45,405 nt of DNA, from contig JAICQO010000054.1 of NCBI GenBank assembly GCA_025937835.1, forward strand, positions 1-45,405, in the 5' to 3' direction. Below, one piece after another: positions 1-45,405 of this stretch. The notes beneath the pieces were generated by a model. That model was not told the DNA's origin, searched no databases, and was given only the letters and a program-made list of their open reading frames with translations. The stretch comes from Polyangiaceae bacterium. Its GTDB lineage: Bacteria; Myxococcota_A; Polyangia; Polyangiales; Polyangiaceae. A program made the position numbers and the translations under genes. Position 1 is the stretch's first letter; each line of letters starts with the position of its first letter.

Positions 1-165
1 ACCCTCGTGGGGCGCCTGCTCGGGATCGAGGGCATGAAGGCGGAGCCCGCTGCTTCCACGCTCCTGCCCAAGGAGCTCCTGGATTACGCCCGCGCGCTCG
101 CGCCCTTCGCGGTGCACCCGGCCGACAAGCTGCTCGCGCGGATCGAGATCGTGAGCGTCGACTGA
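1..165 (+). CDS. C-terminal fragment of an unidentified protein (5' end outside window)
   Basis: An open frame runs from base 1 to a TGA at 163-165 and encodes the last 54 residues of a protein, ending in LLARIEIVSVD. No motif or membrane segment is visible, so no function is assigned. Its stop codon overlaps the ATG of the next gene (TGATG), which indicates translational coupling and a shared operon with the ABC-ATPase-like gene downstream. By that context it could be a transporter-associated protein, but this is inference only. The compositional match to its neighbours (G/C-rich third positions) supports it being coding. Confidence 0.6.
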   Translation, partial: TLVGRLLGIEGMKAEPAASTLLPKELLDYARALAPFAVHPADKLLARIEIVSVD

Positions 166-1076
166 TGCTCTCGGCGGAGCGCCCGCTGCTTCATCTGGAA
201 GGAGCGCGCGTGGCGCTGCCCGACGGCAGCGAGCTCGGCCCGTGGACAGTCAACGCCACGGGCCGGCGCCTGGCTCTGGTCGGCAACTTCCACGCCTGGT
301 TTCGGCTGCTCGAACAGCAAAATCGCCTGGTTCAGGGCGTGGCAGAGGTCGCGGGCACCCCGCTCGCACGGCTCTTGTCGTCGGGGCGCGCCGGCATCGC
401 GCCGCTCGACCCGCCGCTGCCCGAGAAGTGGACGCTGCGCCGTTACTTGACGGAGAGCGCCGCGCTCTCGCCGATCCGTCGCTCCAAGCCGCGAGACGTT
501 GCGCGGCAGCTGCTGTCGCGCTTCTCGCTCGAGACGCTCGCCGAGCGCAAGCTGCTCGGCTTCAACCGCGTCGAGCGCCGCACCGTCGCCGTGGTGCGCG
601 CCTGCGCGAACGAGCCCGAAATCCTGATCTGCGAAGCCCCCCTCGCGAACCTGGACGACGCCGCCCACGACTACCTCGAGGGCTTACTCGAGCGCGTGTT
701 CGAGGGGCGGCGCAGCATCGTGTCGGTGGTCGATCCCCGCGGCCGCGAGCGCGGCCTCGTCGAGCGCGCGAGCTCGGTGCTCGAGATCGGCCTCGATCCG
801 AACCACGTCGCCGAGCGACCGAGGCGCGCCGCGACGCGGCTCTGGGTCAGCGTCACGCGCCGTGCCGACGAGCTCTGCGCCGCGCTACGCGGGCGAGCGC
901 ACGGCGTCGAGCCGCTCGGCGACGTGGGCATGCTCACCTCGCTGCTCGGCGACGTGCCGGGAGTGTCGGCGCAGCGCTTTGCCGTCGAGCTCCAGGGGAG
1001 CGGCTCTGCTTCGGACATCCTAGCCGCCGCGGAAGAGTGCGGCGCGATCGTGGTGGAGCTGCGCGAGGCGCCGTGA
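165..1076 (+). CDS. ABC-transporter ATPase-like protein with degenerate nucleotide-binding motifs
   Basis: The 303-residue product follows the layout of an ABC ATPase, but each catalytic motif is altered. Where Walker A should be (about residues 36-50) it has LALVGNFHAWFRLLE, with no GxxGxGK[ST]. The position of the LSGGQ signature reads LLGFNRVERRTVAVVRACANEP. Walker B reads EILICEAPLANLDD, keeping the E and the D-loop-like LDD but lacking the preceding Asp. The C-terminal stretch (SDILAAAEECGAIVVEL) resembles the tail of ABC-2 exporter ATPases. Known: ABC ATPases need an intact Walker A Lys for hydrolysis. Inferred: this protein is a non-hydrolysing partner or regulatory subunit of a transporter whose other genes lie upstream. 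The ATG overlaps the previous stop. A highly diverged but active P-loop protein cannot be excluded. Confidence 0.65.
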   Translation: MLSAERPLLHLEGARVALPDGSELGPWTVNATGRRLALVGNFHAWFRLLEQQNRLVQGVAEVAGTPLARLLSSGRAGIAPLDPPLPEKWTLRRYLTESAALSPIRRSKPRDVARQLLSRFSLETLAERKLLGFNRVERRTVAVVRACANEPEILICEAPLANLDDAAHDYLEGLLERVFEGRRSIVSVVDPRGRERGLVERASSVLEIGLDPNHVAERPRRAATRLWVSVTRRADELCAALRGRAHGVEPLGDVGMLTSLLGDVPGVSAQRFAVELQGSGSASDILAAAEECGAIVVELREAP

Positions 1077-1112
1077 GCACCGATTGGCCCGCTTCGTGCT
1101 TTCCGAGCATTG

Positions 1113-1286
1113 ATGATCATTCGAAACACCTCCGCGGTTCTGGTCACCGCGCTCGGCTCGACGTTTCTGCTCACCGGTTGCGAGCTTGCCAAAGGCATTT
1201 TCAAGGCAGGCGTGTGGGTCGGCGTGCTGGCGGTGATCGGCGTGATCTTGCTCGCCCTGTTCGGACTGCGCGCGTTGATGCGGTGA
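1113..1286 (+). CDS. Small membrane lipoprotein, 57 aa
   Basis: This short frame (ATG at 1113, TGA at 1284-1286) encodes 57 residues. It opens with a signal sequence ending in the lipobox LLTGC (Cys at residue 23). After a short polar stretch a second hydrophobic segment follows (about residues 33-54, VWVGVLAVIGVILLALFGLR), with a basic end ALMR. The predicted product is a lipid-anchored peptide that also spans a membrane. It lies 36 bases after the ABC-ATPase-like gene on the same strand and may be co-transcribed with it. I recognise no family. The clear lipobox and transmembrane pattern are the main reasons to call it real. Confidence 0.6.
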   Translation: MIIRNTSAVLVTALGSTFLLTGCELAKGIFKAGVWVGVLAVIGVILLALFGLRALMR

Positions 1287-1321
1287 GTTGCGCGGCGGGC
1301 GCTGTGGCAATCGGCCACTCG

Positions 1322-2713
1322 CTAGTCGAGCTCTTTCAGCCGAGCCTGCGCGGCCGCTTCCGCGTCTGGCAGCTTCTGAGCGTCGGGCAGCGCGCGATAC
1401 GCCTCTAGTTGGCGAGTGGCTACAGCCTTCGCCTCTTGCTTCCGCCCCGCGGCCACCAACAGCTCGATCTGCAACGTCATCAGGTTGGCCCGTCGCGGAC
1501 CGTAGGCCCGCGAAATCGCGCGATCGATCGCGGCGAGCGCCTCGTCCCAGCGCTTCAGCGAGCGATAGACACGCGCCAGCTGGTGCGGCGGGTTGTAGTT
1601 GTCGGGCAGGGCTCGTTCGCGTTGGCTCAACAACGAAAGCGCTTCCTCGCCGCGGCCGAGTGAAATCAGGAAATCGCTGCGCGCGCGATCGAAAGTCAGC
1701 GCGACGTCATCCGGGACGCCCTTCGCCGCTCGTTCGAGCACCGCGAGCCCGGCTTCCGCAGCTCGCCGCGCGCCGGCGGCGTCACCCAATGCCTGGCGTG
1801 CTGCTTCGAGGTTTCCGCAAGCGTCTGCGTGGTCGTCGGCGGTGAGCTCTGCGCCCTGGCCGCCGCACAACGCCGTGAGCCTCACCTCGGCCGCCTTCCG
1901 CGCCGCGAGCGCACGCGCGTCGCCCTTCGGCAGCTTGGCGGCGCAGCTCAGCGCGAACGACGCGAAATCGCCGGCGCTCACACCAGACCCCGTCTGCAGC
2001 ATCGCGCTCTCGCCGAGCGCCGCGCACTCGTCGTAACGCTTCGCCTTCGACAGCGCCGACATCCTCGCTACCAGCACGGCCGGCCGCCACGACCAATCCG
2101 AAGGCGCTCGCTCGAGCGCCGCGCCGTACTTGGCTGCGGCTCCGGCGAAGTCGCGCCGCGCCGCGAGCTCGTCCCCGGCGAGCTGGAGCGCGCGCGGATC
2201 GTCCGCCGCGAGCTTGGCTTCGCGCCCGAGCTCCACTGCTCGCGCGCCGTCGTCCAGGAACCGAGAAAACTCCGAAGCCGAGGCCGCGCCGAGCCAGCGC
2301 CCGCGCACGGCCCGCGACAACGGATCGATCACGTAGAACGTGGGCCAGACCGAGACCGAATATTTCTCCAAGAAGCCGGCGTTTTCCGGCTTCTCCGTGT
2401 CCACGGCCAGGAACACGAAGCGCTCCTTGGCGTGCGGGAGCTCTGCGTCCCGCAGCACGAACTCCTGCATCGACAAACACGTGTGACACCAGGGCGCCCA
2501 CAGATCCACGAGCAGCGACTTCCCGTCGCGCCGGGCCGCCGCGAAGGCTGCCTCGGCGTCGTCGCGAAACCACGGGATGCCGTGGCGAAGCTCACTGGTC
2601 GTCTTCGGGACGGCGCTGCTCGACGCCGCGGCCGCCGGCGCGTCAGTCTTCGCCGCACGCCGCGAGCAGGCCGCGAGCACCAGCGCGAGTCCGATCAGCG
2701 TGCGGCACAGCAT
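1322..2713 (-). CDS. Thioredoxin-fold lipoprotein with C-terminal TPR repeats
   Basis: The 463-residue protein has a lipoprotein signal (LALVLAAC, Cys16) and an Ala/Ser-rich spacer. A thioredoxin-like domain covers about residues 45-160, with active site WAPWCHTC (Cys76 and Cys79) and a cis-Pro region SVWPTFYVIDP. It is most like the DsbD C-terminal/thioredoxin_7 type. The rest (about 170-463) is alpha-helical with TPR-like repeats, for example GEEALSLLSQRERALPDNYNPPHQLARVYRSLKRWDEALAAIDRAI. It probably acts in the periplasm as a disulfide reductase or isomerase, with the TPR part binding a client. It is convergent with the small lipoprotein gene at 1113-1286. Family assignment is secure; the client is unknown. 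Confidence 0.88.
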   Translation of the reverse strand: MLCRTLIGLALVLAACSRRAAKTDAPAAAASSSAVPKTTSELRHGIPWFRDDAEAAFAAARRDGKSLLVDLWAPWCHTCLSMQEFVLRDAELPHAKERFVFLAVDTEKPENAGFLEKYSVSVWPTFYVIDPLSRAVRGRWLGAASASEFSRFLDDGARAVELGREAKLAADDPRALQLAGDELAARRDFAGAAAKYGAALERAPSDWSWRPAVLVARMSALSKAKRYDECAALGESAMLQTGSGVSAGDFASFALSCAAKLPKGDARALAARKAAEVRLTALCGGQGAELTADDHADACGNLEAARQALGDAAGARRAAEAGLAVLERAAKGVPDDVALTFDRARSDFLISLGRGEEALSLLSQRERALPDNYNPPHQLARVYRSLKRWDEALAAIDRAISRAYGPRRANLMTLQIELLVAAGRKQEAKAVATRQLEAYRALPDAQKLPDAEAAAQARLKELD

Positions 2714-2885
2714 CGCGGTAACCTAGCAGCGCCGAGGTGTCGTGGGATCGCCACACTCGGCGTTCACGCGCGCTCTGGGGGGGCGCTGCTGCAGCTCGAC
2801 GATCTCGCGCAAAAGTGCAGACTTCTCGAATGGCGCCCGCCTGACGCTCGTCGGGTCGCGCGCTTGCACTGGGAGGCGGAAAATC

Positions 2886-3113
2886 ATGATCCGAGCCTTC
2901 ATCCGTTGCGTTTTGGGAGTGGTCGTCGGCGCCGCGCTCGCGGGGTGCGGCCCGGGCAGCGGCACGTACTGTCAGTCCGGACCGAAGTACGGCACGCAGT
3001 GCTACGGCGAGCCCGATGTCCGGCAGCCCGCCGGACAACCGCGGCCCACCCAGGACGGTCCGCGAAAAGGAGAGCCGCCCGCGACGCCTCCGCCCAACCA
3101 GGTGAAGTGGTAG
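2886..3113 (+). CDS. Small lipoprotein, 75 aa, Pro-rich C-terminus
   Basis: ATG at 2886 was preferred over an in-frame start 144 bases upstream. It is preceded by GGAGG at about 2873 and begins a good lipoprotein signal, MIRAFIRCVLGVVVGAALAG followed by Cys21. The mature part has two further Cys (in GTYCQSG and GTQCYGE) and a Pro/Lys-rich tail ending PPPNQVKW. No family is recognised. It lies divergent to the thioredoxin lipoprotein gene and upstream of the Ser/Thr kinase gene, with about 230 bases between. Confidence 0.7.
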   Translation: MIRAFIRCVLGVVVGAALAGCGPGSGTYCQSGPKYGTQCYGEPDVRQPAGQPRPTQDGPRKGEPPATPPPNQVKW

Positions 3114-3343
3114 TGCAGCGCGTGGCTTGGGCTAGGAGGAGTATGCCCGAGCGTGCGATCGCGCGGCCGGCCCGAGTGTCGTAGCAGCTTGCCGCAACGC
3201 GCTGCTTTCGCCACATCCGGCCCGCGCACCCTAGGGCGTATCATCCTCAGGAGTGCTGAGAACGGCGCGACGGCTGGGCTCTTTCCCCGAGACGGCCGGT
3301 TGGTCCGTAGCTTGCACGATGCGGGGCAACCAAGGCTTTCGCG

Positions 3344-4885
3344 ATGACCCAGGTCAGCGACGATACGTTATTTTCCCCGACGCCCCGAGCGACGATCGTG
3401 GGCGGCCGCTACTCGTTGGAACAACTGGTAGCGGAAGGGGGAATGGCGCTCGTCTACCGCGGACGCCACATCGAGCTCGACCAGATCGTCGCCATCAAGC
3501 TGGTGCGTCCGGAGCTGGCGTTCGACTCCGAGGCCACCGCCCGCTTCCTCAACGAGGCGCGCACCATCGCCAAGCTGAAGGGCCCGCACGTGGCGCGTGT
3601 GCTGGACAGCGGCTGCACCGAGCCGGGGCGGCCCTTCATGGTGCTCGAGTATCTCGAGGGCAGCGACCTCCGGAAGTTGCTCGAGGTGAACTCGAACCTG
3701 CCGGTCGATTCCGCCGTTTCGCTCGTGCTCGAGGCCGCGGAGGCGCTCGCCGAGGCGCACGCGAGCGGCATCGTGCACCGCGACATCAAGCCGGAGAACC
3801 TGTTTCTCGCGAAGAACGCGGACGGCAGCGTCGGCCTGAAGGTGCTGGACTTCGGCATCTGCAAGCGACAGACGGAAGGCTCGCGCTCCTTCACGCTGCA
3901 AGGGCGCACGCTCGGCTCGCCGCACTACATGGCGCCCGAGCAGATCACCTCGCCGAACGACGTCGACTCGCGCGTCGACATCTGGGCGCTCGGCGTCGTG
4001 TTGTACGAGCTCTTGACGGGCTATCAACCGTTCGTCGGCGACTCGCTGTCGAGCCTGTGCGCCGAGGTCGTGCACTCCGAGCCGCGTAAGAGCTTGCGCC
4101 GCGAAAATCCCGAAGTGCCGGCCGCGCTCGAAAAGGCGATCCTGCGTTGCTTGAGCAAGGACCCGAACGAGCGCTTCGCGACGGTGGTAGACCTGGCAGC
4201 GGCGCTCGCTCCGTTCTGCGCGCGCGGGAGCGACGCCTGCAACCGGATCCGGCGCATGGCCGGCGTCGAGAACGCCGTCCCTCGCTCGATCACCCCGCTC
4301 TCGCTCAACGTGGATTCGCGGCCGTTTCGTCCGAAGCGCCGCTGGCTCGCGCCGGTGGTGACCGCGACGGCGCTGGCGGCGGGCGTTTGCCTTTTGGCGA
4401 TCACGCAGCCCGCCGGGCAAAACTTCTTCGATGGCATCGGCAAGTCCGTGTCGGCGTTCGCCGACTCACCGGCTCGAGCGGCGCCGGCCCTGGCCGTCGA
4501 TGTCGCGGCTGCCTTGCCCGAGCCCGCAGCCGAGCCGCCGCTTGCCGATATGCGGCCTCTGCTCGCGAACGCCGTCGCCGCGGCGCCCGAGCCTGAGCCC
4601 GAGCCCGTCGTTCCGGAAGCGGTTGCGTCCGCGGCGTCGGAAACCGAAGCGGAGCTCGACACCGCTGCGCGCGCTGCGACGGTGCGCGCGCAGCGCATCG
4701 CTTCGAACCGCCCCACCCGCGTCGTAGCGCGGCCCAGGACGGCGCCGCGGTCTGCGCCGCGCCCGCCCGCTCCCGATCGTTACGACCCCTTGCCGGATCC
4801 GCTCCCGCTTCCGCCCGCCGCCGCTCCGGCGCGCGAACAGAAACGCGAGCCCGAGCTGATGGATCCCTACGACGGGGGCTTCTGA
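3344..4885 (+). CDS. Membrane-anchored Ser/Thr protein kinase (PknB-like)
   Basis: The 513-residue protein is a Hanks-type kinase. It has a Gly-rich loop AEGGMALVY (residues 30-38, first Gly replaced by Ala), catalytic Lys52 in VAIK, helix-C Glu71, catalytic loop HRDIKPEN (145-152), DFG (169-171) and MAPEQ (196-200). These are the residues needed for activity. After the kinase domain comes one membrane helix (about 334-353), then an Ala/Pro/Glu-rich extracytoplasmic region of about 160 residues with no recognised sensor domain. It would phosphorylate Ser/Thr of cytoplasmic partners, as in the many kinases of this type in myxobacteria. The stop codon overlaps the ATG of the PEGA/TPR gene (TGATG), so the two are translationally coupled and probably work together. 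Confidence 0.93.
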   Translation: MTQVSDDTLFSPTPRATIVGGRYSLEQLVAEGGMALVYRGRHIELDQIVAIKLVRPELAFDSEATARFLNEARTIAKLKGPHVARVLDSGCTEPGRPFMVLEYLEGSDLRKLLEVNSNLPVDSAVSLVLEAAEALAEAHASGIVHRDIKPENLFLAKNADGSVGLKVLDFGICKRQTEGSRSFTLQGRTLGSPHYMAPEQITSPNDVDSRVDIWALGVVLYELLTGYQPFVGDSLSSLCAEVVHSEPRKSLRRENPEVPAALEKAILRCLSKDPNERFATVVDLAAALAPFCARGSDACNRIRRMAGVENAVPRSITPLSLNVDSRPFRPKRRWLAPVVTATALAAGVCLLAITQPAGQNFFDGIGKSVSAFADSPARAAPALAVDVAAALPEPAAEPPLADMRPLLANAVAAAPEPEPEPVVPEAVASAASETEAELDTAARAATVRAQRIASNRPTRVVARPRTAPRSAPRPPAPDRYDPLPDPLPLPPAAAPAREQKREPELMDPYDGGF

Positions 4886-5565
4886 TGCTGGCTGGCAGAA
4901 CCAGCGCGCTCCGTTGGTGGATGGCCGGGCTGTTGCTGCTCCCGGCCTGGCTCGTGCCCTGCACGCAGCTCTCGGCGCAGAGCAACACCTCGACCGTGGC
5001 TTCGCAGTCGCGCCGAGAGCTCGCTCGTGCCGCGTACGCTTCCGGTGTCGAGGCTTACCGCGCGGGCCGCTACCGCGAGGCGGCCGACTACTTCGAGAAA
5101 GCGGACGCGTTTTTACCGAGCCCCGCGTACTCGTACAACGTGGCGCTCGCCAACGACAAACTCGGCGACATCGGCGGCGCGCTGCAGGCCTACCGCAGCT
5201 ACTTGAAGCGTCGCGTCGGCGCCTCGAACGCCAAAGAAGTGCTGACGCGCATCAGCGTGCTCGAGAAGAAGCTCGCGCAGCAGGGGTTGCGGCAACTCAG
5301 CGTGAGCTCCGAGCCGGCGGGCGCGCTGGTGTCGATCGACGGTGCCGCGGTCGGCGTCACGCCGTGGATCGGCGAGATCGCCGAGGGGCGTCACCGCATG
5401 CGCATCTCGCTCGAGGGCTACTCGCCCGTGGTTCGCGACGTCGATCTCACGAGCACGCGCGCACGGGATCTCGACTTCCGCCTCGCGCGCACCAGAGAGG
5501 AAGCGCAAGGGCGGCCGCGCCCGAAGGCAAACGCTTCGAGTCTCCGCGCCATTTACGAGCTCTGA
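4885..5565 (+). CDS. Exported TPR and PEGA domain protein
   Basis: The 226-residue product starts with a signal peptide (about residues 1-31, hydrophobic WWMAGLLLLPAWLVP, likely cleavage after LSAQ). Next come TPR-like helices (about 43-125: AYASGVEAYRAGRYREAADYFEKA and GDIGGALQAYRSYL). A PEGA domain follows (about 135-195: LSVSSEPAGALVSIDG, then GVTPWIGEIAEGRHRMRISLEGY). PEGA domains are surface-layer-associated beta modules often found beside or fused to Ser/Thr kinases in myxobacteria. The gene overlaps the kinase stop codon, so a structural or sensory partnership with that kinase is the obvious inference. The C-terminal 30 residues are basic and look disordered. Confidence 0.88.
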   Translation: MLAGRTSALRWWMAGLLLLPAWLVPCTQLSAQSNTSTVASQSRRELARAAYASGVEAYRAGRYREAADYFEKADAFLPSPAYSYNVALANDKLGDIGGALQAYRSYLKRRVGASNAKEVLTRISVLEKKLAQQGLRQLSVSSEPAGALVSIDGAAVGVTPWIGEIAEGRHRMRISLEGYSPVVRDVDLTSTRARDLDFRLARTREEAQGRPRPKANASSLRAIYEL

Positions 5566-5692
5566 GCGCCGCGCTCGTGCCGTTTTGCCCCGCGGGCGTG
5601 ATCAAAGCGCTCACTCTGGCGAATCCGCCCCCATCGATGCGCGCGAAGTCCGCGAGATCCTCAGTGGCACATGGCTTGCTCCACTGAGGCGT

Positions 5693-5911
5693 ATGCGAGC
5701 TCATTGGAAGGGTATCATCGGCCTGTTCCTGTTCATGGCGATCGGCTTCGCTGCGGCGGTGACGACCTCCTCGCTCTACATTGGCTTGGTGGTTCTGATC
5801 GGAGGCTTCGTGCTGGCCTTCGTGATGGTCACGGCGTGGATGCGTCCGCCGGGCTCACCGATCGAACACCACGCACGCGGTGATCGCCTCCTCAACGACA
5901 CGCGACCCTGA
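5693..5911 (+). CDS. Small two-helix membrane protein, 72 aa
   Basis: ATG at 5693 opens a 72-residue protein with two adjacent hydrophobic helices (about residues 6-25, GIIGLFLFMAIGFAAAVTTS, and 27-49, YIGLVVLIGGFVLAFVMVTAW). A short polar tail ends in LLNDTRP. No family is recognised. The frame stays open well upstream of this ATG, but that part is a shadow of the PEGA/TPR gene. The gap of 127 bases from the previous gene leaves room for its own promoter. Confidence 0.55.
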   Translation: MRAHWKGIIGLFLFMAIGFAAAVTTSSLYIGLVVLIGGFVLAFVMVTAWMRPPGSPIEHHARGDRLLNDTRP

Positions 5912-6095
5912 GCAGTCCGTAGGGAAGTGTGTGCTGCTCATCCTGGTTCCATGCACGAGCGACGGAAGAGAGTCGCCGCTCCGCCGCTAGGAGTTCATTA
6001 AGTCACCATTCCCAAAAAACTGCCGGCCCGGCGTCCATCTTAGGACTTGGCGCCGAGTGACCCCGCTTGTTAGATGGGCCACACGGAGGACCGGC

Positions 6096-7955
6096 ATGAC
6101 CCGACTCGGGAATAGACTACATTTTTTGTTCGGTATCGCAGGATTGGTCGGGGCACTGGCCTCGGGTTGTGGTGACGACGACGGCGGTGGAGGCGGCGGG
6201 GACGGCACGGGTGATGCCGGAAGCGACGCGGGCGGCCAGACCGGCGCGACCGGCGGCAAGGGCGGAAGCGCTACCGGCGGCAAGAGCGGAGGCGTCGGCG
6301 GCAACAGCTCCGCTGGCGAGACCGGTGATGCCGGCGACTCCTCGACGGGAGGAAAATCCACGGCGACCGGTGGCAAGGGCGGCGGCGGCGAAGACCCCGG
6401 CTCCGATCCCGGCGGCTCCGCAGGCATGCCCTCGGAGCCCGACGGCGGCGAGCCGAACGTGCCGATCACGGCCGATGTCGACGACGTGATCAGCGCCGTC
6501 TGCGATTGGGAGTTCCGCTGTTGCGACGCCGGCGAGCGTGGATACCGCCTGAGCCCGTTCGCGGACGACGCGGCCGACTGCGCCGAGCGCCTGATCCTGC
6601 AGATGCGCGAGTCGAACGCGACCGATAACCCCTACCCTTCGGGTCCGGCGGCTCCCGGCGGCCTGCTCGGCACGCTCGGCTACGTCGTGGACCTCTCGCG
6701 CGTCGAGGTAGACCCGGCGGGCGCCGCCGAGTGCGTCGCGTACTGGGCGGAGGCCGAGTGCACGGAAGAGCCCGAGCCGAACACGCGCTGTAGCGGCCCC
6801 ACGGGCGACAACCCCTGTGCGCTCACCAATCTGTTCAAGCCCAAGCTCGCGATCGGGGAGGAGTGCACGATCGGCCTCACCGAAACCGCGGCCGCCAACG
6901 ACGTCGAGTGCGTCGTCGGCTCCACGTGTTTGCCGGCGGGTCACGCCGACAACCCGAACGATTTCCCGACCTGTGTGAAGCGCTGGCAGGAAGGCGAGCC
7001 GTGCACGCAGAACGCGGACTGCGACTTCGACCTGTTCTGTAACAGCGAAGGCGACTGCGAGCCCAAGGCCGGCGCGGGCGAGACCTGTTCGTTCCAGGAT
7101 CCCGACGATCCGCAGCCGGGCGAGGAGGACATCCGTTGCCAGGCGGGTCTCACCTGCAACCCGCTGACGCTGAAGTGCGTCGAGCCCTGCTCGCTCGGCT
7201 ACACCTGCGCCGTCAACAGCACGGACGCGGACGCGCTGTGTCCGGAGGACTCGGGCTGCGCCCCGATCGAGGTGAACGAGTCCGAAGCCACGTTCCGAGT
7301 CTGCAAGGAGCTCGGCAGCGGCGCGGAAGACCTGTGCAACAGCGACGGCGATTGCGTGGCCGGCGCGCACTGCCAGGACCGCACCTGCGAGACCGATCGC
7401 GTGGCGCCCACGGCGTGCAACGCGCAAAACCAGTGCGCCACCGGCCTGCACTGCGACGTCAACGACACCGCCCAGTGCAAGGCCAACCTCGCCCCGATGA
7501 CGGCCTGCATCGACTCGTACCAGTGCGGACCCAACTCCGCGGGGTGTTTGAACACGGGCACTGGCGGCTTCGTGTGCCGAAACAGCCTGCTCGCGACCGG
7601 AGACGAGTGCGGCGACGCCGCGGCCTGCGCCACCGGCAAGTGCGAAATCGCGACAGCCAGCGCCACGGTCACGACCTGCGTCGTCGGCGCCGCCGAGAAC
7701 GCCCAGTGCGATTCGGACGTCGCCAATGGCAACGCGCTCACCTGCCGCGCCGGCTTCGGCTGTATCGGTGGGATCTGCGTGAAGCAAGTCGGCCCCGGCG
7801 GTGACTGCAACCCCTCCGGCAATGCCCCGAACGCCGCGCTCTGCGCCAACGCTTCGACCTGCACCGAAGTCTGGGTCAACCAGGGCGAGATGTGCAGCGA
7901 CGCCGCAGTGCCGAAGCCCAACGGTGGCAGCGGCCTGATCTGCGACGGCGCCTAG
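6096..7955 (+). CDS. Cys-rich surface lipoprotein with Gly/Thr linker
   Basis: Start ATG at 6096 follows a good ribosome-binding site (CGGAGGA, 6084-6090). It begins a lipoprotein signal, MTRLGNRLHF... ending LASGC (Cys25). A low-complexity linker (GDD, then GGG, TGGKGG and SATGG units, to about residue 115) precedes about 500 residues holding some 50 cysteines. Many lie in units such as CTQNADCDFDLFCNSEGDC and CNSDGDCVAGAHCQDRTC, a spacing like Dickkopf/EGF-type disulfide knots. Such proteins are common on myxobacterial surfaces and are taken to be disulfide-stabilised extracellular stalks or binders; the ligand is unknown. A strong G/C codon bias keeps the opposite strand open over most of the gene, but that frame has no protein features. 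Confidence 0.88.
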   Translation: MTRLGNRLHFLFGIAGLVGALASGCGDDDGGGGGGDGTGDAGSDAGGQTGATGGKGGSATGGKSGGVGGNSSAGETGDAGDSSTGGKSTATGGKGGGGEDPGSDPGGSAGMPSEPDGGEPNVPITADVDDVISAVCDWEFRCCDAGERGYRLSPFADDAADCAERLILQMRESNATDNPYPSGPAAPGGLLGTLGYVVDLSRVEVDPAGAAECVAYWAEAECTEEPEPNTRCSGPTGDNPCALTNLFKPKLAIGEECTIGLTETAAANDVECVVGSTCLPAGHADNPNDFPTCVKRWQEGEPCTQNADCDFDLFCNSEGDCEPKAGAGETCSFQDPDDPQPGEEDIRCQAGLTCNPLTLKCVEPCSLGYTCAVNSTDADALCPEDSGCAPIEVNESEATFRVCKELGSGAEDLCNSDGDCVAGAHCQDRTCETDRVAPTACNAQNQCATGLHCDVNDTAQCKANLAPMTACIDSYQCGPNSAGCLNTGTGGFVCRNSLLATGDECGDAAACATGKCEIATASATVTTCVVGAAENAQCDSDVANGNALTCRAGFGCIGGICVKQVGPGGDCNPSGNAPNAALCANASTCTEVWVNQGEMCSDAAVPKPNGGSGLICDGA

Positions 7956-8046
7956 TTGCCCCCACCCGTCGCGCTCCGCGCGCCGACCTCCCCCAAAGCC
8001 CGTGCTCGCTTCGCTGCGCGCGGGCAGGGGGAGGTCCTACGGCCTT

Positions 8047-8108
8047 GAGCGCTTTTGTCGCCAAGGCGCCAAGAGAGACCGCCAAGAGTCGCCAAGGGTT
8101 TGGGGGGC
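8047..8108 (+). repeat. Dispersed modular intergenic repeat, type A copy 1
   Basis: It begins GAGCGCTTTTGTCGCC, continues with several CGCCAAG units, and ends in a G-rich run (GGGTTTGGGGGGCGG). The same layout recurs at 11145, 14385 and 14602 with long shared blocks. This copy is the most divergent at its G-rich end. Confidence 0.75.
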
Positions 8109-8230
8109 GGCTCTGAGCGTCGGGGGGCTCGGGGGAAAGGCTTTGTGAGCTGGTCTCACGAGCGGGCCGGAGCAAGGTCTCGACGCGGAGGCCGAGATCG
8201 AGACGCCGTGCGGCAGGCATCTCTCTACGT

Positions 8231-8262
8231 GAAATCACAGTCTCGATCGTGACTGTGATTTC
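8231..8262. repeat. 32-bp palindrome GAAATCACAGTC / GACTGTGATTTC
   Basis: Perfect 12-bp arms (8231-8242 and 8251-8262) flank TCGATCGT, whose core CGATCG is itself a palindrome, so only one central pair mismatches. A related palindrome is centred at 8403-8420 and another at 36035-36065. It could be a protein-binding site or a small REP-like element. Confidence 0.7.
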
Positions 8263-8402
8263 GTAGTCGCTTCACTGCTGGCGAAAGGATCCGGGCAATC
8301 AACTGGGCGCGGGTGCGGCGGTGGCGCCCAAATGGCGAATCAGAGTAACGACTCTGACAAGCCACTCGTCCGATCATAGGTGCTCTGCGCGGTGGGCTGT
8401 GG

Positions 8403-8426
8403 CAGTCAGGATCCTGACTGTGATTC
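8403..8426. repeat. Palindrome CAGTCAGGATCCTGACTG with TGATTC extension
   Basis: An 18-bp perfect palindrome (8403-8420) is followed by TGATTC, matching the right arm of the palindromes at 8231-8262 and 36035-36065. The matching left extension is missing here, so this looks like a partly decayed copy. Confidence 0.6.
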
Positions 8427-8574
8427 GCGCCGGCGAGGCGCCTCCGCCGCTCACGACCACGCGGGGCAAGCGCGGCTGCTGCTCGCTCGACTTGCCGGCT
8501 GCTCGTTGCCTCACGTCGCTCTCGACGTGTGTCGCGCCCTTATCACCGAGGGCCCCACCCCAAGAATCTCGTCT

Positions 8575-9876
8575 TTAGTTGGGAGCGGTGAAGTGGCCCA
8601 GCTTGCCTTCAGCGACGAGGCTCCGGGCGCGCTCGGCGAGGCCCTGAATCACGGCGTGGAAGGTGCTTACCTGGCGCACTTTTTCGGGACCGAAGCGCGT
8701 GGCGACGGCGCGCAGGAAAGCGGGGACTCGGGCGGTGCCGCCGGTGCAATAGACGCGGTCCACCTCGAGCGCGGAGACGCCTGCGGCTGCCAGGGTTTCG
8801 TCGAGCCGGCTCAAGATCCGCTCGAGCGCAGGAGCAATGGCGACTTCGAAGCTCGCGCGCTCGACCGGGAAGGCGAGCTCGATGCTCGGATAGTCGAAGC
8901 GAAACGGCGCCGCGTCGTGGTCGGAGAGGGCGCGCTTGGTGGTGTCGATGGCCTCGAACAGCCGAAAGCCCAAGCGGTCTTCGACGAGGCAAAGTAGCCG
9001 GTCCATGCACAGGCGATCGGCCTCGCCGAGCGAGGAGCTGCGGATCTCGCGCAGGAAGCTCAGCGTGTCGCGGCGATCCAACAAGCAGAGCTCGGCGGGC
9101 GAGCAGAGCTTTTCGAGGAGCGGGCGCGGAAAGCCGAGCACGTTCTCGCCGAACTGCCGGCGGTAGGTGACGTTGGCGCCGAACTGGGGAGCGATCGAGC
9201 TGCGCATCATCGAGCCGTCGAGCGCGTCTCCGGCGACCGCGACACCGCCGACGGACAGCACGTCCGCCTGCCCCGAGCCGAGGCGTGCCACGGTGAAATC
9301 CGAGGTGCCGCCGCCGAGGTCGAGCACGACGACCAGCTCTCGGTGCTCTGTCTGGTGCGCGCAATCGAGCGCGGCGGCGACGGGCTCTTCGCACAGCGCG
9401 ATCTCGGTGAAACCGGCGAGTTTTGCCGCTCGCTCGAGGCGCGCGAGGGCGAGCTCGTGAGCGGCGGGTTCGTCGGAAAACCGCGCCGGGCAGCCGAGCA
9501 CGGCGCTCTGCACGTCGGCTCCGACGACGGCGTTGGCGCGCTCGCGCAGGTTGCGGAGCAAGATCGCAATCAGCTCTTCGAGCGCGTAGCGCCGGGCGCC
9601 GAGCCGCGTCTCGACGAAGCTTTCCATGGGCAGGAAGCGCTTGAGCGAGCGCATCAGCCGGCCGCGCGCGCCGGACTCGACCGAGGTGCGCAGAGCGCGC
9701 GCTCCGCACTCGAAGGCGGCGGTGTCGTCCGAAAAGAACAACACGCTGCGCAGCACGGTCGGATCGGCGCCTTCGGGTTCGATGGCGAGGGGCTCCCAGA
9801 CTCGCTCCGCGGAGGCGGCCGCGATCAGCGAGTTCGTGGTGCCGAAGTCGATGGCGTACGCGACGGGTGCGGTCAT
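8575..9876 (-). CDS. Hsp70-family (YegD-like) actin-fold ATPase
   Basis: The 433-residue protein has the nucleotide-binding fold of Hsp70. Phosphate-1 loop is IDFGTTNSL (about residues 9-17), phosphate-2 DLGGGTSDF (186-194), connecting region LCEEPVAAAL (161-170), and adenosine motif YCTGGTARVPAF near residue 380. It stops soon after the ATPase domain, with no substrate-binding domain or lid, so it is like the short E. coli YegD group rather than DnaK. The client and exchange factors are unknown. It starts five bases after the stop of the DTW gene, with GAGGAG just before its ATG, so the two form a minus-strand operon. A specific link to tRNA modification is not established. Confidence 0.85.
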   Translation of the reverse strand: MTAPVAYAIDFGTTNSLIAAASAERVWEPLAIEPEGADPTVLRSVLFFSDDTAAFECGARALRTSVESGARGRLMRSLKRFLPMESFVETRLGARRYALEELIAILLRNLRERANAVVGADVQSAVLGCPARFSDEPAAHELALARLERAAKLAGFTEIALCEEPVAAALDCAHQTEHRELVVVLDLGGGTSDFTVARLGSGQADVLSVGGVAVAGDALDGSMMRSSIAPQFGANVTYRRQFGENVLGFPRPLLEKLCSPAELCLLDRRDTLSFLREIRSSSLGEADRLCMDRLLCLVEDRLGFRLFEAIDTTKRALSDHDAAPFRFDYPSIELAFPVERASFEVAIAPALERILSRLDETLAAAGVSALEVDRVYCTGGTARVPAFLRAVATRFGPEKVRQVSTFHAVIQGLAERARSLVAEGKLGHFTAPN

Positions 9877-9880
9877 CTCC

Positions 9881-11062
9881 TCAGCAGTTTCCTTTCAACA
9901 GCGCGCGCGCGATCGTGAGCGCGTTCTCGAGGCGATGCCGGGCGCGGCCGCGCACACCGCGGAGCGCCTGGGTCCACTCCTCCGGGAGCGCGCCCGGGGA
10001 TTCGAGGGCGACCAGCCGATCGAGGTCGCCCTGCCGCTCGTTGCGGACTCGGTGGTACACGCCCTTGAGCCCGATGCCGCCGAGCGCGCTGCCGGTTGCG
10101 CGTTCGAAATGCGCGAACGTCCGCGGATTCCAGGCGACGAGCGCCGAGCCGGGTTGCACGAAGTCCGACCAGCGCTCGGCGAGCTCGCGCGCAGCGACGG
10201 CACCCTCGAAGTCGGCGCGGCTCAAGCCCAGGTGCTCGAGGCGGCGCTCGCTCGGCGCGCCGTCGCGCGGGCGCACGACGCAGTCGAAGGTCGCGAGGTC
10301 GCGAAGGCGGATCGCCGTCCAGTGCAGGAGCTCGGGCGTGGTTTCGGATTCGTGCTGGACCCGTGAGGCCTCGCCGTAGACCACGATCACGCTGTCGAAG
10401 GCATCGACCAGCGCGCGCGGCAGACAGCGAACTTCGGCAGGGCGGCGCTCTCGTTCGCGGGTCTGCCGCTCGCGCTGCGACATCTCGAGCAACTGCACGT
10501 CGTTCAAGTGATCGAAGGCCGAGAGCAAGCTCTTCTGACCCGAGAGCTCGGGCTCGAGCGCGCTCAACGCCTGGACGATGGCCTCGATCGTCGAGACGCA
10601 GGTCGGCAGCGGCTCGCGCCGCACACGGTAACGCGACGGCTCGCTCGGTTCGAGCCCGTAACGCGGCAAATCGCGCAGCCAGGCGTGGTCGCGGAGCAGC
10701 GCGCGCGCCTGGTGCCAGGTGCCGTCGAGCACCACGAGCGCTCTCGGGTGCTCACTCGGCGCGAGCGACGTGAGCTCGCGCGCTCCGGGACCCGGGTACA
10801 ATAGCCCAGCGCCCGCGGGCACGAAGCTCGGCGGGGTGGGACCGGAGACGGCCGAGCCGGGCACCGTGTGCACGCGCAGGTTCGACAAACCAAGCTCTGC
10901 GATCCGCACCGTGCCGAAGGGATGCCGCGACTCGTGCCGGTGCTGCACGATCACGATCGGCGTGCGATTGGGCAAGCGCTCGATCTTCGCGCACAGACAA
11001 GCGAACTCCGGCTTGTCGCAGCGGTAGCAATACGGGCGAGGAACGAAAGAGGCGTCGGTCAC
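9881..11062 (-). CDS. DTW-domain tRNA aminocarboxypropyltransferase-like protein with exonuclease-like C-terminus
   Basis: Residues 1-200 match the DTW family (tRNA acp3U transferases such as TapT/YfiP). There is a Cys cluster CYRCDKPEFACLC (Cys12, 15, 22, 24), the QHRHESRHPFGTVRIAELGL block, LLYPG, and the signature DGTW (113-116) followed by HQAR. The enzyme type transfers the aminocarboxypropyl group of S-adenosylmethionine to a tRNA uridine. Residues about 215-393 are extra and resemble a DEDDh exonuclease (VVRPRDG..., SALVAWNPRTFAHFE, RARHRLENALTIARALL), with key acidic residues apparently lost. A GTG start at 11062 was chosen because the longer frame runs back through the dispersed repeat at 11145-11207. 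No strong ribosome-binding site is seen. Confidence 0.82.
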   Translation of the reverse strand: MTDASFVPRPYCYRCDKPEFACLCAKIERLPNRTPIVIVQHRHESRHPFGTVRIAELGLSNLRVHTVPGSAVSGPTPPSFVPAGAGLLYPGPGARELTSLAPSEHPRALVVLDGTWHQARALLRDHAWLRDLPRYGLEPSEPSRYRVRREPLPTCVSTIEAIVQALSALEPELSGQKSLLSAFDHLNDVQLLEMSQRERQTRERERRPAEVRCLPRALVDAFDSVIVVYGEASRVQHESETTPELLHWTAIRLRDLATFDCVVRPRDGAPSERRLEHLGLSRADFEGAVAARELAERWSDFVQPGSALVAWNPRTFAHFERATGSALGGIGLKGVYHRVRNERQGDLDRLVALESPGALPEEWTQALRGVRGRARHRLENALTIARALLKGNC

Positions 11063-11144
11063 GACTGCGGAGCCGGCCAGGGTAGCGCGTCGCCGCGGGG
11101 CCGTCGTTGACGCGGCCGTGAAACGGGGTGAAGACGCAAGCCCT

Positions 11145-11207
11145 GAGCGCTTTTGTCGCCAAGGCGCCAAGGGAGACGCCAAGAGTCGCCAAGGTTTTTG
11201 GGGGGTT
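11145..11207 (+). repeat. Dispersed modular repeat, type A copy 2
   Basis: It shares GAGCGCTTTTGTCGCC, the CGCCAAG units and a terminal GGTTTTTGGGGGGTT with the copies at 8047, 14385 and 14602. The following segment (GAGTCGAAGTAAAGGCG) matches the downstream module of the other copies (GACGAAGTAACGCC). Confidence 0.75.
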
Positions 11208-11277
11208 ACAGAGCACTCACAGCGAGTCGAAGTAAAGGCGTGATGCGCCGAAACTTCGTCGACGTCCGGGTCGAGGT

Positions 11278-11333
11278 GCGACCCCCAAAAATCTGGCGCC
11301 CGTGGCGTTCTGCCTGGCGCCCGTGGCTGTAAA
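11278..11333 (-). repeat. Dispersed modular repeat, type A' copy (leftward)
   Basis: Read on the minus strand it ends in CGCCAGATTTTTGGGGGT and continues into CGACGAAGTTTCGGCGC, the same two modules as the rightward copies. Its body contains a 34-bp block (11294-11327) repeated exactly at 11410-11443. Confidence 0.7.
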
Positions 11334-11392
11334 TCAGGAGCGCCAGAGACGTCAGGCGCAGCGTCGTCCCATCGCGCGCAGCGACGCGCATT

Positions 11393-11452
11393 GCGACCCC
11401 AAAAAAACCTGGCGCCCGTGGCGTTCTGCCTGGCGCCCGTGGCGGTAAAAAA
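11393..11452 (-). repeat. Dispersed modular repeat, second type A' copy (leftward)
   Basis: It carries the identical 34-bp block at 11410-11443, beside a variant A/G-rich module (AGGTTTTTTTGGGGT on the minus strand). With the preceding copy it forms a direct repeat with 116-base spacing. Confidence 0.7.
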
Positions 11453-11513
11453 AACTTCTCAGTGCCCGCTCTGAGCGCGCGGAGCGTGTGCGGACTTGGG
11501 GGGCCCGGGGGAG

Positions 11514-12461
11514 TTAGAAGCCCGGGACTTTGCCGATGAGTTGCTGATCCCAGACTGGGGGATCGGTCATCTCGCTCGCGAAGAAATCGATGACGGCGCT
11601 GACTCGCGTGGGGAGGCGCTCGGTGGAGGGGTATGCGGCGAAGATGCCGGTTGCTTCCATCTCGTAGGCGGGGAGCACGCGTACCAGGCGGCCGTCGAGC
11701 AGCGCGGGCGCGAGCGCCAGGGTGGCACCGAAGGTGATGCCTTCGCCTTGCTCGGCCAGCAGATTGACGACGTAGGCCGCGTTGGACGAGGCCATGCCGT
11801 TCACGTTGACCGTGACGGGTCCGTCCGGCCCGCTGAGCCGCCACTCCCGCGGGTTGGCGAAGCTCGTGAAGAGCAGGCACTCGTGCTCCACGAGGTCGTC
11901 CGGGCGCTCCGGTTCGCCGTGCTCTCGCAAATACTCGGGGGAAGCGACCAGGATGCGGCGGTTGGTGCAGAGCCTGCGCGTCATCAGTCGCTTGTCGAAG
12001 GGCGAGCCGGCGCGGATCGCCAGGTCGACGTTCTCGTGCACCAGGTCCACGAAGCGATCCATCAACGAAAGCTCGACCGCGAGCTCGGGGTACAGCCGGC
12101 GCAGCTTTCCGATCAGCGGTGCCACGTGCAGCTGACCGAGCAACACCGGCGCCGTGATCCGGATCTTGCCGCTCGGGTGCACCGGTGTCTGAAGGAGCGT
12201 GGCCTCGATCTTGGCGAGGTCGTCGAGGGCCTGGCCGGTGCGGGCGTGGAAGGCGAGGCCGGCCTCGGTCAGCGCCACCTGTTCGATGGCCGCGTCCTCG
12301 TCACCGTCGCGATCGATGAGCTTCACGCCGAGCCGCTGCTCGAGCCGTGCCACGATCTGCACCAGCTCGGCGCGGTTGATCCCGAGCTCCTCGGCCGCCT
12401 TGGTCCAGCTCGAAAGCTTGGCCAGCGAGTGCAGCGCTTTCAGCTCGAGGATCTCGGTCAC
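11514..12461 (-). CDS. LysR-family transcriptional regulator
   Basis: The 315-residue protein has an N-terminal winged helix (about residues 5-70: HSLAKLSSWTKAAEELGINR, then LVQIVARLEQRLGVKLIDR). The substrate-binding domain typical of the CrgA/DsdC-like LysR group follows (PSGKIRITAPVLLGQLHVAP, FVDLVHENVDLAIRAG, NRRILVASPEYL, EQGEGITFGATLALAPAL). The wing contains an unusual acidic insertion (DGDEDAAIEQV) before VALTEAG. LysR regulators usually control a divergently transcribed neighbour. Here the upstream neighbour (12588-12959) is on the same strand, so the target is not evident. The N-terminal helix-turn-helix is slightly divergent but intact. Confidence 0.9.
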   Translation of the reverse strand: MTEILELKALHSLAKLSSWTKAAEELGINRAELVQIVARLEQRLGVKLIDRDGDEDAAIEQVALTEAGLAFHARTGQALDDLAKIEATLLQTPVHPSGKIRITAPVLLGQLHVAPLIGKLRRLYPELAVELSLMDRFVDLVHENVDLAIRAGSPFDKRLMTRRLCTNRRILVASPEYLREHGEPERPDDLVEHECLLFTSFANPREWRLSGPDGPVTVNVNGMASSNAAYVVNLLAEQGEGITFGATLALAPALLDGRLVRVLPAYEMEATGIFAAYPSTERLPTRVSAVIDFFASEMTDPPVWDQQLIGKVPGF

Positions 12462-12587
12462 GGGCGTACGAGGTCCGAGTCTATCAGTCCGGAGGGCCGG
12501 GGTCTCCCTTCTGGGTTGCCCCGAGGCGACGCGCGCCGCTAGTTTGGCGCGCGGCTGTCGAGCCGGGAGGCGCCCGGGGGCGGCGCC

Positions 12588-12959
12588 TCAGTGCGAGCTG
12601 CTGTCCGAATAAATCAGCGCGATCACCGAATGGGGACGCTCTGCGTAGGCCTCGGCCACGGCGTCGAGCGTGCCGCGCAAGGCCTCCGAGGCCGGCGCGT
12701 AGACGTACCGGGGCTCGCCCTCGCTGCTGCGATCTTCGACGAGCTTGCTCTCGAGCAGATCGGAAAGACGAAGCCCCGCGGAGTGCTCGCTGCCGCGCAG
12801 CTCGCGGCTCACCTCGGTCGCAGACCAGCTCCGAAACGGGTTGGCTCGCAGCAGCAGCAAGATCGCAAGCTGCTCGACCGAAGAGATGGATCCGCGCACG
12901 AACGCGGTCACCGCTTCCGACAGTCCTCTTTCCTCGGGCACGGTCTTTCTTGTTCTCAC
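12588..12959 (-). CDS. Winged-helix DNA-binding protein, 123 aa
   Basis: The product has an N-terminal helical region and a compact winged-helix-like domain: LLLLRANPFRSWSATEVSRE (first helices), then EHSAGLRLSDLLESKLVED (recognition helix region), and a beta wing with RYVYAPAS. The C-terminal helix ends SVIALIYSDSSSH. It is a probable transcription factor of unknown target. The start is GTG at 12959 with no clear ribosome-binding site. It is divergent to the MarR gene, with about 170 bases between. Confidence 0.7.
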   Translation of the reverse strand: MRTRKTVPEERGLSEAVTAFVRGSISSVEQLAILLLLRANPFRSWSATEVSRELRGSEHSAGLRLSDLLESKLVEDRSSEGEPRYVYAPASEALRGTLDAVAEAYAERPHSVIALIYSDSSSH

Positions 12960-13127
12960 GCAATTAGTTACACGTCAAACCTGTTCGCGACGCCTCCGCC
13001 ACGCCCGCGGCGCCAAAACCCCGACGAGTTACGCAAGGTGCGCCCGAACGGCTCGTGGCAGGATGTCACGCCGAGTCGATGCGGCCTGCACACTTGACCG
13101 GGATCTTTGCGAATACACTTTGTGGAG

Positions 13128-13607
13128 ATGCGACAAAACCCTGCTTCGGCGGGCGATGCTGCATCGCCACCATTTGGACGCGGGCTTGGCTTCTTGCGCT
13201 TGTTGTGGGCCCTATCTCACGGGTTGGAATCGGCCTCCAAGCGCATGCACCAACGCCTGGGGGTGACTGGCCCGCAACGCCTCGTCGTGCGTTGGGTCGG
13301 ACACCGAGACACGATGACGGCCGGCGAGGTCGCGCGGACCCTGCACGTGCACCCGAGCTCACTGACCGGGACGCTGCGACGGCTCGAGTCGGCCAAGCTG
13401 CTCCGCCGTGAAGCCGACCCGCGCGATCGGCGGCGCGCCATGCTGAGCCTGACCGCACGCGGCAAGCGCCTCAATGGCCAGCGGACCGGTTCCATCGAAT
13501 CCGTCGTGGAGCGCGCGTTGCGCCGGGTTCCGAACAGCGATCTGAGGGCCGCCGAGCGCGTGCTGCAGGCCGTGGTGACGGCGCTCGACGCTGACCGAGC
13601 GAAGTGA
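13128..13607 (+). CDS. MarR-family transcriptional regulator
   Basis: The protein (about 159 residues) shows the MarR fold. A dimerisation helix (FLRLLWALSHGLESASKRMH) precedes the winged helix with GLTxxQ-like GVTGPQRLVVRWV, TAGEVARTLHVHPSSLTGTL (recognition helix), and wing LLRREADPRDRRRAMLSLTARG. The motif DPRDRR is diagnostic for MarR wings. MarR proteins normally repress and respond to small phenolic or oxidant ligands. The start is uncertain: ATG at 13128 abuts GGAG, and in-frame GTG (13122) or TTG (13107) are alternatives. The superoxide dismutase gene begins about 90 bases downstream on the same strand, so it may be a target or operon partner. Confidence 0.85.
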   Translation: MRQNPASAGDAASPPFGRGLGFLRLLWALSHGLESASKRMHQRLGVTGPQRLVVRWVGHRDTMTAGEVARTLHVHPSSLTGTLRRLESAKLLRREADPRDRRRAMLSLTARGKRLNGQRTGSIESVVERALRRVPNSDLRAAERVLQAVVTALDADRAK

Positions 13608-13698
13608 CGTGCCGTGAGGGGACCAGGTGAGCGGAATCCCGCAGTACCCGCGCTCCGTTCCCGTACCCTCGAGGTTGACCACCGCTCACGGATCGACG

Positions 13699-14349
13699 AT
13701 GCCTCTGCCCATGACATCGCTGCCTATCAAGGTCGTTTCGATACTGTCCCTCGCGGTTTGCGTCGGTTGTGGCGGTTCGCAACCGGCAGCCGAGGCCGCG
13801 CCCCAACCCGCCGCCGAGCCCCCTGCGGAGCCTCCGGCGGAGGCCGTTGCCCCCGCAGACACGGCGAGCGCCGAATCGCAGCAAGCTCCCGAAGCCGCGC
13901 CCGCCGCGCCAGCCAGCGTCGAAGTCGAGTTCCAGGCCAAGAGCGGCTCGAAGCTCGCTGGCAAGGCCACGCTCGCCGAGACCCCCGAAGGTGTGAAAGT
14001 CACGCTCGCGCTCGAGGGCGTGAAGCCCGGCGATCACGGCGCGCACGTCCATGAAAAGGGCGATTGCAGCGCAGCGGACGGCTCCAGCGCCGGCGGCCAT
14101 TTCAACCCGGGCACGCACCAGCACGCGCTGCCCACCACGTCCCCGCGGCACCTCGGTGATCTCGGCAACATCACCATTGGCAAGGATGGCAAGGGCACGC
14201 TCGAAATCGTCGCCCCGGGCGCCAACCTCAAGCCGAACGATCCGAGCTCGTTCCTCGGCAAGGCGATCATCGTCCACGACAAGAAGGACGACGGCGGCCA
14301 GCCCACCGGCAACGCCGGCGGCCGCATCGGCTGCGCTGAAATCAAGTAA
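13699..14349 (+). CDS. sodC: Cu/Zn superoxide dismutase, lipoprotein form
   Basis: It converts superoxide to oxygen and peroxide in the periplasm or envelope. The 216-residue product has a lipoprotein signal (SILSLAVCVGC, Cys24) and an Ala/Pro/Glu-rich spacer to about residue 70. The SodC domain follows. All metal ligands are visible: HVH in GAHVHEKGDC, the bridging His in GGHFNP, Zn ligands in GTHQHA and RHLGDLGN, and the last Cu His in IIVHDKKDD. The disulfide cysteines (GDC and IGCAEI) are present too. ATG at 13699 was chosen; ATG at 13711 is also possible. It lies just after the MarR regulator on the same strand. Confidence 0.93.
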   Translation: MPLPMTSLPIKVVSILSLAVCVGCGGSQPAAEAAPQPAAEPPAEPPAEAVAPADTASAESQQAPEAAPAAPASVEVEFQAKSGSKLAGKATLAETPEGVKVTLALEGVKPGDHGAHVHEKGDCSAADGSSAGGHFNPGTHQHALPTTSPRHLGDLGNITIGKDGKGTLEIVAPGANLKPNDPSSFLGKAIIVHDKKDDGGQPTGNAGGRIGCAEIK

Positions 14350-14792
14350 CGCTTCCCCGCTCGTCTCGGCGGCAGGGCTCTGGGAGCTTTTGTCGCCAAG
14401 GCGCCAAGGGGCGCCAAGAGTCGCCAAGATTTTTTGGGGGTGAGCCCTGCGCGCTCAGCACGACGAAGTAACGCCGCACAACGACGTCTTCAACGCCGGA
14501 TCCAAAAACAAAAACTTCCTGTCTTCCCGTCTTCCTGTTGCCCGATCTCCCAGCGCCCGCGTAGCGACGTTACTGGGGGAACACGGGGGCACGCCCCTGC
14601 AAGCTTTTGTCGCCAAGGCGCCAAGGGGCGCCAAGAGTCGCCAAGATTTTTTGGGGGTTCACACTGCGCGCTCAGCACGACGAAGTAACGCCGCACAACG
14701 ACGTCTTCAACGCCGGATCCAAAAACAAAAACTTCCTGTCTTCCTGTCTTCCTGTCTTCCTGTTGCGCCCCGTCCCACGCCGCGCACAGCCG
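14350..14792. other. Gene-free stretch: 217-bp tandem duplication of repeat modules
   Basis: About 440 bases lie between two convergent genes. Nearly all of it is a direct tandem duplication (14385-14601 and 14602-14815, offset 217). Each unit has a rightward type A module, a shared middle module and a leftward type B module of 8-bp repeats. Short open frames inside it translate the repeats only. No terminator with a T-run is evident. Confidence 0.75.
14385..14601. repeat. Tandem duplication, unit 1 (type A + middle + type B modules)
   Basis: It runs AGCTTTTGTCGCC, CGCCAAG units, GATTTTTTGGGGGT, a middle segment with CACGACGAAGTAACGCC, then CCAAAAACAAAAAC and three TTCCTGTC-type 8-bp units (14516-14539). 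The end, GTTACTGGGGGAAC, corresponds to the 3' end of the adjacent phosphotransferase-like gene in unit 2. Confidence 0.85.
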
Positions 14793-14815
14793 TTACTGCG
14801 GGAACAAGAGTGTGA
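14602..14815. repeat. Tandem duplication, unit 2, reaching into the 3' end of the next gene
   Basis: It aligns with unit 1 at a constant offset of 217 as far as the 8-bp TTCCTGTC array, where unit 2 has four units instead of three (14733-14764). It ends in GTTACTGCGGGAAC, which includes the stop codon (14793-14795) of the minus-strand phosphotransferase-like gene. Confidence 0.85.
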
Positions 14816-15890
14816 CGCTTTCGGGGTCGAAGCGCGGTGTTAGCAGGGCGGATTCGAGGAAGTCGAAGAGGCGGGAGCGGGCGGCGTCGCTGAGCGAGGG
14901 GTACCAGACGGGGCTTGCGAGCACGAGGCCGCGCCAGGCGAGGTACGGCGCGGCCACGTCGAGCAGCTCGTCGTCGCGAGAGCGAGCGAGGTAGCGCTCC
15001 CAGAAGCGAAACCACAGCCGCGACAGGGCTCCGTGCCAGGCCTCGGGCCGCTCGAGGGCGAAGAACGGATAGTTGAGGGCGAGGCAGGTCACGTCGTCGG
15101 CGGCGTCTCCCAGTGAGCCGCGGCTCGTGTCGAGCAAGCGCAGGCGGCCGTGCTCGTCGAACAACAGATTGAAGGGGTGGAAGTCGCCGTGGGTCCGGCA
15201 GAGCGGGCGGGCGCACGCCTTCAGCGTCCAGCGCCAGTCGCAGCACAGCCGCTCCAGGTTTCGCAGGCGCCCCGCGGCGAGCCCGGGACACGGCTCGGGG
15301 TAGCTGTCGACGATGCCGAAGATGCCTTCGCCGCTGCCGAACAGATCGCGGCGCGCGCGCGCTTGCGAGAGCGGGTAGTGCTCGTGGGGGCCATGTAGAT
15401 CGGCGAGGTAGTGCGCGAGCTTTTCCACCTTCGTCAGATCGTCTGGCTCGAGCTCGCCGTGACGGACGATGCGGCGCAAGCTGTCCGCGTAGAGCGTGCC
15501 TTCCGCCCACTCGCTGAGCAGGTAGAATTCGCCGCTGTCGCGCAGCGAGACGAAGCCTGATTCGCCGCTGAACGCGCCCACGTCGAGCGCGCGCACGTGG
15601 CGGGGTACGGAGTCGAACGTGTCGAACGCGAGCAGCGCCTCTGCTGCGCGATCGGCGCGTCGATCGTGCCCGAACTGGTTCTTGGTCGCGGTGTGGAGCA
15701 CCACGCTCTCGCGGCGGCCGTCGCGCTCGAGCTCGATGCGCAGCGGAGCGCCATAGCCTGCGCCCTTCGCGGTCGCCCCCTCGGGCGTGCTGTCCACGCC
15801 GAGCCGGGTCACGGAAACGATGCGGGCGCCGGGCAAGGCAGCGCCGATCAGCTGCTCGAGGCGGGCGTCGGGCTCGGGCTCCGCCGTCAC
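14793..15890 (-). CDS. Aminoglycoside phosphotransferase-like (APH) kinase
   Basis: The 365-residue protein has the APH/choline-kinase catalytic core: THGDFHPFN (Brenner-type loop, about residues 233-241) and RLLDTSRGS (metal-binding Asp254), preceded by YLLSEWAEGTLY at the hinge. These enzymes transfer phosphate from ATP to small hydroxyl-bearing molecules; here the substrate is unknown and resistance to aminoglycosides should not be assumed. GTG at 15890 was chosen because it overlaps the stop of the APS-kinase-like gene (GTGA). The last codons lie inside the tandem duplication at 14602-14815. It is the third gene of a minus-strand operon with the APS-kinase-like and CBS genes. Confidence 0.85.
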   Translation of the reverse strand: MTAEPEPDARLEQLIGAALPGARIVSVTRLGVDSTPEGATAKGAGYGAPLRIELERDGRRESVVLHTATKNQFGHDRRADRAAEALLAFDTFDSVPRHVRALDVGAFSGESGFVSLRDSGEFYLLSEWAEGTLYADSLRRIVRHGELEPDDLTKVEKLAHYLADLHGPHEHYPLSQARARRDLFGSGEGIFGIVDSYPEPCPGLAAGRLRNLERLCCDWRWTLKACARPLCRTHGDFHPFNLLFDEHGRLRLLDTSRGSLGDAADDVTCLALNYPFFALERPEAWHGALSRLWFRFWERYLARSRDDELLDVAAPYLAWRGLVLASPVWYPSLSDAARSRLFDFLESALLTPRFDPESVTLLFPQ

Positions 15891-16429
15891 GCGGCCCCTC
15901 GGCTGGGGAAGAGAGACGCCACGAGCGTGACCAGCGAATCGAGCGCGAGCTCGTCCCGCCCGCCGTTCGCGACGATCTCGGGGTCCGAGGTGCGCTCGTA
16001 CGCCACGTCCTCGCCGGGCAGCTGCGAGATCGCGCCCTCCGCGAACGCGCGGTAGAGGCCCTTGTCGTCGCGCTGCCGGCACTCGTCCAGCGGCACGTTC
16101 ACCTCCACCTCGAAGAAGCGCGGCGCGACGGCGCGGGCGCGCTCGCGATACTCGCGCTTGTGCGCGGTGGCGGCGACGAGCACGACCAGACCCTGCTCCG
16201 CCAACATCGCCGCCAGGTTGGCGAGCGACGCGTAGAACTCGTCGCGCGCGCGGCCGCCGTGTTCGGGGCTGGGAACCAGCGCCGCGCGCACGGCGTCGCC
16301 GTCGAGCCGGCAGCAGCGCATGCCGCGAGAGTCGAGGTGCCGTTGCGCGGCTTCCGCCAGCGTCGACTTGCCCGACGAAGGCAGTCCGCTGATCCAGATC
16401 ACCGCTCCCGAATGGTCTTCACTGGCCAT
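15887..16429 (-). CDS. cysC: Adenylyl-sulfate kinase-like protein (CysC family)
   Basis: The 180-residue protein matches APS kinases. Walker A is GLPSSGKST (15-23), the LDGDAVR block (42-48) precedes FYASLANLAAMLAEQG, and DKGLYRAFAEG (122-132) and the LPGEDVAYERTSDPE region are present. Known family reaction: ATP phosphorylates the 3'-OH of adenylyl sulfate. The usual FISP-type substrate loop reads ATAHKREYR here, and no sulfate adenylyltransferase is nearby. The true substrate may therefore be another nucleotide-linked group; a CysC homologue acting on CDP-phosphoramidate is known in Campylobacter. The gene starts four bases after the CBS gene and overlaps the APH-like gene by four bases. 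Confidence 0.82.
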   Translation of the reverse strand: MASEDHSGAVIWISGLPSSGKSTLAEAAQRHLDSRGMRCCRLDGDAVRAALVPSPEHGGRARDEFYASLANLAAMLAEQGLVVLVAATAHKREYRERARAVAPRFFEVEVNVPLDECRQRDDKGLYRAFAEGAISQLPGEDVAYERTSDPEIVANGGRDELALDSLVTLVASLFPSRGAA

Positions 16430-16433
16430 GGCT

Positions 16434-16850
16434 CTACCCCTTCTGTTTTGGCTTTGGCTCGAGCAGCTCCGAGAGCGCGCGGCAGGCGTCGACGCTCGTG
16501 AAAATGCCGATCACGTGCCCGCTCTTCACGACCAGCGCGGAGCCGTAGCGCTCCTTTGCCATCGTGGTCGCGACGTCGTCGAGCGCCGTGTTCGGATCGA
16601 CCGTGAACGGCTCCTCGATCATCGCTTCTTCCACCGTGAGCTTCGTGGCATCGACGCTGGGCAGGGTCGCGATCCACTTCACGTCGCGCTCGCTCAAGAG
16701 CCCACACAGCTTGCCACCGCTCAGCACCGGCAGATGCCGGATCCGGTGCTCCTTCATCAGCTTCTGTGCCGTCGCCAGCGTCTGATCGCTGCCGATCGAG
16801 TGCGGCGTGGGCGTCATGTAGTCGAGGATCGGCCGCGCGAGCTTGCTCAT
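16434..16850 (-). CDS. Tandem CBS-domain protein
   Basis: The 138-residue protein consists of two CBS domains: ILDYMTPTPHSIGSDQTLAT...HRIRHLPVLSGGKLCGLLSERD, and VEEAMIEEPFTVDPNTALDD...YGSALVVKSGHVIGIFTSVD. Such pairs bind adenine nucleotides such as AMP, ATP or S-adenosylmethionine and act as energy sensors. ATG at 16850 was chosen because the N-terminus there matches the family; 63 further upstream bases are open but unrelated. It leads a tight operon with the APS-kinase-like and APH-like genes, so it may regulate them by nucleotide status. Confidence 0.88.
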   Translation of the reverse strand: MSKLARPILDYMTPTPHSIGSDQTLATAQKLMKEHRIRHLPVLSGGKLCGLLSERDVKWIATLPSVDATKLTVEEAMIEEPFTVDPNTALDDVATTMAKERYGSALVVKSGHVIGIFTSVDACRALSELLEPKPKQKG

Positions 16851-16935
16851 CCCCCGAGTCGAGCAAGCTTTGGGCCAGCCGTAAACCAGCGAATTGCGCG
16901 CCCAGCCGCGCAAAACCTGCGTAGCGGACTGGGGA

Positions 16936-18522
16936 TTACGCGCCGATTACGGGCAGCACGTCGCTCGACATCGTGAAATAGCGCGACGACGTGTTCTGGT
17001 AGTGCTGCTTGTAGGGCGGCGTCCAGCTCTCGGCGGTCAAGAACGGCACGCCGTAACCTTTGTGATCCCAGAGCTCCCACTCGCTCGGCTGGAGGCCCAT
17101 GGCGTGCATCACCGTGGACAGCCACTGACCGTAGAGCAGGCCGCAGTACTGGTCGCCGTCCGCGCCTGCGTCGAAGCGCGAGGTGGAGCTCGTGGTGCGG
17201 CGATAGTCCACGAATTGGCCGGTCTTGAAGAAGCCGGCCGCGCTGCCGAAGGTGATGATCGGCACGGAGACGGTGCCGTGCGTCTCCATCCCGCTCTCTT
17301 GCGACCAGACCACGAGCGTGTTGTCGAGGTAGGTCATGCCCGGAGCTTCTTCGACGTCGAGCTTGGCTGCGATATCGAGGAACACGGTCTCGAAGAAGCG
17401 TTGGTACGAGTCTTTCAGGTAGTTTTGGGGCTCGGCGTTCTGCCACATGTGCGCGACGTCGTGGTGCCAATCGCCGCTGTAGCCGACGAAGCTCTGCGTC
17501 GAACCGTAGCCCATGGCGCCGATCCGGCTCGTGCCGCAGGCGAACGCGGCCACCGCCACGTCGTTGAAGAGCTGCCCGCGGCGCGCCGCCGAAGTGAGGT
17601 CGTTGCCGCCGCCGCCCGAGTCCTGACTCGGCTTCTGTGCGGCGCCGCACAGCTCGCCCGGCGCGACGGGCGGCGTGACGGTGCCGAGCTTGCGCTCGAG
17701 CTCCGCGATGCGATCCATGTGGTCGTCGAGGCGCTGCTTGTCGGCGGCCGAGAGCCGGCGGTTGCCGTTGCGCAGCCTCTGGTACGCCTCGAGCACCTTG
17801 TCGACCACCGGCTTGCGCGGTTGCATCTCCGGCGCCTCGGGCGCTGCGCCGGGCGCGACGAAGACTCGGTCGAACAGGTCCCGCGCGCTGTTGTTGCTGC
17901 GCACGTTCTCGATATTGCCGGACTTGGAGCCCGGGTTCGACCAGTTGAAGGAGAGCTGCTGCGAGCCCATGACCATGGCCCGCTCCTTGATCGAGCCCAG
18001 ATCGGGGTAAAACGAGGGCGACCAGGCGAGGAGCTGATCGATCGTGGGGCGCGGGCTGTCCTGGACGGCCTTGCCGTCGCCTCCGTCGCCGTTGTTGCGC
18101 GCGTAGTTGCCGAGGTGGAGCCCGGTGTTGTGCGCGATGTAGAACGGCACGTCGAGGCCGTAGAGCACGTTCATCTTCGACACCAACGACTCGCTGAAGC
18201 GGTCGCTGGACGCGCTCAGGATCGGCGACACCGACCGCGTCCCGCCCGACACCGTCGAGGTCAGGGCGCCGTGGCGCACGGTGTGATCGTCGAACAGCAT
18301 GGTCTGCTCGGTGAGCAGGCTCTGCTTCGGGAACATGTTGCTCTCGAACGCGGCTCCGTGATCGGTCGTCACCCAGTAGAGCCGCGGGCGCCGTGTGTAG
18401 GTCGGGTCCTGGCCGTAGGCCGTGCGCGTGAGCAACGAGGGCAACACCGGGAGCGCGAGCGTCGCGCCGCCGAGACCCACCAGCACCTGACGGCGCGTGA
18501 CATCGATGACTCGTCTTGCCAT
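16936..18522 (-). CDS. DUF1552 protein with Tat-type signal
   Basis: The 528-residue protein starts with a twin-arginine signal (VTRRQVLVGLGGATLALPVLP, shape RRxxLxG, cut after about residue 30). The DUF1552 body follows: PRLYWVTTDHGAAFESNMFP, WSPSFYPDLGSIKERAMVMGSQQLSFNW, VFVAPGAAPE, LERKLG, LFNDVAVAAFACGTSRIGAMGYGSTQSFVG, and MTYLDNTLVVWSQESGMETHGTVSVPIITFGSAAGFFKTG. This resembles sulfatase/alkaline-phosphatase-like DUF1501/1552 proteins of planctomycetes and myxobacteria. The function is not established. Twin-arginine export suggests a folded, possibly metal-bound enzyme. It follows the DUF1592 gene by 14 bases, the usual pairing. Confidence 0.88.
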   Translation of the reverse strand: MARRVIDVTRRQVLVGLGGATLALPVLPSLLTRTAYGQDPTYTRRPRLYWVTTDHGAAFESNMFPKQSLLTEQTMLFDDHTVRHGALTSTVSGGTRSVSPILSASSDRFSESLVSKMNVLYGLDVPFYIAHNTGLHLGNYARNNGDGGDGKAVQDSPRPTIDQLLAWSPSFYPDLGSIKERAMVMGSQQLSFNWSNPGSKSGNIENVRSNNSARDLFDRVFVAPGAAPEAPEMQPRKPVVDKVLEAYQRLRNGNRRLSAADKQRLDDHMDRIAELERKLGTVTPPVAPGELCGAAQKPSQDSGGGGNDLTSAARRGQLFNDVAVAAFACGTSRIGAMGYGSTQSFVGYSGDWHHDVAHMWQNAEPQNYLKDSYQRFFETVFLDIAAKLDVEEAPGMTYLDNTLVVWSQESGMETHGTVSVPIITFGSAAGFFKTGQFVDYRRTTSSTSRFDAGADGDQYCGLLYGQWLSTVMHAMGLQPSEWELWDHKGYGVPFLTAESWTPPYKQHYQNTSSRYFTMSSDVLPVIGA

Positions 18523-18536
18523 GGTATTTCCTGACC

Positions 18537-20510
18537 CTAGAAAGCGCGGCGCCTGAAGGAAGGGCTGCGAGCCGCTGCTTCCGCGAGCTCGGGGATGGTT
18601 CCGCCCTGGGCGAGCGGGGCGCGCAGGGCTTCGAGCGTGCAGCCGTCCTGGCTCAGGTTCTCCCAGCGCGCGAAGGTGAAACGGAAGTAGTTGCGAGCGA
18701 GGCAGGCCTCGGCCTTGCCGCTCTCGGCGATCTTGTTCATCAGCTCGAGCGCGCCGCCGACCTCGGAGGTGTCGTCGCTCAGGATGCGCGGGACGCCGCG
18801 CGTGTCGACCGGCTTCGAGCCGATCGACTCGCCGTCCTCGTCGAACAGCTCCTGCTCGGTGCGATAGCGCCCGAGCGCGTCGAAGCTTTCGGTCGCGAAC
18901 CCGAGCGGGTTGATCAGCGCCCGGTGACAGCCCGAGCAGACCGAGCCGTCCATCTCCGTCAGCTCCTCCACCACTTCGCGCGTGGTCATGTCGGGACGGA
19001 GCTCGGGCGGCGTGGCGTTCACTCCCGGTGGAGGCGGCGGGATGTCGTCGCACAGCACGCTGCGGCGGATGAACACGCCCTTCATGATCGGGCGGGTGTT
19101 GGCCGAGCCCGTCGACAGGAACAGCGCGCGCGTGAGCAGACCCGCGCGTTCGCCGTCCGGCAGCTGGGGCGGCTCGTCGCTGCCGTTCCAGGCGCTGACG
19201 CCGTAGATTTTGGCAAGATCCGCGTCACGCGCGAAGCTCTTCTGGCTGAGCCACACCTCGCTGAGCGGCGACGGCTGCTGCCAGGAGTAGTAGCCGAGTA
19301 GGTCGACCACGTCGTCGATCATCGCCTGGCGCAGCGAGGCCTTCGGCAAGTTCGCGCCGGCGAAGGCCTTGAACAGCGCGTTGTTCGCGTTCTTGTCGAG
19401 CGGCGACAGCTCTTCGACCTTCATCCAGTCCGCGAAGAACTCGTCGAGCGTGGCGCGACCTCGAGGGTCCGTCGCGAGGCGTTCGACCTGTCCGTCGTAG
19501 ACAGCCGGATCCAGCAGGCTGGCGTTCTCCGCCGCCGCGAGCAGCTCGGCGTCGGGGGCGGTCTGCCAGAACTGGTAGGAGAGACGCGACGCGAGCTCGT
19601 ACGCCGAGAGCTCGTAGGAGCCGGGATGCTCGGCGGACTCGACCTCGCCGTGCTCGACGAAGTACACGAATTGCGGGGAGCTCAGGAACACCGTGACCAG
19701 ATCGGCGTAGGCCGCCGGATCCGCCGCTCCGTCGTCCCCGTAGACGGAGCGGTAGAACTCGAGCTCCTCCTCGTCGAGCGGCCTGCGCAATGCGCGCGCG
19801 CCGAAGCTCTCGATGAAGTCGTCGCGACAGGCCGCGTCGTTGTTGGCGTTGCTGTCCGTCGCGCAGGCACCGGCCAGGCGCGTGAGCAGCGCTCCCTGGG
19901 TCAAGGCCTTGCCCGCGGCGAGGCCCACCGCGTAGATCGAATCGACGTGCGCCTGTTGCACCGTCTGATCGAGGCGGCGGTAGCTGCCGTGCAGGTCTTG
20001 CGGTACGGGCTCGCGGCGATCGTCGGGTAGCTGCTCGAGCGCGGCGTCGACGGCGCTCCGCGCGGTGGCGTCGTTCTCGGTGATCGAGCTCACCAGCTCG
20101 CGCACGGTGTTGCGGTACTGCGCCATCGTCAGCCGCCGCAGCGGCGTCTCGGCGCTGCTCGCCTGGGGGTCGCACTCGAAGGTGATCGGCGCGGGGCCCG
20201 TCGGGTTGGGCGGCGCGCCGGCGCCAGCGGGTGGGGGCGTGCTCGAGCTTCCACCGTTGCCCGCGCCCGGCGAGCCGGGCAGAGCGCCGGAGCCCGACGC
20301 TGCGCCGCCCGCGTTCCCGCCGCCGCCCCGTCCCGGTCGGTTCCCCGACGAGGACGCTGCGCCGCTGCCGTCGGCCGAGCCGCCGTTCCCGTCCATGGAG
20401 CCGGGAGCGACGCCGTCGCTGTTCACCTCACCGGTGCATCCGAGCAGCCCCGAGAGCAGCGCCAGCAGCGACACCGCGGAAAGCTGGCTCGATCCCTTTG
20501 CTTGGCTCAT
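18537..20510 (-). CDS. DUF1587/1595/1592/1588/1585 lipoprotein with CxxCH motif
   Basis: The 657-residue product has a lipoprotein signal (LLALLSGLLGC, Cys25) and a Gly/Ser/Pro-rich linker to about residue 110. The planctomycete-type modules follow in order: DUF1587 (PLRRLTMAQYRNTVREL), DUF1595 (FIESFGARALRRPLDEEELEFYRSVY), DUF1592 (YELASRLSYQFWQTAPDAELL, FFADWMKVEEL), DUF1588 (GVFIRRSVLCDDIPPPPPGV and VCSGCHRALINPLGFATESFD), and DUF1585 (LARNYFRFTFARWE). The VCSGCH motif is a c-type heme site, so it probably acts as an electron-transfer partner. With DUF1552 downstream it forms a characteristic pair, proposed in other organisms to break down or transport complex polymers, though unproven. 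Confidence 0.9.
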   Translation of the reverse strand: MSQAKGSSQLSAVSLLALLSGLLGCTGEVNSDGVAPGSMDGNGGSADGSGAASSSGNRPGRGGGGNAGGAASGSGALPGSPGAGNGGSSSTPPPAGAGAPPNPTGPAPITFECDPQASSAETPLRRLTMAQYRNTVRELVSSITENDATARSAVDAALEQLPDDRREPVPQDLHGSYRRLDQTVQQAHVDSIYAVGLAAGKALTQGALLTRLAGACATDSNANNDAACRDDFIESFGARALRRPLDEEELEFYRSVYGDDGAADPAAYADLVTVFLSSPQFVYFVEHGEVESAEHPGSYELSAYELASRLSYQFWQTAPDAELLAAAENASLLDPAVYDGQVERLATDPRGRATLDEFFADWMKVEELSPLDKNANNALFKAFAGANLPKASLRQAMIDDVVDLLGYYSWQQPSPLSEVWLSQKSFARDADLAKIYGVSAWNGSDEPPQLPDGERAGLLTRALFLSTGSANTRPIMKGVFIRRSVLCDDIPPPPPGVNATPPELRPDMTTREVVEELTEMDGSVCSGCHRALINPLGFATESFDALGRYRTEQELFDEDGESIGSKPVDTRGVPRILSDDTSEVGGALELMNKIAESGKAEACLARNYFRFTFARWENLSQDGCTLEALRAPLAQGGTIPELAEAAARSPSFRRRAF

Positions 20511-20749
20511 CGCATCACCAGAACCTCTGCGCTCCGCCTCGTCGCCGGGCTACCGCGAGCCGGAGCCAGAGGGGGCTGCCGAATACGTCCCGTAGCCTGC
20601 TCGGTACGGCTCAAGTTCCCGCGGCGCGCGCCGCCGCAGGCGCACGAAACCTGCTACTCCCGCCCCTTTGGCCCGGCGTTCGGGGATTTGCTCGGGAATC
20701 CAGCCGAGCTCGTGACTCGACCCTCGGGGATGATACACCGCGCCTGATC

Positions 20750-21433
20750 ATGAGCCGCTCGGCCTCCCCTCAGCCCGTCTCGCGCGCCGTGTTGTTCGAC
20801 CTGGACGGTGTGTTGCTCGACACGGAGCCGCTCTACACGGAGGCGACTCAGGCCGTGGTGGGTGAGTTCGGGAAGCGCTTCGAGTGGTCGCTCAAGCGCG
20901 AGCTGATCGGAACCAGCGAAGACCACGGCGCGCGCCTCGTCGTCGAGCGCCTGGAGCTGCCGATCAGCCCGCTCGAGTACCTCGCGCGCAGGAAGCCGTT
21001 CCTCGACGCTGCTTTCCAGCGCTGCACGCCCATGCCGGGCATCGAGGCGCTGCTCGACGAGCTGCTCGGGCATCGCGTGCCCGTCGCCGTCGCGACCAGC
21101 AGCGTGACGGCTCTGTATACGGCCAAGACCGCGCGCCACCCCTGGTTCGAGCGCTTCACCGCGATCGTGTGCGGCGACGATCCGCGCGTCCGGGCCGTGA
21201 AGCCCGCCCCCGACATCTTCCTGGCTGCCGCCGAGTCGGTGGGCGTCGAGCCGGCCGAGTGCGTGGTGGTCGAGGACTCTCCGGCGGGCATCCGGGCGGG
21301 GATCGCGGCGGGCATGCGCGTCGTGGCCGCGCCCGATCCGAACGTCAGCGACGAACACGTGGCACACGCTCACCACATCGTCCGCGACGCTCGGGCGCTG
21401 CGCTCGGTGCTGCTCGAGTGGCTGGCCGTCTAG
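20750..21433 (+). CDS. HAD-family phosphatase (beta-phosphoglucomutase-like)
   Basis: The 227-residue protein carries all HAD motifs: I FDLDGVLLDTE (nucleophile Asp17, Asp19), II VAVATSS, III lysine in VKPAPDIFLAAAESVG, IV VVEDSPAGIRAG. The cap region (residues about 26-95) is the small helical type of the phosphoglucomutase/pseudouridine-phosphatase group. It hydrolyses a small phosphorylated metabolite, but the exact substrate cannot be read from sequence. ATG at 20750 fits the usual N-terminus; the frame upstream is open but lies over the divergent lipoprotein start. It converges with the phosphodiesterase gene, the two stop codons overlapping by four bases. Confidence 0.88.
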   Translation: MSRSASPQPVSRAVLFDLDGVLLDTEPLYTEATQAVVGEFGKRFEWSLKRELIGTSEDHGARLVVERLELPISPLEYLARRKPFLDAAFQRCTPMPGIEALLDELLGHRVPVAVATSSVTALYTAKTARHPWFERFTAIVCGDDPRVRAVKPAPDIFLAAAESVGVEPAECVVVEDSPAGIRAGIAAGMRVVAAPDPNVSDEHVAHAHHIVRDARALRSVLLEWLAV

Positions 21434-22248
21434 GGATGTCGCGCTCGCCAGGCCGCGGTCCGCGGTGAGCTGCGAAACACCTCGGCGATGGCGCGGGGGT
21501 CGTCGGTGATGATGCCGTCGGCCCCGTGCTCGAGCAGCGCGGCGGCGATTTCCGGCTCGTTCACGACCCAATAGTCCACGCCGATCGCGAGCCGCTTGCA
21601 CTTGGCGAACAGGCGCGGCGCCGTCAGGTCGACAGGCCCCGAGCGAGTCGGGATCTGCGCGCGCACGCCGCCGTACGGAAACAGCCGATCGAACAGACCG
21701 GGGCTGAACACCAGCCGCACCACGTCGAGCTGCGAGAGCCCGATTGCGCCCGAGTACCCGAGCGTGCGCAAGCGTGACAGCACTCGATACGAGAAGCTCG
21801 TGAGCAGCACGCGCGACTCGGCCTTCGCCTCGCGCACGATTGCCAGCAGGCGCTCGAGATCGCGCGGCCGCGCGTCCTTGACGTCGACGTTGACGGCAAC
21901 GTCCTGGAAACGCGCCAGCACTTCGTCGAAGCGCGCGAAGCGCACGCCTGCGCCCGCGAACGGCCGCGCGCCGTGCGGATCGACGAAGCCGGCGCCCGCA
22001 TCCCAGCCGGAAACCTCGGCCCACGACGCATCGGAGAGCGCGCGAGCCACGCCCGCCACGCGCGCCGCGGTGGCGTCGTGCGACACCACGAACACGCCGT
22101 CGCGCGTCGGGTGCACGTCGAGCTCGATCACGTCGGCTCCGAGCTCGAGCGCGCGCTCGAAAGCCGGCAGCGTGTTCTCGGGACACTCCCGGCTCGCGCC
22201 GCGGTGCGCGTAGAGCAACGGTCCGCCGGTGCTGTGCCAAAAATGCAT
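21430..22248 (-). CDS. Glycerophosphodiester phosphodiesterase
   Basis: It hydrolyses glycerophosphodiesters to glycerol-3-phosphate and an alcohol. The 272-residue product has the GDPD motifs: YAHRGASRECPENT (catalytic His15), VIELDVHPTRDGVFVVSHD (metal ligands Glu42 and Asp44, catalytic His57), VNVDVKDARP, and the C-terminal GVDYWVVNEPEIAAALLEHGADGIITDDP. There is no signal peptide, so it is cytoplasmic. ATG at 22248 was preferred over 22275 because AAGGGG stands three bases before it. It converges with the HAD gene by four bases. Confidence 0.9.
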   Translation of the reverse strand: MHFWHSTGGPLLYAHRGASRECPENTLPAFERALELGADVIELDVHPTRDGVFVVSHDATAARVAGVARALSDASWAEVSGWDAGAGFVDPHGARPFAGAGVRFARFDEVLARFQDVAVNVDVKDARPRDLERLLAIVREAKAESRVLLTSFSYRVLSRLRTLGYSGAIGLSQLDVVRLVFSPGLFDRLFPYGGVRAQIPTRSGPVDLTAPRLFAKCKRLAIGVDYWVVNEPEIAAALLEHGADGIITDDPRAIAEVFRSSPRTAAWRARHP

Positions 22249-22324
22249 CGACCCCTTCATATCAGAGAGCGACATCGAGAACGGCTATCTTGCGGTGTTC
22301 GCTACACCCACCTACGATGCGCCG

Positions 22325-23191
22325 ATGAGCGTGATTACGGCTCGCTTACTGGGGTTTGCTTCGATCGGAGTTCTGGCCGCGTTCTCACTGCCCGCATGCG
22401 GTGGCGACGACGGCGGCGGGGGTGACGACGAAGCCACCGCAACCGGCGGGCGCGCAGGCGCGGGCGGGAGCCCGAGTACGGGTGGCAGTCCCGGCGCCAG
22501 CGGGAGCACGGGCGAGCCCACGGTCAGCTATCAGGCCGACATCGCGCCGATCTTCGCTGCGAAGTGCAACTATTGCCACCACGCCGGCGCCGCGATCGAC
22601 GTCGATCTGACCGATCCGTTCGATCCGGAGCACGGGCTCGTCGGTCGTCCGAACACCTGGGTTCCGAACGGCTCGAAGCAGACGCTGCTCGTCGACCCCG
22701 GCAACGTCGACAATAGCTTCCTGATCACGAAGGTCGTCGAAACCGATCTCGACGCGCACGTGGACGGTGCTCCGATGCCGCTCCAACAGCCCGCGTTCAG
22801 CGACGCGGAGCTCGCCCTGGTCGAGCAATGGATCAGCGACGGCGCAAACGACGACGCCTTCTTCGCGAACAACGTCGCGCCGCTGTTCGGGACCGAGGTG
22901 ACGCTGGGTGCGCGCTCGGGGCGCTGCACCTTCTGCCACTATCCCGGCACGCCGTTCGGCTTCAACGTGCTCGAGGTGTTCGACGCGGAAAGCGGCCTGG
23001 TCGGAGCGGACAGCCGCTCCGCCGCGGGGAAGAAGATCGTCGCTCCCGGCGAGCCCGAGCAGAGCTCGCTGCTCACGCGCTTGCGCGGTGAGGGCGGGCT
23101 GCCGCGTATGCCGCTCGCTCCAGCGCGCGTGACGGACGGCGAGGTAGCGCTGCTCCGAACCTGGATTGCCGAGGGCGCTCTCGACAATTGA
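22325..23191 (+). CDS. Diheme c-type cytochrome-like lipoprotein
   Basis: The 288-residue product starts with a lipoprotein signal (AAFSLPAC, Cys25) and a short Gly/Ser/Thr linker. Two c-type-cytochrome-like domains follow. The first has YQADIAPIFAAKCNYCHHAG (CxxCH at 81-85) and a possible Met ligand in GAPMPLQQP. The second has FANNVAPLFG and GRCTFCHYPG (201-205) with a possible Met in RMPLAPARV, then DGEVALLRTWIAEGALDN. The pattern is that of planctomycete/myxobacterial haem-binding surface lipoproteins. It probably carries electrons in the envelope. ATG at 22325 was chosen because it starts the signal peptide. Confidence 0.85.
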   Translation: MSVITARLLGFASIGVLAAFSLPACGGDDGGGGDDEATATGGRAGAGGSPSTGGSPGASGSTGEPTVSYQADIAPIFAAKCNYCHHAGAAIDVDLTDPFDPEHGLVGRPNTWVPNGSKQTLLVDPGNVDNSFLITKVVETDLDAHVDGAPMPLQQPAFSDAELALVEQWISDGANDDAFFANNVAPLFGTEVTLGARSGRCTFCHYPGTPFGFNVLEVFDAESGLVGADSRSAAGKKIVAPGEPEQSSLLTRLRGEGGLPRMPLAPARVTDGEVALLRTWIAEGALDN

Positions 23192-23373
23192 AATTCCGGC
23201 AACGGTCGAGTCCATCCGGAGCACAACTCCGCCCGGGGCTCGGGCCTTCCAGAGACGCCAGAACAATCTAGTTAGAGTCCCGTAACTCCTCCGACCAGCG
23301 CCCACGAACCCTCAGGGGATGGGGGCGAGAACAACGAAGTGCGCTACGCTTCCTGGCCGGGAAGTTGAAAAGG

Positions 23374-23988
23374 ATGGCTCAAAGCTTCAGTCCGCCGCGT
23401 CCGGCCGTGCACCAGCCATCGGAGCAACCGATGCTGGTCGCGATCGAGGGCGGGCAGAGCCAGCCGGCTCACAGCGAACGGCTGTCCGGGCTGGTCCACG
23501 AGCACCTCGACTTCGTGTGGCGCTCGCTCCGGCGCTTCGGGGTGCGCGAGGCCGACGTCGACGACGCGACCCAACGCGTGTTCCTGGTCGCGAACGAGAA
23601 GCTCGAGCGGATCGAGGACGGCCGCGAGAAGGCGTTTCTGATCGGGACCGCAGCTCGAGTGGCCGCTCACGTCCGCCGCGCGTACAAGCGGCGCGACGCT
23701 GCCGAGGTCCGGTTTTCGGCCGCCCCGCCGCCCTCGGTTCCGGACCCAGAAGAATTGACGCAGCGGCGGGAAGATCGCGAGTTGCTCGATCGCGTACTCG
23801 ATCGCATGCCGGAGGAATTGCGCGCCGTGTTCGTCTTGTTCGAGCTAGAAGAGCTCTCGGTGGACGAGATCGCAAGGCTCTTGACCCTGCCGCGCGGCAC
23901 AGCGGCAACGCGCCTGCGCCGCTCGCGCGAGGTCTTCCACGAGTCCGCCAAGGCCGTGGCTTCCGAGCTCGGGGGAGGTCGAAAGTGA
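23374..23988 (+). CDS. ECF-type RNA polymerase sigma factor
   Basis: The 204-residue protein has sigma region 2 (about residues 38-105: HLDFVWRSLRRFGVREADVDDATQRVFLVA, with DDATQRVF matching the core-binding helix) and region 4 (about 135-190: LLDRVLDRMPEELRAVFVLFELEELSVDEIARLLTLPRGTAATRLRRSREVF). An N-terminal extension rich in Pro and Gln precedes them. ATG at 23374 was chosen because GGGAAG stands nine bases upstream. The stop overlaps the next start (GTGA). It probably drives transcription of its own neighbours or an envelope-stress regulon, under control of the membrane partner encoded next to it. Confidence 0.9.
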   Translation: MAQSFSPPRPAVHQPSEQPMLVAIEGGQSQPAHSERLSGLVHEHLDFVWRSLRRFGVREADVDDATQRVFLVANEKLERIEDGREKAFLIGTAARVAAHVRRAYKRRDAAEVRFSAAPPPSVPDPEELTQRREDRELLDRVLDRMPEELRAVFVLFELEELSVDEIARLLTLPRGTAATRLRRSREVFHESAKAVASELGGGRK

Positions 23989-24752
23989 GCGAGATGGAGC
24001 GATTGCTCGATTCCGGTGCGGACGACTTCGAGCTCCGCATTCTGTCCGCCGGTCGGCACGATCGGCCCACCGCCGCCAGCCGTCGTCGGATCTTGACCGG
24101 CCTGGGCGTGGGCGGCGCGCTCGGCGCGACGCTGCTCGCCTCGACGATGAACGCGGGCGGCTGGTTCGGTAACTTGAGCCGGGCGCTCTTGCTGCGCTCG
24201 GCGATGGCCGCGACCGTCGGCGCCGCGGCGGTGATCGGCTACGTCCAGCTCACGCCGAGCGCGCCTGCGCCGCACGAGCCTCCTGCCGAGGTGGCGCGGC
24301 CCGCGCTGGTCGCGCCGAAGGCGGTGGTCGCTGCGCCGCCAGTCGAGGTCCCCGAGCAGCCGGCCCCCGAGGTCGCGAGCCCGGCGCCCGAGGTCGCGAG
24401 CCCGGCGCCCGTCCCGGTGTCGAACAACGTGCAGCGCTCGTCGCGCAGCGCCGAGGCGCCGAAGCCGGGGCTATCGGACGAGCTCGGCTCGCTCGATCGC
24501 GCGCGGCAGGCGCTCGTGGCCGGCGACGCAGGGCGCAGCTTGCGCTTGCTCGACGACTATCACCGCCGCTTCCCCAGGCCGAAGCTCGGCACCGAAGCCG
24601 CGGTCCTGCGCATCGAGGCGCTCGCGGCGAGCGGGCAGCGCGCGCGCGCCAGCGAGCTCGGCGCGAAGTTCCTGGCCCGCCATGGCAAGGGTCCGTACGG
24701 CGCTCGCGTGCGATCGTTGATCGGCGAGTCCAAGTCCAAAGCGGCCGAGTAG
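23985..24752 (+). CDS. Membrane partner of the sigma factor, TPR-like C-terminus
   Basis: The GTG at 23985 overlaps the sigma stop and follows GGGGGAGG, an excellent ribosome-binding site. The 255-residue product has a short cytoplasmic N-terminus, then two hydrophobic segments (about 37-50 and 65-85: MAATVGAAAVIGYVQL). A Pro/Ala/Val-rich stretch with a 21-bp coding repeat (PEVASPA twice) follows. The helical C-terminal part is like a tetratricopeptide region (ARQALVAGDAGRSLRLLDDYHRRFPRPKLG, ALAASGQRARASELGAKFLARHG). No zinc-type anti-sigma motif is seen. Its overlap with the sigma gene suggests an anti-sigma or signalling role, but this is inference. Confidence 0.78.
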   Translation: MSEMERLLDSGADDFELRILSAGRHDRPTAASRRRILTGLGVGGALGATLLASTMNAGGWFGNLSRALLLRSAMAATVGAAAVIGYVQLTPSAPAPHEPPAEVARPALVAPKAVVAAPPVEVPEQPAPEVASPAPEVASPAPVPVSNNVQRSSRSAEAPKPGLSDELGSLDRARQALVAGDAGRSLRLLDDYHRRFPRPKLGTEAAVLRIEALAASGQRARASELGAKFLARHGKGPYGARVRSLIGESKSKAAE

Positions 24753-24757
24753 TCGCG

Positions 24758-25828
24758 ATGTCGCGGCGGCATCGGCGCTGGCTGGGTGGTCTGCTCGCGT
24801 GCCTCGCGATCGGCTGTAGCGATCGTGTCCCGCTCGGCGCGTTCGCCAAGCCTGGCCCGCCCGCAGAGCCTGCCGGCACGGGTGGCCGCGGCGACGGCGG
24901 ACGAAGCGGCACGCCCACGGGTGGTGCGGTCACCGGCGGCAGGAGCACGGGTGGCGCGAGCACGGGCGGCGTGGAGCCGACGGGCGGCGCATCCGACCCC
25001 ACGGGTGGCGCTTCGACCGGCGGTGCGCCGGATTCGTGCAACCAGGCCGGCACACCCGGCGGAGTGAACGGCCGCGGTGTCAGCGCCGCGCCGGCCGTGA
25101 CGATCCCGCACACGGACTGGACCTGGCCCGATCTGCTGACCTCGCTCGAGTGGGACCTGACCGTCGAGACCGAGCTCGAGCGGGACGGCTACTTCTTCAC
25201 GCATCAGTTCAGCCTGGAGAGCGGCGCGGTCGGGTTCTTCGGGCTGCAGCCGCGTGGTGGTTACACGCCGGATCTCTCGCAGCCGGAGGTGATCATCACC
25301 AACATCGTCGTGTTCTGGATCTCGGCGCCGTTCGGCGGTCCTCCGCCGTTGGACAGCGAGCTCGGCGACATCCCGCCGCCGGACGCGCGCACCAGCCCGC
25401 AGGTTCAGAAGAACCTTCAGTGGCTCACGATCAACGCCCGCTACGACTTCAGCATTTGCCGCACCTATCGCCTGCGGGTGACGAACGACGCGACCGATGC
25501 GGACGGCAACCTCTGGTATGCCGCGTACATCCGCGATCTCACGACCGACATCGAGACCTACGTGGGCAGGATCTTGGTGCCGGCCGAGTGGGGCAAGATG
25601 CAGGTCACCACCTCGATGTGGTCGAACCGCATCGGGTACCAGGCGCTCTCGAGCTGCAGCGACGCGGAGCCGGCCTCGGCGCTGTTCGGCACGCCGTCGG
25701 CCGTCGTCGACGGCGAGACCGTCGCTCCGTCGCGCAGCCGCAACCGCTATGAATCACCGGTCTGTCCCGATGCGCGCTTCACCGTGTTGCCGAACGGTGT
25801 CCGGCACGAGCTCGGGGTGCCGGATTGA
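24758..25828 (+). CDS. Lipoprotein with Gly/Thr linker, unknown beta-rich domain
   Basis: The product (356 residues) starts with a lipoprotein signal (GLLACLAIGC, Cys20) followed by a TGGAS/TGGA linker to about residue 95. A beta-rich domain of about 250 residues follows, with EWDLTVETELERDGYFFTHQFSLESGAVGFFGLQPRGGY and TYVGRILVPAEWGKMQVTTSMWSNRIG. The FGLQPRG and WYAAYI stretches recall the DUF3472 family, though only weakly. Four cysteines in the domain could form disulfides. The ATG at 24758 lies six bases after the stop of the sigma-partner gene, so it is in the same operon and may be a target or sensor of that regulator. Confidence 0.75.
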   Translation: MSRRHRRWLGGLLACLAIGCSDRVPLGAFAKPGPPAEPAGTGGRGDGGRSGTPTGGAVTGGRSTGGASTGGVEPTGGASDPTGGASTGGAPDSCNQAGTPGGVNGRGVSAAPAVTIPHTDWTWPDLLTSLEWDLTVETELERDGYFFTHQFSLESGAVGFFGLQPRGGYTPDLSQPEVIITNIVVFWISAPFGGPPPLDSELGDIPPPDARTSPQVQKNLQWLTINARYDFSICRTYRLRVTNDATDADGNLWYAAYIRDLTTDIETYVGRILVPAEWGKMQVTTSMWSNRIGYQALSSCSDAEPASALFGTPSAVVDGETVAPSRSRNRYESPVCPDARFTVLPNGVRHELGVPD

Positions 25829-25834
25829 CAGAGC

Positions 25835-26980
25835 TCAGAGCCGCGCGCCGATGCGCAGTCCGCCGCTGAAGCCGACCAGCGGCACCGAGTAAATCTCGGT
25901 GTCCGGATTTTGAAACACGAACTCGTCGCGCGTGATCGCGAGCACGGGGCCGCCCGTCACCTCGACGAACCAGGTGCGAGACAAGTCGACCTGCAGCCGT
26001 AACGGCAGCGCGGCCGCAGCCCAAAAGCGGTTGGTGGATTCGGGAAAGGCGATCTCGGAGCCGCTGCCGGTGAGCAAGCCGAGCTCCGCAGCCAGGCAGG
26101 CACCGAGGGAGATACGGCTCACACGCAGCGCGGGTCCGCACAGGCGCGGGCGCGCGAGATAGAGCTCGAAGGACGACGCGGCGCCGCCGACGCGCGACGT
26201 AGACAGCGCGAAGTATCCGAACTCGATGCCGATCGAGCTGAGCCACGCGCCCGGAGCCGCTGATGCAGCGTCGATGCCGAGCACCACGCCGCGCGCGAGG
26301 CTCGGACCGATGCCCGTGTGCAGCTCCGGCCCGACGAGCAAGCTGGCACCCGACGGCCGCGACGCCGAGTAGTCGTAGCTCGGTCCGGGGACGTCGGTCT
26401 CGTCGTCCCGCTCGGCGGGCTCGCCCGCGTCCGTCGCGCGGCGTGGCTCGGCTTCGCTCGCCTTCCGCGGCTCGCTGCCCGTGCTCGTGCCAGCAGGCTG
26501 CTCCGCAGAGGGCGTCGCGGAGCCGCTCGCGTCGGCTGCGGAGCCGCCGCTCGTGTCAGCGCTGCCGGCGCTCGTGCTCCCGGACGTCGCCGGTCGCGGT
26601 TCGCTCGCCGCGCTCGGGTCGACGGCGATCGCCGTGGAGAGAGCCAGCACTTCGGACACCTCGGCGCAGCGCGCGCCCGTCACCTTGCGCGCTGCCGTCG
26701 CGCTGCTCTCACCCTGCACGGCGAGGCTGCCCTCGAAGCCGGTGTCCGTGCGCTGGATCGCGATCACGAAGGTGCGCGCGCTCTCGCCCAGCGCGGCGAT
26801 GCGCGCGCGCGGCGCGCGGCGCAGCACGTCCGCGACGAACTGATCGGCACCCGGGCAGCTCGCCTCGGCGCGGTAGTCGATGCGGATCGGCTCCGACTCC
26901 GCCGCGCTGGTGCTCCGTGCAAAGCCGAAACCGAGCGCGAGCACCGCGACGGGCAGGAGACGGGTCAGCGAGCGATCCAT
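25835..26980 (-). CDS. Secreted protein with C-terminal beta-barrel, unknown function
   Basis: The 381-residue product has a signal peptide (LLPVAVLALGFGFARSTSAAES). A domain of about 100 residues with two cysteines follows (IRIDYRAEASCPGADQFVADVLRRAP, VTGARCAEVSEVLALSTAIAV), then a Ser/Ala/Glu-rich linker with TSG and SAG units to about residue 205. The C-terminal part looks like an outer-membrane beta-barrel of alternating short amphipathic strands (LLVGPELHTGIGPSLARGVVLGIDAA, ..., VEVTGGPVLAITRDEF, VGFSGGLRIGARL). This layout is common among uncharacterised myxobacterial envelope proteins. It converges with the preceding lipoprotein gene, with six bases between the stop codons. Confidence 0.75.
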   Translation of the reverse strand: MDRSLTRLLPVAVLALGFGFARSTSAAESEPIRIDYRAEASCPGADQFVADVLRRAPRARIAALGESARTFVIAIQRTDTGFEGSLAVQGESSATAARKVTGARCAEVSEVLALSTAIAVDPSAASEPRPATSGSTSAGSADTSGGSAADASGSATPSAEQPAGTSTGSEPRKASEAEPRRATDAGEPAERDDETDVPGPSYDYSASRPSGASLLVGPELHTGIGPSLARGVVLGIDAASAAPGAWLSSIGIEFGYFALSTSRVGGAASSFELYLARPRLCGPALRVSRISLGACLAAELGLLTGSGSEIAFPESTNRFWAAAALPLRLQVDLSRTWFVEVTGGPVLAITRDEFVFQNPDTEIYSVPLVGFSGGLRIGARL

Positions 26981-27266
26981 GACGAGGCCGGCTCTCGCGC
27001 AAGTAGCCGATCATGGCAGCGCGAGCGAGTAGAAGTGCAAACCCGGACCGACGTCGCCGCCGGTCGCCGAGGCAGGCTGGTGTTAGCTTGCGATCGGCGA
27101 TCGGCGGCTGCGCGTCGGTACGGGTCTTTCGACTCGCCGCTATCCGCGCCGAGCTCCCACCTGGCTCCGCCCGCTGCCGGAGCCCTTCCCACGACCTGTC
27201 CGCTGCCAGCTGCTGCGTGCGCCGTTCTGCAGCGCCGAATCCTCCTCCGGACGGAGCACGAGCTGC

Positions 27267-27356
27267 TGGCGATGGGTCGTACCGCTATCGGCGGTCATGC
27301 GATTGATCCGCGCGGCTCCTGACACCGCGTTTCGATAACGGCACGACCCATGCGCC
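27267..27356. repeat. Long imperfect inverted repeat (about 90 bases)
   Basis: The left arm (27267-27290: GATGGGTCGTACCGCTATCG core) pairs with the right arm (27333-27356: CGATAACGGCACGACCCATG core), matching at 16 of 18 core positions. A second internal pair is GCGGTCA (27291-27297) with TGACACCGC (27320-27328). A structured RNA or a miniature transposable element would look like this. Confidence 0.6.
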
Positions 27357-27395
27357 AGTAAGTTCGATGCGGAGCAAATCACCGGAATTCCATTT

Positions 27396-27457
27396 GGCCT
27401 AAAGGCCGGATGGCACGGCATGAATGCCGAGCTCACAGGGTAATGCCCGGCACCGGG
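27396..27457. repeat. Cluster of three short perfect hairpins
   Basis: The three are GGCC-TAAA-GGCC (27396-27407), CGGCAT-GA-ATGCCG (27416-27429) and CCCGG-CA-CCGGG (27446-27457). They lie close together downstream of the larger hairpin at 27267-27356. None is followed by a T-run. Confidence 0.55.
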
Positions 27458-27561
27458 GGCGTGCGTATTTGGTCTGCCGGAGCTCGCGCCCGATCGATGG
27501 TGATTTGCGGCTCCGCGATTGAAAGTTTTTGGTGCCGGCAGACCCGTCGCTGCACCGCGCG

Positions 27562-28764
27562 TCAGGCCGTGCGGAAGCCGGCGCGAAACAGCTGGTCGAG
27601 GTGCAGCGTTTCCACGAGCTCGAGCGCCGAGCGAGCGCTCTTCTCGAGCAGCTGCTCGAGCCCGTGCTCGCAGACCTGGGCGGCTTCCTCGACGGCTTCG
27701 ACGGGTCGGAGCCGCTGCCCGCCGCGACTATGGCCCGCGATCAGCGCGTTCGAGAGGAAGCCGAGCTCGTCCAGGCGCTGGCGGTAGAGGTCCGGCTTGG
27801 CCGCGGCGAGCTCGCGCAGCGCGGCGTCGAGGCGCCGTGCAGGGCGCTGAACGAGCGCTTTCGTCGCCGCGCGCTTCGGCGGCTCGCTGCCCCGGAGCAA
27901 GCGCTGCAGGCGCTCCACGTTGCGTTTCGGTGCGGCGGAAGCTCGCTTTGGTGTCGGAGCGAGCTCCCGGAAATACGCGCGCGTCACCGGATCGCGCGTC
28001 GCCTCGTCGAGCTCCCCCCGGCGCGCGAGCTCGAGGAAGGCGCGGGCATCGCTCGGCGCGATGTAGCCCGCCTCGGCGCGGCGATCGTCACGCTCGGCGC
28101 GCACGTCGTTCTCGAGCATTTCGTCCGAGGTGAGCAGCGCGTACAAGCCGCCCGCGTCGTCGAGCAGCTCCGCGCTGAGCGCCGCGCAGCGCTCGAGGAT
28201 CCGCTGCAACACGTCGTGGTGGTTCTGGTCGAGCGCGAGCAACGCCGCCCAGACACTGTCGAAGCTGCGCGCGTCGCGCGAGATCAGCCGAAACTCTTGC
28301 CACTCTTCGTACGGTGCGTTCTCGAGCGCCTTCTCGAGCGGGTCGTTGGCCTCGCCGCCTTCACTGAGCTCGACGCCGAGCGCGTCGAGGTCGATCACGA
28401 GCACCACGCGGGCCACGCACAGGGTCACGAAATCGAGTGGCAGCCCGCAGAGCCGCTGCGCGACCGCGGCTTCTCCGGCTTCGAGCAGCACCTCGAGCCA
28501 GAGCGCGAAGCGCCTGGGGTCGAAGCGCGGATCTTCCCCGGCGCGGCTCGCCGACCAGAGGTCCTCGTCGAACACGTGGAGCAGTTGCTCTGTGCTGGCC
28601 AAAGCGACGATCTCGCCCGAATCTTCGAGCCCGAGCGTGTCGATCCATTTCCCGAGTGCTTCCGGTGGAAGCTCGCGCACGGCCGCCACGAGAGCCGGGC
28701 TTTCGAGCACGCGTTCGACCAGCCGCCGCGCGGTCGGCGAGCGGTAGCGTTCGAGCTTTGCCAT
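27562..28764 (-). CDS. DUF6178-family protein, possibly truncated
   Basis: The 400-residue product starts MAKLERYRSPTARRLVERVL and continues with blocks I associate with DUF6178 of deltaproteobacterial genomes: VRELPPEALGKWIDTLGLEDSGEIVALASTEQLLHVFDEDLW, DPRRFALWLEVLLEAGEAAVAQRL, YEEWQEFRLISRDARSFDSVWAALLALDQNHHDVLQRILERC, and FLSNALIAGHSRGGQRLRPVEAVEEAAQVCEHGLEQLL. It ends at LDQLFRAGFRTA, where I believe family members continue, so the C-terminus may be lost. The ATG at 28764 is the natural start. Function is unknown; no enzymatic motif is seen. It is divergent to the lipoprotein gene at 28873. Confidence 0.75.
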   Translation of the reverse strand: MAKLERYRSPTARRLVERVLESPALVAAVRELPPEALGKWIDTLGLEDSGEIVALASTEQLLHVFDEDLWSASRAGEDPRFDPRRFALWLEVLLEAGEAAVAQRLCGLPLDFVTLCVARVVLVIDLDALGVELSEGGEANDPLEKALENAPYEEWQEFRLISRDARSFDSVWAALLALDQNHHDVLQRILERCAALSAELLDDAGGLYALLTSDEMLENDVRAERDDRRAEAGYIAPSDARAFLELARRGELDEATRDPVTRAYFRELAPTPKRASAAPKRNVERLQRLLRGSEPPKRAATKALVQRPARRLDAALRELAAAKPDLYRQRLDELGFLSNALIAGHSRGGQRLRPVEAVEEAAQVCEHGLEQLLEKSARSALELVETLHLDQLFRAGFRTA

Positions 28765-28872
28765 GCCGTGTTCATTGAACCTTCGAGTCCGCAATTGGCA
28801 GCTAGAAAGTGCGTCGCGATCTGGGCTAGTGTGATGGCTACGAGGTCGGGGGCGGCACCCGAGGGCGAACTG

Positions 28873-30123
28873 ATGAAGCTGAAAGCATCCCTGATGGCTG
28901 CGCTGTCGTTGCTCGTCGCCTGTGGCGGAGGCGGCGACGGGCCACCCGTCGGACGCTCTCCCGGCGAGCCTGTGGGGCTGCCCTTGCTCGATCGACCCGT
29001 GCAGCCGGGATACTCCTGTCAAGTCACGCAGCCCGTCACTCCTTTCGGGCGTGGGCGATGGGGAGGAGCTGCGCTCGCCCCGACGAAGCCCCCGCTCCTG
29101 GCACTGAGCGACAACTGTTGGGACGATTGCGACAGGGAGGTTGGGATCGCGGTGGCGGCGCTCGAACGAGGTGCGCTCGGTAAACTGCTCCCGATCTCCG
29201 ACAGGGACATGAATCCAGGCGCTCCCACTCTGGCCGTGAACGGCGAGCGCATCACGCTCGTCTGGCGGCTGTCCGGCGATATCGACCGCGCTCCCCGTCT
29301 GATGCTGGCGCAACTCGATCGGGAGGGCGAAGTCGTCACGCCGCCGCACCCGCTACCGGAAATGGGAGAGCCGGAGAGTTTTGCGATCGCTGCGACCGGC
29401 GACGGCTATGGGCTGGTCTGGACGGAGCTTGTCTGGACGCTGGAGTCGCGACTGTATTTTCAACGCCTGGACCGAGACGGCGAACCGCTCGCCGCCCCGA
29501 CGCGAGTGCTCGACGGCGACGCCGGGGCCATCTCGAACTTCGTGGGCGTGGGCGACGGATTCGCCGTCGTTCTCGGCAAGGGCGACGAGGCACCGAATCG
29601 CAAGATGCGCTACCTCGGGCTCGATGCCGTGGGCCGACCGTACTGGGGTCCCGTGCCGTTCGCCGAATGGGGTGTGTCCCTCTTGCCGCGCGGACGGCGC
29701 GTGCTCGTGGCTTGGTCTCACACTCTCGGATTGGGCCTGGGCTCCAGTATCCGTATCGGGTGGTTCAGCGAACGCGGTGAGCCAGAGGGCGACACGCTCG
29801 AGCTGAGGGCGCCCATCTACGATCAGGACCACTTCGATGCGGCCTGGGTGGAGCTCGGTGACGACCTGGGTCTGGTCTGGTCGCGAGCATACGGGGATGG
29901 GGGCTGTTGGGACTGCTCCCCGAAGACTCACCTCGAGTTCGTCGTCCTCGACGGCGAGACGCTCGAGCCGAAGAGCGACGTGGTCCGCATCGATTGGCCC
30001 GACCCGACGGGCCTGCTCACGGGGTCGATGCTGGTAGCGGACAGGCGCGACGTGACCATCGTTACCAACATTGCGTTCCACCGGTTCCTCGAGGGCGCGA
30101 GCGCCGGTGTCTCATGCCGCTGA
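28873..30123 (+). CDS. Lipoprotein paralog 1 of tandem family (no linker)
   Basis: The 416-residue product has a lipoprotein signal (MAALSLLVAC, Cys17) and a short Gly-rich spacer. A repeating beta-rich body follows, with blocks shared by the next two genes: LLDRPVQPGYSCQVTQPV, APTLAVNGERITLVWRLSGD, FAIAATGDGYGLVWTE, RYLGLDAVGRPYWGPVPFAE, SIRIGWFSERGEPEGDTLELRAP, WVELGDDLGLVWSR, and HLEFVVLDGETLEPKSDVVRI. The periodic GDGYGLVWTE and GDDLGLVWSR units suggest a beta-propeller. ATG at 28873 follows GAGGGCG by about five bases. Function is unknown; a surface binding role fits the architecture. Confidence 0.82.
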   Translation: MKLKASLMAALSLLVACGGGGDGPPVGRSPGEPVGLPLLDRPVQPGYSCQVTQPVTPFGRGRWGGAALAPTKPPLLALSDNCWDDCDREVGIAVAALERGALGKLLPISDRDMNPGAPTLAVNGERITLVWRLSGDIDRAPRLMLAQLDREGEVVTPPHPLPEMGEPESFAIAATGDGYGLVWTELVWTLESRLYFQRLDRDGEPLAAPTRVLDGDAGAISNFVGVGDGFAVVLGKGDEAPNRKMRYLGLDAVGRPYWGPVPFAEWGVSLLPRGRRVLVAWSHTLGLGLGSSIRIGWFSERGEPEGDTLELRAPIYDQDHFDAAWVELGDDLGLVWSRAYGDGGCWDCSPKTHLEFVVLDGETLEPKSDVVRIDWPDPTGLLTGSMLVADRRDVTIVTNIAFHRFLEGASAGVSCR

Positions 30124-30228
30124 CAGAGCCTGGGCGAATTGGAACACTTTGGGACAGATTGATAAAGCGTGACGCCTAATGATTTCCAATGGTTGGACTT
30201 AGGCACGACCAGTGCAGCTGCCCGTGCC

Positions 30229-31734
30229 ATGACCTCTTTCCTACGAACACTCACGGGCGTTTCACTGCTCGGCGGCGCACTCGCCGTCGCGGCCTGCGGC
30301 GACGACGACTCGGACGGCGGCTCTGCCACGGGCGGCAGCGCGAGCACGACCGGCGGCAAGGCCGCGACGGGCGGCACGCCGGCTACGGGCGGCGTGGCAC
30401 CGAGCGGCGGCAAGAACGGCTCCACCGGGGGCAACGCAACGACTGGCGGCGCGCAGCAGGGCGGCGGCGGCAGTGGTGGCGACGCAGGCGGTAGCGACAG
30501 CGGCGGCAACGCGGGTGACGGAGCGGGAGGCAGCGGCGAAGGCGGCGCTGCGGGCGGCGACACGGGCGGCTTCGCGGGAGTCCCCAGCGAACCCGAGGGC
30601 GCTCCGTTGCTCGAGCGTCCCGTCGAAGGCGGCTACGCCTGCGAGCTCAGCCAGCCGCTCACGTTCTTCGATTTGGACTGGAACGGCGCAGACGTCGCGC
30701 CGGGCGATTCTCCGTGGCTGTTCTGGAGCGCGGCGGAGACCGCAACGCTGGTCGGTGCGGCGCTGGACGCTGGCGCGCTCGGAGCCCCGCACACGGTGCA
30801 CGATCCGAGTGCCAACGGCTATGTCACGCCGCCGTCGGTCGCGCGAAACGGCGAGCGGATCACCGTGGCCTGGGCCCAGGTCGGAGACCAAACGACGCGC
30901 GTCCAGCTCGCTCAGGTCGACGCCGACGGCGAGGTCGTGACGGAAGCGCACGCGCTGCCCGGCGACGCCGGGGCCGGCACGTTCGCGATTGCGGCCGCGG
31001 GTGACGGCTACGGCGTAGTCTGGACCGAGCCCAGCAGCGAGACCACGTCGACGCTCAAGTTCCAGCGCCTCGACGCGGACAGTAACCCCGTCGGCGCGCC
31101 GAAGGTGCTCGCCGAAGAAGAGTGGCTGTACGTGGTCGACCTCGTCGGGTTGGACGACGGCTTCGGCGTTGCCTACGGCCATGGCTACGGCACGAACGAC
31201 ACCGTGCGCTACCTCGGGTTCGACAACCAAGGCACGGCCTATCGCGAGTCGGTGCCGTTCGCGTACTCCGACGTGGCGCTGCTGCGGCGCGGTGATCGCG
31301 TGCTCGCCGCCTGGACGCGCGCCACGGGCGAGCCGAGCGAGAGCCTGGCGGTCACGCTGCGTGTCGGTTGGTTCGACAATCGCGGCAACCCCGTCGGCGA
31401 CACCTTCGATGTGCAGAGCCCCGTGCTCGATCAAGAAAATGTCGATCCCGCCTGGGTCGAGCTCGGCGACGATCTGGGGCTCGCCTGGTCGCGCGGCAGC
31501 GTGATCTACATCTGCGCCGGCTGCATCCCCGACAACCACGTCGAGTTCCTGGCCCTGGACGGCGAGACGCTACAGCCGAAGAGCGAGGTCGTCAGCATCG
31601 AGAACTCGGACACGAACGGCGGACTGATGAGCTCGCGCTTGTCGGCGAGCAGCGGCGACGTCACCGTCGTGAGCTCGGTCACCTATCACACGAGCGCCGA
31701 GGGCGCGTCGTCGGTCATCTCTTGCACTGAATAG
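30229..31734 (+). CDS. Lipoprotein paralog 2 of tandem family
   Basis: The 501-residue product has a lipoprotein signal (LLGGALAVAAC, Cys23), GDDD, then a long GGS/TGGK/ATGG linker to about residue 125. The shared body follows: LLERPVEGGYACELSQPL, VARNGERITVAWAQVGD, FAIAAAGDGYGVVWTEPSS, RYLGFDNQGTAYRESVPFAY, LRVGWFDNRGNPVGDTFDVQSP, and WVELGDDLGLAWSRGSVIYICAGCIPDNHVEFLALDGETLQPKSEVVSI. It shares most blocks with paralog 3, including the CxxC in CAGC. The start ATG at 30229 begins the signal. It stands 105 bases after paralog 1 and 16 before paralog 3. Confidence 0.85.
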   Translation: MTSFLRTLTGVSLLGGALAVAACGDDDSDGGSATGGSASTTGGKAATGGTPATGGVAPSGGKNGSTGGNATTGGAQQGGGGSGGDAGGSDSGGNAGDGAGGSGEGGAAGGDTGGFAGVPSEPEGAPLLERPVEGGYACELSQPLTFFDLDWNGADVAPGDSPWLFWSAAETATLVGAALDAGALGAPHTVHDPSANGYVTPPSVARNGERITVAWAQVGDQTTRVQLAQVDADGEVVTEAHALPGDAGAGTFAIAAAGDGYGVVWTEPSSETTSTLKFQRLDADSNPVGAPKVLAEEEWLYVVDLVGLDDGFGVAYGHGYGTNDTVRYLGFDNQGTAYRESVPFAYSDVALLRRGDRVLAAWTRATGEPSESLAVTLRVGWFDNRGNPVGDTFDVQSPVLDQENVDPAWVELGDDLGLAWSRGSVIYICAGCIPDNHVEFLALDGETLQPKSEVVSIENSDTNGGLMSSRLSASSGDVTVVSSVTYHTSAEGASSVISCTE

Positions 31735-31750
31735 TCCGGAGGAGTCAGCG

Positions 31751-33304
31751 ATGTTTTCGAGCTTTCGCGTCGCCTGGGTCGTGTCTCTGATTGGCGCTTC
31801 GATCGCCGCCGCCGCTTGTGGTGACGACGACTCGGGCACCGATGCATCGACGGGCGGAAGCGCCCCGCTGGGCGGTGCCGACACGGGCGGCGCGAAGGCG
31901 AGTGGCGGCACGGGCGGCACCACGGGCGGTGCAGCACCGACCGGCGGCAAGGCGGCGAGCAGCGGCGGAGCCACACCAACCGGGGGTGCTGCTCCGAGCG
32001 GCGGCGCGCCTCCCGCGGGTGGGGCAGCAGACACGGGTGGGGCAGCAGACGCCGGTGGGGCAGCAGACACGGGTGGGAGAGCCGACGCTGGCGGCAGCGG
32101 CGGCGCGCTCGAAGGCGGCTCCGGCGGCACCGGCGACGAAGAAATCGGCGGCACCGCTGGCGTGCCCAACGAACCGGAGGGCACGCCGATCCTCGAGCAA
32201 CCGCTCGACGGAGGCTACGCGTGCGAGGTCGAGGAGCCGCTGTTTCTGCCGGAGCTGCCCGGGAACGGCGCGCTCGTCGCTGGCGAAGCGCCGTCGCTGT
32301 TCTGGAGTGACGCGCAGGACCAAGTAATCCGCGGTGCGAAGCTCGACGGTGCCACGGTCGGCGCGCCCTATACGCTCCACGACTCGCAGGGCAACACGTA
32401 CACTCTGGCGGCGGCCCGCAACGGCGAACGCATCACGCTGCTCTGGGAGGAAGCCGAGGGCACGACGCGATGGCTCTACAGCGCTCAGGCGAATGACGCC
32501 GGCGAGGTGGTCACCGAACCCCACGCCCTGCCTGGGGCGACACCGAACAGCGCTGGCGCGGCTCTCGTGTCATTCGCGGACGGCTACGCTGCGGTCTGGG
32601 TCGAAGGCGGCGCGGAAGAGTCCGTGACCCGTTTCGCGCGGCTCGATACGGAAGGAGAGCTCGTGGGCTCACCGAAGACGTTGCTCGAAGAGAACGTGTC
32701 GCGCATCGATGCGCTGGTCGCCCTCGAAGACGGGTTTGCGCTGGCGTACACCGGCTTCGAGAACAAGCAGTTCTCCGCATTCGTTGCGTTCGACGCCGAG
32801 GGGACGCCCTATCGCGAGCCCATCGTGCTGGGGGAGCCGGGCGTCGGCTTGATCCGGCGCGGAGACTACGTGGTCGCGGCCTGGAGCGTGGGCACCGGCG
32901 ACCCGGGCAGCGCCTGGGCGAGCAACCTCCGGATCGGTCGCTTCGACGATCGCGGGCGTCCCGTGGGAGACGTCTTCGAGCTGCAGGCCGCGGTGCTGCA
33001 CGAGCAAAACTGGCTCCCCGCGTGGGTCGCTGTCGGGGACGACCTCGGCCTCGTCTGGTCGCGCGGCGGTGTGATCTACATCTGCGGCGGCTGCATTCCG
33101 GACGACCACCTCGAGTTCGTCGTGCTCGACGGCGACACCCTCGCGCGCAAGAGCGAGCTCGTGACGCTCGAGAATCAAGAGACCTCGGGCGGCCTGTTGC
33201 GCTCGCGGATCGTCGCGAGCAGCACCGGGCTGACGCTCGCGACCAACGTGACCTATCACGTGACCGCAGAAGCGGGGCTCGCCACGCTCACGTGCACGCC
33301 CTGA
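31751..33304 (+). CDS. Lipoprotein paralog 3 of tandem family, with 18-bp coding repeats
   Basis: The 517-residue product has a lipoprotein signal (LIGASIAAAAC, Cys23) and GDDD, then a TGGA/TGGK/AGGA linker to about residue 135. The linker DNA holds three 18-bp tandem units (32018-32071). The body matches paralogs 1 and 2: ILEQPLDGGYACEVEEPL, AAARNGERITLLWEEAEG, FVAFDAEGTPYREPIVLGE, LRIGRFDDRGRPVGDVFELQAA, and WVAVGDDLGLVWSRGGVIYICGGCIPDDHLEFVVLDGDTLARKSELVTL. GGAGG at 31739-31743 is a fitting ribosome-binding site for ATG 31751. It is followed after 13 bases by the dikinase-like lipoprotein gene, so the genes probably share a transcript. Confidence 0.87.
   Translation: MFSSFRVAWVVSLIGASIAAAACGDDDSGTDASTGGSAPLGGADTGGAKASGGTGGTTGGAAPTGGKAASSGGATPTGGAAPSGGAPPAGGAADTGGAADAGGAADTGGRADAGGSGGALEGGSGGTGDEEIGGTAGVPNEPEGTPILEQPLDGGYACEVEEPLFLPELPGNGALVAGEAPSLFWSDAQDQVIRGAKLDGATVGAPYTLHDSQGNTYTLAAARNGERITLLWEEAEGTTRWLYSAQANDAGEVVTEPHALPGATPNSAGAALVSFADGYAAVWVEGGAEESVTRFARLDTEGELVGSPKTLLEENVSRIDALVALEDGFALAYTGFENKQFSAFVAFDAEGTPYREPIVLGEPGVGLIRRGDYVVAAWSVGTGDPGSAWASNLRIGRFDDRGRPVGDVFELQAAVLHEQNWLPAWVAVGDDLGLVWSRGGVIYICGGCIPDDHLEFVVLDGDTLARKSELVTLENQETSGGLLRSRIVASSTGLTLATNVTYHVTAEAGLATLTCTP
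32018..32071 (+). repeat. Three 18-bp tandem repeats in the linker of lipoprotein paralog 3
   Basis: Units GGTGGGGCAGCAGACACG, then the same with GCC in the last three places, then ACG again, encode GGAADT/GGAADA/GGAADT. Because units are a multiple of three, gain or loss changes linker length without shifting frame. Confidence 0.8.
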
Positions 33305-33317
33305 TCCGGAGCAGAAC

Positions 33318-35696
33318 GTGAAACACTCGAGCAAGCTCCTGCCGCTACTCTTCTGCGCGTCGCTGCTCGGGTGCGGTGATAGCGATCCGTCGCGCGACCG
33401 GGAGCCCGGGTTCCGCGTCGAGCTCCGCTCCTCCGACGGCGGGGCGCCCGAGGATTTCCGGGCCGTGCTGGCCGAGTCGGGCTCCGTATTCGCGACGAGC
33501 TGCCCCGCAGGCGGTGCTCCGCGTCTGCGTTGCCAGAGCGATGGGCTCACGATCCCGGAGGTCGTTGCCGGCGCCACGTTGACCGTGAAGGCGCCGGGCT
33601 TCGAGTTCGTCACGCTCGAGCTCGGGGAACAGGAGCTCGCTGAGGGCTCCCTTGAGCTCGAGCTTCGACGCTTGCCGCCGTTCGAAGTGAAGGACAGCTA
33701 CCGCACCGGTTTCGAGGGCGAGCCGGAGGCACAGTTCGAAGCGCTCGGCGCGAGCTTCGTGACCGAGCTCGGGCCCGTGCAAGCGGTGAAGTTCATCATC
33801 ACCCGGCTGGATTCCGAGCCGCGTGTCTATTTTCAGAACACCCGGCTCTTTCCCGGGCACTACGAGTTCGCCGAGCGGGTGCTCGGGATCACGAGCTCGC
33901 GCGCCGAGTTCGCGCAAAGCACCTATCAGGGTGAAGCCCGGCGCCAGCTGGCCGGCACGCTCGAGTTCTTTCCCGAGCTCACGCTCGAGAGCCGCGCGTT
34001 CGGCGGAGCGCTGACGCGCCCGGTAGCGCTCGAGTTTTTCCCGAGCGACGACCTGTCGCCCGAGCTCGTGCTGCGCGCGCACCGTTTGCTCGAAGAGCGG
34101 CTCGGCACGGCGCTCGACGCCGGGGATCGGCGTCTGGTGTACGTGCCCGCGGGCAACGTTCAGGAGCAAGAGCTCGCTGCTTCGGAGGCCGAGTTCGCGG
34201 CGCGAGACGCGCTGTTCTCGGATCACCTCGAGCTCTACTCGGGGCTCGAGCAGCAGATCCTGAACCCCGGGTTGGCTTACGGCACGCTGCTGCGGGTCAC
34301 ACCGGAAGAGCTCGAGCAGCGCGTGGTGTCGTTCCGCGAGCTCCTGGTGCTGACGCGGTTGCCCAACGAGCTCCCGCTCGTCGGTGGGACCATCACCGAG
34401 GAGCTCCAGACGCCGCTCGCCCACGTGAACCTCGCCGCCAGAGCGCGCGGAACCCCGAACCTTTCGCTGATGGGCGCGGGCTCGGATCCGCGGGTCGCGC
34501 CGTTGCTCGGCAAGCTGGTGCGCTTCGAGGTGACGAAAACCGGGTTCTCTCTGGAAGAGGCCACCCTCGAAGAGGCAGAAGAGTTCTGGGCGTCGCGAGG
34601 CGGTGAGCCGCTCGTGCCCGAGAGCGACCTCGAGTTCGAGGAGCTATCGAGCTTCGAGGAGCTCGGCTTCGACGACGCGATCCGCTTCGGGGCCAAGGCG
34701 GCGAACCTGGCGGAGCTCCGACAATCGTTGGGTGAGCAGGCGCCGCCCGGGTTCGCGGTGCCGTTCTCGGCTTATCGCAGCTATCTGCGCGAAAATCCCG
34801 TGACCGAAGCGCTGTGCATCGACGCCGCCGACGACTGCGCCGAGGAGGGCCGCAGCGCCGAGCTGTGTGACGCCGCCCGGGCGCGCTGCGACGAAGCCCG
34901 CGCCGCGGAGTCGAGCTTCGAAGACTATTCGCGCACGCTCCTGGCCGACCCCGAGCTCGTCACCGACGCGCCGCTCCGCGAGGCGTGCCTCGACGGGCTC
35001 GCGTACCTCGTGCAACACGGCGACGTCGACCCCCAGTTTGCGGCGGCGCTCGACGCCCGCGTCGTCGAAGTGCTGGGCACCCAGAAGGTGCGGCTGCGCT
35101 CCAGCACCAACGCCGAAGATCTACCCGGATTCAGCGGCGCTGGTCTCTACGACTCGGTCTCGGCCGAAGGCACCGGCAACGACAGCCCGTCCAACGAGAT
35201 CCGCAAGGTCTGGGCATCGGTGTTCCGCTTCCGCGCCTTCGAGGAGCGCGCGCTCTGGAACGTCGATCACGACGCGATCCAGATGGGCGTCGCCGTGAAC
35301 CCCGCCGTTGACGACGAAGCCGCCAACGGCGTGCTCGTCACCCAGAACATCCCGAGCCCGGGCGCCGAGGGCTACTACGTCAACGTGCAGCAGGGCGAAG
35401 TCGAGGTCACGAACCCGGAAAACGGCGCCGTCGCCGAGGTCTTCACGATCGTGCCCGCGCCGTCCGGCACCCACCAGGTGATGCGCCAGCGCTTCTCATC
35501 CCTCTCCCCCGGCGTCGCGCTGCTGACCGACGCCGAAATCGACGACCTTTACGCAGCTTCGAGCCGCGTGCAGTCCCACTTCGCCAAGCTCTACCAAAAG
35601 CCCGCCCGCGAGCTGCCTCTCGACCTAGAATTCAAGGTGTTCGGTCCCGAACGAAAGCTCTGGATCAAACAAGCCCGGCCCTACTTCACCCGCTGA
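33318..35696 (+). CDS. Exported dikinase-like lipoprotein (phosphohistidine-like domain before ATP-grasp PEP/pyruvate-binding domain)
   Basis: The 792-residue product has a lipoprotein signal (LLFCASLLGC, Cys19). A beta-rich N-terminal region reaches about residue 340. A mobile phosphohistidine-like domain follows, with TPLAHVNLAARARGTPN (likely phosphorylated His369). A PEP/pyruvate-binding ATP-grasp domain covers about 455-792: FGAKAANLAELRQ (Lys460), VRLRSSTNAEDLPGFSGAGLYDS (Arg594), ..., LDLEFKVFG and KLWIKQARPYF. PEP synthase and pyruvate phosphate dikinase have the ATP-grasp part first; here the His domain comes first, as in glucan water dikinases. Export of such an enzyme is unusual because ATP is scarce outside the cytoplasm. 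GTG at 33318 follows CGGAG by six bases. It is 13 bases after lipoprotein paralog 3. Confidence 0.82.
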   Translation: MKHSSKLLPLLFCASLLGCGDSDPSRDREPGFRVELRSSDGGAPEDFRAVLAESGSVFATSCPAGGAPRLRCQSDGLTIPEVVAGATLTVKAPGFEFVTLELGEQELAEGSLELELRRLPPFEVKDSYRTGFEGEPEAQFEALGASFVTELGPVQAVKFIITRLDSEPRVYFQNTRLFPGHYEFAERVLGITSSRAEFAQSTYQGEARRQLAGTLEFFPELTLESRAFGGALTRPVALEFFPSDDLSPELVLRAHRLLEERLGTALDAGDRRLVYVPAGNVQEQELAASEAEFAARDALFSDHLELYSGLEQQILNPGLAYGTLLRVTPEELEQRVVSFRELLVLTRLPNELPLVGGTITEELQTPLAHVNLAARARGTPNLSLMGAGSDPRVAPLLGKLVRFEVTKTGFSLEEATLEEAEEFWASRGGEPLVPESDLEFEELSSFEELGFDDAIRFGAKAANLAELRQSLGEQAPPGFAVPFSAYRSYLRENPVTEALCIDAADDCAEEGRSAELCDAARARCDEARAAESSFEDYSRTLLADPELVTDAPLREACLDGLAYLVQHGDVDPQFAAALDARVVEVLGTQKVRLRSSTNAEDLPGFSGAGLYDSVSAEGTGNDSPSNEIRKVWASVFRFRAFEERALWNVDHDAIQMGVAVNPAVDDEAANGVLVTQNIPSPGAEGYYVNVQQGEVEVTNPENGAVAEVFTIVPAPSGTHQVMRQRFSSLSPGVALLTDAEIDDLYAASSRVQSHFAKLYQKPARELPLDLEFKVFGPERKLWIKQARPYFTR

Positions 35697-35773
35697 CGTC
35701 CGCTATTGCCCGCACCGCGCCCCCGCACAGCTCAGCACGCACTGGAACTTCGATGAGCTCGTGGTGAGGGGAT

Positions 35774-35823
35774 GCAACAGGAAGGCGAGAAGACAAGAAA
35801 GGGGGGAAAGATTTCTGGGGTTG
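35774..35823 (+). repeat. Dispersed modular repeat, type B copy (rightward)
   Basis: GCAACAGGAAGGCGAGAAGA followed by AAGAAAGGGGGG and GATTTCTGGGGTTG matches the reverse complement of the TTCCTGTC type with the shared GATTTTTTGGGG module. The downstream GGCGAGTCGAAG matches the middle module of the other copies. Confidence 0.65.
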
Positions 35824-36034
35824 AGCAGAGCGCGCCGCGGCGAGTCGAAGCTAAGCGTTTGTACCCCAGAGCGTTGTCGAACCGCGACTCAAGAATCTGG
35901 CCCGGTGGGCGGGGCGAAGGTTGGGTTGCGCTTTGCACGAACAGGCGCGCGTCCGGCGGCGTGCGGAGACAGCGCAGCGCCGGCCTTGGCACGACCGCGA
36001 TCGGGAACGGCGTACGGAGGCCGTTCTCGAGCGC

Positions 36035-36065
36035 GAAGTCACAGTCAGGATCGTGACTGTGATTC
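36035..36065. repeat. Palindrome GTCACAGTC / GACTGTGATTC, third copy
   Basis: Core arms TCACAGTC (36039-36046) and GACTGTGA (36055-36062) are perfect, with outer GAA.../...TTC pairing after one irregular base. It matches the palindromes at 8231-8262 and 8403-8426, more than 27 kb away. Confidence 0.65.
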
Positions 36066-36168
36066 GTGGATTCGCGGGCGAACTTCCGCCGCCGCGAGCC
36101 CCCAACTCTCCCTCCTCTGCCGAAGGCGTTTGCACGCCGAGACCAATGTCGATCTTGGCCGCGCTTTG

Positions 36169-36231
36169 CAACCCCAAAAATTCTGGCGCCCCTGGCGCTC
36201 TGTTCTTCCTGTCTTCCTGTCTTCCTGTTGC
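36169..36231 (-). repeat. Dispersed modular repeat, mixed type A'/B copy (leftward)
   Basis: CAACCCCAAAAATTCTGGCG, CCCTGGCGCTCTG and three TTCCTGTC-type 8-bp units (36206-36229) place the A' body and the B body in one element, next to the shared A/G-rich module. It links the two repeat types. Confidence 0.75.
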
Positions 36232-36256
36232 TCTCTCCCCACGCCGGAACGCGCCG

Positions 36257-37690
36257 TCAGCACCACCGGACTCGGACGACATAGGTGATCTTGGTTTTGC
36301 CGTGCGCCGGCACTTGGGCGCGGAAGGCGAAGGTTTGGGAGTCTTTGCGTTCGGCGGGGAGGGAAGAGGAGACGATGGTCCAGTCGCCGCCGGTGGCTTC
36401 GATGGTTTCGACGGAGACGGCCGTGTCCTTGTGGTTTCGGAGCTCGACCTCCCAGGCGCTCTCGCTGCTGCACTCGCCGAGCGCGGTCCATTTCATTTGC
36501 TTGCGGTCGCCGACCACGTCGAAGGCGTCGCCGATCTTGATTCGGACCTTTTCGTCGCGCGGGGTGTGATCGATCGCGTCTTCTCCGACGAACTGCTGCG
36601 AGCCGCTCTTGTCGGCTTTGTAGACGCGCAGCGTGCCCTTCGGGAGCGGCATGCCGAGCCGGTTTTTCTGGGAGTTTTCGAACTCGAGCGTGACGGCGAC
36701 CTTCTGGTTGGTCTGTACCTGGCCGACCTGGCTGCGGAACCAGTAGCGTTGCGACGGAAGCAGTAGCTTCTTGGTGACACCGAGGCCGCGGCCCTCGAGC
36801 AGCGTGACCTGCTTTTGCTCGTTGTTCCGGAGCGTGGTCGGGTGGCCGAGCGTGTACAGGTGGTACTCGAACAGAGACTCTTCGCGCATGCGCATGTCGC
36901 GCGCGGGGGCGGACTTGTACGCGACGGAGCCCAGCGTGCCGCCCTCGGGCTCGACGCGGTTCACGTCACCGGCGACCAGCTTGAGCTCGGCGTCCTTGTA
37001 CGAGGCGCCGGATTGGTTCGATAGCGTGACCCAGCCGGTGAGATCCGCGCGCGTCTCCTTGTCGTCGAGCACCATCACGTAGTCGGCGCTCCAGCTCATC
37101 TCGCGCGCGAGGTAGCTGACCTCGACGGACTGCTTCGGCTGCCGGCTGGCGAGCAGCCACATCAGGGTGGGGCGCGCGATCAGATCTTCGGGTACTTCGG
37201 GGAACGCGAAGCGGCCGCCGTAGCCGAAGGTGATTTCCTTGCCGATTTGCAGGACCGGCCCGCCGGCGACGGATAGGAGCTTTGCGTCTACGGCCTGCTC
37301 TTCGGCCTTGGCCTCGTGGTAGCGGTAGACGCGCACGGGGCGGCCGACGTACTTCTCGAGCAGCTTCTCGGGCGTGAGCAGGTCATAGCGGTAGTTCTGC
37401 TCGAGCACGGCGAGCGCGCCCGGGCTCGTGAGCGAGCGGATGTGCACGGTCTCGGGCTGGATGGTCGCGGCCACGTCCGCAAACTCGAGCGAGACCTCGC
37501 CGTTCGGCAGGGCGTCGAGCGTGCGCAGCTCGCGCACCAGGCCGAAGTTCTGGTTGTAAACCGTGAGCGTGACCTTGGTGCGATCCTTCTCGGTGGAGAC
37601 GCGCTCTGCTGGCGGAGCCGCAGCGGCGGCGTTCGACAACGACAGGGAGAGCAGCGAGCAAGTGAGGAACTTCGGTAGGGGTCGGCTCAT
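36257..37690 (-). CDS. DUF4139-family secreted protein (paralog of next gene)
   Basis: The 477-residue product starts at ATG 37690 with a signal peptide (LTCSLLSLSLSNAAAAAPP). DUF4139-like blocks follow: KVTLTVYNQNFGLVRELRTL, VLEQNYRYDLLTPEKLLEKYVGRPVRVYRY, KEITFGYGGRFAFPEVPEDLIARPTLMWLL, VEVSYLAREMSWSADYVMVLDD, and LTGWVTLSNQSGASYKDAELKLVAGDV. The C-terminus ends TYVVRVRWC with a terminal Cys. Family proteins are beta-rich envelope proteins of unclear role. Its start is two bases from the stop of the lipoprotein paralog, so both are in one minus-strand operon. Confidence 0.85.
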   Translation of the reverse strand: MSRPLPKFLTCSLLSLSLSNAAAAAPPAERVSTEKDRTKVTLTVYNQNFGLVRELRTLDALPNGEVSLEFADVAATIQPETVHIRSLTSPGALAVLEQNYRYDLLTPEKLLEKYVGRPVRVYRYHEAKAEEQAVDAKLLSVAGGPVLQIGKEITFGYGGRFAFPEVPEDLIARPTLMWLLASRQPKQSVEVSYLAREMSWSADYVMVLDDKETRADLTGWVTLSNQSGASYKDAELKLVAGDVNRVEPEGGTLGSVAYKSAPARDMRMREESLFEYHLYTLGHPTTLRNNEQKQVTLLEGRGLGVTKKLLLPSQRYWFRSQVGQVQTNQKVAVTLEFENSQKNRLGMPLPKGTLRVYKADKSGSQQFVGEDAIDHTPRDEKVRIKIGDAFDVVGDRKQMKWTALGECSSESAWEVELRNHKDTAVSVETIEATGGDWTIVSSSLPAERKDSQTFAFRAQVPAHGKTKITYVVRVRWC

Positions 37691-37692
37691 GT

Positions 37693-39165
37693 TCAGCACC
37701 ATCGGACTCGGACTCGGTAGTTGACGGTCACCTTGCCGCGCGCGGGCACGCTCAGGTCGAACACGAAGGTGCGCGAGTCTTCGCGGCGCGAAGGGTGGCT
37801 CGAGCGCACGAGCTCCCAATCACCAACGACGGGCTCCCAGACCTCGACGGCCTCGGCGGTGTCCTTGTGGTTCCTGATCTCGATTTCCATGTCGGAATCG
37901 GACACGCACTTGAAGAGCTGCGTGTATTGAAGCTGCTTTCGGTCGGCGACGACGTCGAAGGCTTGACCGAGCCGGAGCTTCACCTTCTCGTCGCGCGGAG
38001 TGTGGTCGAGCTGGTCTTCACCGACGAACTGCAGGCCACCCGCGCTGTCTGCCTTGTAGACGCGGAGCGTGCCCTTGGGTAGCGGCATGCCGAGCTGGTT
38101 CTGCTTCGCGTTCTCGAGCTCGAGCATCACGTCGAGCTGTTGATTGGTGCTGATCGTGCCGTAGCGCGCCAGGAAGTAAGCGCTCTGGCCGCGCAGCACG
38201 AGTTTCTTCGTCACCTGGACGTCGTGCGCCTCGAGCAGCGCGACCTGCTTCTTTTCCTTGTCCTTGACGCTGGTCCGGCGCTCGAGCGTGTACAGGTGGT
38301 AGTCGAGCAGCGACTCTTCCTGGAATGCGGGCGCGCGCGGCTTCGAGAGCGCGATCGACGACGGGCTTGCCTGCTCTGCCTCCCCATCCGCTACCGGGGC
38401 CACGCGCTGCACGTCGCCTGCGACCAGCTTGAGCTGGGCCGCCTCGAAGCTCGTGCCGCTGTCGTTCGTGAGCGTGACCCACCCGTTCAGATCGGCTTTC
38501 TTGTCGGAGGCATCGAGCTTGAGGACGTAGTCAGCGCTCCAGTTCAAGCCGCGCGTCAGATAGCTCACCTCGAGCTCCTGCTCTGGTGCGGCGCTCTGCA
38601 CCAGCCAGACCAGCGTGGGCTTCGCCACCAGGTCGTCGGGGAGCTTCGGGAAGGCGAAGCGACCGGGCAGGTCGTACGTGAGCTGGCCGTCGACGCGCAG
38701 CACGACACCGTTCTCAACGGCGACGATCTCCGCTTCCTTCACCTGCTCGGTGCCGAGCTTCTCGTCGTAGCGGTAGATCTCGATCTTCTCGCCGACGTGT
38801 TTTTCGAGCAGCGTCTTCGGGGACAGCAGGTCGTAGCGGTAATTCTGCTCGAGCACGCTGAAGTCGCTGGATTTGCCGAGGGAACGCACGCTGACGGTGT
38901 TGGGCTCGAGCTCGCGCGCCACGTCACGGTACTCGAGCTCGACCAGGCCCTCGCCGAGCGAGACCAGGCGCCGTTCGCGGATCAGGCCGAAGTTCTGATT
39001 GTAAACGGTGAGGCTCAGGGCCTTGCGCTGGCCGGCCTCCGAAGCTACCCAGCGCGCCGGCCCCGCGGGCGCCTTTGCGACTGGGCGCTGGGCACAAGCT
39101 GCAAGGAAGAGCGGGAGCAGGAGAGCCAGGCCCTGCCCCGCAGAAGAACGGGTTCCGGTGAGCAT
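37693..39165 (-). CDS. DUF4139-family lipoprotein (paralog of next gene)
   Basis: The 490-residue product has a lipoprotein signal (LLPLFLAAC, Cys24), then the same blocks as its neighbour: LSLTVYNQNFGLIRERRLVSL, VLEQNYRYDLLSPKTLLEKHVGEKIEIYRYDE, LTYDLPGRFAFPKLPDDLVAKPTLVWLV, LEVSYLTRGLNWSADYVLKLD, and LNGWVTLTNDSGTSFEAAQLKLVAGDV. It also ends in VNYRVRVRWC. The pair clearly arose by tandem duplication, with the first copy now lipid-anchored and the second only secreted. It is divergent to the ABC-2 transporter genes. Role unknown. Confidence 0.87.
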   Translation of the reverse strand: MLTGTRSSAGQGLALLLPLFLAACAQRPVAKAPAGPARWVASEAGQRKALSLTVYNQNFGLIRERRLVSLGEGLVELEYRDVARELEPNTVSVRSLGKSSDFSVLEQNYRYDLLSPKTLLEKHVGEKIEIYRYDEKLGTEQVKEAEIVAVENGVVLRVDGQLTYDLPGRFAFPKLPDDLVAKPTLVWLVQSAAPEQELEVSYLTRGLNWSADYVLKLDASDKKADLNGWVTLTNDSGTSFEAAQLKLVAGDVQRVAPVADGEAEQASPSSIALSKPRAPAFQEESLLDYHLYTLERRTSVKDKEKKQVALLEAHDVQVTKKLVLRGQSAYFLARYGTISTNQQLDVMLELENAKQNQLGMPLPKGTLRVYKADSAGGLQFVGEDQLDHTPRDEKVKLRLGQAFDVVADRKQLQYTQLFKCVSDSDMEIEIRNHKDTAEAVEVWEPVVGDWELVRSSHPSRREDSRTFVFDLSVPARGKVTVNYRVRVRWC

Positions 39166-39291
39166 GGAGTCGGTTTCGAGCGCTAACGTCGTTCGAACGC
39201 GGCGCCGCGCTTCACCTTACAGGAGATGGGATCAGGTCGCGCTTCGAATTCCGGTCGCCAGACCCGGAGGCAGGTCCTAGACTCCCGCCCG

Positions 39292-40254
39292 ATGAGCGAT
39301 GCCCCTGCGATTCGTTGTCAGCGCCTGGTCAAGCGCTACGGCGAGCTGGTCGCGGTCGCGGGCCTCGAGCTCGAGGTGAAGCGCGGCGTGTGTTTCGGGT
39401 TGCTCGGTCCGAACGGCGCCGGCAAGACGACCACGGTCGAGATGCTCGAAGGGCTCCAGGCCCCGACCTCGGGCAGCATCGAGCTGTTCGGCATCTCGTG
39501 GGGCAAGGGTCAGGATCAGGCCCTGCGCGAGCGCATCGGGGTTCAGCTGCAGGCGACCGAGCTCGGTGATCGGCTGCACGTGGACGAAGTGTTCCGGCTG
39601 TTCCGCTCGTTCTACTCGCGCGGCCGCGATCCGGAGGAGCTGCTGGATCTGGTAGACCTGCGCGACGCGCGACACCAGCAATTTTCCCAGCTCTCGGGGG
39701 GTCAGAAGCAGCGCGTGGCCGTGGCGACGGCGCTCGCGGGCCAGCCGGACCTGTTGTTTCTCGACGAGCCGACCACCGGGCTCGATCCGCGCGCACGCAA
39801 GCAGCTGTGGAAGCTCGTCGAGAGGTTCCGCGCCGAGGGCGGCAGCGTGCTGCTCACCACGCATTACATGGAAGAAGCGCAGCAACTCTGCGACGAGATC
39901 GCGATCATGGACCACGGCCGGCTGATGGCACAGGGGACGCCGCGCTCGCTGGTCGACGGTCTCGGGGACGTGCAGTTCCTGGAGTTCGAGCTCGCGGGTG
40001 AGCTCGACTCGGGCGGATTGGAAGCGCTCGAAGCCGTCGAGTCCGTGCAGCGCCGCGGCCCGCGCTACCGCGTGCGCCTGGGACGGAGCCTTTCCGCTCT
40101 CAGCTCCGTGCTCGGCGAGCTCGAGCGGCAGAACGTGGTGCCGATCGGGCTCAGCACCCACCAGGCCACGCTCGACGACGTGTTCCTGCAGCTCACGGGG
40201 CGCGGGCTCACCGAAGACAACGGCAACGGCGCGCCCAAGTCGGGGGACGAGTGA
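39292..40254 (+). CDS. ABC-2 exporter ATP-binding protein
   Basis: The 320-residue ATPase is intact: Walker A GPNGAGKTT (39-47), Q-loop VQLQATE, signature LSGGQ (134-138), Walker B LLFLDE (154-159) with PTTGLD, and switch His in LLTTHYMEEAQQ. A C-terminal extension (SVQRRGPRYRVRLGRSLSALSSVLGEL, ..., TLDDVFLQLTGRGLTED) is typical of drug or polysaccharide ABC-2 exporters. Its stop codon overlaps the GTG of the permease gene, so the two are coupled. It hydrolyses ATP to drive the permease. Confidence 0.93.
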   Translation: MSDAPAIRCQRLVKRYGELVAVAGLELEVKRGVCFGLLGPNGAGKTTTVEMLEGLQAPTSGSIELFGISWGKGQDQALRERIGVQLQATELGDRLHVDEVFRLFRSFYSRGRDPEELLDLVDLRDARHQQFSQLSGGQKQRVAVATALAGQPDLLFLDEPTTGLDPRARKQLWKLVERFRAEGGSVLLTTHYMEEAQQLCDEIAIMDHGRLMAQGTPRSLVDGLGDVQFLEFELAGELDSGGLEALEAVESVQRRGPRYRVRLGRSLSALSSVLGELERQNVVPIGLSTHQATLDDVFLQLTGRGLTEDNGNGAPKSGDE

Positions 40255-41294
40255 CGAGCGCCGGGCCGAGCCCGCTGCGCGAGCTGACCCTCGCGCGCCT
40301 CCGCGAATTCTGGCGGGAAAAAGGCATCCTGTTCTGGGTGTTCGGCTTTCCTGTGCTGATGACGATCGGGCTCGGCATCGCCTTCCGTTCGCAGCCACCG
40401 GAGCTCCCGCGCGTCACGGTGATCGGAGGAGCGCGAGCGCCGTCGCTCGAGAAAGCGCTGGTGTCGAGCCCGCGCCTCGTCGCGCGTTCGAGCTCGGCCG
40501 ACACGGCGCAGGGCGACCTCAAGCGCGGCAAGGTTGACGTGGTCGTCGATCTCGGCGGCGCCGCGCCCGTCTATCACTACGACGCGCTCAAGGAGCAGGG
40601 GCAGATGGCGCGGCTGCTGGTCGACGAGGTGCTCCAGCGCGCTGCCGGCCGGCGCGATCCGCTGCAAGCGACGGAAGCCAAGGTCTCCGAGCTCGGCTCG
40701 CGGTACATCGATTTTCTCCTGCCCGGCTTGATCGGCCTGAACCTGATGGGCAGCAGCATGTGGGGCGTCGGCTACAACTTCGTGGTTCAGCGCAAGCGCC
40801 GCTTGCTACGCCGCCTGGCGGTGACGCCGATGCACCGCACCCATCTGTTTTTCGCTTACTTTTCGGCGCGTAGCCTGCTGCTCCTGCTCGAGCTCCTGGT
40901 GCTGGTCGTGTTCGGACGGCTGGCTTTCGGAACCGTGATCCAGGGCAGTTACCTTTCGTTCTTCGCGATGTCGGTGGCTGGCGCCGCGTGTTTCGCCGGC
41001 ATCAGCCTGCTGATCGGCGCGCGCGTCGAGAACACCGAGGCCGCGAACGGTTGGATGAACCTGGTGCAGCTCCCGATGTGGGTGCTCTCGGGCGCATTCT
41101 TCTCGTACGAGCGCTTCCCCGACTGGCTCCACGCGCCGATCCGCTGCTTGCCGCTGACGGCGCTGGTCGACGCGCTGCGCGCCATCTGCAACGACGGCGC
41201 CCGGCTGACCGAGCTCGGAGCCGAGCTCCTCGTGCTCGCGGTCTGGGGCAGCGTGAGCTCGCTGATAGCGCTGAAGACGTTCCGCTGGCAGTGA
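40251..41294 (+). CDS. ABC-2 exporter permease
   Basis: The 347-residue product has a first membrane helix (about 26-45, ILFWVFGFPVLMTIGLGIAF), a large periplasmic domain of about 105 residues, then five helices (from FLLPGLIGLNLMGSSMWGVGY through LGAELLVLAVWGSVSSLIAL). The order and the large loop match ABC-2 type permeases, which export lipids, polysaccharides or drugs. GTG at 40251 overlaps the ATPase stop (GTGA). Substrate unknown. Confidence 0.92.
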   Translation: MTSAGPSPLRELTLARLREFWREKGILFWVFGFPVLMTIGLGIAFRSQPPELPRVTVIGGARAPSLEKALVSSPRLVARSSSADTAQGDLKRGKVDVVVDLGGAAPVYHYDALKEQGQMARLLVDEVLQRAAGRRDPLQATEAKVSELGSRYIDFLLPGLIGLNLMGSSMWGVGYNFVVQRKRRLLRRLAVTPMHRTHLFFAYFSARSLLLLLELLVLVVFGRLAFGTVIQGSYLSFFAMSVAGAACFAGISLLIGARVENTEAANGWMNLVQLPMWVLSGAFFSYERFPDWLHAPIRCLPLTALVDALRAICNDGARLTELGAELLVLAVWGSVSSLIALKTFRWQ

Positions 41295-41330
41295 GTCAGG
41301 GACGTGGCAGACTGGGCTCGGGAGTCCGGG

Positions 41331-41876
41331 ATGTTTCGCGTGGTGCCATGGCTGTTCGCGAGCGCACTCTTGGCTGCGCCCGCGGCAGCGCAGAGCGAGG
41401 AACCGAAGAACCCGTGCGGAGCTCTCGACCAGCCGTGCATGACCGCCGGAGACACGGGAGATCAACCTGGCATCTGCGTGATGACCACCTGCATCTATCG
41501 CTCTCTGGTCCCGATGTGCCGGCAGCCTTACGAATGTCCGCGTTGTCTCCGACGGGCGATCGAAGCGAGCGGCGGCATACCGCCCATCGGCGGTAGCTCG
41601 GGGACCGCGGGCATTCCGGATTGTCGCTCTCTGGGGGGCACCGCCTTCGCCACCGCCGCCGGCGGCAGCCCTGCGACGGGTGGCTGGAACGTGACCTACC
41701 TGGGATGCGATGTCGGTTGCGAAGACGACGACGGCTGCAGCGTCGCCGCCGGTCCCGTTTCGAGGGCGAGCGCGCCCTGGTCTTTGCTCCCGCTGCTGGC
41801 GCTCGGAGTCACGTGGCGGTGCCGGTCGCTCCGACAAATGAAGCTCACGGCGCGACGTAGCCTTCCGCGAAGGTGA
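41331..41876 (+). CDS. Cys-rich secreted protein with MYXO-CTERM-like C-terminus
   Basis: The 181-residue product starts at ATG 41331 after GGGAG (41319-41323) with a signal peptide (VPWLFASALLAAPAAAQ). It has about a dozen cysteines (for example CGALDQPCMT, GICVMTTCIY, CRQPYECPRC). The C-terminus reads DDGCSVAAGP, a hydrophobic stretch SLLPLLALGV (151-160) and a basic end WRCRSLR, the layout of the MYXO-CTERM sorting signal (Cys, transmembrane helix, Arg cluster). Such proteins are processed and anchored to the outer membrane surface in myxobacteria. It follows the ABC-2 permease by 36 bases. The tail (QMKLTARRSLPRR) runs 32 bases into the opposite-strand gene. Confidence 0.8.
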   Translation: MFRVVPWLFASALLAAPAAAQSEEPKNPCGALDQPCMTAGDTGDQPGICVMTTCIYRSLVPMCRQPYECPRCLRRAIEASGGIPPIGGSSGTAGIPDCRSLGGTAFATAAGGSPATGGWNVTYLGCDVGCEDDDGCSVAAGPVSRASAPWSLLPLLALGVTWRCRSLRQMKLTARRSLPRR

Positions 41877-42954
41877 TCGTCTTGTACGCCGTGTGCTCAT
41901 CCGGGTCGCGATACACGCGCTGGAAATTGGAGCCGTTGGTCGAGCGCAGGATCTCTCCGCCCCACTCGACGCGCAGGTAAAAGCCGCCGTCGAACCAAGC
42001 GGCGTCGTGACATTGCGAGAGCGAGCGCCACTGCCCCTCGCAGTACGTGCCCTGCTCGATCTCCATTTCCGTCCAGGTCAGGCCGTCGCTCGACTCGAAG
42101 CTGGTGCTCGAGTCGCCGTAGGACACGAATTTGCCGGCGCGAAACGCGAGCGCCGTGTGCTTCTCGGTGTTGCCAATGCGCTCGCCGTACGGCTCCCAGT
42201 CGAGCCCGTCGGCGGAGCGATAGAAGCGACCTGGATCGCCGGCGCCGTAGAAGTAACCGTCCTTGTAGGCCAGCCCTTCGATGATCTGTTGATTTTGAAA
42301 CTCGTCGCGCACCATCGAGTGCTGCGTCCAGGTCACGCCGTCGTCCGAATACACGAGCTTCCAGCCGGTCGCGATCCAGCGGCCCTTGCCGTAGGCAACA
42401 GCGCGTAACAGGTTTTCGTCGTCGGCGTTCGCGTCGCCGAACTCGACCGCGTCGCTCCAGGTTTTTCCGTCGTCCCGCGACACCACGCGCAAGCCGCCGT
42501 AACCCACCGCGATGATGCCTTTGACGTAATCCGCCGGGATCTCATCACCGGGCACGGCCGGCGCGCCGGCTTCGCCACCTTCCCCGCCTTGGCCGTCCAT
42601 GGGCTCGCCCGCTGCACCGGCTTCACTCGGTGGTTCGGCCGCGCCGCCCGTCGCGTTCTTGCCACCGGTTGCAGAGCCGCCCGAGCTGCCGCCGTTCGTT
42701 GCTCTGCCACCTGTGGTCGACCCGCCGCCAACCGGTGCCGCGCTCCCACCCCTGTCACCGCCAGCTGAGCTCGCGGAGGCGCCGCTCGATAGCTGGCCGC
42801 CCGCTGAAGTTCCGCCGGTTTCCGCGGCAGCGCCGCCGGCTCCTCCGCTCTCGGGGTCCGGTGGAAAAGGGTGCGTCACTTCCTCCACGCAGGCCGTGAC
42901 CAGCACCAAGCCGCAAACTGCCAGCGCCGAGGGACGAACAGGGAAAGCGGACAT
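41845..42954 (-). CDS. Lipoprotein with Gly/Ser linker and Asp-box (sialidase-like) repeats
   Basis: The 369-residue product starts at ATG 42954 with a lipoprotein signal (AVCGLVLVTAC, Cys22), then a GGA/TGGS/SGGS linker to about residue 130. The body has Asp-box-like units: VSRDDGKTWSDAV, YSDDGVTWTQHSM, YRSADGLDWEPYG, FESSDGLTWTEME, and RSTNGSNFQRVYR. Such units form the turns of a beta-propeller, as in sialidases and WD40-type exoproteins. It lacks sialidase catalytic residues that I can see, so binding is more likely than catalysis. Its stop overlaps the tail of the MYXO-CTERM-like gene by 32 bases. Confidence 0.85.
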   Translation of the reverse strand: MSAFPVRPSALAVCGLVLVTACVEEVTHPFPPDPESGGAGGAAAETGGTSAGGQLSSGASASSAGGDRGGSAAPVGGGSTTGGRATNGGSSGGSATGGKNATGGAAEPPSEAGAAGEPMDGQGGEGGEAGAPAVPGDEIPADYVKGIIAVGYGGLRVVSRDDGKTWSDAVEFGDANADDENLLRAVAYGKGRWIATGWKLVYSDDGVTWTQHSMVRDEFQNQQIIEGLAYKDGYFYGAGDPGRFYRSADGLDWEPYGERIGNTEKHTALAFRAGKFVSYGDSSTSFESSDGLTWTEMEIEQGTYCEGQWRSLSQCHDAAWFDGGFYLRVEWGGEILRSTNGSNFQRVYRDPDEHTAYKTITFAEGYVAP

Positions 42955-43003
42955 CCACAACCTACGAACCCCGAGGTCGCGGTCGCGGCTCAGCTGAGCG
43001 CGC

Positions 43004-44116
43004 TCAGGCCACGCTCGACCGATTGCGGCCGCCGCGCTTGGCGGCGTAGAGGGCTGCGTCGGCGCGCTGGACCCACGACGCGGGGGATTCACCCGGCTTG
43101 AGGGTGGCGATGCCGATCGAGATGCTGGCGCGCACTTCCACGTCGCCAGCGCGTGTGGTGTGCGCGAACTGAGCTTCGCGCATGCGCTCGGCGCGCTCGG
43201 CGACTTTTTCCGGAGAGCCTTCGCGGACGACAATCGCGAACTCTTCGCCGCCGTAGCGCGCGACGAAGTCCTCTTTGCGGAGGAAGTGACGCACCAGGTT
43301 CTCCGCGACAGCTTTCAGAACCTGGTCGCCGAAGGGGTGGCCGTACTGGTCGTTGATGGCCTTGAAGTGGTCGACGTCCACGAGCAAGAGACAGGGCATG
43401 GCGCCGAGCAGGAGCCCGAGGGCTCCGACCTTCTCGACCTCCTGGTCGAACGCGGCGCGGTTGTAGAGGTTCGTGAGGGAGTCGAGGGTGGCCTGGGTGC
43501 GCACGGCGGCCAGCTCGCTGCGCAGCGTCTGCACGCGGCCGCCGAGCTCCGACAGTTGCTCGCGCTCGCGTTGCCGGCGCCGATCGATCGAGCTCTCGAC
43601 GGCGGACGCCATCTGTTGCGCCTCTTCGCGGATGGCCTCGGTGTCGTTCCCCTCGATCGCACGCCGCAGCGCGCCGAGCCGCTGTTGGATCCGGGCGTCG
43701 CTCGTGTGTTCCTCGGCGACGCTCGCCGACAGGCAGCTCGCAAAGGCCTGGAGCGCGTGCCGCAGGTTGCCGATGCCCCGCACCACGAAGTCCTGCTCTT
43801 CGCGGCGCTGGTCGCGCACGAGCTTCAAAGCCGACGCCCAGTCGCGCCTCGAAGGGGGACCCGCCGCTTCGCTTTCGGTCGTCGCACCGAAGAACACGTG
43901 TCGGGCGAGCTGCGTGAACCGGGTCCTCGTCTCTTCGGCGGGGGACTTGTCCGTGTCGAAAGCGTAGTCGCCGAGCACCGTCAGGACCTGCCCGAGGGTA
44001 TCGACCGCTCGCTCGAGCCGTTCCAGGTCCAGCTCTCGAGGGGAGGGCGCCGAGACCGCGCTGGCGTTCGTCGGCAAGCTGCTACTTCCGCCGCGCGGAC
44101 CGAGGCTGGACGCCAT
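43004..44116 (-). CDS. GGDEF-domain diguanylate cyclase
   Basis: The 370-residue protein has an N-terminal helical region (about 25-210, with a coiled-coil stretch DRRRQREREQLSELGGRVQTLRSELAAV). The GGDEF domain follows (about 211-370: DSLTNLYNRAAFDQEV, LLLVDVDHFKAINDQYGHPFGDQVL, active site YGGEEF at 288-293, and ISIGIATLKPGESPASWVQRADAALYAAKRGGRNR). It makes cyclic di-GMP from two GTP. An inhibition (I) site RKED (280-283) lies five residues before GGEEF, so product feedback is likely. No membrane segment is seen. ATG at 44116 was chosen because the upstream frame is divergent proB DNA. Confidence 0.92.
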   Translation of the reverse strand: MASSLGPRGGSSSLPTNASAVSAPSPRELDLERLERAVDTLGQVLTVLGDYAFDTDKSPAEETRTRFTQLARHVFFGATTESEAAGPPSRRDWASALKLVRDQRREEQDFVVRGIGNLRHALQAFASCLSASVAEEHTSDARIQQRLGALRRAIEGNDTEAIREEAQQMASAVESSIDRRRQREREQLSELGGRVQTLRSELAAVRTQATLDSLTNLYNRAAFDQEVEKVGALGLLLGAMPCLLLVDVDHFKAINDQYGHPFGDQVLKAVAENLVRHFLRKEDFVARYGGEEFAIVVREGSPEKVAERAERMREAQFAHTTRAGDVEVRASISIGIATLKPGESPASWVQRADAALYAAKRGGRNRSSVA

Positions 44117-44261
44117 GCTCTGGCAACGGTCGCTTGCCGCCGCCGCTTGAGCGAATTCGGCGAAACCTCGAGAGCCCCTGCATGCGCGGACCGTACAGCA
44201 GCGCAGGACGTCGCCGATTTCGGCTTGCCGGACCCGGTTCTCGGCTGAAGAGTAGCGCCCC

Positions 44262-45356
44262 ATGTCCGACCGAGCCGAGCTGTCCCAAGCCCGTCGCATC
44301 GTGGTCAAGATCGGTTCGAGCTCACTCTCGAGCGACACCACGCTGATCCCGCGCCTGGCCGCGGAGATCTCGGGCTTGCTCGGCGAGCGGCGCGCCGTGG
44401 TCGTGGTCTCGAGCGGCGCGATCGCGCTCGGCTGCGATCGGCTCGGCTACCGCACGCGCCCGAAAGAGATGGGACGGCTGCAAGCGGCAGCAGCGGCTGG
44501 GCAGAGCGCGCTGATGCGCCGCTACGACGAGGCCTTCGCGCAGCTGAACCACCAGACGGCGCAGGTGCTGCTCACGCACGCAGATCTGTCGAGCCGCGAG
44601 CGCCTGAACAACGCGCGCAACGCGTTCTCGGAGCTGATCGACGCCGGCGCGGTGCCGATCGTGAACGAGAACGACACCGTGTCGACCGAAGAGATCAAGT
44701 TCGGCGACAACGACCAGCTGGCGGCGATGGTGGTGCCGCTCGTGGGCGCCGACGCGCTGGTGTTGCTCACGGACGTGGAAGGCGTGCTCGACGAGCAGGG
44801 CCAGCGCATCCCCCACTTCGCCAAAGATCAGGCGATCGGGCAGATCACCGGCAGCGGGCCGCGGGTAGGCACCGGCGGCATCCAAAGCAAGCTCGACGCC
44901 GCGCACAAGGCGGCGCGCTCGGGCGCCAACGTCGTCATTGCCCGCGCCCTGCGCAACGGCGTGCTGCGCGAGCTGTTCGCCGGGGACGACGTCGGAACGC
45001 TCGTGCCGCGCGAAGTGGCCCCGCTCCGCGCGCGCCAGCACTGGATCGCCTTCACCTTGCGTCCGAGCGGCGCGCTGCTGCTCGATCGCGGCGCGGTCGA
45101 AGCCGTGCGCGCCGGCAAGAGCAGCCTCCTACCCGTCGGCCTCACCGGCGTCTCCGGCGAGTTCAACGCCGGCGACGCCGTGCGCCTGATCGGCCCCGAC
45201 GGCGTCGAAGTCGGCCGCGGCCTCACACGCCTCAACGTCCTCGACGCCGCGCGCAGCGCCGGAAAAAAAGGCGACGACCTCGACAACCTCTTCGGCCCCC
45301 ACGGCCGCGAAGTCGTGGTGGTGCACAAAGACGATTTGGTCGTCGTGGGCGCGTAG
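44262..45356 (+). CDS. proB: Glutamate 5-kinase
   Basis: It catalyses the first step of proline synthesis: ATP phosphorylates glutamate to gamma-glutamyl phosphate, which the proA product reduces. The 364-residue protein has the amino-acid-kinase fold: RRIVVKIGSSSLSS (about residues 11-24), VVVVSSGAIALGCDRLG, QAAAAAGQSALMRRYDEAF, GAVPIVNENDTVSTEEIKFGDNDQLAAMV, ALVLLTDVEGVLD, and GTGGIQSKLDAAHKAARSGA. A C-terminal PUA domain (about 285-364) is present, as in most bacterial ProB. ATG at 44262 was used. Only this step of the pathway is in the window. Confidence 0.95.
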   Translation: MSDRAELSQARRIVVKIGSSSLSSDTTLIPRLAAEISGLLGERRAVVVVSSGAIALGCDRLGYRTRPKEMGRLQAAAAAGQSALMRRYDEAFAQLNHQTAQVLLTHADLSSRERLNNARNAFSELIDAGAVPIVNENDTVSTEEIKFGDNDQLAAMVVPLVGADALVLLTDVEGVLDEQGQRIPHFAKDQAIGQITGSGPRVGTGGIQSKLDAAHKAARSGANVVIARALRNGVLRELFAGDDVGTLVPREVAPLRARQHWIAFTLRPSGALLLDRGAVEAVRAGKSSLLPVGLTGVSGEFNAGDAVRLIGPDGVEVGRGLTRLNVLDAARSAGKKGDDLDNLFGPHGREVVVVHKDDLVVVGA

Positions 45357-45357
45357 G

Positions 45358-45378
45358 AAAGCCGCTTCACGGCCTTTT
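45358..45378 (+). terminator. Candidate intrinsic terminator after proB
   Basis: AAAGCCG (45358-45364) can pair with CGGCCTTT (45370-45377) around the loop CTTCA, with one bulged C, followed by a short T-run. It begins two bases after the proB stop. The stem is short, so this is a weak candidate. Confidence 0.4.
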
Positions 45379-45386
45379 GCGATCGG

Positions 45387-45405
45387 GCAACAAGAAGGTT
45401 GGAAG
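45387..45405 (+). repeat. Start of another type B repeat, cut by window end
   Basis: GCAACAAGAAGGTTGGAAG resembles the start of the rightward type B repeat at 35774 (GCAACAGGAAG...). The window ends before the shared A/G-rich module, so the assignment is tentative. Confidence 0.35.

Follow-up and report, generated by a model that had tools for sequence, protein, structure and literature searches.

Dikinases of the swivelling-histidine superfamily are, to our knowledge, cytosolic enzymes. In PEP synthase and PPDK (PF01326, PF00391 and PF02896), an ATP-grasp residue set and a swivel His are combined with a PEP/pyruvate-binding barrel; the ATP-grasp domain comes first and the barrel is C-terminal. 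The plant alpha-glucan, water dikinases (GWD/PWD) place the His domain ahead of a C-terminal ATP-grasp domain. Rifampin phosphotransferase (RPH) from Listeria (PDB 5hv1 and 5fbu) is cytosolic, starts with its ATP-grasp domain, carries a rifampin-binding domain and a catalytic-His swivel domain, and has no PEP/pyruvate barrel. The His domain of GWD is essential, and no experimental GWD structure exists for comparison (PMC12892837), which is why GWD was not among the matches of our fold search. HpeHI is a characterised two-component phenol dikinase (PDB 9goj) made of two cytosolic proteins, which uses the same swivel chemistry on small-molecule acceptors, namely phenols; its ATP-grasp component is related to RPH and its His component is RPH-like by model (PMC12167813). 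In both RPH and HpeHI, the swivel domain ferries phosphate from ATP, on its His, to the acceptor (PMC12167813). We found no described example of an exported dikinase lipoprotein in the literature searched, which lay mostly outside subscription journals; the first-pass annotation had likewise known of none.

The DNA analysed here is a stretch of 45,405 nucleotides from a Polyangiaceae bacterium (the window), in which the reading frame, Pfam, alignments and a structural model point to an exported dikinase-like lipoprotein of 792 amino acids encoded at 33318..35696 (+). The frame runs uninterrupted from a GTG at 33318 to the stop at 35696, and this GTG is the sole start codon available before the lipobox. 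A Shine-Dalgarno-like GGAG, read from the sequence, lies 6 bases 5' of the GTG (33308..33311, +), and the preceding gene, for a propeller-like lipoprotein, has its stop at 33304, 13 bases ahead of the dikinase gene. Because of this arrangement, the dikinase gene is probably read together with the preceding lipoprotein gene. Promoter and terminator scans gave no signal above shuffles. Long frames are present on the opposite strand under the dikinase gene in this high-GC DNA, and none of them was accepted as a gene.

The C-terminal part of the protein (residues 439-792; 34632..35693, +) was assigned to an ATP-grasp PPDK_N domain using Pfam, PDB sequences, the model and conservation. Pfam PPDK_N matched residues 457-789 (E 1.8e-24; 87 bits, cut-off 27), and the closest PDB sequences were PEP synthase and RPH. 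Lys460 (codon 34695-34697, +) lies in GAKAANL, Arg594 (codon 35097-35099, +) in LRSSTNAEDLP, and LDLEFKV begins at residue 768; further ATP-grasp residues are Asp769, Glu771, Gln785 and Arg787. An AlphaFold2 model built on 30 aligned sequences reached a mean pLDDT of 88.7 and a pTM of 0.72. In this model, residues 439-792 matched both PEP synthase 2ols (Z 28.6) and RPH 5hv1 (Z 29.7, rmsd 2.2 A over 290 residues). Sequence and model both indicate an ATP-grasp domain with the full residue set of the superfamily.

Residues 308-422 (34239..34583, +) were identified as a phosphohistidine swivel domain by fold match, conservation and profiles, with His369 (codon 34422-34424) lying within TPLAHVNLAARARGTPN. 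Model residues 311-416 matched the swivel domain of RPH (5fbu, residues 766-867; Z 10.9 over 97 residues) and, also with Z 10.9, a related domain of the S. aureus pyruvate kinase 3t05. Profiles alone would make a weak case for this domain: it fell below Pfam thresholds, PF00391 was detected in only 1/30 family members (E 0.1), and a His-domain profile had no match among PDB sequences. Both profile-profile alignments with the cytosolic dikinases of the same genome aligned His369 to their catalytic His, at low probability. The fold match and the conservation of His369 nevertheless identify a swivel domain of the superfamily that carries a conserved phosphorylatable His.

Two more domains precede the swivel domain. 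The N-terminal beta-sandwich (residues 24-120; 33387..33677, +) bears a weak likeness to CarboxypepD_reg and to SusC N-terminal extensions; CarboxypepD_reg matches occurred in 4 members with E of at least 0.04, and structural comparison gave a weak match to PDB 9hfj (E 5.9e-3, TMt 0.68). In the middle domain (residues 130-306; 33705..34235, +), His181, Phe184 and Asp244 are conserved in nearly every relative, and its position is where an acceptor-binding domain would be expected. The middle-domain profile found nothing convincing among PDB sequences: its only match, to a designed repeat protein, was short and doubtful. A PEP/pyruvate barrel was absent by Pfam scan and by structural comparison, and Pfam scans of the protein and of family members revealed no carbohydrate-binding family.

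Since the swivel match precedes the ATP-grasp match, the His domain lies ahead of the ATP-grasp domain. This order, together with the PPDK_N match and the fold likeness to RPH and PEP synthase, bears out the first-pass annotation, which had read the protein as a dikinase fold in the GWD domain order; His369, Lys460, Arg594 and LDLEFKVF, as well as the lipobox Cys19, all lie where it had placed them. The protein differs from RPH in its reversed order, its export and a middle domain of another, unmatched kind. It was not assigned to RPH, given 51 bits against 999 with the NCBIfam RPH equivalogs and an ATP-grasp domain that is not first. Compared to PEP synthase and PPDK, the protein lacks the PEP/pyruvate-binding barrel, is reversed in order and is exported; membership was rejected with PPDK_N as the only Pfam match and 77 bits against about 600 or more for the NCBIfam PEP-synthase models. 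From GWD/PWD it differs as an exported bacterial lipoprotein in which no starch-binding domain was found. The link to GWD that had been proposed stands for the domain order and falls short for the His domain itself, as the best family member reached 22.8 bits with GWD1_pHisD (PF22973) against a cut-off of 27 and the window protein had no match to it; the protein was not assigned to GWD. At sub-threshold level, the best genome-wide GWD1_pHisD match was a member of the dikinase family in the window's genome as well as in 9/20 Myxococcota genomes, and a lower-ranked match fell on a family member in three more genomes. These matches weakly suggest that the His domain of the family is a distant relative of the GWD His domain and not a member of that family.

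Export was investigated at the N-terminus, where residues 1-19 (33318..33374, +) read as a lipoprotein signal peptide, MKHSSKLLPLLFCASLLGC, ending in the lipobox LLGC with Cys19. Cys19 is identical throughout A1, an alignment of 30 sequences of the dikinase-like family, although the flanking signal-peptide sequence differs. Among the 56 close-relative loci whose 5' end is complete, a simple rule detected a hydrophobic signal in 52 and a lipobox in 49. Most Myxococcota and Fibrobacter members have a lipobox; by the same rule, 11/17 distant relatives passed, mostly without a lipobox. The predicted signal peptide at the sole start, the lipobox and the invariant Cys all support a bacterial lipoprotein, as had been proposed. 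The mature form would begin with Cys-Gly and lack the +2 Lys that is typical of inner-membrane lipoproteins in M. xanthus (PMC3222651), a rule that may not hold in this host. Moreover, alignment and model place a helical hairpin inside the ATP-grasp domain (34806..34904, +), with Cys residues at 500, 507, 517 and 524 (CX6C-X9-CX6C) that are kept in 61-63/80 sequences; the hairpin region is missing from the shorter distant relatives. By their spacing, the pairs 500-524 and 507-517 could form two disulfides, and the conserved Cys hairpin fits an oxidising compartment. A protein that stays in the cytoplasm, its hydrophobic stretch being an internal helix or its start having been called wrongly, would suit the GTG start and the low confidence of the signal region in the AlphaFold2 model. 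We regard this as highly improbable, given that no other start is available, that the N-terminus reads as a signal peptide, that Cys19 is invariant amid unrelated flanks, that the paired Cys residues are conserved and that most loci encode a lipobox.

The distribution of the family was then determined by sequence searches. A relative of any kind occurred in 215/377 Myxococcota genomes, and the close, near-full-length subfamily (E no higher than about 1e-150) in 28/377. Full-length relatives were found in Myxococcota and Fibrobacter, most at 40-58% identity (up to 58% in Myxococcota, 40-44% in Fibrobacter), and shorter relatives (32-38%) in Planctomycetota, Verrucomicrobiota, Gammaproteobacteria and others. 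When a contig collection was searched, the single protein retrieved no relatives and the alignment query did. His369, Lys460 and Arg594 are shared by all 80 sequences compared, which come from several phyla; this settles the conservation check that the first-pass annotation had called for. Glu771, Gln785 and Arg787 are present in 77/77 of the non-gapped sequences, position 769 is Asp or Glu, and within A1 the catalytic residues show no variation. Of the middle-domain residues, His181 and Phe184 occur in 78/80 sequences (the remainder being X or gap) and Asp244 in 80/80. This pattern is unlike that of a decaying relic, and the retention of the catalytic residues across phyla argues against the binding-only relic that had been considered. 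The family is a genuine branch of an enzyme superfamily already known, conserved and exported.

The window's genome encodes three exported-type members, on contigs C34, C147 and C160, in addition to cytosolic PPDK/PEP-synthase genes. The paralogue on C147 (L002), of about 950 residues, carries a lamin-tail domain (LTD) sequence ahead of the dikinase. A kinase-like domain is likewise joined to LTD in the extracellular CotH kinases of bacteria, which differ in having a protein-kinase-like fold unrelated to dikinases. The cellulosomal protein Cthe_0239, for example, has the architecture LTD-LTD-Fn3-CotH (PMC6083626).

Clustering of neighbouring frames revealed one family that adjoins the dikinase gene at many loci. 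Its members are lipoproteins that combine a low-complexity linker with a Cys-rich domain spanning about 185 residues (consensus RVPQ...C...DxxCTFxYxGxxGxxYVQ...YDWGGNHHND...HSSxGxGxRxCQxMDC...EDGC...LPIVC). By profile search, this partner was adjacent in 45/61 close-relative loci, either up- or downstream, with the nearest copy on the dikinase strand in 41 loci, and was found at 0/18 distant loci. Among the 377 Myxococcota genomes, it was present in 24/28 of those with the close dikinase subfamily versus 0/349 of those without (Fisher 4e-34, a count uncorrected for shared descent); for Fibrobacter, co-occurrence is based on loci and six genomes. The partner matched no Pfam or NCBIfam family. 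Its model is all-beta (pLDDT 93.7) and had no above-chance PDB neighbour (best Z 5.0), which does not imply a new fold. The partner family was previously unrecognised, and its conserved pairing with the dikinase is new here.

Eight loci, six of them from Fibrobacter, hold two or three partner copies. At the Fibrobacter loci L076-L079, L090, L091 and L094, a single dikinase gene is flanked, on one side or on both, by repeated tandem copies that have Ser-rich linkers. The multiple copies per enzyme in Fibrobacter are easier to reconcile with several acceptors or ligand-binders than with a single obligate subunit, without being decisive. At the thresholds used, the Cys-rich partner was missing from the window's genome (95.8% complete). 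Since it is missing there and from the distant relatives, it cannot be the sole acceptor.

In the window, the dikinase gene is preceded by three tandem genes for propeller-like lipoproteins, all on the plus strand: 28873..30123, whose start was inferred at MKLKASLMAALS, 30169..31734, and 31751..33304, the last being the candidate partner in this genome. The trio (28873-33304) forms one family with Ala/Gly/Thr-rich linkers and no Pfam match. The same family lies directly upstream of the dikinase, in one or two copies, at L063, which encodes the closest relative of the window protein (58%), L061 and L068; similar lipoproteins beside the gene in other genomes, for which the first-pass annotation had suggested looking, were thus found. 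Plausibly, the dikinase acts together with a lipoprotein encoded alongside, and the partner differs by lineage. On the other side of the dikinase gene, the window contains two adjacent, mutually similar DUF4139 proteins (36257-39165, -), the second with a lipobox-like N-terminus, and a DrrAB-like pair of ABC transporter ATPase and ABC-2 permease with a 4-base overlap (39226-41294, +).

We lean, with modest confidence, towards an exported, lipid-anchored swivelling-histidine dikinase that would pass phosphate from ATP through His369 to an extracytoplasmic acceptor, together with its co-encoded lipoprotein. The C-terminal ATP-grasp domain would bind a nucleoside triphosphate, most simply ATP, and the beta-phosphate would move to His369 on the swivel domain. 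The swivel domain would then turn and hand the phosphate to an acceptor bound at the middle domain (residues 130-306), where His181 and Asp244 are conserved, and AMP and phosphate would be released, by analogy with RPH and HpeHI. The acceptor would lie outside the cytoplasm and would most likely be the co-encoded lipoprotein, Cys-rich in most relatives and propeller-like in the window, or its ligand; we infer that the lipoprotein serves as acceptor or as subunit. ATP is scarce outside the cytoplasm, which counts against this mechanism, as do the sub-threshold profile matches of the His domain, the unmatched fold of the middle domain and the absence of the Cys-rich partner from the window's genome and from the distant relatives. 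The donor ATP might come from lysis of prey or neighbours, or from ATP release, and extracellular ATP released by bacteria has been documented (PMC6335424). That such dikinases form a widespread system, using extracytoplasmic nucleoside triphosphates to phosphorylate co-encoded Cys-rich or propeller-like lipoproteins or their ligands, is a broader proposal that we make only tentatively.

The lack of an obvious extracytoplasmic ATP supply would be explained if the protein were a pseudoenzyme, the dikinase fold being kept outside the cell as a ligand-binding or structural scaffold without phosphotransfer, and the lipoprotein partners hint at a surface complex. Pseudoenzymes usually lose part of their active-site residues; here, all nucleotide- and phosphate-handling residues, on two separate domains, are kept across several phyla, and we consider a pseudoenzyme unlikely. 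The missing ATP source would also be accommodated by an enzyme that consumes or produces a compound other than ATP, either by running in reverse and dephosphorylating a substrate to form nucleotide, as the dikinase reactions of PPDK are reversible, or by using pyrophosphate or PEP. The protein retains the entire ATP-grasp residue set and has no PEP/pyruvate barrel, which makes this reading still more improbable than a pseudoenzyme.

An active enzyme could also have an extracellular small molecule or glycan as its acceptor, like RPH, the phenol kinase or GWD; the Cys-rich lipoprotein would then be a subunit for substrate binding or docking and not the acceptor. The nearest folds are indeed small-molecule dikinases, the weak GWD1_pHisD similarity is recurrent, and the fibre-degrading Fibrobacter surround the dikinase gene with two or three copies of the partner, with glycoside-hydrolase-like genes, identified by reading only, near some of these loci. 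No carbohydrate-binding domain was found, however, and CAZyme neighbours are not general, which speaks against this reading. We judge an acceptor of this kind possible but rather doubtful, and retain as our preferred reading the transfer of phosphate through His369 to the co-encoded lipoprotein or its ligand.

A large exported branch of this superfamily with an intact active site raises the question of which phosphate donor and which target are used outside the membrane. The conserved partner lipoprotein makes this question testable, since it provides a candidate for the acceptor or for a subunit, and the pairing offers an entry point to the function of a family that has no Pfam or NCBIfam annotation. 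If the proposed mechanism is true, these bacteria would carry out extracellular phosphorylation by a phosphohistidine dikinase instead of a protein-kinase fold.
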